Positions 1 through 64,000 of a DNA stretch of 64,000 nt are shown in pieces. Positions within the stretch are counted from its first letter, which is position 1; each line of letters begins with the position of its first letter. Made by a program: the position numbers and the translations under genes. Under the pieces are notes generated by a model. The model was not told the origin of the DNA. It did not search any database and worked only from the letters and a program-made list of their open reading frames with translations. The DNA comes from Alloprevotella sp. (GTDB lineage Bacteria; Bacteroidota; Bacteroidia; Bacteroidales; Bacteroidaceae), in NCBI GenBank assembly GCA_017471505.1, contig JAFUTC010000007.1, positions 62,001 through 126,000 of the forward strand. Reading direction: 5' to 3'.

Positions 1-1
1 C

Positions 2-901
2 CAAGTTATCAAGAAGCACGAACTCACTCGCCGCGACAAAGAAGAGGACCGCATGAAGCACGTGTTCGCTACAAATGCCAACATGGAGCCAGTTTTCCTG
101 GCCTACAAGGACAACTCCACGCTCGAGGCATTGATGGACAAATACGTTGCACAGCAGCCCGAATACGATTTCATAGCCCCCATCGACGGTTTCCGCCACC
201 AGTTCTGGGTTATCTCCGATGCACAGGACAAGGCCGTTATAACCGACGAGTTCAAGGCTATGGACGCGCTCTACATTGCCGATGGTCACCACCGCTCGGC
301 CGCTGCCGCGCTCGTGGGAGCCGCTAAGGCAAAGGAAAATGCCGCCAATACGGGCAACGAGGAGTATAACTTCTACATGGCCGTCTGCTTCCCGATGCAA
401 CAACTCACTATTCTCGACTACAACCGCGTAGTGCGCGACCTGAACGGCTATACGCCCAATTCGTTCATCGAGGCACTCGGCAAAAACTTCAAGGTAGCGA
501 AGAAAGGCAAGGATGAATATCGTCCTCAGGCCTGTCACGAGTTTTCGCTCTATCTGGAAGGCGAATGGTACAGCCTGGTAGCCAAGGAAGGCACCTATGA
601 CCCCGCCGACCCCATCGGATGTCTCGACGTCGATATCTCTTCGCGTCTCATTCTCGACGAACTTCTCGGCATTACCGACCTTCGTTCCGACAAGCGCATC
701 GACTTTATAGGCGGACTGCGCGGACTTGGCGAACTGAAAGCCCGTGTGGACAGCGGCGAGATGAAACTTGCGCTCGCGCTCTATCCTGTCAGCATGCAGC
801 AGATAGTCAACATCGCCGACGCCGGTAAGATAATGCCGCCCAAGGCCACTTGGTTCGAGCCGAAACTGCGCAGCGGGCTCGTCGTGCACAAACTTGACTA
901 A
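2..901 (+). CDS. DUF1015 family protein, 5' end outside window
   Basis: The open frame runs in from the left edge: the codons before the first in-window ATG (position 53) read QVIKKHELTRRDKEEDR without a stop and belong to the protein, so this is the C-terminal part (about 299 residues) of a longer gene. The motif ADGHHRSAAA near residue 95 is typical of DUF1015 (HAMAP MF_01420-like) proteins, which are widespread and of unknown biochemical function. In Bacteroidota this gene often lies beside the serine biosynthesis genes serC and serA, which would be upstream of this window; that is family knowledge, not visible here. A strong terminator follows 25 bp after the stop. The family call is secure and the function is unknown. 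Confidence 0.85.
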   Translation, partial: QVIKKHELTRRDKEEDRMKHVFATNANMEPVFLAYKDNSTLEALMDKYVAQQPEYDFIAPIDGFRHQFWVISDAQDKAVITDEFKAMDALYIADGHHRSAAAALVGAAKAKENAANTGNEEYNFYMAVCFPMQQLTILDYNRVVRDLNGYTPNSFIEALGKNFKVAKKGKDEYRPQACHEFSLYLEGEWYSLVAKEGTYDPADPIGCLDVDISSRLILDELLGITDLRSDKRIDFIGGLRGLGELKARVDSGEMKLALALYPVSMQQIVNIADAGKIMPPKATWFEPKLRSGLVVHKLD

Positions 902-925
902 CGACTCCACTCGCCCACCCTCATG

Positions 926-967
926 CAGGTCAGTTGTACGTTCGCGTTCAACTGACCTGGTTTTTTC
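926..967 (+). terminator. Rho-independent terminator of the DUF1015 gene
   Basis: A perfect 11-bp inverted repeat (CAGGTCAGTTG, 12-nt loop, CAACTGACCTG) is followed after one G by six T residues, 25 bp after the stop codon. Confidence 0.9.
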
Positions 968-1065
968 TTCCCGTATGTCTCGTCCCGTTTCAAGCCCTGA
1001 AACGCACATTTCAAGGCTTGAAATGCGCATTCCAAGCCTTGGAATGGAATACGGCATTATGTATC
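967..1065. repeat. Phased palindrome array, TTTCAAG family (array 1)
   Basis: Three 15-bp palindromes start at 988, 1009 and 1030, exactly 21 bp apart: TTTCAAGCCCTGAAA, TTTCAAGGCTTGAAA and TTCCAAGCCTTGGAA. They are separated by 6-bp spacers CGCACA and TGCGCA. One more period downstream, centred at 1058, is the core CATTATG, which is the core of the second (AATT) repeat family. One period upstream, centred near 974, is a degenerate CCGTATG. The array lies between the terminators of two convergent genes, so it is not part of either. No function is known. Confidence 0.85.
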
Positions 1066-1066
1066 G

Positions 1067-1103
1067 AAAAAGCGGCACCTTGCTTTCGAAAGCAAGATGC
1101 CGC
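1067..1103 (-). terminator. Rho-independent terminator of the RNase G gene
   Basis: A 16-bp stem at 1072-1087 and 1088-1103 (GCGGCAcCTTGCTTTC against GAAAGCAAGaTGCCGC, one mismatch) is followed on the minus strand by a T run at 1071-1067. It lies 25 bp beyond the stop of the minus-strand gene. Confidence 0.85.
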
Positions 1104-1127
1104 AGTGTGAATGTTTCGCCTTACACG

Positions 1128-2744
1128 CTAATTCATTTCCTTCGTCTCGCGCATGTCTATCTCCTCGCCTTTCTCGTCATAGAACTGATATTGGAGGAAA
1201 CTCAACTGTTGGTTAGGCATGAGCGACAGGCGTACGTGGTGACGGAATTGCCATTTCTGCCGGAGCGATATGATTCCCTGCGTCAGATAGGCGGCTACAT
1301 ACGGATGCACGTGCAGGCTGAGCCGACGGTGCTTTTGTTTGGACAGAAGAGCTACCTTCGATTCGAGCAGGTCAGTAAAGAGCAGACTCGGACGAATCTT
1401 GCCTGTGCCGCCACAAGTGGGGCATTCTTCGGCAACTACGGGCTCTTCGACAGGACGAACGCGCTGGCGGGTAATCTGCATGAGGCCGAACTTGGAAAGC
1501 GGCAGGATGTTGTGGCGGGCACGGTCGGACTTCATGTCTTCCACCATGCGCTCGTATAGTTTCTGCCGGTTCTCGGGCTTGTTCATATCGATGAAGTCCA
1601 CCACGATTATTCCTCCCATGTCGCGGAGTCGCAACTGGCGTGCCAACTCATCGGCTGCGCCCAGATTGACCTCGAGTGCGTTCTCTTCTTGATTATCGGC
1701 GTTTTTCGACCGATTACCGCTGTTGACGTCAACGACGTGCAATGCTTCCGTATGTTCAATGATTAAATAAGCGCCGTGCTTGTAGGTCACGATTCGCCCA
1801 AAGTTTGACTTGATTTGCTTGGTTACCGAGAAATTGTCAAAGATGGGCACCTTGCCGGTGTAGTGTTTTACGATGGCGGCTTGTTCTGGTGCAATGAGCG
1901 AGATATAGTCCTTTATTTCGGCAAAGACCTTCTCGTCGTTGATATAAATGCTTTCGTAGGACGGATTGAACAGGTCGCGCAGAAGTACCACAGCCCTGCT
2001 CGTTTCTTCGAAGCACAGTGTGGGCCGGTAGTTCTGCAGTTCAGCCTGTTTGTTGGGTGCAGGTTTGTCGGCGGCCTGCTTGCGGGCGCGACGGACGTTC
2101 TCGATGGTTCCCTCCCAGCGTCGGAGCAGAATGGAGAGTTCCTTGTCGAGTTCACTGGCACGTTTGCCTTCTGCAACGGTTCTCACGATGACACCAAAGC
2201 CTTTCGGGCAAATGCTCTGCATGAGTTGCTTGAGCCGATTGCGCTCTTTTCCGTTCTTAATCTTCGTCGAGACGGAAATCTTGTCGCTGAACGGCACAAG
2301 CACGAGCAGGCGGCCCGGAAAAGAGATGTCGCACGACACACGAGGGCCTTTGGTGGAAATGGGTTCCTTCTGTATCTGCACAAGTACCTCCTGCCACTGG
2401 CTGAGCGTATTGGAAATGCTCCCTTCCTTCTCCAAGTCGTCCATTTTGCCGACTTTCGTGATGGGAACCTTCTTGCCGTTGCCGATTAGGTTGAGATACT
2501 TGTCGAGAGCACGGAAGTGGAAGCCTAGGTCAAGGTAGTGCAGGAAGGCTTCGTGCTCGTATCCTACGTTTACAAAACAAGCGTTCAGCCCAGGCATGAT
2601 TTTTTTTACCCGAGCCAAGTATATGTTGCCGACAGAAAAGCGGGCGTCGCGACCTTCATGCTGGTATTCAACAAGACGCTTATCTTCCAGAAGAGCTATA
2701 GAGACCTCCTGGGGACGGACATCAACAATTACTTCGCTTGTCAC
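1128..2744 (-). CDS. rng: Ribonuclease G/E family endoribonuclease
   Basis: A 538-residue RNase G/E protein, a single-strand-specific endoribonuclease acting in rRNA maturation and mRNA decay. The N-terminal S1-like RNA-binding domain includes GNIYLARVKKIMPGLNACFV (about residues 39-58). The catalytic core has GGIIVVDFIDM with the metal-binding aspartate. The Zn-link cysteine motif CPTCGGTG is at about residues 441-448. The length fits RNase G rather than RNase E, since there is no long C-terminal scaffold. The start MTSEVIVDVRPQEV matches Bacteroidota homologues. It lies downstream of the HU gene and a small basic protein on the same strand. A large hairpin with a T run (2765-2828) sits just upstream of the start codon and may attenuate or terminate transcription. 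Confidence 0.95.
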   Translation of the reverse strand: MTSEVIVDVRPQEVSIALLEDKRLVEYQHEGRDARFSVGNIYLARVKKIMPGLNACFVNVGYEHEAFLHYLDLGFHFRALDKYLNLIGNGKKVPITKVGKMDDLEKEGSISNTLSQWQEVLVQIQKEPISTKGPRVSCDISFPGRLLVLVPFSDKISVSTKIKNGKERNRLKQLMQSICPKGFGVIVRTVAEGKRASELDKELSILLRRWEGTIENVRRARKQAADKPAPNKQAELQNYRPTLCFEETSRAVVLLRDLFNPSYESIYINDEKVFAEIKDYISLIAPEQAAIVKHYTGKVPIFDNFSVTKQIKSNFGRIVTYKHGAYLIIEHTEALHVVDVNSGNRSKNADNQEENALEVNLGAADELARQLRLRDMGGIIVVDFIDMNKPENRQKLYERMVEDMKSDRARHNILPLSKFGLMQITRQRVRPVEEPVVAEECPTCGGTGKIRPSLLFTDLLESKVALLSKQKHRRLSLHVHPYVAAYLTQGIISLRQKWQFRHHVRLSLMPNQQLSFLQYQFYDEKGEEIDMRETKEMN

Positions 2745-2764
2745 ATTGAACAGATTTAGTGAAT

Positions 2765-2828
2765 TATAAAAAAATTGAGACAGGGCATCGGATGTGTTAA
2801 AACTATCTTTTCGCCTCTATCTCAATTT
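2765..2828 (-). terminator. Hairpin with T run in the rng 5' leader, terminator or attenuator
   Basis: On the minus strand AAATTGAGA (2828-2820) pairs with TCTCAATTT (2780-2772) around a 39-nt loop that holds some further partial pairing. The 3' arm runs into a stretch of T residues ending about 20 bp before the rng start codon. The position between the COX24-like gene and rng suggests a terminator with partial read-through or an attenuator. The long loop keeps confidence moderate. Confidence 0.5.
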
Positions 2829-2923
2829 ATGTCTTTATCCCGCGCTACGGTCTTGCGGTCGGCTGACTCATTGCGGCCGGACTGCCCGACTGTGCATCTG
2901 CGGAACATGATTATGACCAGAAA

Positions 2924-3013
2924 TTATTTGCTCTTATGGCGATTCTTTCTCAGTCTTTTTTTACGCTTATGAGTAGACATCTTATGTCTTTTCTTCTTCT
3001 TTCCGTTTGGCAT
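2924..3013 (-). CDS. 29-residue basic AURKAIP1/COX24-domain protein (putative small ribosomal protein)
   Basis: The frame from ATG at 3013 to TAA at 2924 encodes 29 residues: MPNGKKKKRHKM, then STHKRKKRLRKNRHKSK. More than half are Lys, Arg or His. The sequence resembles the short Bacteroidota proteins annotated as AURKAIP1/COX24 domain (mitochondrial mS38, actinobacterial bS22 relatives), which bind the small ribosomal subunit. The ribosomal role here is inferred from that family. It sits 45 bp after the HU stop and before rng, an arrangement I recall from other Bacteroidales. Its length means gene finders with common size cut-offs miss it. Confidence 0.8.
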   Translation of the reverse strand: MPNGKKKKRHKMSTHKRKKRLRKNRHKSK

Positions 3014-3058
3014 AATAGTTGGATTAAAATATTACTTAATGATTGTTTTTCAGGCAAT

Positions 3059-3331
3059 TTACTTAATGCGCTCGGTGAAGCTCTTTGCAGGCTTGAACGC
3101 GGGGATGTTGTGCTCGGGAATAATGATGGTCGTGTTCTTCGATATGTTACGAGCCGTTTTCTGAGCACGCTTTTTCAGAATGAAACTGCCAAATCCACGC
3201 AGGTATACATTCTGCTGGTTTTCGAGACTCTCTTTTACAGTTTCCATTAGTGCTTCAACAACTGCAAGTGCTGTGCCGCGGTCAATCCCTGTCTTTTTGG
3301 ATACCTCTAAAACGATGTCTGCTTTAGTCAT
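3059..3331 (-). CDS. HU/IHF family nucleoid protein
   Basis: A 90-residue histone-like DNA-bending protein. It starts MTKADIVLEVSKKTGI, the usual HU helix-turn-helix dimerisation region. It has the beta-arm entry LRGFGSFILKKR (about residues 43-54) and the C-terminal helix NIPAFKPAKSFTERIK. The arm residues KTARNISKNTTIIIPEHNIP carry the conserved proline near the tip. HU-like proteins bind DNA non-specifically as dimers and compact the nucleoid. Whether it is closer to HU or IHF cannot be settled from one sequence. It is the first gene of a probable HU, COX24-like, rng transcription unit, with a TAATTTTG promoter element 74 bp upstream of the start. Confidence 0.92.
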   Translation of the reverse strand: MTKADIVLEVSKKTGIDRGTALAVVEALMETVKESLENQQNVYLRGFGSFILKKRAQKTARNISKNTTIIIPEHNIPAFKPAKSFTERIK

Positions 3332-3404
3332 AATTGATTTTAAATTTTTGTGTTATTGGTTAAATTTCTTTTAGGTATTTTGCTGTTACTTACAAATTTG
3401 GGTG

Positions 3405-3412
3405 CAAAATTA
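3405..3412 (-). promoter_or_regulatory. Putative -7 element of the HU promoter
   Basis: Reads TAATTTTG on the minus strand and matches the Bacteroidota -7 consensus TAnnTTTG. No clear TTTG is seen about 19 bp further upstream, so the assignment rests on one element. Confidence 0.45.
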
Positions 3413-3449
3413 GTATATTAAATCCGATTATGGAAATAATCTGTTCTTT

Positions 3450-3899
3450 TTATTTCCTTATGGAAATTTTATCAATCCGGCGTTGATGGCGTCCGCCCTC
3501 GAATTCCGTGGACAGAAATGTGGCTACAATCTGCTCGGCCTCTAACAGACTGACAAAGCGTCCGGGCATGCAGAGGACGTTGGCATTATTGTGCTGACGG
3601 CTAAGCTTGGCAATTTCTGGGCGCCAAGCAAGCGCGGCACGTACAGACTGGTGTTTGTTGAGCGTAATACAGATGCCTTCACCGCTACCACAGACGGCTA
3701 TGCCGATAGTTGCCTCGCCTTTTTCCAGCCCATAGGCCAGCGCGTGGGCATAGTCGGGATAGTCGCAACTTTCCGCAGAGTTTGTGCCATAGTCCTTTAT
3801 GGCATATCCCTGCTGCGTAAGCCATTCTTTTACGTGCTCTTTGGTTTCGAAGCCGGCATGGTCGCTGGCAACGCCGATAATTATAGTGTTTTTATCCAT
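3450..3899 (-). CDS. rpiB: Ribose-5-phosphate isomerase B
   Basis: A 149-residue RpiB/LacAB protein that interconverts ribose 5-phosphate and ribulose 5-phosphate in the non-oxidative pentose phosphate pathway. Family marks are ASDHAGFETK near the N-terminus (phosphate binding), CDYPDYA (residues about 45-51), and GIAVCGSGEGICITLNK carrying the catalytic cysteine of the CGSG loop. Length is normal. It begins 2 bp after the transketolase stop, so the two are certainly co-transcribed and catalyse linked steps. It is the last gene of the five-gene operon that starts with the AGE epimerase. Confidence 0.95.
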   Translation of the reverse strand: MDKNTIIIGVASDHAGFETKEHVKEWLTQQGYAIKDYGTNSAESCDYPDYAHALAYGLEKGEATIGIAVCGSGEGICITLNKHQSVRAALAWRPEIAKLSRQHNNANVLCMPGRFVSLLEAEQIVATFLSTEFEGGRHQRRIDKISIRK

Positions 3900-3901
3900 A
3901 A

Positions 3902-5914
3902 CTATTTGACAAATTCAAGGACTACCTTGGCAAGGTTGTCCACCGTATATCCGAACTTTTCATCCAGCACTTTGTAGGGGGCGCTATAACCGAAATGGTT
4001 CAGGCCATAGACCTTGCCGTCGGCGCCGACCATCCCGTAGAACGTGGAAGGAAGTCCTGCCGTCACGGCAAATATCTTCTTGCCCGCCGGAATGACTTGC
4101 TCCTGGTATTCCTTGGACTGGCAACGGAATAGTCCTTCGCTGGGACAACTTACAATACGCGACTTTACGCCGTGTGCCTCCAACTGACGGGCAATCGGTT
4201 CAAGCATGCCTGCTTCAGAGCCGTTTGCCAGCAGAATAAGGTCGTAGTCAGCGACATCTTTGACAACGTATGCGCCGCGAGCCACTTCGCCGTAGTTAGT
4301 ATTGGCCGGCAAATCGGCCACATTCTGGCGTGAGAAGATAAGTGCACTGGGCGTGTCGTTGTTCTCCATGGCAATTTTCCATGCCATAATGGTCTCCTTC
4401 GAGTCGGCAGGCCTGAGAACGCGTACGCTATCTTTTCCGTGATGATTCTGCAGTTGTTCCATCAGGCGGATTTGTGCTTCCTGTTCCACCGGCTCGTGTG
4501 TCGGTCCGTCCTCCCCTACTCTGAACGCATCGTGCGTCCAAATAAACTTAACCGGTACTTCCATCAGCGCAGCCATGCGTATGGCCGGTTTCATATAATC
4601 GGAGAATACGAAGAAAGTACCCATGGCAGACACGATACCTCCGTGCAGCATCATGCCAATACACAGGCAAGCCATTGTCAACTCACTTACGCCGCTCTGC
4701 AGGAAGCCCCCGCTGAAGTCCATCCTATTGATGACCTTCGTGTTCTTAAGGAAGCCGTCTGTCTTGTCCGAGTTGCACAGGTCTGCCGAACTAACAATCA
4801 TGTTGGGCATAGTGTTGGCAAGCACGGCAAGCGTTTCTTTCGAGGCGTCGCGAGTGGAATTATTTTCCTTTATAACTATTTCGTCCCAGGGAATGGCAGG
4901 AAGTTTGCCCTCGAACCATTCGTCGAGTTGTTTAGCCTTTTCTGCGTTCTTGCCGGACCATTCTGTGGCGTAAGACTCGCATGCGGCCACATATTTGCGT
5001 AATGCTTCGAATCGGTTGTCATAGACCTCTTGAACCTCGGGCCAAATCTGGAAAGGATTTTCTGCATCGCCGCCGAGATTTGCAATGGTGGCCTCGTAGT
5101 TTCCCTTACCCAATGGGGCGCCATGAGTCTTACATGAAGCCTCATAACTGGTTCCGTCGGCTTTTCGAGCGCCTAATCCCATGACCGTATGGCCTACGAT
5201 GAGCGTCGGACGGTTTTGTTCCTCGAGTGCTTTATTGAGTGCCTCGCGAATCTGGTCGTGATTGTTTCCATCTATTTCCAACACGTTCCAATTCCAGGCC
5301 TTGTATTTTAGAACCGTATCTTCGCTGGTCACTTCACTGGTCGGCGTGGAAAGTTGAATATCGTTGGCGTCGTAGAACATGACCAAATTGTTCAGACCTA
5401 AATGGCCTGCCATCCGACCTGCGCCCTGTGAGATTTCTTCTTGGACACCTCCGTCGGAAATATAGGCGTATATTTTTTCGCTATTAAAGAGTTCGTTGCC
5501 GGTGCGGGCATAGAGGGCTTTTGCTGCGATGGCTGCGCCTACGGCATAGACATGTCCTTGTCCAAGTGGTCCGCTTGTATTCTCTACACCGCGTTCGATG
5601 CATCTTTCCGGGTGGCCCGTGGTCGGAGAACCCCATTGCCGGAAGGCTTTAAGTTCGTCTATCGTATATCGATTACACAAGGCGAGCACCGAATAGAGCA
5701 TCGGCGACATGTGTCCGGGGTCTAAGAAGAAACGATCGCGGTATTTCCACGCGCCATTGTCGGGATTGAACCTCAGATATTCGGAGAAGAGTATATGTAT
5801 GAAGTCTGCTCCGCCCATAGCGCCTCCCGGATGTCCGGAATTAGCCTTTTCGACCATCGAAGCAATCAAGATGCGGATATTATCGGCGGCTCTTTGGCTT
5901 GTGTTGTTGTTCAT
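3902..5914 (-). CDS. tkt: Transketolase
   Basis: A 670-residue full-length transketolase, which transfers two-carbon ketol units between pentose-phosphate sugars using thiamine diphosphate. The N-terminal TPP domain shows ANSGHPGGAMGGAD (about 24-37), the SGPLGQGHVYAVGAAIA segment, and the Bacteroidota-type variant SDGGVQEEISQGAGRMAG in place of the usual GDG motif. The pyrimidine-binding domain carries TDGFLKN, and WTHDAFRVGEDGPTHEPVEQ is the classic transketolase signature near residue 460. The C-terminal domain is present. It is followed by rpiB after 2 bp and preceded by the DUF4827-like lipoprotein gene. Its place behind sialate genes ties pentose-phosphate flux to amino-sugar use. Confidence 0.96.
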   Translation of the reverse strand: MNNNTSQRAADNIRILIASMVEKANSGHPGGAMGGADFIHILFSEYLRFNPDNGAWKYRDRFFLDPGHMSPMLYSVLALCNRYTIDELKAFRQWGSPTTGHPERCIERGVENTSGPLGQGHVYAVGAAIAAKALYARTGNELFNSEKIYAYISDGGVQEEISQGAGRMAGHLGLNNLVMFYDANDIQLSTPTSEVTSEDTVLKYKAWNWNVLEIDGNNHDQIREALNKALEEQNRPTLIVGHTVMGLGARKADGTSYEASCKTHGAPLGKGNYEATIANLGGDAENPFQIWPEVQEVYDNRFEALRKYVAACESYATEWSGKNAEKAKQLDEWFEGKLPAIPWDEIVIKENNSTRDASKETLAVLANTMPNMIVSSADLCNSDKTDGFLKNTKVINRMDFSGGFLQSGVSELTMACLCIGMMLHGGIVSAMGTFFVFSDYMKPAIRMAALMEVPVKFIWTHDAFRVGEDGPTHEPVEQEAQIRLMEQLQNHHGKDSVRVLRPADSKETIMAWKIAMENNDTPSALIFSRQNVADLPANTNYGEVARGAYVVKDVADYDLILLANGSEAGMLEPIARQLEAHGVKSRIVSCPSEGLFRCQSKEYQEQVIPAGKKIFAVTAGLPSTFYGMVGADGKVYGLNHFGYSAPYKVLDEKFGYTVDNLAKVVLEFVK

Positions 5915-5947
5915 GGTAATAAGGTTATAGTGGTTTGGTTTTGGTCT

Positions 5948-6637
5948 TTAGCGTCCGCGCTCAAACGAGATTTCGTAGAAGCACGGATAAGTGTTTGTAT
6001 AGGCATCTGACTGGCCTTCGGTGCTTGGAACTATCAGACGAACCAGTGCAATCTCTGCATCTTCCGAGTCCTGCCGTCCAATGTTGATGTAGGGGAATGG
6101 AAAGAGCCAACCCGACGGCACTGTGGGTGAGGCGTAGAGGGTTTTCATTACGCCCGATACGAACGAGCCCGTAAACAATCCCAGTGTGTTCTGAATGCTC
6201 AGCACTTCCGGACGCGTTTCATTCGTCAGATTGTTGTTCATCGATATGATAGTGTCAGCGGCGATATTGAACTCGGTGTATCGGCATAGCACAGTGGCCG
6301 ATTGCCCGTTTTCAATTTTTGAGCCGGTACCTTTGCGCACAATCTGCATATATACTCCCGAACCGGCAAACAGCACATATTCATTGCTTTCTATATCGGT
6401 CTGCTGTCCGTTATTCTCGAATTCTATCTCCGATATAGCCTTTATCGGGCCGGGAACGTGGAGTATGTTTCTGCCAGAGATTTCGTCGTAAACAGTAACG
6501 CCGTTTTGGATGAAGGCTTCTATCTGCTTGCGTTCGCGCTTACGCATCTCAGCGTAGGAAATCTCTTTTGTGCATGAAGAAAGTAGCACAATGACGGCTA
6601 CTATAGGAAACAGGTATTTGGTAAACAGATTTCTCAT
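5948..6637 (-). CDS. Lipoprotein resembling DUF4827 / FKBP-like family
   Basis: A 229-residue predicted lipoprotein. The signal peptide MRNLFTKYLFPIVAVIVLLS ends in the lipobox LLSSC, giving Cys22 as the lipidated residue. A charged helix (EMRKRERKQIEAFIQ) follows. The rest has the pattern YMQIVRKGTGSKIENGQSATVLCRY, which recalls FKBP-type peptidyl-prolyl isomerases, but the usual active-site aromatics are not evident. I recognise it as the Bacteroidota DUF4827 type, from memory. It is the third gene of the operon, 20 bp after yhcH and 33 bp before tkt. No function can be assigned. Confidence 0.7.
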   Translation of the reverse strand: MRNLFTKYLFPIVAVIVLLSSCTKEISYAEMRKRERKQIEAFIQNGVTVYDEISGRNILHVPGPIKAISEIEFENNGQQTDIESNEYVLFAGSGVYMQIVRKGTGSKIENGQSATVLCRYTEFNIAADTIISMNNNLTNETRPEVLSIQNTLGLFTGSFVSGVMKTLYASPTVPSGWLFPFPYINIGRQDSEDAEIALVRLIVPSTEGQSDAYTNTYPCFYEISFERGR

Positions 6638-6657
6638 CAGTAGAGTATTTCGTGAGT

Positions 6658-7104
6658 TTATAATTTAATCTTTGCAATTAGTTTTTTTATGGGGCCGTTG
6701 CCAATGATTGGGGCGTGGGCATCTTCGGGGAACACGAGGCAGAATTCGCCGGGGCTGACCACGAAATAGTTAGTTGCCTTATCCGAATAGAGTGCGAAAT
6801 CGTTTTCAAGGTCAAAGGGGGCATCCGATTCGCCTAAGGTGTCTAAATGGCGAATGCCTATTATCTCGCTGCACGATAGTGGGAAATGGACATCGACATA
6901 GGCTCTGTGTACTTCGAGCTTTTGTTCGTCTTTGTTTCTCAGTTGTGTTTCGCTGACGTTTATGAACAGGTTGTTGCCATCCAGTTCTATTCGGCCGGCA
7001 GGAGCAACTTTAAGGTCGTTTTCCTTCAGGTATTCAAAAAGAGCCTTCAGTTGCGGAAGGATTGAATAGTAGCGTGCCGCGTCTTCAATTTTGGCAAGTA
7101 TCAT
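6658..7104 (-). CDS. YhcH/YjgK/YiaL family protein, probable sialic-acid anomerase
   Basis: A 148-residue cupin-like protein of the YhcH/YjgK/YiaL (DUF386) family. Visible family marks are the metal-binding stretch EVHRAYVDVHFPL (about residues 64-76) and the C-terminal FCLVFPEDAHAPIIG. E. coli NanQ (YhcH) of this family speeds anomerisation of sialic acid so the lyase gets its alpha form, and that is the likely role here given the neighbours. It lies 10 bp after the AGE epimerase gene in the same operon and shares a region with the mutarotase-symporter fusion and the lyase. Other family members act on different sugars. Confidence 0.85.
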   Translation of the reverse strand: MILAKIEDAARYYSILPQLKALFEYLKENDLKVAPAGRIELDGNNLFINVSETQLRNKDEQKLEVHRAYVDVHFPLSCSEIIGIRHLDTLGESDAPFDLENDFALYSDKATNYFVVSPGEFCLVFPEDAHAPIIGNGPIKKLIAKIKL

Positions 7105-7114
7105 ATTCTTATAA

Positions 7115-8290
7115 TTATTGACGGTTTGCTAAATCTTCGAGAATTCTCCAGCAGTTAAACAGTCCGCGGGGTACGTGGAAACAGCCTTTCCACTTTCCGC
7201 CCTTCAGCGGCAACAATACTTCGCCCTGACGGTTAAGGTATCCGAACCATTCGGGGTATTCTTCGTCGCGGAAGTGACTCCATGTGTACTCGTGAATCCG
7301 TTCAAACCATTCGAGGCACTTGGCATTTCCCGTGAGCTGGTAGCCTTTGATGAAGGATATCAGTGCTTCCAGGTGAACCCACCATAGTTTCTGGTCGAAC
7401 TCCAGTTCGTGGCGCGGCTTGCCCAATCGGTCCATGAAATAGAATATGCCTCCGTACTGCTTGTCCCAGCCGTATTCGGCTTCAGCAATACATATCTGGA
7501 CGGCCTTCTCTATGAGGTCCTGGCGTCCGAGGCGCTTGCCGAGGTCCATGATAAACCAACAACTTTCTATCGCATGGCCCGGGTTCAGTTTGCGCCCGTC
7601 AAGACAGTCCACAAGGTTTCCGTCTTTGCCTAGGGCTTCGACAATGAGACCCAACTCAGGCCTATAGAACACGTCGAGTACTTCATGCAGGCAGGTGTCT
7701 ATCGTCTGACTCAGGAACTCAGGACTTAGCAGGTGCTCAATCTCTAATGCCACGTTGCACAATATCATGGGCAGGTCGAAAGTCTTCAGTGCGCGGGCAC
7801 CCGGGGATGCCTTGCTCCATTTTCCCTTGGGGTTGTCCACTTTCGACAATACGATGTCGAAGGTGTCCTTGGCTATGCGTGCATATTCCTCACTTCCGGT
7901 TGCCTTGGCCAGTTGTCCGAAGGCAATTACTGCGAAGGTGTAGGAAAAGATATTATAGGGTTCTACAAGCGGATTGCCTTGTCGGTCGAGGGCAAAGTAC
8001 CAGTTCAGGTTGCCATCGTGGCCGTGCTTTTTTAGGAACTCGGCTCCCTGCACGGCAGCATCGAGCCATTCCTTGCGTGGCTCCACCTCGTTGTATAGTT
8101 TGGCAAACATCCATACTTCGCGGCCTTGCAGCCAAACAAATTTATCGGTGTCGTATACTGAACCGTCGCGGTCGAGGCAGGTATAATAGCCTCCGAATTC
8201 CTTGTCTATGGAGTGTTCCAACCAAAATGGAACCACTCTGTCGAGAAGTTCATTTTTATACTGTTGGGCTAATGCTTTGAAGTCTGGCAT
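7115..8290 (-). CDS. AGE family N-acylglucosamine 2-epimerase
   Basis: A 391-residue epimerase of the (alpha/alpha)6-barrel AGE family, interconverting N-acetylmannosamine and N-acetylglucosamine. Family features include FGGYYTCLDRDGSVYDTDK (about 33-51), WLQGREVWMFAKLYNEV, the histidine of GHAIESCWFIMDLGKR, and KLWWVHLEALISF with WKGCFHVPRGLFNCW near the C-terminus. Some AGE enzymes act on cellobiose or mannose, but the lyase and YhcH close by favour the ManNAc/GlcNAc role, as in the Bacteroides route where the epimerase works on unphosphorylated ManNAc. It is first in a five-gene operon with a recognisable promoter upstream. Confidence 0.88.
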   Translation of the reverse strand: MPDFKALAQQYKNELLDRVVPFWLEHSIDKEFGGYYTCLDRDGSVYDTDKFVWLQGREVWMFAKLYNEVEPRKEWLDAAVQGAEFLKKHGHDGNLNWYFALDRQGNPLVEPYNIFSYTFAVIAFGQLAKATGSEEYARIAKDTFDIVLSKVDNPKGKWSKASPGARALKTFDLPMILCNVALEIEHLLSPEFLSQTIDTCLHEVLDVFYRPELGLIVEALGKDGNLVDCLDGRKLNPGHAIESCWFIMDLGKRLGRQDLIEKAVQICIAEAEYGWDKQYGGIFYFMDRLGKPRHELEFDQKLWWVHLEALISFIKGYQLTGNAKCLEWFERIHEYTWSHFRDEEYPEWFGYLNRQGEVLLPLKGGKWKGCFHVPRGLFNCWRILEDLANRQ

Positions 8291-8332
8291 AATGGTGTGG
8301 ATTGCTTTGTTTATAATGGTATATAATTGCTA

Positions 8333-8366
8333 CAAAGATAACACAATTTATTGTAGCGTTTTCAAA
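8333..8366 (-). promoter_or_regulatory. Promoter of the AGE-yhcH-DUF4827-tkt-rpiB operon
   Basis: On the minus strand TTTG (8366-8363) is followed 22 bp later by TATCTTTG (8340-8333), matching the Bacteroidota TTTG/TAnnTTTG promoter with slightly long spacing. It lies 43 bp upstream of the AGE start codon. Confidence 0.6.
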
Positions 8367-8382
8367 TTTTAGGCATTAATCA

Positions 8383-8390
8383 TAACTTTG
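8383..8390 (+). promoter_or_regulatory. Putative -7 element of the acyltransferase promoter
   Basis: TAACTTTG matches TAnnTTTG and lies 93 bp before the preferred start. A TTTT, not TTTG, is found 20 bp upstream. It is divergent from the AGE promoter, with which it shares about 160 bp. Confidence 0.45.
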
Positions 8391-8487
8391 TGCCAATTAA
8401 TAACGAATATTTAGGCTATTCCTTGTCAATATGCCCATTGTATTGTGAATGCAGGGGCTAATTGTGAGCCCATACATCTCTCACTCA

Positions 8488-9603
8488 ATGTCGCAGATAA
8501 CGAACCTCTCGCCCATCGCCACCAAGCCCCGCTACGATGTCCTCGACGGATTGCGCGGCGTGGCGGCCTTGTTGGTGGTTTGCTACCATCTTTTCGAATG
8601 TTTCGACTTCTCGCCGTTTCATTTCGGCTACCTGGCGGTCGATTTCTTCTTTATACTGTCGGGATTCGTTATCGGCTACGCTTACGACAACCGCTGGCCG
8701 GCCATGAGCCTTGGCACATTCGTGCGCAGGCGTCTGATTCGTCTGCATCCGATGGTGGTGTTCGGCGCCGTCTTGGGTGCAGTTGTCTTCTTGGCTTGTG
8801 GCAGCGAGCGGTGGGACCATAGCACCACCGCGTTCGATTGGGTTATGGTTGCCATGCTGCTGTCCATGTTTCTGATACCCTCATTGCCCGGCTCGACAAC
8901 CGATGTGCGCGGCAACACTGAGATATTCTCGCTGAACGGTCCGAGTTGGTCTTTGTTCTTCGAGTATATTGGCAACGTGGTCTATGCCGTATTTCTGCGT
9001 CGGTTGTCGAAGTGTGCGCTCGCCGTCAATACGTTTCTGCTGGGACTTGTGCTGATAGGCGTGTCCATACACTTTGAAACGACGGCGCTTGGATGGTCCT
9101 TTTCCGACTATGGCTTTTGGGGCGGACTGATACACATGCTCTTCCCCTACTCGCTCGGTTTGTATATGGCCAGATGCTTCAGGCCGATGAGGGTGCGCCA
9201 CAGTTTCCTGTGGGGAACTGTCCTACTCACGGCTGTTGCCATAATGCCGTCGTTCGGTTGGACGGGGATAGAGGGAGCCGACCTTGTCTTCGAACTGCTC
9301 TGCATCATCGTGGTGTTTCCGTTCATAGTGTGGATGGGTGCCTCGGAGCAGTATTTGAGTCCTGAAACCCACCTGGCGTGCCGTAGCCTTGGCAATCTCT
9401 CCTACCCGCTCTACCTCTGCCACTATCCCTTTATGTATGCCTTTTATCGGTTCATCGGATTCGACGGAAATCTGGTGCCGTTCAGCCGTTTCGGCGAGGT
9501 ATGGCCCTATGCGCTTATGCTTCTTGTCGGGGTCATAGTTCTCGGGTTCATGGCCTATAAGTTCTACGATGAACCCATACGCCGCCACCTGTCGAAACAA
9601 TAG
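8488..9603 (+). CDS. OafA/YrhL-type membrane acyltransferase
   Basis: A 371-residue acyltransferase-3 family membrane protein that O-acetylates or O-acylates surface polysaccharides or other extracytoplasmic substrates. The N-terminus has RYDVLDGLRGVAALLVVCYH, the conserved DGLRG and catalytic-site His region. It is followed by FILSGFVIGYAYDNR and about ten hydrophobic segments, for example ALMLLVGVIVLGFMAYKFYD at the end. I start at 8488 (MSQITNLSP) because the family normally begins 10-20 residues before DGLRG; an ATG at 8449 is also in frame. It stands alone on the plus strand between sialate genes, so its acceptor is not indicated. It could also modify EPS or O-antigen. Confidence 0.88.
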   Translation: MSQITNLSPIATKPRYDVLDGLRGVAALLVVCYHLFECFDFSPFHFGYLAVDFFFILSGFVIGYAYDNRWPAMSLGTFVRRRLIRLHPMVVFGAVLGAVVFLACGSERWDHSTTAFDWVMVAMLLSMFLIPSLPGSTTDVRGNTEIFSLNGPSWSLFFEYIGNVVYAVFLRRLSKCALAVNTFLLGLVLIGVSIHFETTALGWSFSDYGFWGGLIHMLFPYSLGLYMARCFRPMRVRHSFLWGTVLLTAVAIMPSFGWTGIEGADLVFELLCIIVVFPFIVWMGASEQYLSPETHLACRSLGNLSYPLYLCHYPFMYAFYRFIGFDGNLVPFSRFGEVWPYALMLLVGVIVLGFMAYKFYDEPIRRHLSKQ

Positions 9604-9612
9604 ATGCGGACC

Positions 9613-9713
9613 GATTCCATAATGCCGTAGAATAATTGCATTATGGAATTCGGAAATTGCATAATAGAATATGAAAATTGCATAATACAATCCGGCAACT
9701 GTATTATGCAATT
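9613..9713. repeat. Phased palindrome array, AATT family (array 2)
   Basis: Five imperfect copies of the 17-bp palindrome AATTGCATwATGCAATT begin at 9613, 9634, 9655, 9676 and 9697, exactly 21 bp apart. Examples are AATTGCATTATGGAATT (9634) and AACTGTATTATGCAATT (9697). The array fills the gap between the stop of the plus-strand acyltransferase and the stop of the minus-strand fusion gene. A weak 6-bp hairpin (TCCGAC/GTCGGA, 9757-9774) follows it. Confidence 0.9.
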
Positions 9714-9780
9714 TTCGTATGCGGCAGACTGACCCGTCGCCAGTCCGGTCCGATGGTCCGACCTAACAGTCGGATTGTGG

Positions 9781-12351
9781 CTATTCCTTAGGAAGCGTGC
9801 GCCAAGTCAGGTCTTTCTGTTCGCCATGTTGCGGAAAGGCCACCGACACCATAAGCGCCACAATCACGCTGACGGTCATCGACACGAATCCGAAGAGCAG
9901 GAAACTGGCCGGCGTGCAGAAATTCATCCACAACACTACGGCCGTGCCCACGCAGAAGCCCGTGAGTGCCGCCTTGCTACCGATGCGCGGGAAGAAGATG
10001 CCCATCAGGAAGAGTCCGCCTATGCCGCCGCTCAGCAAGCCAAGGATGGTGTTGAAATAGTCGAGCAGACTCTGAATGTCGACCATGGCCATGAGTATGG
10101 CAATACACATGCCGATTAGTCCAGCTATGACACCACTGTATCGGGCCGTCTTGACCTGGCCTGCCTCAGATGTCTTGCGGAAACGTCCCCAGAAGTCGAC
10201 CGTGAAGGCCGTGGAAATGCTGTTGATGTTTGAGGCAATGGTCGACATCGTTGCAGCAAAGACTGCGGCAATAAGCAATCCTGCCAGTCCGGCCGGCAAC
10301 TGGCTCATCATGAAGAACGGAAATATGGCGTCGGTCTTCTGCATGGTCAGGTCCATAGAGGCCGGATGCGTTTTGAAGAATGTGTAGAGTCCCGTGCCTA
10401 TGGTGAAGAACGCAATCGTTACGACAACCGACATCATACCATTGGTAAGAATGCCTCGGGCGGCACTTTTCTCGTCCTTCGTGGTCAGATAGCGCTGGAT
10501 GACGGTCTGGTCGGACGTGTAGGATATGAGATTGTTGGCAAGGCCGCCCAGAATGACTACCCAGAAGGTGGCACTCTTCCAGTCGATACTCCACACGAAC
10601 ATGCGGAACTTGTCGTTGTCGGTGGCAATTTGCCAAAAATCGCTGGCGCCGTTCTCACCGGTGTGCGTGATAAGATAGCCGGCTGCCAGAATGGCGCCGC
10701 CCACCAATATGATGCCCTGAATCACATCTCCCCATACGACGGCTTCCACGCCGCCCATGGTGCAGTAGATGATGGTTATGACAGCCATCAGGATGATACA
10801 GATGTAGATGTTTATGCCCGTGACGGCAGTCATGGCCAATGAGGGAAGGAAAATGACAAGCGCGGTGCGGGCCACCATGAATATGATGAACAGCAACGAG
10901 GCCATGAAGCGGGTGGCGTAGTTAAAGCGACGTTCCAGATACTCGTAGGCCGTGGTCACGTTGAGCCGACGGAAGAACGGAAGGTAGTATTTGATGACTG
11001 GGAACGACACGAGCAAAATGCAAATCTGCATGGGGTAATAGGTCCAGTCAGTAGCGTATGCCTTGGCCGGAATACTCATGTAAGTGATAGCCGACAGCAT
11101 CGTGGCGAAAATGCTTATACCGGCAGCCCACCACGGTATGCGACCGCCTCCCTTGAAGAAGTCTTCGCCGCCTTTCTGCCGACGCATGAAATAGACGCCC
11201 AGCAACAGCATGCCGGCCAGATAGAGAATCAGAACCGCCCAATTAAGCCAGCCGAAATGCGCCGTATAAGTCATCTGCAGGTCGGTTACGGCATTGGAGC
11301 GTATGCCAGGCATTTGCTCGCCGTTAAGTACCACCCAATGGGTTTCGCCCAGTTTGTTTTTATAGGGAATTATGGCAGCTCCGGCGCGGGCAGTGAGCGA
11401 GTCGCCGGGGATGGTGGCCCACGAATCGGTCACCGTGCTATAGAAACGGATGTCGGAGTTGAAGCGATACCAGTCGGGCGTATGCGTCAGATAGTCTGCT
11501 GCTGGATTCTGCAGTGCGTTCTCGAAGACGGACTTGTCAACGCCGCCAAACACGAGAATATGACCACAGCCCGATGCCACGGCACTAGCGCCCACCATGC
11601 ACCATTCGGTCGATGCAATAGTCTGCCATTTGCCGGTGCGCGGATTATAGGTCAGGCCGTCGGTATGCGTGGTTTTTGTCTGCGGGTCGAATCCTCCGAG
11701 CAGATAGAACTGTGGTCCGAGCGCGCCGTTCTGTACGACAGCCGTGGGCTGTATGCGTGCCGAGCCGGGCATCGCGGGCAGACTTTCCCACCCCTTGCCT
11801 GTTTCAGGATATCTCAGGCGGAAGAACAGGTGGCTTGCTTCTCCGTCGGTTTGGCCGCCTGCTACATAAATATATCCGTCACCAAATGCGCCGGCCATTT
11901 GGTCAAGTCCGGCAGGCAACGAAGGAAGTTCGCGTGCAAGCACTTTGCCGTCGGCAGCAGCCGTAAGCAACCACACGGCGCCTTCGCTGTTCTTTCCGTC
12001 GGAAGTACCACCTATGCACACAAGTCCGTCGGGCACGTTTACGCCAATACCATAGGCAAGCGGCTTAGGCAACTGTCCGGAGGAAGTCCAGACATTGTCA
12101 GTCAGCGTATAGATTTCATTGTAAAATACCTTCTCGCCGCCATGTGCCGCAGGGGTGTTTGGGAAATTGCAACCGCCCGCCACGACGATTTGCCCGTTGA
12201 GTGTGCCTGCAAACGGGGCCGACACGCCCTGAGGTCCGTTTATGGAATAAGAAGGTAGCGGTGTGACGACAAGTTCGTTAAACTTGTGTTCCTGTGCCAG
12301 TATCGGCAACGCAAATAGAATAAGAATGAGACTGAAAAGGTATCGTTTCAT
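9781..12351 (-). CDS. Mutarotase (NanM-like Kelch) fused to sodium:solute symporter
   Basis: An 856-residue two-part protein. After the signal peptide MKRYLFSLILILFALPILAQ comes a Kelch-type beta-propeller (residues about 25-350) with repeats such as GQIVVAGGCNFPNT, YIYVAGGQTD, YLLGGFD and HILVFGG. It resembles the cyclically permuted mutarotase family related to N-acetylneuraminate epimerase NanM. From about residue 365 a sodium:solute symporter domain with around 13 membrane segments follows (GWLNWAVLILYLAGMLLLGV, FKGGGRIPWWAAGISIFATM). The joined protein would anomerise sialic acid in the periplasm and import it with sodium. Such fusions occur in Bacteroidota; the substrate is inferred from neighbours. 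I start at 12351 because the longer reading adds an implausible leader before a clear signal peptide. Confidence 0.9.
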   Translation of the reverse strand: MKRYLFSLILILFALPILAQEHKFNELVVTPLPSYSINGPQGVSAPFAGTLNGQIVVAGGCNFPNTPAAHGGEKVFYNEIYTLTDNVWTSSGQLPKPLAYGIGVNVPDGLVCIGGTSDGKNSEGAVWLLTAAADGKVLARELPSLPAGLDQMAGAFGDGYIYVAGGQTDGEASHLFFRLRYPETGKGWESLPAMPGSARIQPTAVVQNGALGPQFYLLGGFDPQTKTTHTDGLTYNPRTGKWQTIASTEWCMVGASAVASGCGHILVFGGVDKSVFENALQNPAADYLTHTPDWYRFNSDIRFYSTVTDSWATIPGDSLTARAGAAIIPYKNKLGETHWVVLNGEQMPGIRSNAVTDLQMTYTAHFGWLNWAVLILYLAGMLLLGVYFMRRQKGGEDFFKGGGRIPWWAAGISIFATMLSAITYMSIPAKAYATDWTYYPMQICILLVSFPVIKYYLPFFRRLNVTTAYEYLERRFNYATRFMASLLFIIFMVARTALVIFLPSLAMTAVTGINIYICIILMAVITIIYCTMGGVEAVVWGDVIQGIILVGGAILAAGYLITHTGENGASDFWQIATDNDKFRMFVWSIDWKSATFWVVILGGLANNLISYTSDQTVIQRYLTTKDEKSAARGILTNGMMSVVVTIAFFTIGTGLYTFFKTHPASMDLTMQKTDAIFPFFMMSQLPAGLAGLLIAAVFAATMSTIASNINSISTAFTVDFWGRFRKTSEAGQVKTARYSGVIAGLIGMCIAILMAMVDIQSLLDYFNTILGLLSGGIGGLFLMGIFFPRIGSKAALTGFCVGTAVVLWMNFCTPASFLLFGFVSMTVSVIVALMVSVAFPQHGEQKDLTWRTLPKE

Positions 12352-12490
12352 CGGGCTAATTGTAATATGTACTTGCGAAAATACAATTATTTTGACTGAA
12401 AGCGGACAGATGTACCCATAAACTCGATAAGGCATCGATGAATCGTGGCATATTTCCGCCGGAATTGCATAATTGTATGCCGAAAAAGTT

Positions 12491-12498
12491 TAATTTTG
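12491..12498 (+). promoter_or_regulatory. Putative -7 element of the fprA promoter
   Basis: TAATTTTG matches TAnnTTTG and lies 29 bp upstream of the chosen fprA start. This supports the start at 12528 over an in-frame ATG upstream of the element. A single AATT-type half-array unit (AATTGCATAATTGTAT, 12463-12478) lies near the -33 position. Confidence 0.55.
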
Positions 12499-12527
12499 TC
12501 AATCCAATTATCTATACATGCATTTAT

Positions 12528-13730
12528 ATGATTAAGCAAATAACAGAGAAGGTAAGTTGGGTCGGAAAAGTCGACTGGGAACTGGTCCGATTCCATGGTG
12601 ATGAATACTCCACACATAAAGGTTCGAGTTACAACTCCTACTTGATTCGCGACGAGAAGGTTGCCCTTATCGACACCGTATGGCTTCCGTACGACCGCGA
12701 GTTTGTTTCTAATCTGAAGCAAAATGTAAATCTGCACGACATCGACTACATTATCATGCAGCATAATGAAATCGACCACAGTGGCGCACTCATGGAACTG
12801 TTGGACGAGATTCCCGACACCCCCATCTATTGCACGAAGAAGGGCGAGCAGATTATTCGCGGACACTACCATAAAGACTGGAACTTTGTCAATGTAAAAA
12901 CCGGTGACCAACTTTGTTTGGGGCAAAGCACCCTTACCTTCATCGAGGCTCCTATGCTTCATTGGCCGGACACTATGTTCACCTACATGGACGAAGGGCA
13001 TATCCTCTTCTCCAACGATGGATTCGGACAGCACTTCGCTTCGGAATCGCTCTACAATAGCGACGTCAACCAGGAGGAACTGATGTATGAGGCCGAAAAA
13101 TACTATGCCAACATCCTCTGTCCGTTCAGTCAGATGGTTTCACGCAAGATACAGCAGATTCTGTCTATGAACCTGCCCATCGACCTTATTTGTCCGAGCC
13201 ACGGCATTATATGGAAGGACAATCCCTCGCAGATTGTCGAGAAATATGTGGCTTGGTCAGATGCCTATCAGGAGAATCAGATTACGATTGTCTATGATAC
13301 GATGTGGCAAAGCACTCGCCTGATGGCACAGGCCATTGCCGACGGCATACGCGAGGCAGATAGCGAAATAAAGGTAAAACTAATGAACATAACCCATGAT
13401 GACAAGAACGACGTCCTCACGGAATGTTTCCATTCAAGTGCCGTACTCGTAGGCTCTCCTACTATCAACAACGGCTATAGTTTTGCCATCGCTGGTATTT
13501 TGGAGATGATGCAGGGACTGAAGTTTAAGAAAAAGAAGGCAGCCTCGTTCGGTTCGTACGGTTGGAGCGGTGAAGCGGTGAAAAAGATAAACGCACATCT
13601 TGAAAACTGCGGATTTGAACTGCTGAACGATGGTATGACCTGCCTATGGGTGCCCGAAGCCGACACATTGGACAAATGCCGGGAGTTCGGGCGTAATATC
13701 GTTGAATCTATTCATTCACCTATTAATTGA
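12528..13730 (+). CDS. FprA-type flavodiiron protein
   Basis: A 400-residue A-type flavoprotein that reduces oxygen to water or nitric oxide to nitrous oxide in the cytoplasm of anaerobes. The N-terminal metallo-beta-lactamase-like domain carries the di-iron motif QHNEIDHSGAL (H-x-E-x-D-H, about residues 79-89) and later APMLHWPDTMFTYM with a ligand His. The C-terminal flavodoxin domain starts ITIVYDTMWQSTRLMAQAI (FMN loop, about 254-272) and contains SFGSYGWSGEAVKKI. A rubredoxin gene follows 6 bp downstream and would be its electron donor. The pair lies on the plus strand between two sialate genes transcribed the other way. Confidence 0.95.
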   Translation: MIKQITEKVSWVGKVDWELVRFHGDEYSTHKGSSYNSYLIRDEKVALIDTVWLPYDREFVSNLKQNVNLHDIDYIIMQHNEIDHSGALMELLDEIPDTPIYCTKKGEQIIRGHYHKDWNFVNVKTGDQLCLGQSTLTFIEAPMLHWPDTMFTYMDEGHILFSNDGFGQHFASESLYNSDVNQEELMYEAEKYYANILCPFSQMVSRKIQQILSMNLPIDLICPSHGIIWKDNPSQIVEKYVAWSDAYQENQITIVYDTMWQSTRLMAQAIADGIREADSEIKVKLMNITHDDKNDVLTECFHSSAVLVGSPTINNGYSFAIAGILEMMQGLKFKKKKAASFGSYGWSGEAVKKINAHLENCGFELLNDGMTCLWVPEADTLDKCREFGRNIVESIHSPIN

Positions 13731-13736
13731 TACATT

Positions 13737-13895
13737 ATGGAAAAGTATGTTTGTGACGTTTGCGGGTACGAATACAATCCCGCTGTAGGCGATCCCGATA
13801 ATGGCATCGCCCCAGGAACCGCATTTGCCGACCTGCCCGAAGATTGGGTTTGTCCGCTCTGCGGAGTAGGAAAAGACGAATTTAGTCGCGCATAG
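13737..13895 (+). CDS. Rubredoxin
   Basis: A 52-residue rubredoxin: [15 protein letters not shown], then [17 protein letters not shown], then [15 protein letters not shown]. The two C-x-x-C pairs (CDVC and CPLC) bind a single iron that shuttles one electron. The conserved aromatic residues and the GxxPGT loop are present and the length is normal. It starts 6 bp after the flavodiiron gene stop, so the two form an oxygen or NO detoxification operon with this protein passing electrons to the flavodiiron enzyme. A strong hairpin with a T run closes the operon immediately after the stop. Confidence 0.95.
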
Positions 13896-13896
13896 A

Positions 13897-13924
13897 AAAA
13901 AGGAGGGCATTTGCTCTCCTTTTC
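13897..13924. terminator. Bidirectional terminator between rubredoxin and sialate lyase genes
   Basis: AAAAGGAG (13898-13905) pairs with CTCCTTTT (13916-13923) with T runs on both strands, directly after the rubredoxin stop and downstream of the convergent lyase gene. A second hairpin, AGCGAACCG/CGGTTCGCT at 13931-13963, has no T run and may protect the lyase transcript end. Confidence 0.8.
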
Positions 13925-13977
13925 TTATCAAGCGAACCGACGGGACCTTCCTGCCGGTTCGCTGCCTTATGGATTGA

Positions 13978-14898
13978 CTATTTATTGCAGTGTTCGAAGA
14001 AATTGATATCTTCGAGTTCCTGCTTCATACGTACTTCCTCTTCGGTAGTCATATTCTGGAACGGTGTGCGATTGGGACCCATGTCCAGTCCGAGTAACTT
14101 CATGATTCGTTTGCCGCCCACAATGTTTCCCCGGAAGTGGCAAATGACGTCAATCACGTCCTGAGCGTAGTTTTGCAGTAGTCTGGCTTTTTCCAGGTCG
14201 TTGTTCTTCCATGCTTCCAGTATGCCGACGAGGCAGCGGCCATTATAGTTGGACGTTCCGCATATTCCGCCCTTCGCGCCGCCTAAGGCCAGGCTGGCAA
14301 GAATAGTCTCGTCCTGTCCGTGGAGCATGTCGTATTTTTCGTTCTTATATCGGCGGCACTTATTGTATTCATAAAGGCTCTCGAAGGTGTATTTGATACC
14401 GGCAAAGTTAGGTATTCTTTCGCTTTCATCTACTTCTTTCAGGAAATCGTACATAGATACCGTGCAATGGTTGAATGCGGGAATATGATAGAAATAGAAC
14501 GGAAGTTCGGGAGCCCCGCAAGCAATCTCCTCGCAGTATTTAATCAACTCCTCGATGCGTGCAATGCGCGGGAACGGACTTGCCATGGCACCGATGGCGT
14601 ATGCACCGATTTTCTGGGCGTGTTGTGCCAGCAGATTGCTTTCTTTCACACAGCAACTTCCTACGTGAACAATTACTTTGAATCCTTCAGGTACGGCATT
14701 CATCCAAGTTTCGGCCAACTTCATGCGCTCCTCGACAGAAAGCATATAGCCCTCGCCCGACGAACCATTGATAAAGACACCCTTTAGTCCGTTGCGTGCC
14801 AGCAAATCGGCATAGGCCGGAACAATGCCATAGTTGATGCTGAAATCTGCATTCATGGGAGTGAATGGCGCATCTATGAGTCCAATGATTTTCTCCAT
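13978..14898 (-). CDS. nanA: N-acetylneuraminate lyase
   Basis: A 306-residue class I aldolase of the DapA/NanA family, cleaving N-acetylneuraminate into N-acetylmannosamine and pyruvate. Visible marks are the pyruvate carboxylate-binding GSSGEGYMLSVEER (about 46-59), the tyrosine in FYFYHIPAFN (about 135), and the Schiff-base lysine in FAGIKYTFESL (about 165). The residues around IPAFN fit sialate lyases better than dihydrodipicolinate synthases. Neighbouring mutarotase-symporter, YhcH and AGE epimerase genes support this role. It is a single-gene unit with its own promoter element 33 bp upstream, pointing the same way as the other sialate genes but separated from them by the flavodiiron pair. 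Confidence 0.93.
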   Translation of the reverse strand: MEKIIGLIDAPFTPMNADFSINYGIVPAYADLLARNGLKGVFINGSSGEGYMLSVEERMKLAETWMNAVPEGFKVIVHVGSCCVKESNLLAQHAQKIGAYAIGAMASPFPRIARIEELIKYCEEIACGAPELPFYFYHIPAFNHCTVSMYDFLKEVDESERIPNFAGIKYTFESLYEYNKCRRYKNEKYDMLHGQDETILASLALGGAKGGICGTSNYNGRCLVGILEAWKNNDLEKARLLQNYAQDVIDVICHFRGNIVGGKRIMKLLGLDMGPNRTPFQNMTTEEEVRMKQELEDINFFEHCNK

Positions 14899-14931
14899 AT
14901 TAATGTGGTTTTATATAGGTTTTACGATATG

Positions 14932-14939
14932 CAAAATTA
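14932..14939 (-). promoter_or_regulatory. Putative -7 element of the nanA promoter
   Basis: Reads TAATTTTG on the minus strand, 33 bp before the nanA start codon, matching TAnnTTTG. No clear -33 TTTG is seen. Confidence 0.5.
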
Positions 14940-15003
14940 AGCAATATGAATCATTAAGCGAACGTGTCGGCGCATTTAATAATTATCAGCGACTCTACCA
15001 TAA

Positions 15004-15036
15004 AAGAAAGAGAGCAGACCATGCTGCCCTCTTTCG
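15004..15036 (-). terminator. Terminator of the gyrA-TPR operon
   Basis: A 12-bp stem with one mismatch (GAAAGAGaGCAG at 15006-15017 against CTGCcCTCTTTC at 15024-15035) is followed on the minus strand by TCTTTT, about 30 bp past the TPR gene stop. Confidence 0.85.
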
Positions 15037-15064
15037 ATTCGATATGGACGTAAGTGCGTCGGAT

Positions 15065-16312
15065 TTAGTAAAGATACTGTTCCATAGCCTTTGCTTCCTC
15101 GGCCATATTCAAATTGGTGTAAACCGTCTTCAAATCGGCTGCCCAGCGCTCGGGTTCGGAAGGAATCAAACCTTTAACTTTCTCAAGGTAAGGACGTGCC
15201 TTTTCGTAGTACGGACGTACCTGCTCGTTCATCACCTTCTCGTATTTTGCCTTACCGGCCGGCGTAACGGCGTAAGGCAGTTTGATGCGACCGTCATTGA
15301 CTTGTTCGGCCACGTCATTCATGTAGGTGTAACTGAGCTTGAGGTTCGACTCGATATCATTGGGGTCTATCTGCAGAGCAGCCTTGAAGTCGGCTTCGGC
15401 TTCTGCGTAGTTCTTCGGGTCGATATTCAGGTTCATGTATCCGCGTACATAGTGCGATGCAACAATATTGGGATAGCGTTCTACAAACTGGTTGGCAATC
15501 ACCATGGCGCTGCTCTTATCGCGATGCACTAACTCGTAGAGCATTTGCTGGCTCAAATCCTTGTTCTCGGTCTTTACGATGGCGTCTTCCAATACGTTGA
15601 AGTAAGCGACGGAGTCTTTTTTCTGTCCGGTGGCCTGCAGTAGCATCAGATACAAGTCACTTGTGCCCTTAGGATACTTGTCTAAAGCCAGGTTGGCCAT
15701 TTCAATCACCTTGTCCCAGTTCTTTGTCTGATAGTTAAGCAGTGCTATGTTGAAAAGGGCCTGATTGTAGTTATCCTTACCCTCGCCTTCGTAGTAATTC
15801 TGCGTTTCTTCGGGGCTGAAAACAGGATTTTTCGGCAGGTCGTAGTATTTTTCGAAGTACTTGGCCGCACCTTCGAGGTCGCCTCTCATACTTGCAAACT
15901 GGCCTGCATAATTGTAGAAGTCCATCATCTGCGAGATGTTCAACTTGTTCATAGCCTCAAATTCGCCCTTCTTACCTTTTTTGTCGGCGGCAAAGTCTGC
16001 TTCGTGGCTCTTCGTAAGGTATTCGAACGATTTGTCAAGCGCATCGCAGTAGAGAATTGTGTCAAACGGCTCCTGGTTGGCTGCTTTCGCCAATTCGGGC
16101 TGGAAAATGTTGATGTAGCATATTCCGATGTTACGATAGAGCTCTGCAAACTTCGTGGTCTTCGGATTCGTTTCCGCAGCCTTCAGCACATCGAGGGCTT
16201 TTTCCCATTTGCCCATGTGCATGGCCTCGTTGGCTTTTGTGATTGCACTGTTCTGTGCCGACATTGCAATGGCCGACACAATGAAAAGCGTTGTCAAAAA
16301 GATTTTTTTCAT
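15065..16312 (-). CDS. Exported TPR-repeat protein
   Basis: A 415-residue protein with a signal peptide (MKKIFLTTLFIVSAIAMSAQ) and tetratricopeptide repeats through most of its length, for example AITKANEAMHMGKWEKALDV, ALFNIALLNYQTKNWDKVIE and NYAEAEADFKAALQIDPNDI. It has no lipobox and no membrane span, so it should be periplasmic, where TPRs act as protein-protein scaffolds. Its start codon overlaps the gyrA stop codon (ATGA), implying translational coupling to gyrase. A TPR gene after gyrA is, as I recall, common in Bacteroidales, but its function is not established. Confidence 0.85.
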   Translation of the reverse strand: MKKIFLTTLFIVSAIAMSAQNSAITKANEAMHMGKWEKALDVLKAAETNPKTTKFAELYRNIGICYINIFQPELAKAANQEPFDTILYCDALDKSFEYLTKSHEADFAADKKGKKGEFEAMNKLNISQMMDFYNYAGQFASMRGDLEGAAKYFEKYYDLPKNPVFSPEETQNYYEGEGKDNYNQALFNIALLNYQTKNWDKVIEMANLALDKYPKGTSDLYLMLLQATGQKKDSVAYFNVLEDAIVKTENKDLSQQMLYELVHRDKSSAMVIANQFVERYPNIVASHYVRGYMNLNIDPKNYAEAEADFKAALQIDPNDIESNLKLSYTYMNDVAEQVNDGRIKLPYAVTPAGKAKYEKVMNEQVRPYYEKARPYLEKVKGLIPSEPERWAADLKTVYTNLNMAEEAKAMEQYLY

Positions 16313-18846
16313 AGTGATGTAATATTAAGATTCGTATTTTCGTTTAGTTCGATAGCGTTTTCGACCGTTTCGGTAGTTTCTACGTTCTCGTCATCGTCTG
16401 CAGTGGAAGACGGAACTTTGCAAACACTACTTATGACATCGTTTCGCTTAGAAAGATTAATCAGGGTAACACCTTGTGTGGCTCGTCCCATCACGCGGAC
16501 CTCAGATGTCTTCAGGCGGATGGCTATTCCGCTCTTGTTGATTATCATAAGGTCGTCGTTGTCGGTGACACATTTGATGGCATTAACATAGCCTGTCTTT
16601 TCGGTAATCTGCAATGTCTTGACGCCCTTACCGCCTCGGTTGGTTACGCGGTAGTCTTCTACGGCACTCTTCTTGCCGAAGCCTTTCTGACTGACAACCA
16701 TGATGGTTTCCGTATCGGGGTCGTTGACGCAAACCATTCCTACTACGGCATCTTCGTCGTTGTCGAGAGTTATACCGCGAACGCCGGTTGCAGCACGGCC
16801 CATGTCGCGCACTTTACTTTCGTGGAAGCGGATTGCACGGCCGCCGCGGTTGGCTATGATAAGTTCGTTGTCGCCGTTCGTAAGCACAGCGCTCACGACG
16901 CGGTCATCCGGACGGATGTTGATGGCTATGATACCGTTGGTTCTCGGACGTGAGTAGAGCGACAACGATGTTTTCTTCACGGTTCCCTTTTGCGTGCAGA
17001 ACACTACATAGTGGGAATTGCAGAATTCGGGGTCGTTGAGTTTCTTTACATAGAGGCATGCGTTGATGGCATCGTCGCTCTCGATGTTCAGCATATTTTG
17101 CACGGCACGGCCCTTAGAACTCTTGTTGCCTTCGGGCAGTTCGTAGGCTTTAAGCCAGTAGCACCGTCCTTTTGCAGTAAAGAACAGCATCGTGTCATGC
17201 ATCATGGCGGGATATATGTACTCAATAAAGTCGGTTTCGCGCGTATTTCCGCCCTTGCTACCTACTCCGCCGCGTGCCTGGGCACGGAATTCGGCCAGAG
17301 AAGTACGCTTGATGTAGCCGAGATGACTGATGGTGATGACGATTTCATCGTTGGCGTAGAAATCTTCGGGGTTGAATTCTTCGCTCGACAGTTTGATTTC
17401 AGTACGGCGCTCATCGCCATATTTTTCTTTAATCTCGCGAAGTTCATCCTTCATAATCTGTTTGCACAGCGTGTCGTCAGAAAGCACCCGGTTGTAGTAG
17501 TCGATGCGTTCCTCCAACTCCTGGTATTCGGCGTGGAGTTTGTCCTGCTGGATGTTTGTAAGTTGGGCCAGACGCATGTCTACAATGGCCTTGGCCTGAA
17601 TCTCGTCGAGACTGAAGCGCTGCATAAGGCTCTCGATGGCCTGCTGCGGTGTCTTGCTGGCGCGAATCAGGTGAACCACCTCGTCGATATTGTCCGATGC
17701 GATGATAAGTCCTTCGAGGATGTGGGCACGCTCGAGTGCTTTACGCAGGTCGTACTTGGTGCGACGGATTACTACGTCGTGACGGTGTTCCACAAAGGCT
17801 TGTATGCAATCGCGAAGGGTCAGCACCTTGGGACGTCCGTGGAGCAAACCGACGCAATTGACTGCAAAACTGCTTTGTAGGGCCGTCATCTTAAAGAGTT
17901 TGTTTAAGACGACATTGGCATTGGCATCGCGCTTGACATCAATGACTATGCGCAGTCCGTCGCGGTCGGATTCGTCGTTGATATTAGATATTCCTTCAAT
18001 TTTCTTTTCGTTGACCAGGTCGGCAATATATTTGATGAGTTCGGCCTTATTGACTCCGTAGGGAATCTCGTTGACCACGATGACGTCGTGCTCGGCCTCG
18101 TTTTCTATCTCGGTTTTTGCGCGGACAACTATGCGGCCCTTGCCGGTTTCATAAGCGCTCCGCACGCCTTGCATACCCATGATGTAGCCGCCGGTCGGGA
18201 AATCGGGAGCCTTGATATACTGCATGAGGCCCTCGGTATCGATTTCTGGATTGTCGATAAAGGCGATGGTTCCGTCAATCACTTCTCCGAGGTTGTGGGT
18301 GGGCACATTGGTGGCCATACCTACGGCAATGCCGCTTGCGCCATTGACCAGGAAGTTGGGAATGCGGGTCGGCAGGATGGTGGGTTCCTTGTGTCGGTCG
18401 TCGAAGTTATTGACCATGTCCACCGTCTCCTTGTCTATGTCCTGAAGCATGAGTTCTCCGAGGATGGACATACGCGCCTCGGTGTAACGCATAGCGGCCG
18501 GAGAGTCGCCATCCATCGAGCCGAAGTTTCCTTGGCCGTCCACGAGCGTATAGCGCAGGTTCCAGTCCTGTGCCATACGCACCAGGCCGCCGTAGATAGA
18601 ACTGTCGCCGTGCGGGTGGTACTTACCCATGACTTCACCTACGACGGTGGCGCTCTTGCGGTAGGCCTTGTCGTGCGTGAGTCCCATGTTCATCATTCCG
18701 AACAGGATGCGGCGCTGCACGGGCTTGAAGCCGTCGCGCACGTCAGGCAAGGCACGCGACACGATTACTGACATCGAATAGTCGATATAGGAAGTCTTCA
18801 TTTCCTTTTCAATATCGACCTTTATAATACGATCTTGATCAATCAT
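16309..18846 (-). CDS. gyrA: DNA gyrase subunit A
   Basis: An 845-residue GyrA, the DNA-cleaving subunit of gyrase, which adds negative supercoils with GyrB. The N-terminus SYIDYSMSVIVSRALPDVRD is classic. The quinolone region reads HPHGDSSIYGGLVRMAQ with Ser at the position equivalent to E. coli Ser83 and Gly at that of Asp87. The active-site tyrosine lies in MRYTEARMSILG. The C-terminal beta-pinwheel has the GyrA box NRGGKGVKT, which separates it from ParC. The acidic tail (STADDDENVETTETVENAIE) is extra. It overlaps the TPR gene by 4 bp downstream. A TACCTTTG promoter element lies 48 bp upstream, abutting a palindrome array. Confidence 0.97.
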   Translation of the reverse strand: MIDQDRIIKVDIEKEMKTSYIDYSMSVIVSRALPDVRDGFKPVQRRILFGMMNMGLTHDKAYRKSATVVGEVMGKYHPHGDSSIYGGLVRMAQDWNLRYTLVDGQGNFGSMDGDSPAAMRYTEARMSILGELMLQDIDKETVDMVNNFDDRHKEPTILPTRIPNFLVNGASGIAVGMATNVPTHNLGEVIDGTIAFIDNPEIDTEGLMQYIKAPDFPTGGYIMGMQGVRSAYETGKGRIVVRAKTEIENEAEHDVIVVNEIPYGVNKAELIKYIADLVNEKKIEGISNINDESDRDGLRIVIDVKRDANANVVLNKLFKMTALQSSFAVNCVGLLHGRPKVLTLRDCIQAFVEHRHDVVIRRTKYDLRKALERAHILEGLIIASDNIDEVVHLIRASKTPQQAIESLMQRFSLDEIQAKAIVDMRLAQLTNIQQDKLHAEYQELEERIDYYNRVLSDDTLCKQIMKDELREIKEKYGDERRTEIKLSSEEFNPEDFYANDEIVITISHLGYIKRTSLAEFRAQARGGVGSKGGNTRETDFIEYIYPAMMHDTMLFFTAKGRCYWLKAYELPEGNKSSKGRAVQNMLNIESDDAINACLYVKKLNDPEFCNSHYVVFCTQKGTVKKTSLSLYSRPRTNGIIAINIRPDDRVVSAVLTNGDNELIIANRGGRAIRFHESKVRDMGRAATGVRGITLDNDEDAVVGMVCVNDPDTETIMVVSQKGFGKKSAVEDYRVTNRGGKGVKTLQITEKTGYVNAIKCVTDNDDLMIINKSGIAIRLKTSEVRVMGRATQGVTLINLSKRNDVISSVCKVPSSTADDDENVETTETVENAIELNENTNLNITSL

Positions 18847-18894
18847 TAAATTGGGGTTTTATTATTGAATTATGAGTTGCTGTTATAAACCTTA

Positions 18895-18902
18895 CAAAGG
18901 TA
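18895..18902 (-). promoter_or_regulatory. -7 element of the gyrA promoter
   Basis: Reads TACCTTTG on the minus strand, matching TAnnTTTG, 48 bp upstream of the gyrA start. The expected -33 position lies inside the first units of the palindrome array, where the sequence is TTCA or TCAA rather than TTTG. Confidence 0.55.
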
Positions 18903-18904
18903 CA

Positions 18905-19005
18905 AATTCCATAATGAAATTTTGAAATTGTATAATGGAATTTTCAAATTGTATTATGCAATTTTTCGATTTCATAATGCAATTTTCGCAAGCCATAATT
19001 GAATT
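18905..19005. repeat. Phased palindrome array, AATT family (array 3)
   Basis: Five 17-bp units start at 18905, 18926, 18947, 18968 and 18989, exactly 21 bp apart. They include AATTCCATAATGAAATT, AATTGTATAATGGAATT and AATTGTATTATGCAATT, and the last unit is the most degenerate. The array lies between the glk-operon terminator and the gyrA -7 element and covers the likely -33 site. Together with these two features it accounts for the 318-bp gap. Confidence 0.9.
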
Positions 19006-19103
19006 TAAGGGCATTTTAAGACTCTCTGGTCGTTTTTGCTATGCCCTACCGATGTTTATCGGTGCGAGCGGGTCGCCTGCCAAGGATGCAAATTTGGCGC
19101 ATA

Positions 19104-19137
19104 AAGAAAGAGAGGAAAAACCGCGGTCTCTCCTCTC
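19104..19137 (-). terminator. Terminator of the galactose/ROK operon
   Basis: GAGAGGA (19110-19116) pairs with TCCTCTC (19131-19137) around a loop containing CCGCGG. On the minus strand it is followed by CTTTCTTTAT, 27 bp beyond the ROK kinase stop. Confidence 0.75.
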
Positions 19138-19163
19138 CTGTCATTAGTCGGTCGGACGACTTG

Positions 19164-20132
19164 CTATTCCCATCCGAGGGCAGATGCGCCGAGCACGGCT
19201 GCTTCACTGCCGTCGAGAGCCGAAACGAGTAGTTTGGCCTTTCCTTTGAATGTGAACAGACTGTTTTCGTCGAAGGCTTCTTGTATGGGGTCCATAATCC
19301 AATGGCCGGCCTTGGTGAGTCCGCCAAAGAAGATGAATGCTTCGGGTGCGCTGAACAATGCAAAGTTTGCACAGGCGGCGCCCAATATGCGTCCCGTATA
19401 GTCGAAAATGTCCTTGGCAACCTGCTCTCCGGCTTCGGCTGCCTTGTAGACGTCGAAACTGGTGATTTCCTCGGGGTTAAGTTCGCGCAACTGACTGGGG
19501 GCATTGGTCTTCTCGAGCATCAGACGGGCCGTGCGTGCCACACCAGTAGCCGAGCAGTAGGTTTCGAGGCAGCCCTTGCGTCCGCAACCGCAGTCGCGTG
19601 CTTCGGCACTGCGGTCGACGATGGCGTGTCCGAGTTCTCCGGCGAAACCATCGCTGCCGTAAACGACATTGCCGTCCACTACGATGCCGCTACCTACGCC
19701 CGTGCCCAGAGTAATCATTACGAAGTTACGCATACCGCGGGCTGCGCCGTAAGTCATTTCGCCCAAAGCGGCTGCATTGGCATCGTTGGTTACACGAGCG
19801 GGGATTCCGAGCTCATCCGAGAAGAGTTTGGCGATGGGCACGTTGCCCTTCCAAAGCAGATTGGGTGCGTATTCGATATTACCGCTGTAGAAGTTGCCGT
19901 TAGGGGCTCCTATGCCCATACCCTTGATGACTTCGATGCCGCCTACTTCCTCTATTGCAGGACGAAGGGCTTCGACGCCGGCTTTCACATAGTCGTTGAC
20001 ATCGGGATAGGCTCGCGTGCTGATGGCCGTCTTGTATTCGACGATACCACGCTGGTTAACCAGTCCGAACACGGAGTTTGTGCCGCCCATGTCAAGACCA
20101 ATGGCATATTTCTTTTCTTTTTCTTCAGCCAT
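19164..20132 (-). CDS. ROK family sugar kinase (glucokinase-type)
   Basis: A 322-residue ROK kinase that phosphorylates glucose or an amino sugar with ATP. The N-terminal phosphate loop is GLDMGGTNSVFGLVN. The active-site region has GELGHAIVD (about 166-174) and the ROK zinc motif CGCGRKGCLETYCSATG (about 182-198). It is the last gene of the gal operon, 46 bp after galK. Glucose is a likely substrate because galactose disaccharides also release glucose. In Bacteroides a ROK kinase (RokA) phosphorylates GlcNAc made from sialic acid, so this enzyme may also serve the sialate pathway in this window. Substrate cannot be decided from sequence. Confidence 0.9.
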   Translation of the reverse strand: MAEEKEKKYAIGLDMGGTNSVFGLVNQRGIVEYKTAISTRAYPDVNDYVKAGVEALRPAIEEVGGIEVIKGMGIGAPNGNFYSGNIEYAPNLLWKGNVPIAKLFSDELGIPARVTNDANAAALGEMTYGAARGMRNFVMITLGTGVGSGIVVDGNVVYGSDGFAGELGHAIVDRSAEARDCGCGRKGCLETYCSATGVARTARLMLEKTNAPSQLRELNPEEITSFDVYKAAEAGEQVAKDIFDYTGRILGAACANFALFSAPEAFIFFGGLTKAGHWIMDPIQEAFDENSLFTFKGKAKLLVSALDGSEAAVLGASALGWE

Positions 20133-20178
20133 AATTGTGGTGTTTTTCTAATAATTAAATATGAGTGGAAAAAAGATG

Positions 20179-21339
20179 TTAGCAAAGTTTTCTGGCACCG
20201 TCGCCGATGACCACGTCAATAATCACTGGTTTCTTGCCATACTTGGCCTCAAACTTCTCAGTAACCACATTCTTGAAGTTGTTAACCAATTCGTCGGCAA
20301 TAAGGTTGATTGTGCAGCCACCAAAGCCGCCGCCCATGATACGACTGCCGGTCACACCCTCTTCCTTGGCAATTTCGTTGAGGAAGTCGAGTTCTTCGCA
20401 ACTTACTTCGTACTCCTGCGACAGACCATAGTGCGTCTCGTACATCATCTTACCGACGGTTTCGTAATCACCCTTCTCGAGCGCATCGCACACGTTCAGC
20501 ACGCGAACAACTTCACCAATCACATAGTGAGCACGCTTGTATTCATCGGGAGTAATCTCGTTGCGAACTTCTTCAAGCATTTCGTAGTTGGCATCACGGA
20601 GCGACTTGACCTCGGGATGGTTCTTAGCGATGACCTCAGCCACATGTTCGCACTGAAGACGGCGCTCGTTGTAGGGAGAACCCTTCAGTTCGTGCTTCAC
20701 ACAACTGTTCACCAGCACAAGCTGGTAGCCTTCCGGATTCCAAGGGAAGTAGGCAATTTCGCCATTACGGCAATCCATGCGCATAAGGTGGCCTGCCTTA
20801 CCCAGACAAGAGATAGCCTGGTCCATGATACCGCAGTTCACGCCGATGTACTTGTGCTCGGTGCGTTGGCCTACCTTAGCCAGTTCCATGCGCTCTATTT
20901 TGTTTTCGCCGAACAGGTCGTTCAAGGCGAAAGCATAAGTGCTTTCAAGTGCAGCACTGCTCGACATGCCTGCGCCAAGGGGAACGTCGCCGGCAAATGC
21001 GGTGTTGAAACCTTCAACAGGCACTCCCAGCGCCATCATCTCGCGGCATACGCCAAAGATATAACGCGCCCAAGTGGCTTTAGGACCGTTTTCGTCGTCC
21101 AAAAGGAACTCTACATAGTCTTTAAGGTCGATGCTGTAGGCACGAACCTTGCGCGTGCCGTTAGGACGAAGTTCGGCAATCATACCCTGCTCCACTGCAC
21201 CGGGAAATACAAAGCCATTGTTGTAGTCCGTATGCTCACCAATCAGGTTGATACGGCCCGGTGCTGAATAGATGTTTCCTGTTTCTCCGTCGAAGTGCTT
21301 AATGAATCGACTGCGTACGTCTTCTATTGTTAGTTTCAT
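20179..21339 (-). CDS. galK: Galactokinase
   Basis: A 386-residue GHMP kinase that converts galactose to galactose 1-phosphate, the entry step of the Leloir pathway. The three family motifs are clear: the galactokinase signature GRINLIGEHTDYNNGFVFPG (about 28-47), the ATP loop PLGAGMSSSAALE (about 117-129), and GGGFGGCTINLI near residue 340. Length is normal. It lies 26 bp after the MFS permease gene and before the ROK kinase. No galT or galE is in the operon, so the later steps must be encoded elsewhere. Confidence 0.97.
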   Translation of the reverse strand: MKLTIEDVRSRFIKHFDGETGNIYSAPGRINLIGEHTDYNNGFVFPGAVEQGMIAELRPNGTRKVRAYSIDLKDYVEFLLDDENGPKATWARYIFGVCREMMALGVPVEGFNTAFAGDVPLGAGMSSSAALESTYAFALNDLFGENKIERMELAKVGQRTEHKYIGVNCGIMDQAISCLGKAGHLMRMDCRNGEIAYFPWNPEGYQLVLVNSCVKHELKGSPYNERRLQCEHVAEVIAKNHPEVKSLRDANYEMLEEVRNEITPDEYKRAHYVIGEVVRVLNVCDALEKGDYETVGKMMYETHYGLSQEYEVSCEELDFLNEIAKEEGVTGSRIMGGGFGGCTINLIADELVNNFKNVVTEKFEAKYGKKPVIIDVVIGDGARKLC

Positions 21340-21365
21340 ATCTGTATGCGTGTTTTATAGGATTC

Positions 21366-22640
21366 TTAGTTGTTTTCTTTCTTCGATACGCGGCTGCCAA
21401 CCAATGCGTAGAATAAAATGTAGGCAGCACAGAACACTACAACCCAGTAGCTGGTCATGTAGTCGGTCAAGTCGGCCACGTAGCCTTGCAGAGCCACCAT
21501 TACGGCACAGCCGAACACCATTGTCATAAAGATGCCGGATGCGATTGCCGTGTATTTGCCGAGTCCCTCTACAGCCATGTTGAAAATGCCTCCCCACATG
21601 ACGCTCGTGCATAGGCCGACGAGGATAAAGGCAAAGATTCCGACGGGAACCTCCGTCCAAATAACGCTCAGGTTTGCCCAATCGATTCCGGGAACATTAA
21701 CCGTGACGTCTGCAGGTGCGTACATTCCGAAAAGAACAAGGATAAGTGCCAGCGTGGCTACGACAGTGATCTGCGTGCGGGAACTAACCTTGCCGCCGAT
21801 ACTGCCGCCGATGAAACGGCCTACGAGCATGAGCAGCCAGTATACCGCAACAATCAGTCCGACTATGCTGCCGTCCATTCCCTCACCCGTAAGATACTGC
21901 AGGATATAGGTGGGAGTTCCTACCTCAAGACCCATGTACAGGAAGATAGCGATGACGCCAAGCACAAAGTGGCGATATTTCATGGCGCCTTTGATGAGCG
22001 ACAGGTCGACAGGTGCCTGTTCCGGCTCTTCTATCTTGGTGAACAGGATGACTACGAAGGCAACCACGAAGATAGCCAGGGCAATCATCAAGGCAGGGGT
22101 TGCATCGGCAATCTTAGCCTTGGTGGCGTCGCCGATAAGGGCACCCATGATGATGTACACAGCAACGGCTGCTGCGCTATTGAAAACGCCGCCGATCTGT
22201 ATGAGCTGGTTGCCTTTGTTTCCGCCGCCGCCGAGGAGGTTAAGCATCGGGTTTACCACGGTATTGAGAATGCACATTGTCAAGCCGCAAGTGAATGCGC
22301 CGATAAGGTAAACGCCGAATACGAGTCCCAGATTGTTCTCGGCATCAAGCGTACCGCTATACCACTGTATGAGAATGCCCAGACAGCCTATGAACAGGCC
22401 GATAAGTGCCGTCTTCTTGTAGCCGACCTTTGAGATGAGCATTCCGGCGGGTATACCCATAATCAGGTAGGCTATGAAGTTGCCGTAGTTACCTAATTGG
22501 GAAAGAACATTGGATATTTCACCCGGCTGGTTCTTAATGATGGTTGCCATCGGCGAACAAAGGTTCGTCACGAAGGCAATCATGGCGAAGAGCGCTATCA
22601 TAACGATAATTGCTCCCCATTGTTTCTTTTGTTGTGACAT
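21366..22640 (-). CDS. MFS sugar permease, glucose/galactose type
   Basis: A 424-residue major facilitator protein with about 12 membrane segments. N-terminal features are IVMIALFAMIAFVTNLCSPM and the loop YLIMGIPAGMLISKVGYKKT, which carries the cytoplasmic G-x-K-x-G-Y-K-K-T pattern of the FucP/GluP subgroup. It probably imports galactose or glucose with protons or sodium across the inner membrane. It is the second gene of the operon between the aldose epimerase and galK, which points to galactose. In Bacteroides the same three genes occur in the same order, from memory. Confidence 0.9.
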   Translation of the reverse strand: MSQQKKQWGAIIVMIALFAMIAFVTNLCSPMATIIKNQPGEISNVLSQLGNYGNFIAYLIMGIPAGMLISKVGYKKTALIGLFIGCLGILIQWYSGTLDAENNLGLVFGVYLIGAFTCGLTMCILNTVVNPMLNLLGGGGNKGNQLIQIGGVFNSAAAVAVYIIMGALIGDATKAKIADATPALMIALAIFVVAFVVILFTKIEEPEQAPVDLSLIKGAMKYRHFVLGVIAIFLYMGLEVGTPTYILQYLTGEGMDGSIVGLIVAVYWLLMLVGRFIGGSIGGKVSSRTQITVVATLALILVLFGMYAPADVTVNVPGIDWANLSVIWTEVPVGIFAFILVGLCTSVMWGGIFNMAVEGLGKYTAIASGIFMTMVFGCAVMVALQGYVADLTDYMTSYWVVVFCAAYILFYALVGSRVSKKENN

Positions 22641-22674
22641 AATGTTGGTTTGTATTAGTTATTTTGTTTTGTTA

Positions 22675-23757
22675 TTAGTCTTCTATGCCAAACTTGTAGA
22701 TTGTTTTCTGCGAATAGACTTGACCTGGCTTCAATACGACGCTTGGAAAGTAGGGATGGTTGGGACTATCGGGGAAGTGCTGTGCTTCAAAGCACAATGC
22801 GCTGCGACGCGGGAAGGTGGCGCCGTTTTGTCCCTTGTATCCGTCGGCCCAGTTGTCGCTGTAGAACTGAAGTCCGGGTTCTGTGGTGTAAACCTCCATA
22901 GTGCGGCCGCTTTCGGGTTCCCAAATCTTGGCGGCAAAGGAGAGTTCGCCCACTTCGCGCTTGTTGAGCACGTAGCAGTGGTCGTAGCCGGCTCCGTGCT
23001 TTATCTGCTCGTTGTCGGCATCTATGCGCTCTCCCACCTCATGGGGTTCGCGGAAATCGAAGGGCGTACCTTCCACTTTGAGTATCTCGCCGGTGGGGAT
23101 GCTGGTTTCGTCTATCGGCAGATAGAAGTCGGCATTGATTTGACACTTCACGTTCATTGCCGAGGGAGTCGGGTTGGCTATGCCGGCAAGTGAGAAGAAT
23201 CCGTGCGAAGTCATATTGACGATGGTGCGCTTATTGGTGCGTCCCTTGTAGTCAATGACTAATTCGTCGTCGTCCGTAAGCGTGTACATCACGACCATCT
23301 CCAGTTCGCCAGGAAATCCTTCCTGATAGTAGGCCGAAACATAGCGCAGGATGAGCGTGTTATCGTTCAGTTGCTCGGGTTCCCACACGCGGGCATGGAA
23401 ACCGGTCGGACCACCGTGGAGATGGTTCGGGCCGTTGTTAATAGCCAACTTGTATTCTTTTCCATTAAGCACGAAGGTGCCTTTGGCTATGCGGTTGCCG
23501 TAGCGGCCTACGAGGGTGGACAGGAACGGTTCGGGACTGTTCACGCAGTCGTCGATGTTGTCGTGGCCCTGTATGACGTTGGCATAGTTGCCATTGCGGT
23601 CGGGCACCATAATAGAAACAATGGAGCCGCCATAGTTCGTAATGGCGACTTCCATACCGTTATTGTTCGTCAGGAAAAAGAGGTCGACGTCTTTTCCTTG
23701 TACTTTCTTCTGAAAATCCTGGGCTTTCAAGCCGCTCTTGTTTTGTGTTTCTTCCAT
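22675..23757 (-). CDS. galM: Aldose 1-epimerase (galactose mutarotase)
   Basis: A 360-residue galactose mutarotase that interconverts beta- and alpha-galactose so galactokinase can act. Marks are GRYGNRIAKGTF (about 85-96), NGPNHLHGGPTGFH with the first catalytic His, SHGFFSLAG with the second, GYDHCYVLN, and GLQFYSDNWADG near residue 300. A longer reading adds 32 residues with no family likeness, so I start at 23757 (MEETQNKSG). No signal peptide is seen, so it is cytoplasmic. It is the first gene of the galM-MFS-galK-ROK operon. Confidence 0.95.
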   Translation of the reverse strand: MEETQNKSGLKAQDFQKKVQGKDVDLFFLTNNNGMEVAITNYGGSIVSIMVPDRNGNYANVIQGHDNIDDCVNSPEPFLSTLVGRYGNRIAKGTFVLNGKEYKLAINNGPNHLHGGPTGFHARVWEPEQLNDNTLILRYVSAYYQEGFPGELEMVVMYTLTDDDELVIDYKGRTNKRTIVNMTSHGFFSLAGIANPTPSAMNVKCQINADFYLPIDETSIPTGEILKVEGTPFDFREPHEVGERIDADNEQIKHGAGYDHCYVLNKREVGELSFAAKIWEPESGRTMEVYTTEPGLQFYSDNWADGYKGQNGATFPRRSALCFEAQHFPDSPNHPYFPSVVLKPGQVYSQKTIYKFGIED

Positions 23758-23812
23758 AAATAATGAAATAAAGAGTGGGTTATATTTGGCTTGCTTATAG
23801 CAAAGCGGTTTA

Positions 23813-23820
23813 CAAATATA
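23813..23820 (-). promoter_or_regulatory. Putative -7 element of the galactose operon promoter
   Basis: Reads TATATTTG on the minus strand, 55 bp upstream of the galM start. A TTTG lies 16 bp upstream (23840-23837), closer than the usual 19 bp. Confidence 0.5.
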
Positions 23821-23921
23821 AGATTTTATGATTTTGCAAAGCAGAGTTTCCAATATTTTTTTTCATAATTCTCGAATAAAGTCCGGCTATCGGACGGGCG
23901 GTCTGCTGCTTTCCTTCGTGA

Positions 23922-24022
23922 AATCGGATTATGGAATAAAAAAATCACATAATGCAATTCTGAAATTCCATAATGCAATTCTCAGATTGTATAATGCAAT
24001 TTTTTGATTGTATTATGCAATT
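23922..24022. repeat. Phased palindrome array, AATT family (array 4)
   Basis: Five units start at 23922, 23943, 23964, 23985 and 24006, exactly 21 bp apart. The best are AATTCCATAATGCAATT (23964) and GATTGTATAATGCAATT (23985); the first is the most degenerate. The array lies in the 361-bp gap between the lpxA-like terminator and the gal operon promoter, about 100 bp upstream of the latter. Apart from these elements the gap shows nothing. Confidence 0.9.
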
Positions 24023-24056
24023 CCAGGGTTTGCCTATGTGGCTGGTTTACTGTATA

Positions 24057-24092
24057 ATAAAAACGGACGGCCTCATATTGGGACCGCCCGTT
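24057..24092 (-). terminator. Terminator of the efflux/lpxA-like operon
   Basis: AACGGaCGG (24062-24070) pairs with CCGcCCGTT (24084-24092) with one mismatch. The minus strand then runs into a T run, about 27 bp after the lpxA-like stop. Confidence 0.75.
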
Positions 24093-24118
24093 CGTGCATG
24101 GTTACAGTTGAATGTAGT

Positions 24119-24913
24119 CTACTTGATTTTGCGACGGATAATGCCGAGTTTCGATTGGTTGATGAACTCAAGCACATTGCCTATTTCCTCGCTGTCGGGG
24201 ATTTGATCCTTGATGCGCTGGATAACGTCTTCCAAACTGGTGTCGCTCATGTAGATGATTCGGTAGGCGTTGCTGATGTGGCTCACTACGCGCTCGTCGA
24301 TTTCCCCGTACTTGCCGAGCACATCAACGTTGACACCGTGATAGGTGGTTGGGTTGCCGCCGGCAATCAGGTAAGGAGGCACGTCGTGGTGTACGCGGCT
24401 GCCACTTTGCACAAGCGAGAAGATGCCGACCTGTACGGTGTGGTGCAGGATGACCCCGCTCGACAGGATTACATAGTCGCTAATCTTGCACTCCCCTGCC
24501 AACTGGGCGTGGATGCCTATGACGCAGTGGCTGCCGATAATCACATCGTGGCAGATGTGTACGCCGTCCATCAGGAAGTTGTCGTCGCCGATTGACGTGG
24601 CCGTGGTCTCGTCGAGACTGCCTGCGATGACCACGTTTTCACGTATGCGGTTTTTGTGGCCAATCTTCACATGGGTCTGCTGGCCTGTCTTGTAGCGGAA
24701 ACTCTGCGGCGTGGCGCCGATTACGGCATTCTGATAGATGATATTGTCATTGCCCATGACGGTTCCCTCAAGGATGGAGACGTGGGACATGATGACACAG
24801 TTGTCGCCGATAACCACATTCTTGTCGATGTAGGCGAACGGATGAACGACAACTCCTTCTCCGAGTCGGGCCGACGGGTCGATATAGGCTAAAGGACTGA
24901 TTTGTGATTGCAT
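24119..24913 (-). CDS. LpxA-like acyltransferase with altered active site
   Basis: A 264-residue left-handed beta-helix protein of the UDP-GlcNAc acyltransferase (LpxA) type, with hexapeptide repeats from residue 10 to about 180 and the LpxA C-terminal helical domain (AYRIIYMSDTSLEDVIQRIK). LpxA transfers a hydroxyacyl chain to UDP-GlcNAc in lipid A synthesis. The catalytic His pair is kept (DGVHICHD, His119 and His122). The LpxA histidine of LAGH is Glu141 here (LAGECKI), and the HRGT motif is replaced by AGSLDETT. Bacteroidota usually carry the true lpxA beside an lpxC-fabZ fusion, so this is probably a paralogue. It follows tolC by 24 bp in the RND efflux operon. Acting on another nucleotide sugar is possible. 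Confidence 0.8.
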   Translation of the reverse strand: MQSQISPLAYIDPSARLGEGVVVHPFAYIDKNVVIGDNCVIMSHVSILEGTVMGNDNIIYQNAVIGATPQSFRYKTGQQTHVKIGHKNRIRENVVIAGSLDETTATSIGDDNFLMDGVHICHDVIIGSHCVIGIHAQLAGECKISDYVILSSGVILHHTVQVGIFSLVQSGSRVHHDVPPYLIAGGNPTTYHGVNVDVLGKYGEIDERVVSHISNAYRIIYMSDTSLEDVIQRIKDQIPDSEEIGNVLEFINQSKLGIIRRKIK

Positions 24914-24937
24914 AGTCGTATGATTTTGGATAACAGT

Positions 24938-26323
24938 TTAACGGCCGCCGCCAAGGGCCTGGTAGATGGTTATGCCCGTCTGTAGCAAGTCGAAGCGGTC
25001 GCTTATGAGGTTGAGTTGTGCCTGAAGCAGATTCTGCTGTGCCACGAGTGTTTCCAGGTAGGACACACTGTTGTCGTTGCGGAACACAAACTCGGTGACT
25101 TCTGCCGTATTGGTAAGTTCGCCAACAAGTTGCTTGTCGGTTTCAATCTTTTGTTGCAGGGCATGATAGTCGGCCAGTGCCGAACTGATTTCATTACCGG
25201 CATTGAGCAAAGCCTGCTCAAACTTAATCTGAGCATCTTCCTGCTGCGCCTTTGCGATGTCAAGATTGGCTTTGAGCTTACCCTGTGCAAACAGAGGCTG
25301 CACGAGCGAGGCTACGGCATTGGCCAAAATCTTGCCGGGATTGACGAGTCCCATACCCGAATTGTTGGTCCAGGCACCGGAACCCGACAGCGTGAGTTTT
25401 GGATAGAACTCGCCGCGAGCGCCAAGCACTCCGTAGAAGGCATAAGCCATCTGCAGTTCGGCAATACGAACGTCCGGACGTGCAGCAAGCAGTTGCAGAG
25501 GTATGCCTACGGAAAATTCATCGGGGAAACTGGCGTCGGCAAGTTTTCCACGCTCTATCTCGTGGGGCGCCTCGTGCAAAAGTGCACACAGACTGTTCTC
25601 GGCCGAGGTGATAGAGGCCTGTAGTTTGGGAATAGAGGCCAGCAGCGTCAGGTAATTGGCCTTCGACTGCGAAACTGCTGCAGAGTTGGTGTATCCGGCT
25701 TGTTTCATCAATTCCATTGCCTGTACATTCTTGTCCCAAATCTCTCCGGTAGCCTTGGTAGTGGCTAGTTGCTCGTCGAGCATCTCAAGTGTGTAGTACA
25801 AGTTTGCTACGGCAGCGATGATGGCCGTTTGCGTGGCCTGGCGGGCTACTTTTGTCTGCTCAAGGGCCACTTCGCTTTGCTTCTTTGCATTGCGCAGCGT
25901 GCCGAAAGCATCGATTTGCCAACTGGCCTGCAAGGGGAAGTTGTAGATTTTGCTGGCCTTACCGAAATCCCAACTGCTGACAGTGCCGTTTGCGCCTATC
26001 GAAATCTGCGGATAGAAAGCCAGACGCGACACACGGAGTCCACTCTCAGCCTGCCGGACGGTGAGGTCGGCACTGCGGAGGTCGGAGTTTTTCTCCAAGG
26101 CCGTGTAGATGAGCCGTTGCAGTAGCGGGTCGGTAAACACCTCTTGCCAAGGTCTGTCGCCAAGGGAGGTGGTGTCGGCCTGGAGGGCATTGGCGGCAGC
26201 CACACTATCGCGGTATAGGTTTTGCATTATCTGGTCCACGTTCTTGCGCTCGTAGTTCGAGTAGAGTCCGCAGGAACTAAACACCAGCGTAAGGCTCAAC
26301 AGTAATAATGTGTATTTTTTCAT
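24938..26323 (-). CDS. Outer-membrane efflux lipoprotein, TolC/NodT type
   Basis: A 461-residue outer-membrane factor of the RND efflux system. The signal peptide MKKYTLLLLSLTLVFSSC ends in a lipobox, so the protein is a lipoprotein, as in the OprM/NodT branch. Two coiled-coil repeat halves are visible: SDLRSADLTVRQAESGLRVS in the first, and ALLNAGNEISSALADYHALQ with VAQQNLLQAQLNLISDRFDL in the second. It forms the exit channel joined to the AcrB-like pump by the AcrA-like adaptor. The order adaptor, pump, channel is standard; the gene lies 33 bp after the pump gene. Confidence 0.94.
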   Translation of the reverse strand: MKKYTLLLLSLTLVFSSCGLYSNYERKNVDQIMQNLYRDSVAAANALQADTTSLGDRPWQEVFTDPLLQRLIYTALEKNSDLRSADLTVRQAESGLRVSRLAFYPQISIGANGTVSSWDFGKASKIYNFPLQASWQIDAFGTLRNAKKQSEVALEQTKVARQATQTAIIAAVANLYYTLEMLDEQLATTKATGEIWDKNVQAMELMKQAGYTNSAAVSQSKANYLTLLASIPKLQASITSAENSLCALLHEAPHEIERGKLADASFPDEFSVGIPLQLLAARPDVRIAELQMAYAFYGVLGARGEFYPKLTLSGSGAWTNNSGMGLVNPGKILANAVASLVQPLFAQGKLKANLDIAKAQQEDAQIKFEQALLNAGNEISSALADYHALQQKIETDKQLVGELTNTAEVTEFVFRNDNSVSYLETLVAQQNLLQAQLNLISDRFDLLQTGITIYQALGGGR

Positions 26324-26356
26324 GTGTGTAAAATGCTATTGAGTTAAGACATCGGT

Positions 26357-29300
26357 TCATTTTCTGGTGTACTGCTCGATATCTGCGGCGGCATCCGTGT
26401 CTTCGATTTCTTCCCATACCATCGGCTTGAATCGCTCTTGGATAGCCTGGAAGATGACAAACAGACTGGGCACTACAAATATCTGGCAAATCATGCCGAT
26501 TAACATACCTCCGACGGCAGCCGTACCAAGCGAGCGGTTGCCATTGCCGCCGACTCCGAATGCAAACATCATGGGCAACAAACCAATGACCATTGCAAAC
26601 GAGGTCATCAAAATGGGACGGAGACGTGCTCCGGCGCCCAACACCGCAGCCCAAGTGATGCTCATGCCCATCTTTCTGCGGTCAAGGGCAAACTCGACAA
26701 TCAATATCGCGTTCTTAGCCAACAGACCGATAAGCATAATCAACGCAATCTGCGTGTAGATGTTGTTTTGCGCCGCACCGAAGATTGGCAGGATATTGTT
26801 TATGCCGCCCATTATTTGGATAAATATGAACGAGCCGGCAAGTCCGAACGGAACCGATAAGATTACGGCCAGTGGCAACAGGTAGCTTTCGTATTGTGCA
26901 GAGAGCAACAAGTAGATAAACATGATGCATAGCACAAAAATAAGGCCCGTCGTGTCGGAAGACTTGCTTTCGTCGCGCGTCAGTCCGGAGTACTCGTAAC
27001 TATAACCTTGCGGCAGATATTTCTCTGCGGTTTCCTTAATGGCGGCCATAGCCTCGCCCGACGTATATCCGTCGGCCGGAGAACCATTCACGTCGATTGA
27101 AGTGAAAAGATTGAAGCGGTTGATGTTATCTGGGCCATAGATGCGCTTCAGACTCATAAACTGAGTGATTGGAGCCATCTCCGAGCCGTTTCGAACCATT
27201 ACGTTCTTCAGACTCTCCACATTTATACGCTTACTCGGGTCGGCCTGAATCATTACACGATACAACTTACCGAATCGGTTAAAGTTCGAACTGTATAGAC
27301 CGCCATAGTAGCCTTGCAGCGTAACCAGAATGTCGCTGGGAGTCAGTCCGGCTTTCATGCACTGCGCCACATCGATATCGATTAGATACTGCGGGAAGGC
27401 CGGATTAAAGGTGGTCTGTGCCTGTGCAATCTCCGGACGCTCCAACAAGTGGGAGATAAAGTCCTTGGTCACTTCGAAGAATTTGTTCAAGTCACCACCC
27501 GTACGGTCTTGCATAGAGAAAGTGAAACCGTTGGTAGCACCAAAACCTGGCACCATAGGCGGCTGGAAGAACAGGACTTGTGCGTCCTTGATCACCTCAC
27601 GGCAGCGTAGCAGCAGGTTTATGGAAACCACCTGCGCACCTTCCTTCATCGAGCGTTCTTCCCATGGTTTCATCTTAATGAATACGGTTGCATAACTGGG
27701 ACCTTGTCCGCCAGTCACGCCGAAACCGGAAACCATTCCACGCACGTCTACGGCCGGACTGGAACCTACGATGCTGTCCACCTGCTTCAGCACATAGTCG
27801 GTGCGATCTTGCGAGGTTCCGGGAGGAAGCGTTACGGCACCGATGATGAAGCCAGTGTCCTCGTTCGGAATCAATGCCTGCGGCGTCGCTTTCATAAGCA
27901 TGAACAGCGCGACGATAGACACGACAACTGCGGCCAAAGTCAGTAATGGCTTGCGCGTTATGCGAACCACGGCAGACTTATATTTATTGAGCTGGTGGTC
28001 GAACATGCGATTGAACCACGTATGGAAGCGGGCCACAAAGGTCGACTTTTTCTCGCCTTCCTCCTCGTTGTGCGGTTTCAGGAATAGCGCGCAGAGAGCC
28101 GGTGATAGGGTAAGTGCATTTAGCGCCGAGAAACCGATGGCTATCGCCATGGTAATGCCAAACTGCTGGTAGAAAATGCCGCTCGTCCCACCGATAAAGC
28201 TCACGGGAATAAACACGGCCATCATTACAAGCGTGATAGACACGATTGCGCTACCGAGTTCGCTCATTGCGTCTATGCTGGCTTTCTTCGAAGAGGTGTA
28301 ACCTTGGTCGAGCTTTGCGTGAACACCTTCCACCACTACGATGGCGTCGTCGACCACTATGGCAATGGCCAGCACAAGCGCATTCAGCGTCAGCAGGTTT
28401 ATGGAGAAGCCCATCAGGTTAAGGGCAAAGAACGTACCGATAAGGCTGACGGGAATGGCTATGGCAGGTATCAGTGTGCTTCGCAGGTCTTGCAAGAAGA
28501 TATATACGACAATGAACACAAGCAAGAAGGCTTCGATGAGCGTCTTGATAACTTCTGCGATAGAAGCATAGAGGAAGTCGTTGACATTGTTTAGTTCCTC
28601 AATGATAATGCCGTCGGGCATTGTCTTGTTTGCCTCCGCGAAGAATTCTTGCAGGGTCTCTGCCGTTTCCGTAGCATTGGTTCCGGCCAACTGATAGACC
28701 ATGCAACTCACGGCATTATGTCCGTTTGTCCAGGAACCCCACGCGTAACTTTCGCGACCGAGTTCTATGCGGGCCACATCGCGCAACCGCAGCACTTCTC
28801 CGTCGGGCAATGCCTTAACTACCATGTCTTCGAATTCGGTCTCCGTCGAAAGTCGGCCTTTCCAAGTCAGCGTGTACTGGAAGGTTTGGTTTTCGCGTTC
28901 ACCGATTACGCCAGGGGCAGCCTCGATATTCTGGGTGGCCAACAGTCCGGTGATGTCGCCCGGCATCAAATGGTATTGTGCCATTTTCGCAGGATCGAGC
29001 CACAGGCGCATAGAGTAGCTGCCGCCCATCACCATGGCATCGCCCACACCATTTATTCGTTTAATCTGGGGAATTACGTTAATCTGCGCGTAGTTCTCCA
29101 AAAACTCGCGCGTGTACTTGTCTTTCGAGTCAACCACCGAGAAGACGGCCAGCATCGAGTTCTGACGCTTCTGCGTTATAACACCGATGCGCGTTACCTC
29201 AGCCGGAAGCAAACCTTGGGCCATTGCGACGCGGTTTTGCACATTGACGGCGGCCATGTCGGGGTCGGTTCCCTGCTTAAAGGTAATGGTGATACGCGCC

Positions 29301-29563
29301 GAGCCTGTGCTGGTGGCACTCGAAGACATGTAATCCATGTTTTCCACACCGTTGATTTGCTCTTCAAGCGGAATGATGACCGAGTTCAGTACGGTCTGGG
29401 CATTAGCACCCGTATAAACAGTGGAGACCGATATGGTAGGCGGTGCAATGTCGGGGTATTGCAATACGGGCAGGCTTACAAGGCCGAGCACGCCCAATAT
29501 CACAATAAGAATCGATATTACCGTCGATAGTACCGGTCTTTCTATAAATCTTTGTAAGTTCAT
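26357..29563 (-). CDS. RND efflux pump, AcrB/HAE1 type
   Basis: A 1068-residue inner-membrane proton-driven drug exporter, full length for the HAE1 family. It starts MNLQRFIERPVLSTVISILI, the first membrane helix. Proton-relay aspartates are present in LAIAIVVDDAIVVVEGVHAK (transmembrane segment 4), and the relay lysine in LIGLLAKNAILIVEFALDRR (segment 10). FSALNALTLSPALCALFLKP and the porter domains are intact. It forms a trimer that passes substrates to the TolC-like channel. Substrates cannot be predicted. It sits between the adaptor and channel genes with spacing near 33 bp on each side. Confidence 0.97.
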   Translation of the reverse strand: MNLQRFIERPVLSTVISILIVILGVLGLVSLPVLQYPDIAPPTISVSTVYTGANAQTVLNSVIIPLEEQINGVENMDYMSSSATSTGSARITITFKQGTDPDMAAVNVQNRVAMAQGLLPAEVTRIGVITQKRQNSMLAVFSVVDSKDKYTREFLENYAQINVIPQIKRINGVGDAMVMGGSYSMRLWLDPAKMAQYHLMPGDITGLLATQNIEAAPGVIGERENQTFQYTLTWKGRLSTETEFEDMVVKALPDGEVLRLRDVARIELGRESYAWGSWTNGHNAVSCMVYQLAGTNATETAETLQEFFAEANKTMPDGIIIEELNNVNDFLYASIAEVIKTLIEAFLLVFIVVYIFLQDLRSTLIPAIAIPVSLIGTFFALNLMGFSINLLTLNALVLAIAIVVDDAIVVVEGVHAKLDQGYTSSKKASIDAMSELGSAIVSITLVMMAVFIPVSFIGGTSGIFYQQFGITMAIAIGFSALNALTLSPALCALFLKPHNEEEGEKKSTFVARFHTWFNRMFDHQLNKYKSAVVRITRKPLLTLAAVVVSIVALFMLMKATPQALIPNEDTGFIIGAVTLPPGTSQDRTDYVLKQVDSIVGSSPAVDVRGMVSGFGVTGGQGPSYATVFIKMKPWEERSMKEGAQVVSINLLLRCREVIKDAQVLFFQPPMVPGFGATNGFTFSMQDRTGGDLNKFFEVTKDFISHLLERPEIAQAQTTFNPAFPQYLIDIDVAQCMKAGLTPSDILVTLQGYYGGLYSSNFNRFGKLYRVMIQADPSKRINVESLKNVMVRNGSEMAPITQFMSLKRIYGPDNINRFNLFTSIDVNGSPADGYTSGEAMAAIKETAEKYLPQGYSYEYSGLTRDESKSSDTTGLIFVLCIMFIYLLLSAQYESYLLPLAVILSVPFGLAGSFIFIQIMGGINNILPIFGAAQNNIYTQIALIMLIGLLAKNAILIVEFALDRRKMGMSITWAAVLGAGARLRPILMTSFAMVIGLLPMMFAFGVGGNGNRSLGTAAVGGMLIGMICQIFVVPSLFVIFQAIQERFKPMVWEEIEDTDAAADIEQYTRK

Positions 29564-29595
29564 ATTCTATTTAAGCAACTCGATTCGTAACTGAT

Positions 29596-30774
29596 TTAGA
29601 AAGGCAGTTTGCCATCTTTAATAGCCTGCTTGGCATCCTCGCGCATCTTTGCGGATTCTTCAGGCGTAATCGGTTTGATTTCTTGTTCGTTCTTAAGGGA
29701 TTGTACGCCTTCCACTACGATTCTATCACCGGCTTTCAGTCCGCTGGTAACTACGTAGTTCGAACCATCGTTCTGGCTCTCGACTGTAATCTCGGTAGAG
29801 ATGACTTTGTTATCCTTTCCGACTACATATACGAACTTTTTGTCCTGTATCTCAACGGTAGCAGCCTGCGGAATAAGTATGGCATTTGCCGAGAATACGG
29901 GGAACTGCACATTGGCCGAACCTCCGCTACGCAAGATGCGGTGCGGATTGGCAAAGGTGGCTCGCATCTGTACGGCACCCGTTGTCTGGTCGATGACGCC
30001 GCCTACGGCATCAATCTTGCCCTCTTCTCCGTAGAGCGTTCCGTCGGCAAGCACCAGACGGATGGATGGCATCTGGCGCAAGGCTTCCTGTACGCCGCCG
30101 TTGCCCGTACGTGCCAGTTCGAGCAACTGTTTTTCAGTCATCGAGAAATAGGCATTCACCGAACTCATGTCGGAAACGGTCGTAAACGGCTCTTGCATGC
30201 TCGGACCCACTAATGCACCTACTTTCAAAGGTATCATTCCTATCACGCCGCTGGCGGGACTTGTAACCGTACACCAATTCAGGTTGTCCTGAGCTGAGGC
30301 CAACTGAGCCTGAGCCGAAGCCAACTGAGCCTTCAGACTCTTCAGGTTGTTTTCGGCAAGTTGCAAGTCGTAGTCGCTAATAATGTCCTTGCTGCGAAGC
30401 AGTTTCTTGTTTTCAACCGTCAGTTCCTGCGTAGATATATTGGCACGAACCACGTCGATTTGTGCGCGGGCTGCCTTCACAGCAGCCAGGTATTGGGCAT
30501 TGTCAATCTGAAACAAAACCTGTCCCTTACTTACCATCTGGCCTTCTTTGACGCGGATGCTGGTTATAAAGCCCGATATTTTCGGACGAATCTCCACGTC
30601 TTGCACACCCTTGATGGATGCGGGATAAGTAACGTTCAACTGTGCCTGTTGGGGTTGCACCGTGATGACGGCATAGCGGTCGTCGGCAGGCGGCAGGCCC
30701 TGTTGTTTCTTTCCACAACTTACCAGTGAGGCAAGTACGAGCGATAAGACTACAATTCTTTTCATTCGTTTCAT
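29596..30774 (-). CDS. RND efflux periplasmic adaptor lipoprotein, AcrA type
   Basis: A 392-residue membrane fusion protein linking pump and channel. The lipoprotein signal MKRMKRIVVLSLVLASLVSC ends in a lipobox. The order is the family one: a barrel-sandwich start with IRPKISGFITSIRVKEGQMV (about 62-81), a coiled-coil hairpin (ARAQIDVVRANISTQELTVE and NNLKSLKAQLASAQAQLASA), the returning lipoyl half WCTVTSPASGVIGMIPLKVG, then beta-barrel and membrane-proximal domains. It is first in the adaptor-pump-channel-lpxA-like operon. A palindrome array lies about 200 bp upstream. Only a poor TAAATTCG promoter-like element was seen before it. Confidence 0.95.
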   Translation of the reverse strand: MKRMKRIVVLSLVLASLVSCGKKQQGLPPADDRYAVITVQPQQAQLNVTYPASIKGVQDVEIRPKISGFITSIRVKEGQMVSKGQVLFQIDNAQYLAAVKAARAQIDVVRANISTQELTVENKKLLRSKDIISDYDLQLAENNLKSLKAQLASAQAQLASAQDNLNWCTVTSPASGVIGMIPLKVGALVGPSMQEPFTTVSDMSSVNAYFSMTEKQLLELARTGNGGVQEALRQMPSIRLVLADGTLYGEEGKIDAVGGVIDQTTGAVQMRATFANPHRILRSGGSANVQFPVFSANAILIPQAATVEIQDKKFVYVVGKDNKVISTEITVESQNDGSNYVVTSGLKAGDRIVVEGVQSLKNEQEIKPITPEESAKMREDAKQAIKDGKLPF

Positions 30775-30982
30775 TTTCTATTTGTTTGTTTAATTATTAT
30801 TCAGTTATGGTTTTTACTAAAACGCGAATTTAGCAATAAACTTTTGTAAGCCGAAAAGTTTCCTTGACTATTATTTACCAATCGTTAAGAATTTCTGCAA
30901 AATCATCGTTGAAATGGCAACTTTGAGTAGCAAATCGGACGACAAAACCGACTCAGGAATCGAATGTCCGAAGTCGTGCCGG

Positions 30983-31083
30983 AATTGCATAATCCGATAT
31001 TGAAATTGAATAATGGAATATTCAGATTGTATAATGCAATTTTGAAATTTGATTATGCAATTTTTCTGTCCCATAATGCTATT
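30983..31083. repeat. Phased palindrome array, AATT family (array 5)
   Basis: Five units start at 30983, 31004, 31025, 31046 and 31067, exactly 21 bp apart. They include AATTGCATAATCCGATA, GATTGTATAATGCAATT and AATTTGATTATGCAATT. The array occupies the 404-bp gap between the efflux operon start and the GH84 terminator. From 30775 to 30982 nothing was recognised apart from AT-rich sequence and a weak promoter-like element. Confidence 0.9.
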
Positions 31084-31111
31084 TTCAGCCTGCATTGGCA
31101 CTGTGGCAAAT

Positions 31112-31155
31112 AGAAAAGGGCGGCCACTCTCCTACTCCGAGGAAAATGGTCGCCC
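31112..31155 (-). terminator. Terminator of the GH84 gene
   Basis: GGGCGgCCA (31118-31126) pairs with TGGtCGCCC (31147-31155), one mismatch, followed on the minus strand by CTTTTCTATTT, 23 bp after the stop. Confidence 0.75.
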
Positions 31156-31178
31156 CCTATCTCTATCGATTGGCTCTG

Positions 31179-33104
31179 CTATTCGGCTTTCTTGGCGGCG
31201 TCTTCTTTCAGCCAGTCGATAAATGGCCGCAAGGTCTGCGCCGCAGGTTCTGCCGTCTCCAAACTGAGTTTGATGTCGTCGCCCAGTCCGGTGAGAATCT
31301 CAAACTTATAGTCGGCATTGTTCTCATAGTCGGACTCCACGGGCTGACGGCCTTCCAGCAGATTTACGGCGTCGCGCGTCATGGCCTTGAGTTTCAACAG
31401 CCACGGACGAAGGTCGTCGTAGAAAAGTCGGTCGCTCTTCAACTTCGAATCCTTAAGTCCCTCGAGCACGCCACAGGCCTCGTGAACCGATTTCAGTTCC
31501 GCCAGCAAAACGTCCTTGACCGTCTGGTCCGGACGATATTGCTTATAGTCGTTCATAATATACTCCAACGCATCGGCATCGTAGTAGCGCAGGAAAGGAG
31601 CAGCCTTTCTCAGGGCTTCCACATAGGGTGCGCTGACTGTTGCCTTCAGCGAGGCTTCCCAACTCTTCTGGGCATTGAAAGCATTATTGTGCCAGGTGTA
31701 ATCTGCGGCGCTGAACAGTGCAATCTTCGACACTTCGCCCTGCTGCATGGGGTTGAGGATTATCGTGCCCGTTCCGCGAAGCGACGGTTCCAGTCTTGCC
31801 ATGTTGGCAATATGCTTTTCGTCGCGGAAGTTCGCATAGATGTCCATCGGGAAAAGTTTGGTCACGTCGTTGTCGTTGCAAGGATAGTTCCACCACCAGC
31901 TGGGTTCGTTTCCGAGCCACTTAGCCACTCGTTCAAGGTCGAAACTGTTCGGCACCGACCATATCTTTCGGCCGGTAATATAGATATTGACTTTCTCGGG
32001 CACGCTCCGCAACGAACGGAAGAACCTTTCACCCTTTTCCAGCGACACCCACGAGTAGGCATATAGTTGGGGCACATAGTGCAACGGCTTAACCATCTCG
32101 TCGGCCATGGCTCCGATGCCGTTCCATCGCTGGTCTATTCGGTTCTGTAGGTCGGCCAGGCGAAGGGCACAGCGATTCAGCGACACATCGTCGTCGGGCA
32201 CGCCCACGTCGTCAACAAACACGCCAAACTGACGGACGCCCAACTGATGCATTGCCTCAAACTTATCCATAATCTTGTCAATCACTTTCACGTCGGTAGT
32301 GTCCATGAAAGTATGTCCGGGATGAATGGCCCAAATAAAGTTCACCTTGTTCTCGTGAGCCACGTCGCAAATCTCTTTCAGCATCTGCTGCGTCAGGTAG
32401 CCTATGCGCTGCTGCTCGGGTGTAATGGTTGTGGGATAGGCATCGCCCCAATACTTCGAGTGATAAGGGTCAGACTTCGCTCCGTACATGTAGGCGTTCA
32501 TCTTGTAGCGTGCCATGAAGCGAAACAAGTCCTTCGTCACTTCGGCCGAATATGGCACTCCGTAATAGCCTTCTATCACACCGCGGTTTTTAAGGTCGGC
32601 ATAGTCGTAGATGGTTACGGCTGACAGATTCGACGTACCTCCGTCGAAAATCTGCTCGAGAGTGGCCAAACCGCAGAATACGGCATCGGTGTTCTCGCCT
32701 ACAATCAGCAACTGTGCCTTGCCGGCCTTGTTGCCGTAAAGGTGGAAGATATGGCGGTCGTACTTGCGCGCATTGAACACACTACGCGACAGTTGCAGTG
32801 CATCTACCTTCTTGTCGGCCGAACCGTGACTTCCGTTCGTGCCTAAAAGCAAGTTGCTGGTCTGCTTGTTCACCTTGTCGGCAAAGCGAACGTCCAGTCC
32901 ACTTTCTTTAAGAATCTGCTCAGCCCGATTGCGCGTGGCTTGGTCGATAGTAGGTTCTGCCACCACCGTGACCACCTTGGAGAACGACACCGTATGGGGC
33001 AAGACGATTTGCTTTTGTGGTACGGGGAAAATCGTGTAGTCGTGCTGCGCCATAATATTCATCGAAAAAATAGCACAGACAAACAGGAAGAAATACTTTT
33101 TCAT
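31179..33104 (-). CDS. Exported GH84 beta-N-acetylglucosaminidase
   Basis: A 641-residue glycoside hydrolase of family 84 (O-GlcNAcase/hyaluronidase type), releasing terminal beta-linked GlcNAc from host glycans. The signal peptide is MKKYFFLFVCAIFSMNIMAQ. A GH20b-like N-terminal domain (about 25-165) precedes the catalytic barrel, which opens with RGVIEGYYGVPYS (about 174-186) and carries the adjacent catalytic aspartates in FGVFVDDVG (Asp298 and Asp299). Family members use substrate-assisted catalysis with that pair. A helical C-terminal domain ends the protein; no carbohydrate-binding module is evident. I start at 33104 because the longer reading adds 30 residues before a clear signal peptide. 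The released GlcNAc would join the sialate-derived pool. Confidence 0.94.
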   Translation of the reverse strand: MKKYFFLFVCAIFSMNIMAQHDYTIFPVPQKQIVLPHTVSFSKVVTVVAEPTIDQATRNRAEQILKESGLDVRFADKVNKQTSNLLLGTNGSHGSADKKVDALQLSRSVFNARKYDRHIFHLYGNKAGKAQLLIVGENTDAVFCGLATLEQIFDGGTSNLSAVTIYDYADLKNRGVIEGYYGVPYSAEVTKDLFRFMARYKMNAYMYGAKSDPYHSKYWGDAYPTTITPEQQRIGYLTQQMLKEICDVAHENKVNFIWAIHPGHTFMDTTDVKVIDKIMDKFEAMHQLGVRQFGVFVDDVGVPDDDVSLNRCALRLADLQNRIDQRWNGIGAMADEMVKPLHYVPQLYAYSWVSLEKGERFFRSLRSVPEKVNIYITGRKIWSVPNSFDLERVAKWLGNEPSWWWNYPCNDNDVTKLFPMDIYANFRDEKHIANMARLEPSLRGTGTIILNPMQQGEVSKIALFSAADYTWHNNAFNAQKSWEASLKATVSAPYVEALRKAAPFLRYYDADALEYIMNDYKQYRPDQTVKDVLLAELKSVHEACGVLEGLKDSKLKSDRLFYDDLRPWLLKLKAMTRDAVNLLEGRQPVESDYENNADYKFEILTGLGDDIKLSLETAEPAAQTLRPFIDWLKEDAAKKAE

Positions 33105-33178
33105 GGAAATGCGTATGGTATCTTGTTTGAAAATTTTCGTAAAGTTAGCGCAAATTTCATAATTGCATCGGCACATAC

Positions 33179-33218
33179 AAAAGAAATAGGGCACGAATAC
33201 GGATATCCGTGCCCTATC
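33179..33218 (-). terminator. Terminator of the DASS transporter gene
   Basis: A perfect 10-bp stem ATAGGGCACG (33187-33196) and CGTGCCCTAT (33209-33218), followed on the minus strand by TTTCTTTT, 23 bp past the stop. Confidence 0.9.
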
Positions 33219-33240
33219 GATGCTTATTATAACAGTTGGT

Positions 33241-34743
33241 TTAGATTAGGTGCATCTCGCCAAGTAGGTAAAGCATGCCGTAACCTACGACCATGCTAAG
33301 GATACCTACGAGCAAGCCGACCTTAGCCATATCGTTCTGCTTGACAAGATTGGTGGAGAATGCCAAGGCATTGGGAGGCGTACTGATGGGAAGCACCATG
33401 GCGCTACTTGCAGCAATAGCCACGCCGATAAGTACGGTCGGCGTTCCACCGATAGGTGCCAACTTGTCGCCCATACCATAGCATACCGTTGCCAGAATAG
33501 GCATCAGCAGCGCTGCCGTAGCCGAATTGCTTATGAAGTTTGACAAAGCATAGCATACGATACCACTGATAATCAATATCAATACGGGCGAGAAAGAATC
33601 AAACGGGATACTTTCCACTGCATTGTCTGCAAGTCCCGACTTGTTAAGCGCGTAGCCCAATGCAAAGCCACCGGCTACCATCCAAATTACACTCCAGTTG
33701 ATTTCATCAAGGTCGTCCTTACCAATCACGCCAGTCAGCGAGAATACGACGAAGGGAATGAGTGCAACCGTATAGGAATTGAGTCCGGTAACCTTGTCGA
33801 AAATCCAGAGCAATACGGTAATAATGAAAGTAATGATTACCACGTTAGTCTTGAATCCTTTCTTCATTTCGCCCTCTATTTCAATCTCAATCTTCTTTTG
33901 GGTGAAGGGGAACATGGTGCGGAGAATGAACCACGACAATAGGAGCAGGAAAATAACCAACGGAAGCATGAACGACATCCATTCGCCAAAACCAAGATTC
34001 ATATTAAGTCCGGCTGGGTCGTTCAGGTATTTCAAGGCAATTGCATTAGGAGGCGTGCCGATAGGCGTACCCATACCGCCGAGATTGGCGGCCACTGGAA
34101 TGGAAAGAGTAAGCGCCAGGCGGCCTTTTCCCTCGGGGGGAAGTTGCTTGAATACGGGAGTCAAGAACGTAAGCATCATAGCAGCCGTAGCCGTATTGGA
34201 AACAAACATCGAGAATATGCCCGTAATCAGGATAAAGCCCAAAAGCACGTTTTCGCTCTTCGTACCGAACGGTTTCAGTAGGACACGGGCCAACTGAGCG
34301 TCCAAACCAGTCTTCGATGCAGCAATAGCCAAAATAAAGCCGCCTATAAACAGCATGATAACCGGATCGGCAAATGTGGCCATCACTCCTTTATAGTCAA
34401 GCAACTGGCCTACCTCGCCCGATTGGAATGGAACAAACGCACTGTCGCTGGTAAACAACAGCAGCAAACCAATAATCGACACGGAAGTAGCCCACGACGG
34501 AACGACTTCTAAAATCCACATCAGCGTAGCATAGACAAATATGGCAATCACACGCTGCTGTACGACCGTGAGATTATGTATGCCATAGAAATCTGCCGGT
34601 GCATTCCACAGCAGAAGGGTTACAAATGCCACCAAACTGGCCAGAATCATCTTCTTGAGTAAGCGATTCGGGTGATTTTTCTTTTCGTGGCGTTGCTTGT
34701 GATAGGCGTCCAACAAATGGAAACCGGGAAAAATTTTGAACAT
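33241..34743 (-). CDS. DASS/SLC13 family anion:sodium symporter
   Basis: A 500-residue inner-membrane transporter of the divalent anion:Na+ symporter family, which imports C4-dicarboxylates, citrate or sulfate with sodium. The two repeat signatures are present: the first MFVSNTATAAMMLTF (Ser-Asn-Thr, about 190) and the second LSNFISNSATAALLMPI (Ser-Asn-Ser) near residue 420. It has about 12 membrane segments, with GGFILAIAASKTGLDAQLAR between. The substrate is not determined by the neighbours; Bacteroidota often use such carriers for succinate or other dicarboxylates. The gene is single, with an excellent promoter and terminator of its own. Confidence 0.92.
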   Translation of the reverse strand: MFKIFPGFHLLDAYHKQRHEKKNHPNRLLKKMILASLVAFVTLLLWNAPADFYGIHNLTVVQQRVIAIFVYATLMWILEVVPSWATSVSIIGLLLLFTSDSAFVPFQSGEVGQLLDYKGVMATFADPVIMLFIGGFILAIAASKTGLDAQLARVLLKPFGTKSENVLLGFILITGIFSMFVSNTATAAMMLTFLTPVFKQLPPEGKGRLALTLSIPVAANLGGMGTPIGTPPNAIALKYLNDPAGLNMNLGFGEWMSFMLPLVIFLLLLSWFILRTMFPFTQKKIEIEIEGEMKKGFKTNVVIITFIITVLLWIFDKVTGLNSYTVALIPFVVFSLTGVIGKDDLDEINWSVIWMVAGGFALGYALNKSGLADNAVESIPFDSFSPVLILIISGIVCYALSNFISNSATAALLMPILATVCYGMGDKLAPIGGTPTVLIGVAIAASSAMVLPISTPPNALAFSTNLVKQNDMAKVGLLVGILSMVVGYGMLYLLGEMHLI

Positions 34744-34782
34744 AAAAGAAGTTGTTTATGATTAGATTTCTTTTTCGAGGCG

Positions 34783-34813
34783 CAAAGTTATAACAATCAA
34801 AAATTTTGGCAAA
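34783..34813 (-). promoter_or_regulatory. Promoter of the DASS transporter gene
   Basis: On the minus strand TTTG (34813-34810), exactly 19 bp, then TAACTTTG (34790-34783): a full match to the Bacteroidota promoter, 40 bp upstream of the start codon. Confidence 0.8.
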
Positions 34814-34909
34814 GTTTTTTATTTCCATAAGCGCCGCCTTTTATCATTCAATCCGTGAAGTTGGCCCGATAGGCATCTGTGGGTATCAAACAATGTCATA
34901 ATTAGTTTG

Positions 34910-34917
34910 TATATTTG
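34910..34917 (+). promoter_or_regulatory. Putative -7 element before the GT2 gene
   Basis: TATATTTG matches TAnnTTTG and lies 18 bp upstream of the ATG at 34935, predicting a very short leader. No -33 TTTG was found at the right distance. Confidence 0.5.
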
Positions 34918-34934
34918 CACGACAACGCAATGCC

Positions 34935-35855
34935 ATGCTTTCCATTCTCATTCCTACATACCGCTACGATTGCACTGAACTCCTGAAGGATATCAGCATA
35001 CAGGCCAATGCCCTGAAAAGGGAATTTGACGATTTTGACTATGAGATAATTGTGGCCGACGACTGTTCGGAGTCGCTCTATACGGAAACATTGCAACGAA
35101 GCATATCGGAGATTGAGAATTGCATCCTTTTCGTGCAAGAGGCAAATATGGGACGGGCCGCCAACCGAAACAAACTGATTGAAATGGCTCGCTTCCCGTG
35201 GTTGCTGTTTATTGATGCCGATGCACAGGTATTTCGTACGGATTTTCTCCATAAATATTGGATGCGCCGCCATAAGGCCAACGTGGTGTGCGGCGGATTG
35301 GAGAGCCCAAAAGATGCCCCTGTCAACGACGGCAACTATACCCTGCGGCTATGCTACGAACAAGCCGCCGAAGCGCATCGGACACTGGAGTGGCGCAATA
35401 AGCACCCGTACGCACATTTTACTACATTCAATTTCCTAATCCGTAAAGACCTGATGGCCAAATATCGGTTCGATTCGCGCATCAAGGATTACGGACACGA
35501 GGATACGTTGCTTGGATGCAGACTGCAGGCGGACGGAGAAAACATACTGCACATTGACAATCCGCTACTGCACACAGGTATTGATACGAATGAACAATTT
35601 CTGAACAAGACCAATATTGCGCTGCAAAACCTGGTGAAACTCAACGACCCCCTACTCAACCAGTTGCCCATATCCAGGCTTTACCGCAAACTGAAAGATG
35701 TGCAAATAGACCGGCTAATTGCACATCAAGAATGGTTGTATAAAAAATTGCGGAAAAACCTTTTAGGCACTCACCCGTCCTTGTTTGTATTCAAGGTCTA
35801 TAAGGTTTTCACATTCTGCCGTATTCAAAACGGAGTGTCGGTCGGTGCAGGATAG
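34935..35855 (+). CDS. Family 2 glycosyltransferase with galactosyltransferase-type C-terminal motif
   Basis: A 306-residue GT-A fold glycosyltransferase. It opens MLSILIPTYRYD, has the nucleotide-binding DYEIIVADDCSES (about 36-48), and the metal-binding FIDADAQVF (about 94-102). The stretch FDSRIKDYGHEDTLLGCRLQ near residue 185 resembles the Glyco_transf_7C region that holds the catalytic acidic residues of galactosyltransferases. It probably acts on a cell-surface glycan at the inner face of the membrane. It stands alone and converges with dnaB; the last 31 bp of the two genes overlap on opposite strands, so their transcripts would be complementary at the 3' ends. Confidence 0.88.
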   Translation: MLSILIPTYRYDCTELLKDISIQANALKREFDDFDYEIIVADDCSESLYTETLQRSISEIENCILFVQEANMGRAANRNKLIEMARFPWLLFIDADAQVFRTDFLHKYWMRRHKANVVCGGLESPKDAPVNDGNYTLRLCYEQAAEAHRTLEWRNKHPYAHFTTFNFLIRKDLMAKYRFDSRIKDYGHEDTLLGCRLQADGENILHIDNPLLHTGIDTNEQFLNKTNIALQNLVKLNDPLLNQLPISRLYRKLKDVQIDRLIAHQEWLYKKLRKNLLGTHPSLFVFKVYKVFTFCRIQNGVSVGAG

Positions 35856-37354
35856 GAAAACGCATCGTCGGACGGACCGCTCTTAGTATTCGGTCGGAAC
35901 GGAACACCATCCTCTCCAGGCAAAGGAACAACGGTGGAGTCGGAACCTTCGTTCTGGAAACGAGCATATTCCTTCTTGAAGTCGAGACGAATGTCCTTTG
36001 TAGCGCCATTACGATGCTTGGCAATGATAATTTCGGCCTTTCCGTGCAGGTCGTTGTCGTGCGCGTCCTTATAAATATGGTAGTATTCCGGACGATGGAC
36101 AAACAACACCATGTCTGCATCCTGCTCGATGGCACCCGACTCGCGCAGGTCGCTAAGTTGCGGACGCAAGCCGTCGCCTTCCTTCGAATCGCGTGAAGTG
36201 AGGTTACGATTCAACTGACTCAAGGCTAAGATGGGTATATTAAGTTCCTTTGCCAATCCTTTAAGGGAGCGGCTAATCATACTGACTTCCTCCTGGCGTG
36301 AAGAAAAATGCATTCCCGTTGCATTCATAAGTTGGAGGTAGTCAATCATTATCATTTGTATATGATGGTCTTTAACCAGACGACGTGCCTTTGTGCGAAG
36401 TTCGAACACGGATAATTGAGCAGTGTCGTCCAATATGAGCGGTGCATCTTTCATCTCGGCCAACTTGTAGTCCAATTGTCCCCACTCATGAGGCAATAAT
36501 TGGCCGTTACGGATTTTCTCGCCAGAAATTTCGCAGACGCTACTTATCAATCGATTCACCAATTGCACCTTCGACATTTCCAAGGAGAAAAATGCCACAG
36601 GAATCTTCTGGTCAATCGCTATATTCTTGGCCATGGAGAGCGCAAAGGCCGTCTTACCCATTGCAGGGCGAGCCGCCAGGATTATAAGGTCGGATTTCTG
36701 CCAACCAGCGGTGACCTTGTCGAGTTCATAGAAGTTGGAAGGCACGCCACTAAGACCGTCTTTCTGAGCCGCCGCTTGTTTCAGCAACTTATAGGCGTCC
36801 TGAAGCACCGGAGCAATCGGCGTGTAGTCTTGCTTGATATGTTTCTGCGATAGTTTGAACAATCCACCTTCTGCCTCTTGCATTAGGTCATCTACATCAA
36901 CCGTCGGGTCAAAGGCCTTGGTCTGTATGTCGGACGTATATGAAATCAGTGCACGGGCAGTAGCCTTCTGTGAAATCAGCAAGGCATGATATTCGATATG
37001 TGCACTACTAACGACCTGTCCCGTAAGCTGAGAGATATAAAACGCACCACCTACCTCGTCCAAAGTGCCTTCTCGCTGCAACTCGGCCACGACTGTGAGC
37101 ATATCTATCGGACGTTCCTCGATATTCAATTGCCGGATTGCCGTAAATATCAGTTGATGCTTTTTCTCGTAGAAGGATTCCGGTTCAAGAATCTCTGAAA
37201 CGCGGTCAATGGCATCTTTTTCTATCATCAAGGCGCCTAATACCGCTTCCTCCAACTTTATATCTTGCGGCTGCAAATGTCCGTAATTGTCCTGCAACGG
37301 AGCATTTGTTTCTTTTCTCGTTTTGGTGGTTCGTTTAGTATTGGGTGTAGGCAT
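35825..37354 (-). CDS. dnaB: Replicative DNA helicase
   Basis: A 509-residue DnaB hexameric helicase that unwinds DNA at the replication fork. The N-terminal domain starts QPQDIKLEEAVLGALMIEKD (about 29-48). The RecA-like domain has Walker A ARPAMGKTAFALSMAKN (about 228-244), Walker B MIMIDYLQLM (about 334), and SQLNRNLTSRDSKEGDGLRP with the H3/H4 residues. No intein is present. The Thr/Lys-rich N-terminal tail (about 20 residues) and the Pro-rich C-terminus are outside the conserved core. It lies 11 bp after a beta-helix lipoprotein gene and overlaps the convergent glycosyltransferase gene by 31 bp. No promoter was seen directly upstream, so it may be read from the pepD promoter. Confidence 0.96.
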   Translation of the reverse strand: MPTPNTKRTTKTRKETNAPLQDNYGHLQPQDIKLEEAVLGALMIEKDAIDRVSEILEPESFYEKKHQLIFTAIRQLNIEERPIDMLTVVAELQREGTLDEVGGAFYISQLTGQVVSSAHIEYHALLISQKATARALISYTSDIQTKAFDPTVDVDDLMQEAEGGLFKLSQKHIKQDYTPIAPVLQDAYKLLKQAAAQKDGLSGVPSNFYELDKVTAGWQKSDLIILAARPAMGKTAFALSMAKNIAIDQKIPVAFFSLEMSKVQLVNRLISSVCEISGEKIRNGQLLPHEWGQLDYKLAEMKDAPLILDDTAQLSVFELRTKARRLVKDHHIQMIMIDYLQLMNATGMHFSSRQEEVSMISRSLKGLAKELNIPILALSQLNRNLTSRDSKEGDGLRPQLSDLRESGAIEQDADMVLFVHRPEYYHIYKDAHDNDLHGKAEIIIAKHRNGATKDIRLDFKKEYARFQNEGSDSTVVPLPGEDGVPFRPNTKSGPSDDAFSYPAPTDTPF

Positions 37355-37365
37355 GTCGCTTTATA

Positions 37366-38817
37366 TTATTCGGATTGATGTTCGTAGCATCCCATGTCGG
37401 GATTGTGGTCGGCAGTTCTGCTATTACCGTGCCGGTCGAGCGGAGCCTCAGAGGCTGCGATGTCATAGTCGGCCGAATTGACGGCTTTTGACTGTTCCGA
37501 CAAATCGAAATTGAAAACCAATTTGTCATAGTCGAAAGCCGGTGTGAAGTTATCGGACTCCTTCATCTCATTGCGATAGTCGGAAGAGAAAATGCAATTC
37601 TGGAAATGAAGTTCGTCGTCCACGCGCTCGGTATTAAGCAGGCAGTTAGTAAAATTATATTCAAACAGATCGGAAGTATAGTCTTGGTTTTTCGTACCGA
37701 CCACGTCGTCGAAACTAATACCGCTTATGATACTGTTCTTGAAATGAAGATTTTTTATGGGGCATCGTTCGTCGTCGCGATAATTGCTGAACCGAAGGGC
37801 AATGCCGTGTCCGCCCACAAACGGGTAGAAATTGGCAATCGTACAATGTATGAATTCGCTGTCACCGCCATACAGATTGACGCAATCGAGTCCTGCGTTC
37901 GAAATCTGCGTGTTCACCACCTTTATCTGGCTTCCGTCCGACGAAAGGCCATATTTCGACACGTTGTGAATAATGCTGTTTTCAAGCAGCAACTTTTGTT
38001 GCGATTCATCCGACTTTTCAATCAGCACGCCGTTATTGCCTCCGTGAATGTCGACATAATTCAGATGGTTGCCAAAACTATTCGCGCCGAGCACGACACC
38101 GCCCCACTGGCCGGGAATCTTATCGTAAGGCATGTCTACAATCATGTTTCCCAGTCGGTCGCTACGGAATACAACGGGTTTCTCAAGGGTTCCGTTCACA
38201 ATGAGTTTGCCGTTTACCTTGAGGTCGGACTTCTCGTCGAACAACACCGTCACACCGCTTTCTATAGTAAGCGTTCCCGTTTCTTCCACAGTCAGTCCGC
38301 CTTTCACATGGTAAGGTCGCGCTCCCGACAATACTTGGTCGTCGGCAATACTTAAGTCGTCAAGTGTAATGACACTTTGCGAATAGCATTTCAATACGAT
38401 ATGCTGTTCCTTGCCGCCTTCTGTCAGGAAATGCAACTTGTCTGTCTCCATCTCGGCCTGATCTTTATCGAAATCGGTGGCTTTGACGAAGAAAAAAACA
38501 ATTAGGCTGTCCTTCTTTGCTATTTCGACATTCTCGATAGTCTGTCCGGGAAGTAGCGACTGCCCGTCAATATTCACGCGGAACGGAGATTCGCTCCCCT
38601 TCTCTAACCAGATTTTGCTGAAACGTATAGGTTGCTTGTGAAGGTTATATACTTTGAACGTATCGGTCTGTGTAACTTCGTTGGCTATCACGGTGTCCAG
38701 GCTAGCCGTATCTTTCCAAATTTCCACGCCAGCATTGGGCGAAACGATATAATTATCGTCCTCCATGCAAGCATAAAGACACAACACGCTCAGTAAACAC
38801 AAAACAAGCTTTCTCAT
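37366..38817 (-). CDS. Right-handed beta-helix lipoprotein
   Basis: A 483-residue predicted lipoprotein. Its signal MRKLVLCLLSVLCLYAC ends in a lipobox, followed by the acidic MEDDN that in Bacteroidota can direct lipoproteins to the cell surface. An N-terminal Ig-like domain (about 25-140) leads into a parallel beta-helix with rungs such as GTLTIESGVTVLFDEKSDLK, NGKLIVNGTLEKPVVF, IIHNVSKYGLSSDGSQIKVV and FKNSIISGISFDDVVG. Such helices often bind or cleave polysaccharides, but no catalytic residues can be named. It lies 11 bp before dnaB and 40 bp after pepD. Homologues of unknown role are common in Bacteroidales. Confidence 0.82.
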   Translation of the reverse strand: MRKLVLCLLSVLCLYACMEDDNYIVSPNAGVEIWKDTASLDTVIANEVTQTDTFKVYNLHKQPIRFSKIWLEKGSESPFRVNIDGQSLLPGQTIENVEIAKKDSLIVFFFVKATDFDKDQAEMETDKLHFLTEGGKEQHIVLKCYSQSVITLDDLSIADDQVLSGARPYHVKGGLTVEETGTLTIESGVTVLFDEKSDLKVNGKLIVNGTLEKPVVFRSDRLGNMIVDMPYDKIPGQWGGVVLGANSFGNHLNYVDIHGGNNGVLIEKSDESQQKLLLENSIIHNVSKYGLSSDGSQIKVVNTQISNAGLDCVNLYGGDSEFIHCTIANFYPFVGGHGIALRFSNYRDDERCPIKNLHFKNSIISGISFDDVVGTKNQDYTSDLFEYNFTNCLLNTERVDDELHFQNCIFSSDYRNEMKESDNFTPAFDYDKLVFNFDLSEQSKAVNSADYDIAASEAPLDRHGNSRTADHNPDMGCYEHQSE

Positions 38818-38857
38818 AATTTGATACTTTTAAGGCAATGGTGTTTCGGCAAGACGA

Positions 38858-40318
38858 CTACTTCAGTTGTCCCAGTTCTTTGAGGAGCAACGCCAAATGT
38901 CTCCACACTTCGTCAACAGTAGGTATCAGCAGTTTCTCATCAGGGCTGTGTACGCCACGAAGCGTAGGACCTACGCTAATCATATCGAGATGTGGATACT
39001 TTACACTGAACAATCCACATTCAAGACCGGCGTGTATGCCGAGAACAATGGGTTCCCTATTGAAAAGTTTCCGATATGTCTCCACGGCAAGTTTCACCAA
39101 TTTGCTATTAGGGTTGGTTTCCCATCCGGGATAGCCGTCGCCGGTTTCAACCTTAGTGGCACCGCCCAAAATAAAGGCCGAGCGAACCACCGAACTGATG
39201 TTCTTGCGCTGGCTCATAAGGCTTGAACGCTGGCTCGTAACCACGTCAATGCCGTGGTCTTTCTTGCGGATACTTGCCAAGTTCGTACTTGTCTCCACAA
39301 AGTTGTCGATAGTCTGGCTCATAGCGAAGACGCCATTATAGACAGCATTTAGCGAATGGAGCAACTTAAATGTCTCTTCCTGGGCCTGTGCTTCCGACGG
39401 ACAGTCAATGGTTTCCAACTGAACCTTTACCTCGGATTCGGTGGTTTCATATTCCTTTTCGAGTGCAGCCGCAAACTGGTTGACAGTTGCAGCCAGGTAG
39501 TCGCGCTCGCTATTATTGATGGCTGCCACCACATAACCTTCGCGAGGAATGGCATTGTGCAGGCCACCGCTCTGAATGTCTATCAGACGTACCGGCGTAT
39601 GCTCTTGAATCTTGCAAAGGATGCGCACCAAGATTTTATTGGCATTTGCACGCTTTTTGATTATGTCATCGCCAGAATGCCCGCCTGTTAGTCCGCTAGC
39701 TGATAATTTGAATGCATAACTGGATGCCTCGAGCGGTTGAGCGGTATATGGGAAAGTGGCCAATGTCGTTGCTCCACCGGCACAACTTACGAATATCTGT
39801 CCTTCATCCTCGGAGTCGAGGTTTATCAGATAGTCGCCTTCCATAAAATCAGACGACAATGCTTCTGCGCCAGTAAGTCCTCGTTCTTCATCTACGGTGA
39901 ACACACACTGAAGTGGTCCGTGCTGAAGCGTATCATCCGTCAAAACGGCCAACTGCATAGCGCAACCAATTCCGTCGTCAGCACCTAACGTCGTGCCGTT
40001 CGCCATCAACCAGTCGCCCTCAATATGGGTTTGGATGGCATCCGTATCGAAATTGAACAAGAGGTCTGCGTTCTTCTCGCAAACCATATCCATGTGACTT
40101 TGCAGAATAACACCTGGAGCCTGTTCCATACCCTTGCTGGCCGGTTTGCTAATGACCACGTTTCCTACCTGGTCCCTATGAGTGGGCAAGCCTAACTTCT
40201 GGCCGAATTGCATAAGGTATTCTGTCATTTTCTCTTCTTTTCCGGATGGACGAGGTATCTTGTTGATTTCAGCAAATATCTTAAAAACAGATTCGGGGAT
40301 GAGATTGTTTTGGTCCAT
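38858..40318 (-). CDS. pepD: Aminoacyl-histidine dipeptidase (peptidase D, M20)
   Basis: A 486-residue cytosolic metallodipeptidase of family M20C, cleaving Xaa-His and related dipeptides. Zinc-site motifs are SHMDMVCEKN (about 73-82), TTLGADDGIGCAMQL with the bridging Asp, and TVDEERGLTGAEAL with the catalytic Glu. The ligand His is in LGIHAGLECGLF near residue 435. The dimerisation domain lies between. Length is typical. It carries a complete promoter and is the first of three co-directional genes (pepD, beta-helix lipoprotein, dnaB) that may share a transcript. Confidence 0.95.
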   Translation of the reverse strand: MDQNNLIPESVFKIFAEINKIPRPSGKEEKMTEYLMQFGQKLGLPTHRDQVGNVVISKPASKGMEQAPGVILQSHMDMVCEKNADLLFNFDTDAIQTHIEGDWLMANGTTLGADDGIGCAMQLAVLTDDTLQHGPLQCVFTVDEERGLTGAEALSSDFMEGDYLINLDSEDEGQIFVSCAGGATTLATFPYTAQPLEASSYAFKLSASGLTGGHSGDDIIKKRANANKILVRILCKIQEHTPVRLIDIQSGGLHNAIPREGYVVAAINNSERDYLAATVNQFAAALEKEYETTESEVKVQLETIDCPSEAQAQEETFKLLHSLNAVYNGVFAMSQTIDNFVETSTNLASIRKKDHGIDVVTSQRSSLMSQRKNISSVVRSAFILGGATKVETGDGYPGWETNPNSKLVKLAVETYRKLFNREPIVLGIHAGLECGLFSVKYPHLDMISVGPTLRGVHSPDEKLLIPTVDEVWRHLALLLKELGQLK

Positions 40319-40346
40319 TATTCAACGATTTAGTGTGATTTTGTTT

Positions 40347-40377
40347 CAAAAATAAGTCATTGATTCCATAATACAAA
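40347..40377 (-). promoter_or_regulatory. Promoter of pepD (and possibly dnaB)
   Basis: On the minus strand TTTG (40377-40374), 19 bp, then TATTTTTG (40354-40347): a full Bacteroidota promoter match, 29 bp upstream of the pepD start. One AATT-family-like unit (ATTCCATAATACAA) sits inside the spacer and -33 region. Confidence 0.8.
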
Positions 40378-40459
40378 AACATATTGCACTGCGTTGCACG
40401 ATTATTTTTCAAGCACGAAAGATGAATTTAATAATCGAACGAGTTATATCAGAAAAGAT

Positions 40460-40467
40460 TATCTTTG
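40460..40467 (+). promoter_or_regulatory. Putative -7 element of the solute-binding lipoprotein gene
   Basis: TATCTTTG matches TAnnTTTG and lies 20 bp before the ATG at 40487. It supports that start over an ATG at 40394, which lies upstream of the element. Confidence 0.55.
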
Positions 40468-40486
40468 TTGTCCAAAACAAAATCCC

Positions 40487-41326
40487 ATGAAAAGACATTG
40501 GCTCTATATTGCCGTTCTTGCCGCCCTTTGTGCGTGCAGTCAGAAACCGACTGAGGCTCAAACCTCCGATGGCGCTTCCAGACAAAGCAACGATACCATT
40601 TTGGTGGCCATTGATGAAACGCTGGCCTCGCTCCCACTCGTTTATGCCGACGACAAGAGAATGTGGGCGGAACAGGGGCTTCCCGTGAAGTACCAGTCGT
40701 ATTCCAGCACGAAGGATTGTGCCGAGGCCTTGCGCCATAATGAGGTTGACCTTGCGGTTATAGAGGCCGAGCACTACGACTATCTCCTACCCCACAATCC
40801 CAGTCTGGCCATATTGGGACATAGTTATAACTATTGGGGCATTATTTCTCCGAGCATTTTACGCCTTAAGCGCGTAAAAGACCTCGAGAATAGAATTGTA
40901 GGTGTCAGTCGCAATGCCACGTCGCAGGCAGTTTGCAACGAACAAATCAGTCTTTCCAAAACAAACACCAAGCAAATGGCCTTTCCACAAATAGATAGTC
41001 CGCAGACGGCATATAACATGATTATCAACAACCAAATCGATGCGATTGTTTTGCCTGAGCCGTTCCTGGCTAAAGCACTTGCAATGGGCGGCAGGATGCT
41101 GATGGAAAACAACAAACCTGTGCTGAAGAAGGCCTATATCGTTTTCGACTCACAAAGAAAAGACCTGCTCACGGCAACGACCATAGAGAAAATCAAGAAG
41201 GTCTATGCCGCCGCCTCCGACTCCGTAAATGTGGCCAGAAAGCAGGATTGTACGAATCTACTCGCCCATCGGTTCCACCTGACAACAAAGGAGATAGAGA
41301 AACTCAATATGCCTGCTCGCAAATAA
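40487..41326 (+). CDS. Orphan ABC-type solute-binding lipoprotein (NMT1/SsuA-like)
   Basis: A 279-residue periplasmic-binding-protein-like lipoprotein. The signal MKRHWLYIAVLAALCAC ends in a lipobox at Cys17. The fold-2 pattern is like NMT1/ThiY and SsuA proteins: ILVAIDETLASLPLVYADDK, YSSTKDCAEALRHNEVDLAV, then RIVGVSRNATSQAVCNEQIS and NMIINNQIDAIVLPEPFLAK. These bind nitrate, sulfonates, pyrimidine precursors and the like. No permease or ATPase gene is nearby, so partner proteins and ligand are unknown. It lies 12 bp before a TPR gene on the same strand. The start follows a promoter element directly. Confidence 0.82.
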   Translation: MKRHWLYIAVLAALCACSQKPTEAQTSDGASRQSNDTILVAIDETLASLPLVYADDKRMWAEQGLPVKYQSYSSTKDCAEALRHNEVDLAVIEAEHYDYLLPHNPSLAILGHSYNYWGIISPSILRLKRVKDLENRIVGVSRNATSQAVCNEQISLSKTNTKQMAFPQIDSPQTAYNMIINNQIDAIVLPEPFLAKALAMGGRMLMENNKPVLKKAYIVFDSQRKDLLTATTIEKIKKVYAAASDSVNVARKQDCTNLLAHRFHLTTKEIEKLNMPARK

Positions 41327-41338
41327 GTCCATGCCGCT

Positions 41339-43411
41339 ATGTCCGCACATCCTTTGACCCCCAATTTTCTTTCTTCCATTTACGCAAATCTCACCTCCAA
41401 CTGGCTGATGAGCGGTTTGATTCAGATGGAAGGTGCTGTAACGCAGGCCGATGCGCTATACGAAAAAATCCGGCAGATTAAGGAGTCGTATGAACTCCTA
41501 TTAAAATATATGGAAAAAGGGGTCGAAGACACCACCCGCGAGGAGCAATACACCAACTTCCGTAGGCAGGCGCTCGAAATCTACGACCATTTGCACGCTC
41601 GCCAAAAGCAGTCGGTCTACCACAGTGTCTTTCCCGATTCCCCCACCGCCGATTCCGTCGACGATAGTGAGGAATGGCGACTTTCTTTTAATGGAATACT
41701 ATTGTCGGACCAATGGAGCGAAACGGAACTGCTGCTTCTGGAAGAGAAACTCTCTACGGCTCCCATTGCCAATAAGTTTTTTATGACCGCAACCGTATCG
41801 GCCATAAGCCTTTCCCTGTTCAACGTATTCGACGCCTATAAGTTGCGTGCGTTGTTTGCGGTCTATTTCTCCGATTTGCCTCTCCGTTGCAAAGTAAGGT
41901 CGTTGGTAGGCATTGTCTTCTCGTTGATAATTCACGAAAAACGCCTTGACCTATACCCCGACCTCCGACTTTCCCTTCAGCAACTCCTTTCCGACCCGTT
42001 CTTCGAGTCACAACTGACCGACTTACAGTATCAGGTCATTCAGTGCAATCGTACGAAGAAAGACAACAAGGCTATTGCCGAAACCATAATGCCTTGGATG
42101 AACGAAAAGGCCAAACATATCGGCAACATTTGGAAGACCGACCAGTTTTCTTTCCAAATGAACGACTTTGTGATAAAGGGGGATGAAGACGACCAAATGA
42201 TGTCGGAACTGGAAGATAAGTTGAAAAAAATGAAGGAATTCCACGACAAAGGCACAGATACGTTCTACATATCGTTTGCACAGATGTCGCGCACGCTTTC
42301 ATTTTTCGACAAGATTGAAAACTGGTTTATTCCGTTCCACTTCTCCAACCCGCAAATCGATTGCAACGGACTAAACCTGGAGCGTATAAGCATGATGTTT
42401 CGTGCCCAAGACTTTTCCGACACTTCGTGCTATGCTTTCCTATTCTTTATAAACAACCTGCCGAGTGACATAAAGCAAAGCGTGATAGAGAGTATCAAAC
42501 AGTCGGATGTCATAACGGCGGCAGCCGACATTCCTACAGAGGACAATAATCCAACGGTTCAAATCCGATACTATCTGCAAGACCTCTATCGTTTCTTCAC
42601 GCTCTACAAGCACAAGCAATTATTTGACAATCCATTTAGTCTGTGTGAAGATTTCAAAGCATCTTCCCATCTTCAAAAACACTTTATGAAAACCGATATT
42701 CTTCGCAGGTTTTCAGAAGTTTACATATCGGACAAGGAATGGGCAAAAGGGTTAGAATACTATCAACTTATTGCACCGGCAGACCTCACTTTCCACGACT
42801 TCGAACTCATTGGCCTGTGCAAGGAAAACCTCGGACAAACCGACGAGGCACTTATCGATTTTGAGCATGCGCTTGTGCTTTCTCCCGATTCGATATGGTG
42901 TCTGACTCATTTAGCCAATCTATATTTTGACCTTCACAACTATTCACGGGCGCTAACCTTATATGAAACCGTATATCGCATAGAGCCGCACAACTACAGG
43001 GCACTGATTCGCCAGGGCGAATGCCTGATTTACCAACGCGACTATATGAAGGCGGAGAATCTGCTAAGCAAGGCCGACTACGAGCAAGACTCCGCACACA
43101 GCAAAAGGGCGTTGGCGTGGCTCTATTTTATGGAGCGGAAGTTTGAGAAGGCAGAAGAAAAATTTGAGCAACTCTTTCAGACGGGACACATTTATCAAAC
43201 CGACTACCTGAATGCTGGAAACCTGCAGTTGGTGCTGGGCAATATGGGCAAGGCCGTATCGCTCTACGCCAAATACCTATACTACGACCCGGAACACGTC
43301 ATTTCCAATCGCGACTTGTTTGAGCGCGACAAGGCGACGCTTATGGAAATGGGCATCTCGATAGAGACTCTCCATCTGATAGCCGACCTCGTCCTGCTTT
43401 ACAAAAAGTAA
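41339..43411 (+). CDS. Large cytoplasmic TPR-repeat protein of unknown function
   Basis: A 690-residue protein without signal peptide or membrane span. The N-terminal 400 residues are helical and match no family I recognise. The C-terminal third has clear tetratricopeptide repeats: LTFHDFELIGLCKENLGQTD, ALIDFEHALVLSPDSIWCLT, HNYSRALTLYETVYRIEPHN and GNMGKAVSLYAKYLYYDPEH. TPR stacks usually hold protein complexes together. It follows the solute-binding lipoprotein gene by 12 bp and ends at a bidirectional terminator, so the two form an operon. Similar long TPR proteins are found in Bacteroides, from memory, without known role. Confidence 0.8.
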   Translation: MSAHPLTPNFLSSIYANLTSNWLMSGLIQMEGAVTQADALYEKIRQIKESYELLLKYMEKGVEDTTREEQYTNFRRQALEIYDHLHARQKQSVYHSVFPDSPTADSVDDSEEWRLSFNGILLSDQWSETELLLLEEKLSTAPIANKFFMTATVSAISLSLFNVFDAYKLRALFAVYFSDLPLRCKVRSLVGIVFSLIIHEKRLDLYPDLRLSLQQLLSDPFFESQLTDLQYQVIQCNRTKKDNKAIAETIMPWMNEKAKHIGNIWKTDQFSFQMNDFVIKGDEDDQMMSELEDKLKKMKEFHDKGTDTFYISFAQMSRTLSFFDKIENWFIPFHFSNPQIDCNGLNLERISMMFRAQDFSDTSCYAFLFFINNLPSDIKQSVIESIKQSDVITAAADIPTEDNNPTVQIRYYLQDLYRFFTLYKHKQLFDNPFSLCEDFKASSHLQKHFMKTDILRRFSEVYISDKEWAKGLEYYQLIAPADLTFHDFELIGLCKENLGQTDEALIDFEHALVLSPDSIWCLTHLANLYFDLHNYSRALTLYETVYRIEPHNYRALIRQGECLIYQRDYMKAENLLSKADYEQDSAHSKRALAWLYFMERKFEKAEEKFEQLFQTGHIYQTDYLNAGNLQLVLGNMGKAVSLYAKYLYYDPEHVISNRDLFERDKATLMEMGISIETLHLIADLVLLYKK

Positions 43412-43437
43412 TCGGCACACTGAATAGTATGCCGATT
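43410..43437. terminator. Bidirectional terminator between TPR and GT2 genes
   Basis: AATCGGCA (43410-43417) pairs perfectly with TGCCGATT (43430-43437) in the 29-bp gap between two convergent genes. The left arm overlaps the TPR stop codon. Confidence 0.7.
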
Positions 43438-43440
43438 CGG

Positions 43441-44217
43441 TTAGTCTTTGATTTTCAGTTTTTGCTTAGCCAGCGTATATATTTTGTATATGTATCGCAA
43501 ACTAAGCAGAAAGCGATTGGAGTAAACTCCGTTCTTTTTCAAGGCCACCAAGTGGTCCTGCATGATTTGCATACGACTCTTGAGCGAGACGTTTGAGGCT
43601 CCGCCCGTTCGCATAGTGACAAAGTCTTTTTCGATATATTTTGTTCGGATGCGATTCTTGTAGATGACGCGCAAAAGATGCTCGAAATCGGCTGCCACCT
43701 TATAGGACGTGTCAAAACCGCCGTATTTCTCGTAGACGTCCTTCTTGCAATAGAATGACGGATGGGCCGGCATGAATCCGAAACGCATCCATCTGCGCTT
43801 AAATGGCTTCGACGAGTAGTTGCGAATCTGCTTGTTGGTGTTCTCACAATGCACGTAGTGAACATCCGCATAAACGGCATCGATATCGTTCTGTTCGAAA
43901 GCGACGGCAATGGTTTCCAGAATATCGTCAGAGGAATAGAAGTCGTCGGAATTGAGCAATCCGACCACTTCTCCATGCGCCAGTTGTATGCCTTTATTCA
44001 TGGCATCGTAAATGCCGTCGTCGGGTTCACTGTAACACTTCAGCCGTCCGCCAAACGCAGGTTCGTATTCTCTTACAATATCGAGCGTCTCGTCGGTAGA
44101 GCCTCCGTCGATGACGACATATTCGTAGTCGGTGAAAGTCTGCTTCAGCACGCTCTCAATCGTATCACGCAGTGTCTTGGCACTATTGTAGGTGGCTGTT
44201 ATAACAGATATTTTCAT
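43441..44217 (-). CDS. Family 2 glycosyltransferase
   Basis: A 258-residue GT-A glycosyltransferase. It opens MKISVITATYNSAKTLRDTI, with EYVVIDGGSTDETLDIV (about 32-48) for the nucleotide and GLLNSDDFYSSDD (about 86-98) holding the metal-binding Asp pair. The segment GFMPAHPSFYCKKDVYEKYG near residue 150 is typical of the WcaA-like group that adds sugars to surface polysaccharides. It is a single gene with a promoter-like sequence upstream and a shared terminator downstream. Acceptor and donor are unknown; it may assist the EPS cluster located 5 kb away. Confidence 0.88.
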   Translation of the reverse strand: MKISVITATYNSAKTLRDTIESVLKQTFTDYEYVVIDGGSTDETLDIVREYEPAFGGRLKCYSEPDDGIYDAMNKGIQLAHGEVVGLLNSDDFYSSDDILETIAVAFEQNDIDAVYADVHYVHCENTNKQIRNYSSKPFKRRWMRFGFMPAHPSFYCKKDVYEKYGGFDTSYKVAADFEHLLRVIYKNRIRTKYIEKDFVTMRTGGASNVSLKSRMQIMQDHLVALKKNGVYSNRFLLSLRYIYKIYTLAKQKLKIKD

Positions 44218-44238
44218 AGTTTAAGGTTAATCTATCCG

Positions 44239-44267
44239 CAAAAATAGTTAATTGAAACAAACACAAA
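44239..44267 (-). promoter_or_regulatory. Putative promoter of the GT2 gene
   Basis: TTTG (44267-44264), 17 bp, then TATTTTTG (44246-44239) on the minus strand, 22 bp upstream of the start. The spacing is 2 bp shorter than ideal. Confidence 0.5.
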
Positions 44268-44350
44268 TAGTTTATGAGGAAAATTGTTTGTTTTCAGTCG
44301 AGTTGTCCTTATGGAACACGCTGTTGCCCACATGGGACATCCGACCTTCG

Positions 44351-44668
44351 CTATTGGCTGTAGCGATAGCGGCGGCGGCGTTTCAGATAGTCGGGTTCTG
44401 CCTGATGACGATATGCCTCGCGTTCGAAACGAATATGGCGATAGGCTTCCATCGAGTTACGCAACTTGATGAAATAAAAGAGCCATTCGGCGGAATACCA
44501 AAGGAAGAAAAAGACAAACAAGAGTTCTATCTGCTGCTGCGTATGTATGCGCTCGTGATTCAGTTCCACGGCGTTGAGAGGACGCCGGCTCAGAATAAAT
44601 CCGAACAGGTTGATGGCCAGGAAGCGCTTATTGATGGGCGGATGCTTAAGCAGAATGACTCGTTTCAT
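44351..44668 (-). CDS. Small HExxH-motif protein of Bacteroidota
   Basis: A 105-residue protein of unknown function. It has MKRVILLKHPPINKRFLAIN at the start, then NHERIHTQQQIELL with the zincin-like motif His38-Glu-Arg-Ile-His42. A strongly hydrophobic segment LLFVFFFLWYSAEWLFYFI (about 49-67) follows. The basic tail is FEREAYRHQAEPDYLKRRRR. The HExxH beside a membrane segment resembles the core of membrane-embedded metallopeptidases, but the protein is far shorter than any known one and a third ligand is not identifiable, unless a glutamate in the second half serves. It lies 16 bp after truA. Homologues are common in Bacteroidales as I recall; activity is unproven. Confidence 0.75.
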   Translation of the reverse strand: MKRVILLKHPPINKRFLAINLFGFILSRRPLNAVELNHERIHTQQQIELLFVFFFLWYSAEWLFYFIKLRNSMEAYRHIRFEREAYRHQAEPDYLKRRRRYRYSQ

Positions 44669-44684
44669 GGTCGTCGCGTTCGCT

Positions 44685-45419
44685 TTAATAGGGATAGACT
44701 ACGTCTGCCAGGAACAGTGCTTCGCCGGGAACCGACTCTGCGGCCGCACAACGGTCTTTTTGGTGAATAATGGCTTCAAATTCATCCAGTCCGATTTTTC
44801 CGCGCCCCACATCAATAAGCGTTCCTACGATTGCCCTTACCATATTGCGCAAAAACCGGTCGGCTCTGATTTCAAAGCGCCACAAGTCGTCTTCCACCAT
44901 AGTCCATTCGGCTTTCCGCACGTGGCAGATGTGCGTGTGGGCTTGTGAATGGGCTTTGCAGAAACTGGAAAAATCGTCGACCGTCAGCAGCATGGCGGCT
45001 GCCCGGTTCATCTGTGCATAGTCAAGCCTGTAGGGTGCGCGAAAGGCATAGGCTCTCCGGAACGGATGCTTGCGGTGATAGACATAATAATAATAGGCGC
45101 GCTCTGTAGCATCGAAACGTGCATGTGCCTCATCGGCTACCTGACGAACTCCACTGATGGAAATGTCGGCAGGAAGCAACTGGTTGAGCCGGTAGCATAG
45201 TTGGTCGGGATTTTCGATAGCCGGACTGTCGAAATGGGCCACCATCTTCAGTGCGTTCACCTTTGCGTCGGTTCGTCCGGCACCGGTTGTCTCGACAGGC
45301 ATACCCAGTAGCAGCGACAACGCCCTGTTCAGTTCCTGCTGAACGGTGTGGGCATTGGGTTGCACCTGCCATCCGTGATAGGCTGCGCCGTCGTACGAGA
45401 ATTCGATAAAGTAACGCAT
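44685..45419 (-). CDS. truA: tRNA pseudouridine synthase A
   Basis: A 244-residue TruA, which makes pseudouridine at positions 38-40 of the tRNA anticodon stem. It starts MRYFIEFSYDGAAYHGWQVQ, characteristic of the family. The catalytic aspartate is in TTGAGRTDAKVNAL (about residue 51), where the usual GRTDxGVHA motif is changed to GRTDAKVNA; the catalytic Asp is kept. FLRNMVRAIVGTLIDVGRGK near residue 190 and the C-terminal aromatic segment are normal. It is followed by the small HExxH gene and preceded by the bidirectional terminator it shares with rplI. Confidence 0.94.
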   Translation of the reverse strand: MRYFIEFSYDGAAYHGWQVQPNAHTVQQELNRALSLLLGMPVETTGAGRTDAKVNALKMVAHFDSPAIENPDQLCYRLNQLLPADISISGVRQVADEAHARFDATERAYYYYVYHRKHPFRRAYAFRAPYRLDYAQMNRAAAMLLTVDDFSSFCKAHSQAHTHICHVRKAEWTMVEDDLWRFEIRADRFLRNMVRAIVGTLIDVGRGKIGLDEFEAIIHQKDRCAAAESVPGEALFLADVVYPY

Positions 45420-45458
45420 TGATTCGGCTGTTTGGTGGGTTAAAAGTAGTAAGAAAAT

Positions 45459-45490
45459 AAAAATGCCGCACTATTTCATGCGGCATTTTT
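45459..45490. terminator. Bidirectional-type terminator after rplI
   Basis: A perfect 12-bp stem AAAAATGCCGCA (45459-45470) and TGCGGCATTTTT (45479-45490) with T runs on both strands. It ends the rpsF-rpsR-rplI operon and separates it from truA. Confidence 0.9.
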
Positions 45491-45514
45491 ACGGTTTAAG
45501 CGTCGGACGGATGC

Positions 45515-46051
45515 TTAGGCTTCTTCAGTTTCTACAACTTCTTCGACAACCTCAGCAACTTCTTCCACTACTTCAGGCTCGGCCACTTCTTCAGCAACCT
45601 CTTCAGCGCCTTCGGCAACTACGGTGAAAGGAATTTCTACAGACACTTCCTTGTGGAGGTTAACGACAGCAACGTGCTCGCCTACTTCCTTCACGTCCTT
45701 CAGGGCAATAATCTTGCGGTCGATATCGTAACCCTGCTCTTTGAGTGCTTCAGCAATGTGGACGGCGGTTACAGAACCGTAAACCGTACCCTGCTTGCTG
45801 ACTTTGGTAGTGATGACAATGGGCTTGACGCCTTTCAGTTGCTCAGCCTGTGCTTCTGCATCGGCCTTAATCTTGGTAATCTTCTTGGCGCGCTGCTTCA
45901 GTTCTTCTTCCAATACTTTCAAAGCCGACTTCGAGGCGATGACTGCCTTACCGGTAGGAATAAGATAGTTGCGGCCATATCCGTCTTTTACGGTCACTAC
46001 ATCGTCTTTGTAGCCCAGACCGATAACGTTTTCTTTAAGTATAAGTTTCAT
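45515..46051 (-). CDS. rplI: 50S ribosomal protein bL9 with acidic C-terminal extension
   Basis: A 178-residue bL9. The N-terminal rRNA-binding domain is MKLILKENVIGLGYKDDVVT with GYGRNYLIPTGKAV (about 24-37), followed by the long connecting helix (EEELKQRAKKITKIKADAEA) and the C-terminal domain. The family length is near 148 residues. The last 30 here are a Glu/Val/Ala tail (EEVAEEVAEPEVVEEVAEVV and on) rich in acidic residues, which most bacterial bL9 proteins lack. It is the last gene of the rpsF-rpsR-rplI operon, 18 bp after rpsR. Confidence 0.97.
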   Translation of the reverse strand: MKLILKENVIGLGYKDDVVTVKDGYGRNYLIPTGKAVIASKSALKVLEEELKQRAKKITKIKADAEAQAEQLKGVKPIVITTKVSKQGTVYGSVTAVHIAEALKEQGYDIDRKIIALKDVKEVGEHVAVVNLHKEVSVEIPFTVVAEGAEEVAEEVAEPEVVEEVAEVVEEVVETEEA

Positions 46052-46069
46052 AATCGTGATCCTCCTAAA

Positions 46070-46339
46070 TTATTTCATTAAATCGGTTACGAAGGGAAGC
46101 AGAGCCAGATGGCGTGCTCTCTTGACGGCCTGTGAAACACGACGCTGATACTTCAGAGAGGTACCCGTGATGCGGCGCGGAAGAATCTTACCTTGCTCGT
46201 TGAGGAACTTCTTCAAAAATTCAGGATCCTTATAATCGATATACTTAATACCGCTCTTCTTGAAACGGCAATACTTCTTTTTCTTAACGTCAATAGACGG
46301 AGCGTTCAAATAGCGAATTTCACTTTGTGCTTGTGCCAT
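46070..46339 (-). CDS. rpsR: 30S ribosomal protein bS18
   Basis: An 89-residue bS18, which binds 16S rRNA in the platform as a pair with bS6. Conserved segments are [20 protein letters not shown] (about 22-41), [20 protein letters not shown] (about 52-71) and [14 protein letters not shown]. It lies between rpsF and rplI with a 2-bp gap after rpsF. Length and sequence are normal for Bacteroidota. Confidence 0.97.
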
Positions 46340-46341
46340 AA

Positions 46342-46686
46342 TTATGCCTCCTGTGGATTAAGTTTCTTACGACGTTTCTCGGCGTATTCAATTGCATACT
46401 TGTCAAGTTTAACCGTCAGATAGCGCAGTACGCGTTCGTCACGACGGAATGCAATCTCGAGCTTATCGATGAGCTCAGGTTCTGCCTTGAATTCAACAAG
46501 CGAATAGAAGCCCGTGCTTTTTTTCTGAATTGGATAGGCCAATTTCTTCATGCCCCAATTCTCTTTGTTCAGAATTTCTGCACCGTTGTCGGTTAGAAGT
46601 TTCTGAAACTTCTCGACCGTTTCCGCCATCTGTTGGTCAGACAACACGGGAGTAAGGATGAAAACGGTCTCATACTGGTTTGTCAT
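46342..46686 (-). CDS. rpsF: 30S ribosomal protein bS6
   Basis: A 114-residue bS6, partner of bS18 in the 30S platform. It opens [20 protein letters not shown] and has [20 protein letters not shown] (about 43-62) and [20 protein letters not shown] (about 79-98). It is the first gene of the rpsF-rpsR-rplI operon and carries one of the best promoters in the window. A hybrid palindrome array lies about 70 bp upstream of that promoter. Confidence 0.97.
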
Positions 46687-46743
46687 AAAAATAAGTGTTT
46701 AGTTAAAAATGATTGGATTATGGATTTGATTCCAAAAGCGCGG

Positions 46744-46774
46744 CAAAATTAGTAATAGATTTTGTTTTGGCAAA
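46744..46774 (-). promoter_or_regulatory. Promoter of the rpsF-rpsR-rplI operon
   Basis: On the minus strand TTTG (46774-46771), exactly 19 bp, then TAATTTTG (46751-46744): a full Bacteroidota promoter match, 58 bp upstream of the rpsF start. Confidence 0.85.
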
Positions 46775-46821
46775 CTTTCTCCTTGATTTTTAACGACAAC
46801 TATGCCAATAAATTCCATTCC

Positions 46822-46916
46822 GACCATATTTTTCTCCGTTTCAAGGCTTGGAATGTGCATTTCAAGCCCTGAAATGTGCATTTCAAGCCTTTGGAATGGA
46901 AACGGCATTATGGGAA
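46822..46916. repeat. Phased palindrome array, TTTCAAG family (array 6)
   Basis: Units start at 46839, 46860 and 46881: TTTCAAGGCTTGGAA, TTTCAAGCCCTGAAA and TTTCAAGCCTTTGGAA (one extra T), separated by TGTGCA twice. One period on, centred at 46909, is CATTATG, as in array 1, within the shared end sequence ACGGCATTATG. A CCATAT lies before the first unit. The array lies in the 446-bp gap between the divergent rpsF and oxidoreductase genes, upstream of the rpsF promoter. From 46917 to 47132 I see nothing but AT-rich sequence. Confidence 0.85.
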
Positions 46917-47132
46917 AAGAAATTGCGACGGGAGAACGGAATGTGGGGACTATGGCGCGAAAACGCAGACTTTTTCGGTCACTTGACGGCATAATTGCTT
47001 TGTGTTACTACATTTTTTTGAGAATATTGCATATTGTAAATGTTTCTACTAACTCACTGTTGCCGTTGGCCATTCTTATTCGCCGACACGTGGCAACAAT
47101 TATAGATTGACTATAAAACCTTACAATCTGTC

Positions 47133-49421
47133 ATGAACACAATTCTGTCTAAAAAACAACTATCGGAAAAGGTGTTTTTGTTTGAAGTGGAGGCTCCCGA
47201 GATAGCACGAGCTCACCGTGCGGGGCACTTCGTAATTCTTCGAGTAGATGAAAAGAGCGAGCGCATGCCGCTGACGATTGCAGCCTCCGACGCACAGCGC
47301 GGAGTCATCACGATTGTGGTGCAGGAGGTAGGCGTATCGTCCACCAAACTGGCTCGCCTGAATCCGGGCGATAAGATTCACGACCTGGTAGGCCCGCTTG
47401 GCAAGAACACGCATATAGAAAACTTCGGCACTGTGGTTTGCGCCGGCGGCGGCGTGGGCATTGCTCCCATGCTGCCCATTGCCACGGCGCTGAAGAAGGC
47501 CGGAAACAAGGTGATTGCCGTACTTGCCGGCCGAAACAAGGATTTGATTATTCTGCAGGAAGAGATGAGCAAGGTGGCCGACGAGGTTGTCATCATGACC
47601 GACGACGGTTCGGCCGGAAAGAAAGGACTTGTCACCCAAGGCATCGAGGATGTCATTCAGAGAGAACATGTGGACAAATGCTTTGCCATAGGCCCGGCCA
47701 TCATGATGAAGTTTGTCTGCCTGCTTACAAAGAAGTACGACATTTCTACCGATGTGTCGCTGAACACCATCATGGTGGACGGCACCGGAATGTGTGGTGC
47801 CTGCCGCGTTACCGTAGGCGGACAGACAAAATTCGTATGCGTAGATGGTCCGGAGTTTGACGGCCACGATGTTGACTTTGACGAAATGATGTCGCGCCTG
47901 CGTGGTTTCAAGCCGGAGGAGCAAGCCGCCTACGAGACCTATATGAATGCAATTCCGGCCGATAGCGACGACAGCCGCGATGCCGCATGGCGCGTGGAAC
48001 TGCGTAAGTCGCTTTCGCCCAAAGACCGCATGAAGATTGAGCGCGTAAAGATGAGCGAACTCGAACCACAGGTGCGTGCTCACGAATTGCGCAAGGAAGT
48101 GAATCTCGGCCTTACGAAAGACGAAGCCATGACTGAGGCAAAACGCTGTCTGGACTGCAACAATCCGGGCTGCGTAACAGGTTGTCCCGTCGGGATTGAC
48201 ATTCCGCGGTTCATTAAGCATTTGGAACTTGGCGAGATTGACGTAGCCTCGAACGTCATACGCGAAACGAGCAGTCTGCCCGCCGTGTGTGGCCGCGTAT
48301 GCCCACAAGAAAAGCAATGCGAAAGCAAATGCATCCATCATAAGATGAAAAGCGAGCCGGTAGCTATTGGCTATCTGGAACGCTTTGTGGCCGACAACGC
48401 AACCTCTCAAGGTGCGGCTTCCTCTGATAATGAAGAAGGCAAGACCAACAAGCCACGCATCGCCGTTATCGGCTCCGGTCCTGCCGGACTATCATTTGCC
48501 GGAGAGATGTGTAACCACGGTTACGACATCACCATATTCGAAGCGCTCCACGAACTGGGCGGCGTGCTTCGCTACGGTATTCCCGAATATCGTCTGCCCA
48601 ACCAAATCATCGACGCAGAGATTGCCAATCTCGAAAAGCGTGGCGTGAAATTCGTCAGAAACTGCATCGTGGGCAAGACCATTACGCTCGAGGAACTGAC
48701 CAAGCAAGGATTTGTGGGCATCTTCGCCGGAACCGGTGCCGGACTACCCCGATTTATGGGTATCGAAGGCGAAAACCTGAACAACATACTTTCGTCGAAC
48801 GAATATCTTACGCGCGTCAATCTGATGGACGCCTCTTCCGACCAGTCGGACACTCCCCTGCCCCACGGCAAGCATGTCATCGTGGTGGGCGGCGGCAATA
48901 CGGCCATGGACTCCGTACGCACGGCTCTGCGCCTCGGTGCAGAATCGGCCTCTATCGTTTACCGCCGTTCGGAGAACGAGATGCCCGCCCGAATCGAGGA
49001 AGTTCGCCACGCCAAGGAAGAAGGCGTAGAATTTCTGACCTTGCACAATCCCATAAAGTACGAAGCCGACGAAAACGGCAAGGTTTGTGCCGCGCTGTTG
49101 CAGCAGATGGAACTGGGCGAACCCGATGAAAGCGGCCGACGTAGCCCACAACCCATTCCAGGCGCAATAGTTCGCAAGGAAGTCGACCTTGTCGTAGTAG
49201 CAATAGGAGTTTCTCCCAATCCGATATTCACTCATACCGTCGACGGACTCAGTCTGGGCCGCAAGGGAACCATTGACGTGGACGAACACCTCGAATCGAA
49301 CGTCAGCATGCTCTATGCCGGCGGCGACATCGTCCGTGGTGGTGCTACCGTGATCCTCGCAATGGGCGACGGAAAGAATGCGGCAAAAGCAATGGCCAAG
49401 AAACTGAAAGGAACGGAGTAA
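47133..49421 (+). CDS. Fused PyrK/NfnA-like and GltD/NfnB-like flavin Fe-S oxidoreductase
   Basis: A 762-residue fusion. The N-terminal part (about 1-270) is an FAD/NAD-binding ferredoxin reductase-type domain like PyrK or NfnA, with VVCAGGGVGIAPMLPIATAL and the [2Fe-2S] cysteines in GTGMCGACRVTVGG and KFVCVDG. The C-terminal part is a glutamate synthase small-subunit type: [4Fe-4S] motifs RCLDCNNPGCVTGCPVGIDI and VCGRVCPQEKQCESKCIH, FAD site IAVIGSGPAGLSFAGEM, and NAD(P)H site HVIVVGGGNTAMDSVRTALR. The likely roles are NADH-dependent ferredoxin:NADP+ transfer (Nfn-like bifurcation) or electron supply to glutamate synthase. No glutamate synthase large subunit is adjacent, which favours an Nfn-like role. 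It is a single gene with a strong terminator. Confidence 0.9.
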   Translation: MNTILSKKQLSEKVFLFEVEAPEIARAHRAGHFVILRVDEKSERMPLTIAASDAQRGVITIVVQEVGVSSTKLARLNPGDKIHDLVGPLGKNTHIENFGTVVCAGGGVGIAPMLPIATALKKAGNKVIAVLAGRNKDLIILQEEMSKVADEVVIMTDDGSAGKKGLVTQGIEDVIQREHVDKCFAIGPAIMMKFVCLLTKKYDISTDVSLNTIMVDGTGMCGACRVTVGGQTKFVCVDGPEFDGHDVDFDEMMSRLRGFKPEEQAAYETYMNAIPADSDDSRDAAWRVELRKSLSPKDRMKIERVKMSELEPQVRAHELRKEVNLGLTKDEAMTEAKRCLDCNNPGCVTGCPVGIDIPRFIKHLELGEIDVASNVIRETSSLPAVCGRVCPQEKQCESKCIHHKMKSEPVAIGYLERFVADNATSQGAASSDNEEGKTNKPRIAVIGSGPAGLSFAGEMCNHGYDITIFEALHELGGVLRYGIPEYRLPNQIIDAEIANLEKRGVKFVRNCIVGKTITLEELTKQGFVGIFAGTGAGLPRFMGIEGENLNNILSSNEYLTRVNLMDASSDQSDTPLPHGKHVIVVGGGNTAMDSVRTALRLGAESASIVYRRSENEMPARIEEVRHAKEEGVEFLTLHNPIKYEADENGKVCAALLQQMELGEPDESGRRSPQPIPGAIVRKEVDLVVVAIGVSPNPIFTHTVDGLSLGRKGTIDVDEHLESNVSMLYAGGDIVRGGATVILAMGDGKNAAKAMAKKLKGTE

Positions 49422-49437
49422 CCGATACCTTCAAAGA

Positions 49438-49476
49438 ACAGGGGCGGCTAACGGGAAATCCATTAGTCGCCCCTGT
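49438..49476. terminator. Bidirectional terminator after the oxidoreductase and EPS operons
   Basis: A 14-bp stem ACAGGGGCGgCTAA (49438-49451) and TTAGtCGCCCCTGT (49463-49476) with one wobble pair. It lies between convergent genes, so it can end both the oxidoreductase and the exopolysaccharide operon. Confidence 0.8.
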
Positions 49477-49491
49477 TGTATATGTCTATTC

Positions 49492-50403
49492 TCAAAGATT
49501 GATACCAAACTCCTTGCGGATATAGTCCTTCATCTTCTCACGATCCTCCCCGCAGGCCTTCTTAACCTCCCACACCTTCGCATCTACGAGCATTCGATAC
49601 CATAGTCCTTGAAAGAAGTCCCACATAAAGCCCTCTTTGCCGTCAAGAAAGCCCAATTTGAATATGTAGCGGTAGATGAAATAGGCAAAAGCACGGAAAA
49701 AAAGTGGCATTTTGGCATACCGGTTTTTTTGAGCACGTTTCTTTGACAAGGCAGGATTGTTGCTTGTGTCGTTATTGTTGCCGTCATCTATCAAACTATA
49801 TTCATCGTTCAATAGTAGAAAGGCTTCACGCGACGCATAGTTATTGTGCTTCTCAATAAACTGATGAATAGAAATACGGCTATCGTCTATAAACTGATTC
49901 TTAAGATGTATTACCTCTCCTTCGAGAATCTGCAAATGTTCATCCATCAATCGATGTTCATAAATGGCCTTCCCACGACGGAAAATACGAACAATCTCTA
50001 CACTATTGGCAACTCCGTGCCGAAGTTGCTTTCCGGCATAAACGCGCGCGAGAGAGAGAGAGAGAGCCGAAATGCTTTCGGCTGTATCAGGTAGAACCTG
50101 ATACAATTCGTCAATTAAACCGGGCAAAAGGTATTCATCCGCATCCAGTCGCAAAATCCACTCAGTTTGAATATCAATGGTTTCAAGTGCCCAATTAAAC
50201 TGTTCGGCCTGATTGCCTGGCCATTCGTGCTGAATGACTTCCACATTGTCAAAAAGCCGGCATATCTCAACAGTTTTGTCCGTAGAATAGCAATCTACGA
50301 CAATTACATGTTTCGATATGGGACATATATTCTCCAAACAACGACGGATATGCTTCTCCTCGTTAAAGGTAAGAATGATAGTGGTTATATCAAGTTTTGA
50401 CAT
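49492..50403 (-). CDS. Family 2 glycosyltransferase (WaaE-like) with internal dinucleotide repeat
   Basis: A 303-residue GT2 enzyme. Marks are ITTIILTFNEEKHIRRCLEN, HVIVVDCYSTDKTVEICRLF (about 33-52), and ILRLDADEYLLPG with the DxD-type metal site (about 84-96). VEIVRIFRRGKAIYEHRLMD fits the WaaE/KdtX branch that adds sugars to lipopolysaccharide core or EPS. Residues ALSLSLARVY (about 114-123) are encoded by a (CG)4(AG)8 tract (50043-50066), and slippage there would frameshift the gene inside the catalytic domain. It is the last gene of the EPS operon, 17 bp after the GT4 gene. Confidence 0.88.
   Translation of the reverse strand: MSKLDITTIILTFNEEKHIRRCLENICPISKHVIVVDCYSTDKTVEICRLFDNVEVIQHEWPGNQAEQFNWALETIDIQTEWILRLDADEYLLPGLIDELYQVLPDTAESISALSLSLARVYAGKQLRHGVANSVEIVRIFRRGKAIYEHRLMDEHLQILEGEVIHLKNQFIDDSRISIHQFIEKHNNYASREAFLLLNDEYSLIDDGNNNDTSNNPALSKKRAQKNRYAKMPLFFRAFAYFIYRYIFKLGFLDGKEGFMWDFFQGLWYRMLVDAKVWEVKKACGEDREKMKDYIRKEFGINL
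50043..50066. repeat. (CG)4(AG)8 dinucleotide tract inside a glycosyltransferase gene
   Basis: CGCGCGCG (50043-50050) is followed by eight AG repeats (50051-50066) on the plus strand, read as CT and CG repeats in the coding strand. It is the longest simple repeat noticed in the window and lies in the conserved domain of the gene. Confidence 0.9.
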
Positions 50404-50420
50404 AAGGTAAACTCTTGGAA

Positions 50421-51545
50421 TTAAATTACGAACTCTGGTTTCTCGCCCCCTTCAATAATCCAACGATATAAAGCAATCGTATTATCGGCTATTTTGTTAT
50501 AGTCAAATTGTGCTTTAATCAATTCAGATGCCCTCTGCCCCATTCCCGAGAGAGTATCGGGGGAAAGAGAAAACGCCTGTCGCAAGGTGTTTTCAATGCT
50601 TGATACACTAAGGGAAATACACCACCCCGTATTGGTAGTATTAAGCAATTGCCAGGGGGTGTTTTCCGTCGTTATCACAGGTACACCGCAACTCATTGCT
50701 TCGGCAACCACCATCCCAAAGTTTTCACTATACGACGGCAGTATAAATAAGGAACTTTCCTGATACAATTCTATCTTTTCATTGCCAAATACCGGATTGG
50801 ATATGGATATCGTATCAGACAACTGTTTGTGATTTATCAGTTGGTTTAAGTGATTAATGTATTCGGGTGTGCCGTTTCCTACAATCTTAAGTCGCCACTC
50901 GGGGAAGTCTTTAGCAAGTCTTTCCCATGCCTCGATTAACAATTCCAATCCCTTTTTTATATGTATTCGTGACAAAAACAACACCTGCTTCTTTACATCC
51001 TTATCAATGGGCCTACAAGGATATTTCTCGCATTCGATACCGTTGGGTATTATGGCACAGGGAGCCTTAATGTTTAATGCCTGAATGTTCTGTGCTTCCA
51101 TTTCTGCGGTGGTATGAACACATGCAGCCTTGTTCAGGTCTTTTTTCTGATAGAGCGCGAGAGCAAGTTTCTTCTTAAAAGCCTTTTGCTGTAAGCTCCA
51201 TTTTTCAAGCATACCACGAGGAGTAAACACATAAGGGATGTGGTTGGCTCTCGCTAATTTTGCCACATAATGGTAGCGTAGATCCCATATGCTTTGTAAT
51301 TGTATAAGATCAAACTTCTCGCTTAACACAAATTCGCGAAGTTCGTTCTTTGTATAATTGGGATCTAATATTTTCAATGTAACCGCAGAACCCTCAAGAA
51401 GTCCGATATTCATGTGTTCCGAACGGACTGTCAACAGGGTTACATGATGACCAAGGGCAGCTTGCCCTTTTGCCAAAAGAGGAACACTGCGCGATGGGCC
51501 TCCGCCTTTCTTATCAATGCTTGTAATAAAGTGGAGTATCTTCAT
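50421..51545 (-). CDS. Family 4 glycosyltransferase
   Basis: A 374-residue GT-B glycosyltransferase. The N-terminal acceptor half starts MKILHFITSIDKKGGGPSRS. The donor half contains VLFLSRIHIKKGLELLIEAW (about 198-217) and the EX7E motif region SYSENFGMVVAEAMSCGVPV (about 284-303), which binds the sugar nucleotide. It adds a sugar to the EPS repeat unit on the cytoplasmic side of the membrane. Its start codon overlaps the stop of the AMP-ligase-like gene (ATGA), so the two are translationally coupled. Confidence 0.9.
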   Translation of the reverse strand: MKILHFITSIDKKGGGPSRSVPLLAKGQAALGHHVTLLTVRSEHMNIGLLEGSAVTLKILDPNYTKNELREFVLSEKFDLIQLQSIWDLRYHYVAKLARANHIPYVFTPRGMLEKWSLQQKAFKKKLALALYQKKDLNKAACVHTTAEMEAQNIQALNIKAPCAIIPNGIECEKYPCRPIDKDVKKQVLFLSRIHIKKGLELLIEAWERLAKDFPEWRLKIVGNGTPEYINHLNQLINHKQLSDTISISNPVFGNEKIELYQESSLFILPSYSENFGMVVAEAMSCGVPVITTENTPWQLLNTTNTGWCISLSVSSIENTLRQAFSLSPDTLSGMGQRASELIKAQFDYNKIADNTIALYRWIIEGGEKPEFVI

Positions 51546-52894
51546 CCGTTATTGATTTTAGCGAGAGCAATCTTACTGATTATATATCGGGTCTTACCGG
51601 CATCATGTTCAATAGACTCAACCTGCTTAAAGACTATCGGGACTTCCGACTTCATATCCCGATTGAGTGTTTCATTAAGCATGACAATTACACGATCTAT
51701 TCTGTCTTCGGCTCCCATTTTGGGACGATAGAAAACAGTAACCGAATAATCGGCATCCTGATAGACTTGGAACTGGTCGATAGTGTCGCTGTAGTTATCA
51801 AATATGGTAGTCAGATAATTGCCGTCAACCACAATTCCTGATGGAGTATAAATCATGTCAGAGATACGCCCTTTTACATTTTTCATAAGGGGTAAAGATA
51901 TGCCACAGGTGCATTTCTCATTTGCAAAAGACCCACGGTCCCCCAGCCTATATCTGATTAGAGGAGCCACATAGTTTGAAAGATCGGTAACAAGAATATC
52001 ACCTTCTTGGTCAAACAAGGGCCAATTGTGCTCATCGACAATATCTACATGAACAAAGTCGTAGTTTATATGCATATGTTCACTATACGGACACTGTTGG
52101 GCAATATTTGAAACTTCACAGCTACCATATTGGTTCATTACCTTACATCCAAAAGCCTGCTCCATCTTTTCACGAGCGCTTTTACTTAAGGGGGCAGATG
52201 TCGACCAAACAAGTCGTAAGGATGATACCTTCTGTTTTTTCATCAATATATAATCTGCCACACATTCTAACGCACCAGCATATCCTGTTATCCAAACGAC
52301 TTTCTTCCTTATAATTTGGTGTACAAATTGTGCAATCTGATCCTCGGACATAGAGGACGCGCTAAGGTATACACGCTTAGTAGGCCACCAAAGCAGTCGG
52401 TTTTTCAACTGAGCCTTCCATCCTTTCGGTACACGGCGATGTGTAATGGCGGTATTATCTCCGGGGGAAACTTTCCACCATGTAAACGCCCTCCATCCTA
52501 ATATTTCTAATTTGAACCGTTTGTCTCGGTAAACTTTCATCGGGGTTCCCGTACTGCCACCAGTAGTAGTAAAAGAAACATATTTCGGTGAAACTTTCGG
52601 ATTTACAAGTTTATCTGCACCCTGACGTACTTGCTCCTTTTCCAATATGGGTACTTTTACCCAATCCTTTTCGCTTTGCAGTTGCAATGGGGAAAAGCCG
52701 CATGCGTCATAATATTCGCGATAAAAAGGAATGTTTTCGTACGCATAAGTCACTAGTTTTTTTCGTTTGCCCCAATTCACCGATTCCAAATCACATTCAT
52801 TAAGATGCTGATTGGTAAGGGCTTCGCGGTATAACCTCATTGCCTCACGGCGAAACAATCGGTTTTTTAGCCAAAATAGGGTCGACTCAAACAT
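51542..52894 (-). CDS. CapK/PaaK-like adenylate-forming protein of the EPS cluster
   Basis: A 450-residue member of the phenylacetate-CoA ligase-like (CapK) group of adenylate-forming enzymes. The ATP-binding loop is FTTTGGSTGTPMKVYRDKRF (about 109-128). MNQYGSCEVSNIAQQCPY (about 252-269) and DLSNYVAPLIRYRLGDRGSF (about 309-328) are the A4/A8-type motifs. CapK-like proteins occur in many capsule clusters, where they are thought to activate or transfer a non-sugar substituent; the exact reaction is not known. It is embedded in the operon between two GT4 genes, overlapping the downstream one by 4 bp. Confidence 0.88.
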   Translation of the reverse strand: MFESTLFWLKNRLFRREAMRLYREALTNQHLNECDLESVNWGKRKKLVTYAYENIPFYREYYDACGFSPLQLQSEKDWVKVPILEKEQVRQGADKLVNPKVSPKYVSFTTTGGSTGTPMKVYRDKRFKLEILGWRAFTWWKVSPGDNTAITHRRVPKGWKAQLKNRLLWWPTKRVYLSASSMSEDQIAQFVHQIIRKKVVWITGYAGALECVADYILMKKQKVSSLRLVWSTSAPLSKSAREKMEQAFGCKVMNQYGSCEVSNIAQQCPYSEHMHINYDFVHVDIVDEHNWPLFDQEGDILVTDLSNYVAPLIRYRLGDRGSFANEKCTCGISLPLMKNVKGRISDMIYTPSGIVVDGNYLTTIFDNYSDTIDQFQVYQDADYSVTVFYRPKMGAEDRIDRVIVMLNETLNRDMKSEVPIVFKQVESIEHDAGKTRYIISKIALAKINNG

Positions 52895-52919
52895 AGAAGA
52901 CTATAAATGAAGTAATTTC

Positions 52920-54032
52920 TTAATTCCAATGGGAATAGTGCGACTTAATATAGTTCGCAATCTCTGATGCTTTATTGTAGGGATCAATCAACGATGCTGC
53001 TTCTACAGCCTTTTCTGCATACATCAGATATTCTTCTTTATTTTTTATAAGCCGCTCAAGACAATCGGCCAAGGCTTTATAATCCTTTCTGGGGAATGCT
53101 AAACCACACTGATAGTCTCTCACGAGTTTTACACCTCCCATACCTGTCGAGACAACTAATGGAGCTCCACAATTTAAGGCATCATTCAAACGTATGCCCC
53201 ATGCCTCGTTAGCTCCGGCACCCACATATACCGAACATGTAGAATATAATCTATTTAAGTCTTCCAATGGTAGAAAACCTTCGAAACGAACATGCTCCAT
53301 CTTATTTTCTTCAGCAAATTGTTTCATCTTGGGGAGCAGTGGGCCGTTTTGAGTGATATGACAAGTATACTTAATGCCTCTCATATCAAGCACATGCAGC
53401 GCGTTCATTAACACCATGGGCGATCGATGGAAGGCATGAATTCCTGTAAGTAATATGGAGAAGTTCTTCCATGAATTTATGTCACGTTTAACCGCATTCG
53501 TATTTGGAAGCGCCGGCGAATAGTAGCCGCATGGTATAATCTGACGCTTCTTCCATCCAATTTTTAACAATGGCCCATTCAAGTCGCCAGATAAATTGAT
53601 GATAAAGTCTGCACCTTTTATTACTTTCCAAAGTATAATAGGTAGCACGCATCTATGATATATACATTTGAGGAAACGACGGAAACCATTGCTAAGATTG
53701 TTCGGTGCTTCAGACGCAATGCCATATCTGTCGCCACGCATCAGTACTTTCTTAATCAAATCTCTGCAGCCATTGTTTTTTTGATATACGCCAAAAATAT
53801 GGTAATAGCCTTGATATTGTTGTAGAAAAGCGTCAATGTCTTTGATTTCAGAATAGAAGATGATATCCAGGCCCTTAAATTCACTTTCTGAGAACCCCGT
53901 TTTTGTGCGAATATCAAAAGAACTTTCTATTACAATGATTCGACATGGCACACCAAATGATTTACCTATGCCATCAAAGAATGCTAACGTAGAACGGCAG
54001 TATGAATCTGCCCAAATAAGTAATCCTTTCAT
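52920..54032 (-). CDS. Family 4-type glycosyltransferase
   Basis: A 370-residue GT-B protein. The N-terminal half (MKGLLIWADSYCRSTLAFFD) is divergent. The donor-binding half is recognisable in FSILLTGIHAFHRSPMVLMN, YSTCSVYVGAGANEAWGIRL and NDALNCGAPLVVSTGMGGVK. In the usual EX7E position the second acidic residue is Asp, not Glu. It probably adds one sugar of the EPS repeat. The base composition here looks more AT-rich than in the flanking housekeeping genes, suggesting acquisition by transfer. It lies 6 bp after a GT2 gene. Confidence 0.82.
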   Translation of the reverse strand: MKGLLIWADSYCRSTLAFFDGIGKSFGVPCRIIVIESSFDIRTKTGFSESEFKGLDIIFYSEIKDIDAFLQQYQGYYHIFGVYQKNNGCRDLIKKVLMRGDRYGIASEAPNNLSNGFRRFLKCIYHRCVLPIILWKVIKGADFIINLSGDLNGPLLKIGWKKRQIIPCGYYSPALPNTNAVKRDINSWKNFSILLTGIHAFHRSPMVLMNALHVLDMRGIKYTCHITQNGPLLPKMKQFAEENKMEHVRFEGFLPLEDLNRLYSTCSVYVGAGANEAWGIRLNDALNCGAPLVVSTGMGGVKLVRDYQCGLAFPRKDYKALADCLERLIKNKEEYLMYAEKAVEAASLIDPYNKASEIANYIKSHYSHWN

Positions 54033-54038
54033 ATGTTT

Positions 54039-54881
54039 CTACAATAAGGAATGGTCAATATCCATGTAATGCCTCCCTAATAGTTTACGGTCGAAGTAGC
54101 GACTATAAATAATCGGGTCAACAATTTTAGTCAGTCGCCAAATTGTCTTTTCTGTCTTTCCAATGTGGTAATTATCTTCAAGGAATTGGTTTTCCTGTCG
54201 TTTCTGAATCCATGAAGGATGATTCTTATCAGCCAATGATGATTCTGCAAAATTATGTCCGGACATTTTTGCATTTTCATGAAGTCTGAGGCCCCACAGA
54301 TACGAATTGATGCGCTTAAAGAAAACTCCATTCTTTATAAGTCGTAGCCACAATTCGGTATCCATCATGTAATGGAAATCTTCTCTCAGCGCCCCAAGTT
54401 CTATCAACTTATTCCTATTCAAGATAGCGCTGGGCCCGCCATTTGAGAATAAAAATCTCTTGTTCCAGAAATGTGACTCTTGCTCAACCTTACCTACTCG
54501 TATGACATTTCCAGTTTTATTTAGCCATAGAACATTTCCAAGAAACCAGTCAACCTCAGGATGACTCTTTATACTCGAAATGATGTGGTCTAAGGCACCG
54601 TTAAGTAGCACATCGTCAGAATTTAGCCAGGTAACATATTTTCCAGTTGCACGTAAGAAGCCCTGGTTGATAGCATTGCTCTGCCCACCATCCTTTTGAC
54701 TTTGCCAATATGCAAATGACGATGCGTATTTCTTTATTAATTCAACCGAATTGTCTGTGGAGCCACCATCAAATACTAGTATTTCAACTTCATCTGTCAT
54801 TTGTGAAATGACAGATTGAAACGTCTCTTCAATAAAACAGCCTTGATTGTAAGACGGTATTATTATAGATAATAGTTTCAT
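54039..54881 (-). CDS. Family 2 glycosyltransferase
   Basis: A 280-residue GT-A enzyme. It opens MKLLSIIIPSYNQGCFIEET, with VEILVFDGGSTDNSVELIKK (about 31-50), the donor region YWQSQKDGGQSNAINQGFLR, and VTWLNSDDVLLNG (about 84-96) with the metal-binding Asp pair. The FSNGGPSAILNRNKLIELGA segment is typical of the WcaA-like group. It probably adds a sugar during EPS repeat assembly. It lies 6 bp after wzy and 6 bp before the next glycosyltransferase gene. AT-richer than the surrounding chromosome. Confidence 0.88.
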   Translation of the reverse strand: MKLLSIIIPSYNQGCFIEETFQSVISQMTDEVEILVFDGGSTDNSVELIKKYASSFAYWQSQKDGGQSNAINQGFLRATGKYVTWLNSDDVLLNGALDHIISSIKSHPEVDWFLGNVLWLNKTGNVIRVGKVEQESHFWNKRFLFSNGGPSAILNRNKLIELGALREDFHYMMDTELWLRLIKNGVFFKRINSYLWGLRLHENAKMSGHNFAESSLADKNHPSWIQKRQENQFLEDNYHIGKTEKTIWRLTKIVDPIIYSRYFDRKLLGRHYMDIDHSLL

Positions 54882-54887
54882 ATATGA

Positions 54888-56114
54888 TTAAGATTTCAAT
54901 CCAATTCTATACGCGTGACGTTGGTAAATGTTAAACAAAACCATCATAAATACCACAAAATTTATACGGTCAGAAAATGGCGAGAAAAGAATGTTCCAAA
55001 TGTATAGAGCCAATACATATACAATTATGCCTGCCATTTTGGGCTCATACAATACGGCTCCCGATTTGAAAAAATTCCAAAGTTTAATCAAAACAAATAC
55101 GAAAAAAGAGAAGCCTAAAATACCAGCGTAAACCCAAGCTCCAAGAATGTATGAGTGCCCTGGTATCAGGTTCGTCTTCTCATATTTTTCATGGTATAAG
55201 TTCATTCCTCGAGCTTGACGGTATTTATAGGCGATTTTGTCTTTGTCTTTGGCATAACTGCCATATCCAAATACCGGCTTCTTTTGTATCATATACAATG
55301 ATACCAAGAAGTCTCCTCGACCAGACGCAAGTCCGATTTCAGATCTTTTTTGTATGAGATACTTCTTCTTTGCTCCTTCACCCAATGTACCGTTTTGCGC
55401 CATCGACTCGTAGGAATATGAGACAAGGAACAAGCCTACAACTAACATGGCAGAAAGTTGTATGAATCTTCTACTGAACAAACGGTTAAATGTATTGGCG
55501 TCTGAATTTTTGGAAACAATGTTAATAAAGATAAGAATAACTATGGCGAGCGACTGATTAAGGAAGATATTACGGCTCATATTAAACAGCGACCACAAGC
55601 CAAACAGGAATATCAAAATGTATGACAACTTCTTTCTACCAATATAGTAAAGCCATCCTGCTCCCCATATTGCCAACGGATAATAGGCATACACTCCCCA
55701 AACCATTCGGTCGTAGTCACTATCATATGTCCTCTGGAAATAGTAATTATACAATACGGAAATAGAATATCCCATATAATATATTAACCATCTCTTCGGA
55801 TTGTCATAAAAGAGCCAGTAGATGAACGGAACGAGACTGATAAGGAAGACTACGTTAAACATGCCCTTCAGTCTGTCCTCCATCGGCGTCCCATTCCAGA
55901 TGTCGGCAAGTATAACGCCCAACAGCCACACGAAGGCCATATAGACAAACTGCCGGGCGTTTTTATTCTCACGAAACTTACCGAAGGCAATAAATGGCGT
56001 ACTGGCAAGTGCCACGATCTCACCCAATGCAAACGTTCCTACAAAACGAAATTGCACATAGGCCAAACAACCAACGATAAAAGCGAATATGTTTTTAAGT
56101 TGATTTTGATTCAT
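54888..56114 (-). CDS. O-antigen/EPS polymerase (Wzy/O-antigen ligase-like)
   Basis: A 408-residue integral membrane protein with about 10-12 hydrophobic segments, for example NIFAFIVGCLAYVQFRFVGT and ILGFSFFVFVLIKLWNFF. Near residue 310 it carries LIPGHSYILGAWVYAGILG, the conserved His-containing motif of the O-antigen ligase (Wzy_C) family, next to a large periplasmic loop. It would polymerise EPS or O-antigen repeats at the periplasmic face, or ligate them to an acceptor; the two roles cannot be told apart by sequence. It lies between wzc and the glycosyltransferases in the operon. Confidence 0.86.
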   Translation of the reverse strand: MNQNQLKNIFAFIVGCLAYVQFRFVGTFALGEIVALASTPFIAFGKFRENKNARQFVYMAFVWLLGVILADIWNGTPMEDRLKGMFNVVFLISLVPFIYWLFYDNPKRWLIYYMGYSISVLYNYYFQRTYDSDYDRMVWGVYAYYPLAIWGAGWLYYIGRKKLSYILIFLFGLWSLFNMSRNIFLNQSLAIVILIFINIVSKNSDANTFNRLFSRRFIQLSAMLVVGLFLVSYSYESMAQNGTLGEGAKKKYLIQKRSEIGLASGRGDFLVSLYMIQKKPVFGYGSYAKDKDKIAYKYRQARGMNLYHEKYEKTNLIPGHSYILGAWVYAGILGFSFFVFVLIKLWNFFKSGAVLYEPKMAGIIVYVLALYIWNILFSPFSDRINFVVFMMVLFNIYQRHAYRIGLKS

Positions 56115-56162
56115 CTACTCGTCAATGTAACCAGCTTTCAGATAACTAATGGCTAGGTTTGA

Positions 56163-58649
56163 TTAATCGTCATCATCATTGCTGTCGTCGGTATTTCCAT
56201 AGCCGTAACCATATTGGCCATAACCGTATCGGCCGTAACCATAGCCATAGCGGCCATAACCGTAACCATATTTGTAGCCATACTTATAGCCATAGTGGCT
56301 GCCGCTATCGGTACCGTTCAGGATGATGCACATATTCCTATATTTCTTGTTGATATAGAACTCGTCAATCTCAGGCAATGCGCTGCGGTCAAGCAGTCCG
56401 GCACGAATGATGAACAATGTGGTGTCGGCGTATTCGTTGATGATATCGGCATCCGTAACAATCTCGACAGGCGGACAGTCAAGGAAGATGCAATCGTACT
56501 TAGACTTCAACTCCTGCATCAAGGCACGCATCTTGTCACTGGCCAAGAGTTCTGCCGGGTTGGGAGGAAGCGTTCCAACGGCAAATACGTCCAACGAAGT
56601 ACCTGCTACCTCGTATTTGAAAATAAGGTCGTTATAGTTGTCAATCTGACCACTCAAATAGTCGGCAATACCATGGCGCGGAGAACCAAAATATTCGCTC
56701 AACGAACGCTTACGCAGGTCAAGGTCGATGGCAAGCACCTTCTTGCCCTTGATTGCCATGGCCGTTGTAAGGTTTGCACTGATGAAAGTCTTACCGCTAT
56801 TTGGATTAGCCGATGTAATCATTACCACGTGCGACTTCGCCTCTTTGTTGAGCAAGAACTCAAGGTTCGTACGTATTACGCGGAACGCTTCGTTGATAAT
56901 GTTACGGCTATTGGGTTTAACCACAATACGTGGCGGTTCTTTCTTTTCTTTCTCCTTAGACTTGGTAAAGAAGGCAAACTTCTTCTTTTTCTTCTTTTTG
57001 CTTTGCATTTCGGGAATTTCGCCCACAAACGGCGTCTGCATGTGTTCAATATCCTTTCTGCCACGTACGACGGTGTTCATAATCTGACTGATTACCAAGT
57101 AAAGCAACGGAATAAGTATGCCGGCCAGGAACGCAATCATATAGACATGGTTCTTTACAGGAGCCGTAGCTACACGCAGTCCGCTACGCTCAGGCGACGA
57201 TACCATGCGCGAGTTGGAATTGGTAAATGCCTGCGACAACTGGTTTTCTTCGCGTTTCTGCAAAAGGAACAGATACAGGGCTTCCTTTACTTTCTGCTGA
57301 CGTTCGGGAGAAAGCAGCAATCCCTCAAGTTGAGGAATGTTGCTGACTCTGCTGTCTGCCTGACTGCGTGCTTTCTGTGCGGCATTCAACTGTATTTTCA
57401 ATGCAGCCAAGTAGTTGTTGATGGAATGCATTACGCCAGACTTGATGGCACTTAATTGCGAGTCGAAATCCTTTACAAGTACATTTTCCTCAGAAGAACC
57501 CGACACAATGCGGTCGCGCTGCAACTGAATCTCGTTATACTCGTTTATCTGACTTTGAATCGTCAGGTCGTTAATTCCCACATTGCCCGGCAAAAGGCGA
57601 TTCTTCGACTTGCTCACATAGTTATACAAGTCGCTGGCAATACGAATCTGCGTATTAAGGTCGAGTATCTGCTGCGTCTGCTGCATAGACTGCTGCAGGT
57701 CGAGAGTGGCCGTAGAAGCCAAATCGGGAAGCTTATTGGCGCTCTTCGAGGCCGTAATCTTCGAATCGATATTTCCAAGTTCATCTTGCAATACGCGAAG
57801 ACGCTCGTTGATAAAGATATCGGTTGCATTGACTATCTGGTTCTTATCGGTCATCCACCTTTCGTTGTATACATTAAGGATCGTGTTCAGCACATCTTCT
57901 GCGCGCTGAATGTTGGTATCGTTAAGCGTCAATTTGATGATAGACGTTCCGTCTTCAGCATAATCAACCTTGAGGCGACTCTTATAGCTGGCGATGACCA
58001 TATCAATTTTTGAACGTGTGATATAGAATGGACGTTCAAAGGGAAGGTCGGGCTTGTAAGGAGTTGGGGTCAATGTGATGACACCAACCGGACTCTTAAT
58101 GGTAGTGCCGAGTTTGGCAAGGATAGGCTTTGAGTCAATTTCCTTTCCTTGCATCTTAAAGTTGGAAAGCACCACCTCGTTGTCGTTCTTTGGTGTGATC
58201 GTCAACGAAAGGCTTTCGTTATCATCCAACTCGGCAAACTTAATAGTAAATGGAAGTTGATCTCCGTAAATCAAACGCTTTCTGAACGGGCCTTCCGTAA
58301 CATAGTTAACGTCGAGATTTAGTCGTTTGACCACTTCATAGATTAAGTCTGGCGACTGGATATTGACCATTTCGTTATCGACATTGGTATTGCTGTGCGA
58401 CAGTCCGAGTTCAGAGAAAGTCGAAGCCACATCGGTCGAAACTGAACCACCACGGTCTTCTTCCTTAATAAGAACAGACATTGATCGCGTGAAAGTGGGA
58501 GGCGTATATAGCAAATAGAGCGTTGCTATAGCAAAGCATACCACCAACGATATCAAAAACCAATACCACCTACCGAGGCAGGAGTACATCAATTCTCTAA
58601 ATGAGAAGACTTCTTCTTGACGGGTTGCTTGAGTTTGATTATTTTCCAT
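56163..58649 (-). CDS. Polysaccharide co-polymerase / BY-kinase (Wzc-like) with Tyr-Gly tail
   Basis: An 828-residue bacterial tyrosine autokinase controlling EPS chain length and export. The N-terminal Wzz domain has a membrane helix (WYWFLISLVVCFAIATLYLL), a long coiled-coil periplasmic region (residues about 60-510), and a second helix (VYMIAFLAGILIPLLYLVIS). The cytoplasmic kinase shows Walker A TSANPNSGKTFISANLT, Walker A' KVLAIDLDLRKR, and Walker B CIFLDCPPVEI. The last 50 residues hold a Tyr-Gly-rich cluster with 15 tyrosines separated by Gly, Lys, Arg or Gln, then an Asp-rich end. The tail is the autophosphorylation target in this family; its regular YGYG pattern is unusual. Confidence 0.95.
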   Translation of the reverse strand: MENNQTQATRQEEVFSFRELMYSCLGRWYWFLISLVVCFAIATLYLLYTPPTFTRSMSVLIKEEDRGGSVSTDVASTFSELGLSHSNTNVDNEMVNIQSPDLIYEVVKRLNLDVNYVTEGPFRKRLIYGDQLPFTIKFAELDDNESLSLTITPKNDNEVVLSNFKMQGKEIDSKPILAKLGTTIKSPVGVITLTPTPYKPDLPFERPFYITRSKIDMVIASYKSRLKVDYAEDGTSIIKLTLNDTNIQRAEDVLNTILNVYNERWMTDKNQIVNATDIFINERLRVLQDELGNIDSKITASKSANKLPDLASTATLDLQQSMQQTQQILDLNTQIRIASDLYNYVSKSKNRLLPGNVGINDLTIQSQINEYNEIQLQRDRIVSGSSEENVLVKDFDSQLSAIKSGVMHSINNYLAALKIQLNAAQKARSQADSRVSNIPQLEGLLLSPERQQKVKEALYLFLLQKREENQLSQAFTNSNSRMVSSPERSGLRVATAPVKNHVYMIAFLAGILIPLLYLVISQIMNTVVRGRKDIEHMQTPFVGEIPEMQSKKKKKKKFAFFTKSKEKEKKEPPRIVVKPNSRNIINEAFRVIRTNLEFLLNKEAKSHVVMITSANPNSGKTFISANLTTAMAIKGKKVLAIDLDLRKRSLSEYFGSPRHGIADYLSGQIDNYNDLIFKYEVAGTSLDVFAVGTLPPNPAELLASDKMRALMQELKSKYDCIFLDCPPVEIVTDADIINEYADTTLFIIRAGLLDRSALPEIDEFYINKKYRNMCIILNGTDSGSHYGYKYGYKYGYGYGRYGYGYGRYGYGQYGYGYGNTDDSNDDDD

Positions 58650-58669
58650 TATATATTGTTGTTTTTTAT

Positions 58670-59776
58670 TTACTTGTCAGATGTTTCTTTTGTTTTGATA
58701 ATTGAACTGAGTACAAAGTGCATAAGAAACCAAGTTACAAAGTCAATTAAAAGGATGATATTTATGTTTATTCCCAACAGGACAAGCACGGTGTTCAAAC
58801 CGATAAAGAAAATCGATGTGAAAACAATGAACATCATCGAATTGTATGGTTTCAAGCCAAATCGTATCATCTTGTGATGAAAATGGTTTTTGTCAGACAG
58901 GAACGGATTCTTTCCATTCATGAAGCGGATAAAGAATACACGCACCACGTCGAGCATCGGCACGAACAACGAAGAGAGTCCGATAAAGAGATATGGGAAA
59001 CGATTTTCTATCGTTGGCATTTCTGCCGACTGGCAAGAGCAGATAAGCAGATAACTAAGAATGAAACCAAGTACAAGACTTCCCGTGTCGCCCATGAACA
59101 ACTTTGTCTCATGGTCCACCTTTCCATACACGTTAAAGTACCAGAAAGGCACAAGGCTGCCAATGGCAATTATGGCGACAACTGCGTGGAACAGGTCTCC
59201 GCATATCCAATTGATAATCACAAATACCAACAGCGAGAACATACATAGGCCGGAGGCCAATCCATCAATGCCGTCTATCAGATTGACGGCGTTCGTAATG
59301 AACACCACCAAGAAAATCGTAAACAATGCGGCCACAATCGTCGGCACAAAACTGATGCCAAGGATTCCGCCCCAGTAAGTGAGCATCGCCCCTGAGGCAA
59401 TCAACAATATCGCCGCAAAGAGTTGTACGTAGAACTTAAAACGGTAGTTCTCCCCTATCAGGTCGTCCTTCAAGCCTACCAAGCTAAGCAAAATGCCGCC
59501 CGAAATGAAAAACAGGTGCTGAAAAACATGCTGATCACTTATTGGTTCTGTCCCCTCCGACAGACATATGCCCACGTAAAACAGAGAAAGGATAATCAAT
59601 ACCGGCAAAAAGGCAAATCCGCCTAATCGGGGTATCGTCGCCGTATGCATCTTCCGTTCCCCTGGCAAATCAAACAAATTCAATGAATAAGCCACGTGTA
59701 ATACATTACGGATGACTATCGTGCTAAGTATTACAGAGGTCAGAAAAAAAATGGTCAATACAAGGATATTACTCAT
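58670..59776 (-). CDS. WecA-like undecaprenyl-phosphate sugar-1-phosphate transferase
   Basis: A 368-residue polyprenyl-phosphate N-acetylhexosamine-1-phosphate transferase with about 11 membrane segments. Marks are LVGLKDDLIG (DDxxG type, about 99-108), NAVNLIDGIDGLASGLCMFS (about 161-180), FMGDTGSLVLGFIL (about 227-240), and SDKNHFHHKMIRFG near residue 295, the carbohydrate-recognition HxH loop. It would start EPS or O-antigen synthesis by loading GlcNAc-1-P or a similar sugar on the lipid carrier. It is the first gene of the eight-gene EPS operon, and a promoter element lies upstream. It is closer to WecA than MraY by the HxH loop. Confidence 0.92.
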   Translation of the reverse strand: MSNILVLTIFFLTSVILSTIVIRNVLHVAYSLNLFDLPGERKMHTATIPRLGGFAFLPVLIILSLFYVGICLSEGTEPISDQHVFQHLFFISGGILLSLVGLKDDLIGENYRFKFYVQLFAAILLIASGAMLTYWGGILGISFVPTIVAALFTIFLVVFITNAVNLIDGIDGLASGLCMFSLLVFVIINWICGDLFHAVVAIIAIGSLVPFWYFNVYGKVDHETKLFMGDTGSLVLGFILSYLLICSCQSAEMPTIENRFPYLFIGLSSLFVPMLDVVRVFFIRFMNGKNPFLSDKNHFHHKMIRFGLKPYNSMMFIVFTSIFFIGLNTVLVLLGININIILLIDFVTWFLMHFVLSSIIKTKETSDK

Positions 59777-59794
59777 AAGAGGGTTTATTTCTAA

Positions 59795-61570
<1,776 letters not shown>

Positions 61571-61635
61571 TTGTCTGACACGTTCATTTGGCACGTTATT
61601 TGCTACAATTCCCTATAAGAAAACATTATTTTCAA

Positions 61636-62220
61636 ATGAAACTTAACAATAAGAAAGAGAAGCCCGAAAACGCAACTGCGGAAGAAGAAGTACAGATTGA
61701 TGCACCAGAAGTAGAAACTGCCACAAAAGAAGATGACAACACTACTCCTGAAGAGGATAAGACTGAGGTCAATCAGGTAGAAGAACTTTCCGCTCAACTC
61801 AACCAGGCAAAAGAGCAATACATCCGCTTGATGGCCGAGTTCGACAATTATAAAAAGCGCACGGCTCGTGAAAAAGCCGAACTTCTACTTAACGGCAACC
61901 AGAAAACCTTTGCCGAACTTCTGCCAGTCTTGGACGATTTCGACCGCGCTATTCAAAACAACGAAAATACGGAAGATGTCAGCGTGTTGAAAGAAGGCAT
62001 CGACCTCATCCATAAGAAACTGGTCGAAATTCTCGAGAAAATGGGATTGAAACAAATTGACGCCGTTGGAAAGGACTTTGATACCGACTATCACGAGGCA
62101 ATTGCATTAATGCCCACCGAAGAAACCGAAAAGAAAGGTAAGGTTATCGAATGCGTACAGCAAGGTTACATGCTGAACGACAATGTTATCCGCCATTCCA
62201 AAGTGGTAATTGGGCAATAG
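61636..62220 (+). CDS. grpE: Nucleotide exchange factor GrpE
   Basis: A 194-residue GrpE, which releases ADP from DnaK. It has the acidic, disordered N-terminal region (EEEVQIDAPEVETATKEDDN), a long coiled coil (QVEELSAQLNQAKEQYIRLM), the conserved MAEFDNYKKRTAREKAELLL (about 75-94), and the beta-domain signature DFDTDYHEAIALMPTEETEK through VIECVQQGYMLNDNVIRHSK. I start at 61636 (MKLNNKKEK) since the upstream reading has no family likeness. DnaJ follows 33 bp downstream; dnaK is not in the window. Confidence 0.95.
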   Translation: MKLNNKKEKPENATAEEEVQIDAPEVETATKEDDNTTPEEDKTEVNQVEELSAQLNQAKEQYIRLMAEFDNYKKRTAREKAELLLNGNQKTFAELLPVLDDFDRAIQNNENTEDVSVLKEGIDLIHKKLVEILEKMGLKQIDAVGKDFDTDYHEAIALMPTEETEKKGKVIECVQQGYMLNDNVIRHSKVVIGQ

Positions 62221-62253
62221 CAAGACTCCGCAAGAATATAGAACTGTCAAAAG

Positions 62254-63417
62254 ATGGAAGAAGATTATTACAAGATATTAGGTATTGAAAAAAACGCCAC
62301 GGCCGACGAGATAAAGAAAGCCTATCGCCGTACGGCCATCAAATACCACCCAGATAAAAATCCGGGCGATAAGGTGGCTGAAGAAAAGTTCAAGCAAGCC
62401 GCCGAGGCCTACGCGGTCTTGAGCGACCCCGATAAGCGTAGTCGCTACGACCAGTTTGGCAAAGCCGGACTGGAGGGCGGTCCAGGCGGATTTAACGGAT
62501 TCAGCGGCGAAGGTGTTGATATAAATGACATCCTGCGCCAGTTTGGCGACATTTTCGGCTTTGGCGGAGGCTTCGACTTCGGTGGTGGCTTCAATCAGCA
62601 GCGTTCTTCCGGTAAGGCGCAATATCGGGGCTCGGATTTGAGGGTTAAAGCCAAACTGACCCTTCAGGAAATCAGTTCCGGAGTTAAGAAAAAATACAAG
62701 ATTAACAAAGATGTCACCTGCTCCCATTGTCATGGCAGCGGATGCGCCGAAGGCCATCAGCCGGAAACATGCTCCACTTGCCACGGATCAGGTTACGTTA
62801 CCCATACGCGACAGAGTTTCTTTGGCATATCTCGCGTACAAGAAGCCTGCCCCACCTGCCACGGTGAGGGTTCCATAATCAGCCACCCGTGTAGCCATTG
62901 CCATGGAAACGGCATCGTAAAGGGCGAAGAAATTGTTGAAGTCGAAATTCCCGCAGGCGTAGCCGAAGGAATGATTATCAACGTTACGGGAAAAGGCAAC
63001 GCAGGCAAACACAACGGAATCCCTGGCGACATACACGTCATCATAGAGGAAGTGGAAGACAAGAACTTCGTACGTGACGGCCAAGACCTCATCTACAACC
63101 TTCTGCTTACCATTTCGCAGGCTGCCCTTGGCGAAAATGTCGAAATTCCACTCGTGTCCGGCAAAGCGCGTATTAACATCAAGCCCGGCACACAACCTGG
63201 CACCACGCTACGACTTCGCGGAAAGGGATTGCCGGCTGTTAAGGGTTACGGCTACGGTATTGGCGACATGATAGTCAATGTAAGTGTTTACATCCCCGAG
63301 ACTCTTAATTCAGAGGAAAAGATTTTTTTTGAATCCCATAAGGATAGTTCTCATTTCTCGCCGTCAGAATCAATCAAGACAAAGATTTTTAAGGCATTCA
63401 AAAACTACTTCCATTGA
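62254..63417 (+). CDS. dnaJ: Chaperone DnaJ
   Basis: A 387-residue type I DnaJ co-chaperone, activating DnaK and delivering substrates. The J-domain carries the HPD motif in [11 protein letters not shown] (about 29-39). A Gly/Phe-rich linker ([13 protein letters not shown]) follows. The zinc region has four CxxCxGxG repeats, [27 protein letters not shown] and CSHCHGNGI (about 149-215). The C-terminal substrate domain is complete. It follows grpE by 33 bp, and its stop overlaps the TTG start of folC by 3 bp, so the three genes are linked. Confidence 0.97.
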
Positions 63418-64000
63418 CCTACCAGCAGACAATTGACTACCTCTATAACGCTACACCCTTGTATCAAAACAAGGGTGTAGGTGCTTATAAGCCTGGCCTT
63501 CAGAACACCATGGCTCTCGATGCCCATCTCGGACATCCGCACCGCGCCTATAAGACCATACACGTGGCCGGTACTAATGGCAAAGGAAGCGTGTGTCATA
63601 CGCTTGCCTCGGTGCTGCAAGCTGCCGGATACAAAGTAGGTCTCTACACGTCGCCCCATCTTATTGACTTCCGCGAGCGTATTCGGGTCAACGGCAAAAA
63701 GGTTTCAAAAAAATATGTCTGCGATTTCATTGCAAAAGAACGTTCGTTCTTTGAACCGCTTCGACCTTCATTCTTTGAACTTACTACGCTGTTGGCCCTC
63801 AACTATTTCAAGGACCAGCAAGTGGACATTGCGGTCATAGAGGTGGGACTCGGTGGCCGACTGGACTGTACCAATATCATCTCGCCCATCCTTTCCGTCG
63901 TCACCAATATAAGTATAGAACATACGCAACTACTTGGAAACACGGAAGCCGAAATTGCACACGAGAAGGGCGGGATTATCAAGCCGTCGGTCCCTGTAGT
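63414..64000 (+). CDS. folC: Folylpolyglutamate/dihydrofolate synthase, 3' end outside window
   Basis: The frame from TTG at 63414 runs to the right edge and encodes 195 residues of FolC, a Mur-ligase-family enzyme that joins glutamate to folates. The N-terminus [20 protein letters not shown] lines up with Bacteroidota FolC proteins that start with Met at this position, so TTG is taken as the start. The ATP loop [16 protein letters not shown] (about 47-62), [17 protein letters not shown], and [13 protein letters not shown] with the Mur-ligase Glu are clear. It overlaps dnaJ by 4 bp. A perfect 12-bp hairpin lies within its first 25 codons. The next in-frame ATG (63510) is internal to conserved sequence. 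Confidence 0.9.
63451..63480. repeat. Perfect 12-bp inverted repeat at the start of folC
   Basis: CTACACCCTTGT (63451-63462) and ACAAGGGTGTAG (63469-63480) are exact reverse complements around a 6-nt loop ATCAAA, beginning 37 nt into the folC coding region. No T run follows, so it is not a standard terminator. Confidence 0.85.

Follow-up and report, generated by a model that had tools for sequence, protein, structure and literature searches.

Evenly spaced arrays of the same shape and different palindromes in Alloprevotella and its relatives suggest a protein-bound chromosome-marking system whose code changes by species

Arrays of short palindromes in exact two-turn phase are spread evenly, about one every 10 kb, along the chromosome of an Alloprevotella species of the gut. 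Arrays of the same shape with different palindromes occur in several of its relatives. Together they suggest a protein-bound chromosome-marking system whose code changes by species. A tentative reading, which falls somewhat short of probable, is that Prevotellaceae-type bacteria possess a private chromosomal punctuation code in which phased arrays about 10 kb apart would be bound by fast-evolving proteins and the DNA and its binder would co-evolve. If true, this would be a feature of bacterial chromosomes defined by geometry and spacing, not by sequence, and no counterpart of it was found. The arrays would also offer a handle on what sets bacterial chromosome domains of about 10 kb, with candidate sites that can be read from the genome.

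The data are MAG assemblies with crude gene calls, one genome per species, and the relatives were sampled in part. The detection method was set up for arrays of three or four similar units and more, and motifs were defined partly by eye.

Arrays in the source genome

The window, by which we mean the whole 64,000-nucleotide stretch analysed, is part of contig C4 of a MAG (G000) of 1.44 Mb (1,441 kb) that is 77% complete. The first-pass annotation had described four arrays in it, each of five units with every step 21 bp, and all four stand exactly where it placed them. Tandem Repeats Finder recovers the same four at period 21 and adds two 21-bp arrays, absent from that annotation, which belong to a second class (B). 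The four class-A arrays each consist of five 17-bp near-palindromes joined by 4-bp linkers.

9613..9713, no strand: class-A array, five units at 21-bp steps, between the convergent ORFs 8449-9603 (+), Acyl_transf_3, and 9781-12435 (-), SSF/NANM
18905..19005, no strand: class-A array, five units at 21-bp steps, starting 58 bp past the ATG of the GyrA ORF 16309-18846 (-)
23922..24022, no strand: class-A array, five units at 21-bp steps, between 22675-23853 (-) and 24119-24913 (-)
30983..31083, no strand: class-A array, five units at 21-bp steps, between 29596-30774 (-) and 31179-33194 (-)
985..1047, no strand: class-B array centred on 1016, three CCRTTTCAAGSCTTGAAAYGG units in 21-bp steps and an in-phase CATTATG core at +42
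46836..46898, no strand: class-B array centred on 46867, three units in 21-bp steps and an in-phase CATTATG core at +42; the right half of the third unit is shifted by one base

The GyrA ORF carries the Pfam DNA_topoisoIV and gyrase C-terminal domains. The GC skew of C4, taken in 50-kb steps, flips from plus to minus near 100 kb (near position 38000 of the window); a replication origin or terminus perhaps lies in or near the window.

Arrays are also found far outside the window. The sample of G000 that was analysed, C1 (352 kb) and 286 kb of C4 including the window (638 kb), holds 49 class-A (AATTGCATWATGCAATT) and 12 class-B (ATTTCAAGSCTTGAAAT) arrays. The class-A arrays, 33 in C1 and 16 in C4, have scores of 54-76 at a cut-off of at least 52 for a five-unit chain; the weak members at C1 4290, 128598 and 192799 (scores 58, 60 and 54) are included in every count. 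In two sequences generated from these 638 kb by a first-order Markov model the score stays at or below 42. A scan of periods 12-39 at threshold 58 gave 162 positions at 21, 19 at 14 and none at any other period; those at 14, two thirds of 21, are presumably the same arrays. The sequence-blind lag scan, with which a sequence-blind palindrome scan agrees, has 32 lag-21 peaks in C1 and 17 in C4 and none at the other lags from 15 to 35. A two-unit pattern with up to three mismatches matches 284 times forward and 289 times reverse, and its reversed control never. Chance is excluded as the origin of these arrays. The exact two-turn phase noted in the first-pass annotation is thus kept across 638 kb, with no scatter around 21 bp. 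Five is the usual number of units, as had been claimed, but it is not fixed and varies from three to six: among 32 clusters in C1, units scoring at least 11 of 17 number five in 18, four in 8, six in 3, three in 2 and one in 1. By the crude gene call, the centres of 4 of the 49 class-A arrays lie inside an ORF and the remainder between genes.

The arrays are evenly spaced. All 12 class-B arrays fall in large gaps between class-A arrays, and every one carries a CATWATG-like core, matching at 6 or more of 7 positions, that keeps the phase of the units at +42 or -42; three carry it on both sides. The two classes together form 59 intervals with a mean of 10,263 bp, a minimum of 4,263 bp and a CV of 0.39; the longest array-to-array interval in the sampled contigs is at most 19.7 kb. 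Random placement of class B in the free intergenic gaps, with class A held fixed, yields a mean CV of 0.61 and 6.2 intervals shorter than 4 kb, where none is observed; none of 20,000 such placements was as regular as the actual one. For class A alone (47 intervals) the CV is 0.56 against 0.99, and 11.8 intervals shorter than 4 kb would be expected but none occurs (0 of 20,000 permutations). A gap-length-weighted null leaves the regularity unchanged.

The fine structure of class A was resolved by stacking the 49 arrays, with their reverse complements (98 sequences), on the centre of the third unit. Units 0, 1 and 2 hold 28.3, 26.7 and 20.3 bits. The next five 21-bp steps outward hold 2.9, 2.1, 1.8, 1.5 and 0.9 bits over a background of 0.63 +/- 0.09, the first of these values being possibly inflated by differing unit numbers. 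In this average the phased signal fades over about four weak units on each side, with CATA/TATG in phase to about 130 bp, and no separate terminal repeat is seen beyond the symmetry about the centre. The array looks like a graded, dyad-symmetric site, not a bordered element.

Units are hardly more alike within arrays than between them. Identity is 0.742 against 0.742 in class A and 0.819 against 0.828 in the period-21 units of the relative G072. A small within-array excess appears in two of four comparisons: the period-22 units of G072 have 0.721 within and 0.704 between arrays, about 2.7 standard errors higher, and adjacent class-A units lie slightly above chance likeness (0.774 against 0.754). 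Some neighbouring units are inverted copies of each other. Among the 49 whole class-A arrays identity peaks at 0.90 for the best pair across 80 bp and at 0.88 across 101 bp; the median is 0.74, and no pair is near-identical. Tandem duplication and copying therefore both fail as the origin. The first-pass annotation had spoken of unit sequences that drifted; the units do not have the look of copies drifted from one ancestor, and each looks close to a separate draw from a binding motif, though not fully independent. This fits selection for protein binding in place, since slippage or transposition should leave stronger likeness. A minisatellite, whose units are clearly more alike within their own array, is a poor description of these arrays, as is a CRISPR array, which has unrelated spacers of about repeat length in place of 4-bp linkers between 17-bp units.

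Arrays with other palindromes in related genomes

The closest relative of G000 by GyrA is G002, 92% identical, and the next is at 82% (58 genus genomes, a few of them with no GyrA match). The class-A motif was found in 2 of the 58. Among 399 family genomes, a sample outside which G002 falls, it was found in G000 itself and once in G149; the lone matches in G149 and G040 are taken as chance. The set genome_contigs, which possibly leaves out G000 itself, has the motif in one contig. A viral match (L112) is an AT-rich stretch with no five-unit array and was also taken as chance. A clade-private element, as suggested by the motif search alone, was overturned by the sequence-blind scan of relatives.

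Arrays of period 21 or 22 with other sequences are present in G002, G044, G072, G008, G020, G016, G017 (less clean) and G112, which belongs to another genus. Of the intergenic repeats with at least 38 of 63 matches, G000 has 46 with period 21 and 2 with the remaining periods of 14-39 taken together, and G044 (397 kb) has 18 at 21 and 6 at other periods. In G072 (400 kb, N runs masked for the lag counts) there are 13 at 21, 27 at 22 and none elsewhere. At the same threshold G004 (400 kb) has none at 21 or 22, four at 18 and one each at 14 and 27, and its one palindrome chain is at noise level. At least 37 of 63 matches, in 80 kb each, gave 4 in G017, 5 in G008, 4 in G016, and 5 plus 2 at period 22 in G020; 80 kb of G015 holds no more than one intergenic array at 21 bp, low in complexity, and three at other periods. 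Of eight 20-kb pieces from other genera, four had weak candidate peaks, one or two apiece, at 22 or 23 (in one piece also at 39), one had direct repeats of 11/22/33 bp and three were blank. In 50 kb of E. coli K-12 there were none at 21 or 22 and one at 18. Arrays of another kind, a few intergenic direct repeats of 9/18 bp such as GTTCACGGTGTTCATGGC, are found at G004:C1 6819, 251748, 293760 and 295302. In G096, of another genus, the 11-bp direct repeats GGGACGCTTTT (L182:5685-5770) appear at lags 22 and 33.

The palindromes differ from species to species. G002 has class-A arrays (in 366 kb, 19 candidates reach a chain score of 50, and those reaching 53 were kept) and its own class B' (ATTTCACASTGTGAAAT), the count of which is a lower bound because at most one was taken per stretch. 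The G044 unit joins the 10-bp palindrome GTCAGCTGAC to TAAGGA, which is asymmetric. Units of G072, defined by eye and by symmetrised consensus, are GTTTG-N7-CAAAC (21 bp) and GCTCRYGAGC (22 bp). G008 and G020 have TTCTGCA..TGCAGAA and TGGCA..TGCCA, and G016 has CCTATCG..CGATAGG. The G112 motif, GTTCC-N7-GGAAC, gives 9 forward and 9 reverse pair matches and none in five other genomes, four of them congeners; each of the nine loci inspected has three to five units. The symmetry of these consensus units is not evidence by itself, because reverse complements were added and the motifs of G008, G020, G016 and G112 were picked by eye. A chain of four palindromes (24/32) at period 21 occurs at 36 places in G000, 7 in G002 and 6 in G072; it is absent from G044 and was not met in G004. 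The G072 and G044 families each occur in one of the 58 genus genomes (166 and 26 matches), and all four families searched by sequence are limited to one genome or one sister pair. Across species, array geometry outlives sequence, a property that could not be seen by the first-pass annotation from the window alone.

Several details of individual genomes were noted along the way. Five G002 arrays (L095, L096, L097, L099, L103) have, by eye, an in-phase outer unit of about GTTAAGATAATTTAAC at one end, and similar outer units are present at G000 C1 128598 and near 192799. In G072:C6 1-400000 (L138-L157) about nine families of units can be told apart by eye, all with a period of 21 or 22 and several represented once; the period-22 families look even-centred and those of period 21 odd-centred. 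Among the matches listed, an asymmetric G072 motif lies always on the plus strand in C6 and on mixed strands in C5, and its 7-bp spacer is C-rich on the plus strand. A tie between this strand bias and the direction of replication is possible.

Even spacing is strong in G000, good in G044 and partial in G072. The 34 G044 motif clusters with at least two unit matches (of 71; 37 single-match clusters were dropped) cover 317 kb at a mean of 9.5 kb, a minimum of 3.9 kb and a CV of 0.50 against 0.87 (P 0.0005), and one of the 34 lies inside a gene call. On the same stretch the 16 lag-detected arrays have a CV of 1.04 (P 0.84), with P 0.014 for the minimum and 0.06 for short intervals, and the regularity is seen only with the later, more sensitive motif clusters. 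The 40 arrays of several families in G072 have a mean interval of 10.1 kb, a minimum of 2.8 kb (P 0.0001) and, where 11 would be expected, 4 intervals shorter than 4 kb (P 0.0015); a single one spans 45 kb, and the CV has P 0.12.

Readings of the arrays

Cooperative protein binding, proposed in the first-pass annotation, stays the best reading of the arrays from their sequence. In the explanation that we prefer, and to which we give an even chance, the arrays would be nucleation platforms for a homodimeric binder and form chromosome-wide nodes with fast-evolving recognition. Each array would nucleate a sequence-specific, HTH-like protein that binds double-stranded DNA and polymerises cooperatively along it, with one dimer per two helical turns. 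Half-site orientation alternates about once per helical turn, which would line up 6-10 half-sites along one DNA face within 60-105 bp. Binding would probably spread outward onto the weaker phased sites, possibly wrapping the DNA. Arrays about every 10 kb would act as nodes in compaction, bridging or the bordering of supercoil domains and not as gene switches; the even spacing together with unshared flanking genes points to such a chromosome-level role. A fast-evolving recognition surface and at least two array classes in some genomes would mean that arrays disappear and re-form elsewhere around new palindromes, with phase and spacing kept. On the less probable reading as a punctuation code, geometry and spacing would be inherited and the palindrome would not, and DNA and binder would co-evolve in each species like the DNA and proteins of eukaryotic centromeres. 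Such rapid turnover of palindromes under conserved geometry would be a bacterial case of a DNA-protein co-evolution usually discussed for those centromeres. The several families per genome, two in G000 and about nine in G072, count against the preferred explanation since they need several specificities. Also against it are the lack of 21/22-bp arrays in the sampled parts of G004 and their near lack in G015, the slight excess of within-array likeness, the G044 and G072 spacing tests that do not fit, the failure of G044 units in the palindrome-chain scan and the bias of G000 arrays toward convergent gaps.

A search for the binder gave no candidate; the one protein followed was Lrp/AsnC. Lrp has one match each in G000 and G002 and is present in 55 of the 58 genus genomes, including array-free species. 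Compared by eye, its recognition region hardly changes between G000, G002 and G052, whereas the palindromes differ. On these grounds Lrp was not favoured as the binder.

Two further explanations concern what the arrays do in place. They could be the ordinary operator clusters of a global transcription factor, since phased two-turn clusters of palindromic 13-17 bp sites are Lrp-type targets, as described in parts of PMC2995911. A regulon of this kind is improbable, as flanking genes are not common to species: across eight array-bearing species, 8 of 273 reciprocal-best ortholog pairs are array-flanked in both (odds ratio 0.96), as independence predicts. In one neighbourhood of a comparison of orthologous gaps, which covered few syntenic gaps of at least 110 bp, the arrays are displaced by one or two genes (G000 C1 97459/103979; G072 28145/33346). 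Arrays adjoin 3' gene ends as often as 5' ends (149 against 141), and a regulon would not predict even spacing. Among gaps of at least 110 bp in G000, 13 of 23 convergent ones have an array against 12 of 44 divergent ones (p 0.03), an excess absent in G002, G044 and G072. No pattern of regulators was apparent by eye beside the one-off G072 arrays (8 of 11 places). Compaction nodes or domain borders are our first choice of role, and the second is self-marking, in which arrays would label the resident chromosome for defence, repair or uptake, Chi-like, with arms-race turnover. The sampled G000 contigs contain no interval above 19.7 kb, and the sequences are private to a genome or sister pair, with several classes per genome and flanking genes unshared, all of which would suit self-marking. 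It is nevertheless unlikely given the 45-kb G072 interval with no detected array, and Chi-like signals are short and non-palindromic and are not known from phased arrays.

The remaining explanations turn on how the arrays arise or on the shape of the nucleic acid. A mobile element made of palindromes, of REP/BIME, REPIN or MITE type, that a transposase spreads and target immunity spaces would account for many interspersed, mostly intergenic, lineage-specific copies, for their mutual repulsion and for the whole-array identity of the best pair. Against it stand the likeness of units, which is hardly greater within than between arrays, the absence of a near-identical pair among 49, and an edge signal that on average fades with no border (differing unit numbers may blur the first step). 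Classes A and B also avoid each other despite their different sequences, and hairpin covariation is absent, with no axis above the permutation maxima and half-sites that do not covary. We consider such an element improbable, and the mobile REP-like unit offered in the first-pass annotation is not borne out; nor does anything mark the arrays as decaying transposon ends. Sites shaped for gyrase or a general wrapping protein (HU/IHF-like), with no dedicated binder, would agree with the alternation of AT-rich and GC-containing steps inside each 21-bp unit, a signal spanning 100-270 bp, a spacing of about 10 kb and one array just upstream of gyrA. Class-A base identity of up to 1.9 bits per position exceeds what shape should need, however, and gyrase is common to species whereas the palindromes are not, which makes this quite improbable. 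Hairpin arrays acting at the RNA level, as terminators or in small RNAs, are very improbable. The palindromic, mostly intergenic units, some of them mutually inverted between neighbours, and a weak within-array G-T/A-C polarity (P 0.03) speak for them. RNA hairpins or cruciforms were rejected because covariation is negative, the weak G-U polarity does not point toward the transcribed strand, and the window has no Rfam or tRNA match.

Comparison with known systems

No published description of such arrays was found among the titles and abstract openings of the open-licence literature, which agrees with the first-pass annotation in so far as it knew of no named element of this form. The nearest named repeats encountered there are BrickBuilt (PMC4596501) and the GTAG/CGTC REPs (PMC3733652), each seen in part of its source. 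BrickBuilt, a MITE of Porphyromonas gingivalis, is likewise an intergenic tandem repeat of the Bacteroidales with a similar period (23 nt). As far as the consulted part of PMC4596501 goes, it has a leader and a tail with terminal inverted repeats and forms 19 elements in ATCC 33277. Its consensus, AGAYCATARTATCCTCTCRTRTG (PMC4596501, in part), was judged not palindromic, and terminal inverted repeats with a sharp border are absent from the arrays described here. REP/BIME sequences and REPINs are also short palindromes that are intergenic, dispersed, clustered and lineage-specific. The arrays differ from them in showing no selection for a stem-loop and in having exact two-turn phase, near-independent units and even spacing; neither compensatory stem-loop pairing nor near-identical master copies were found.

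The operator clusters of the Lrp/AsnC family (e.g. Ss-LrpB) share with the arrays palindromic sites of 13-17 bp at two-turn spacing. According to parts of PMC2995911, Lrp-type proteins bind sites of 13-17 bp as dimers at two- or three-turn spacing on one face, with about 100 bp wrapped, and specificities vary widely among family members. Their clusters, on the same partial source, are operators of regulated genes, unlike the 61 evenly spaced arrays in 44% of the present assembly, which have no flanking genes in common between species. The arrays would work like an Lrp complex; they are not filed as one because the recognition region looks nearly the same by eye in G000, G002 and G052 and the palindromes differ.

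Likeness of another kind is found in matS/MatP, parS/ParB and KOPS, which are dispersed architectural or segregation sites untied to single genes. Sites in these families are short and stand singly, and they are either restricted to a macrodomain or follow the replichores in orientation. The arrays described here, in contrast, are phased arrays of three to six units, evenly spaced and of species-private sequence.
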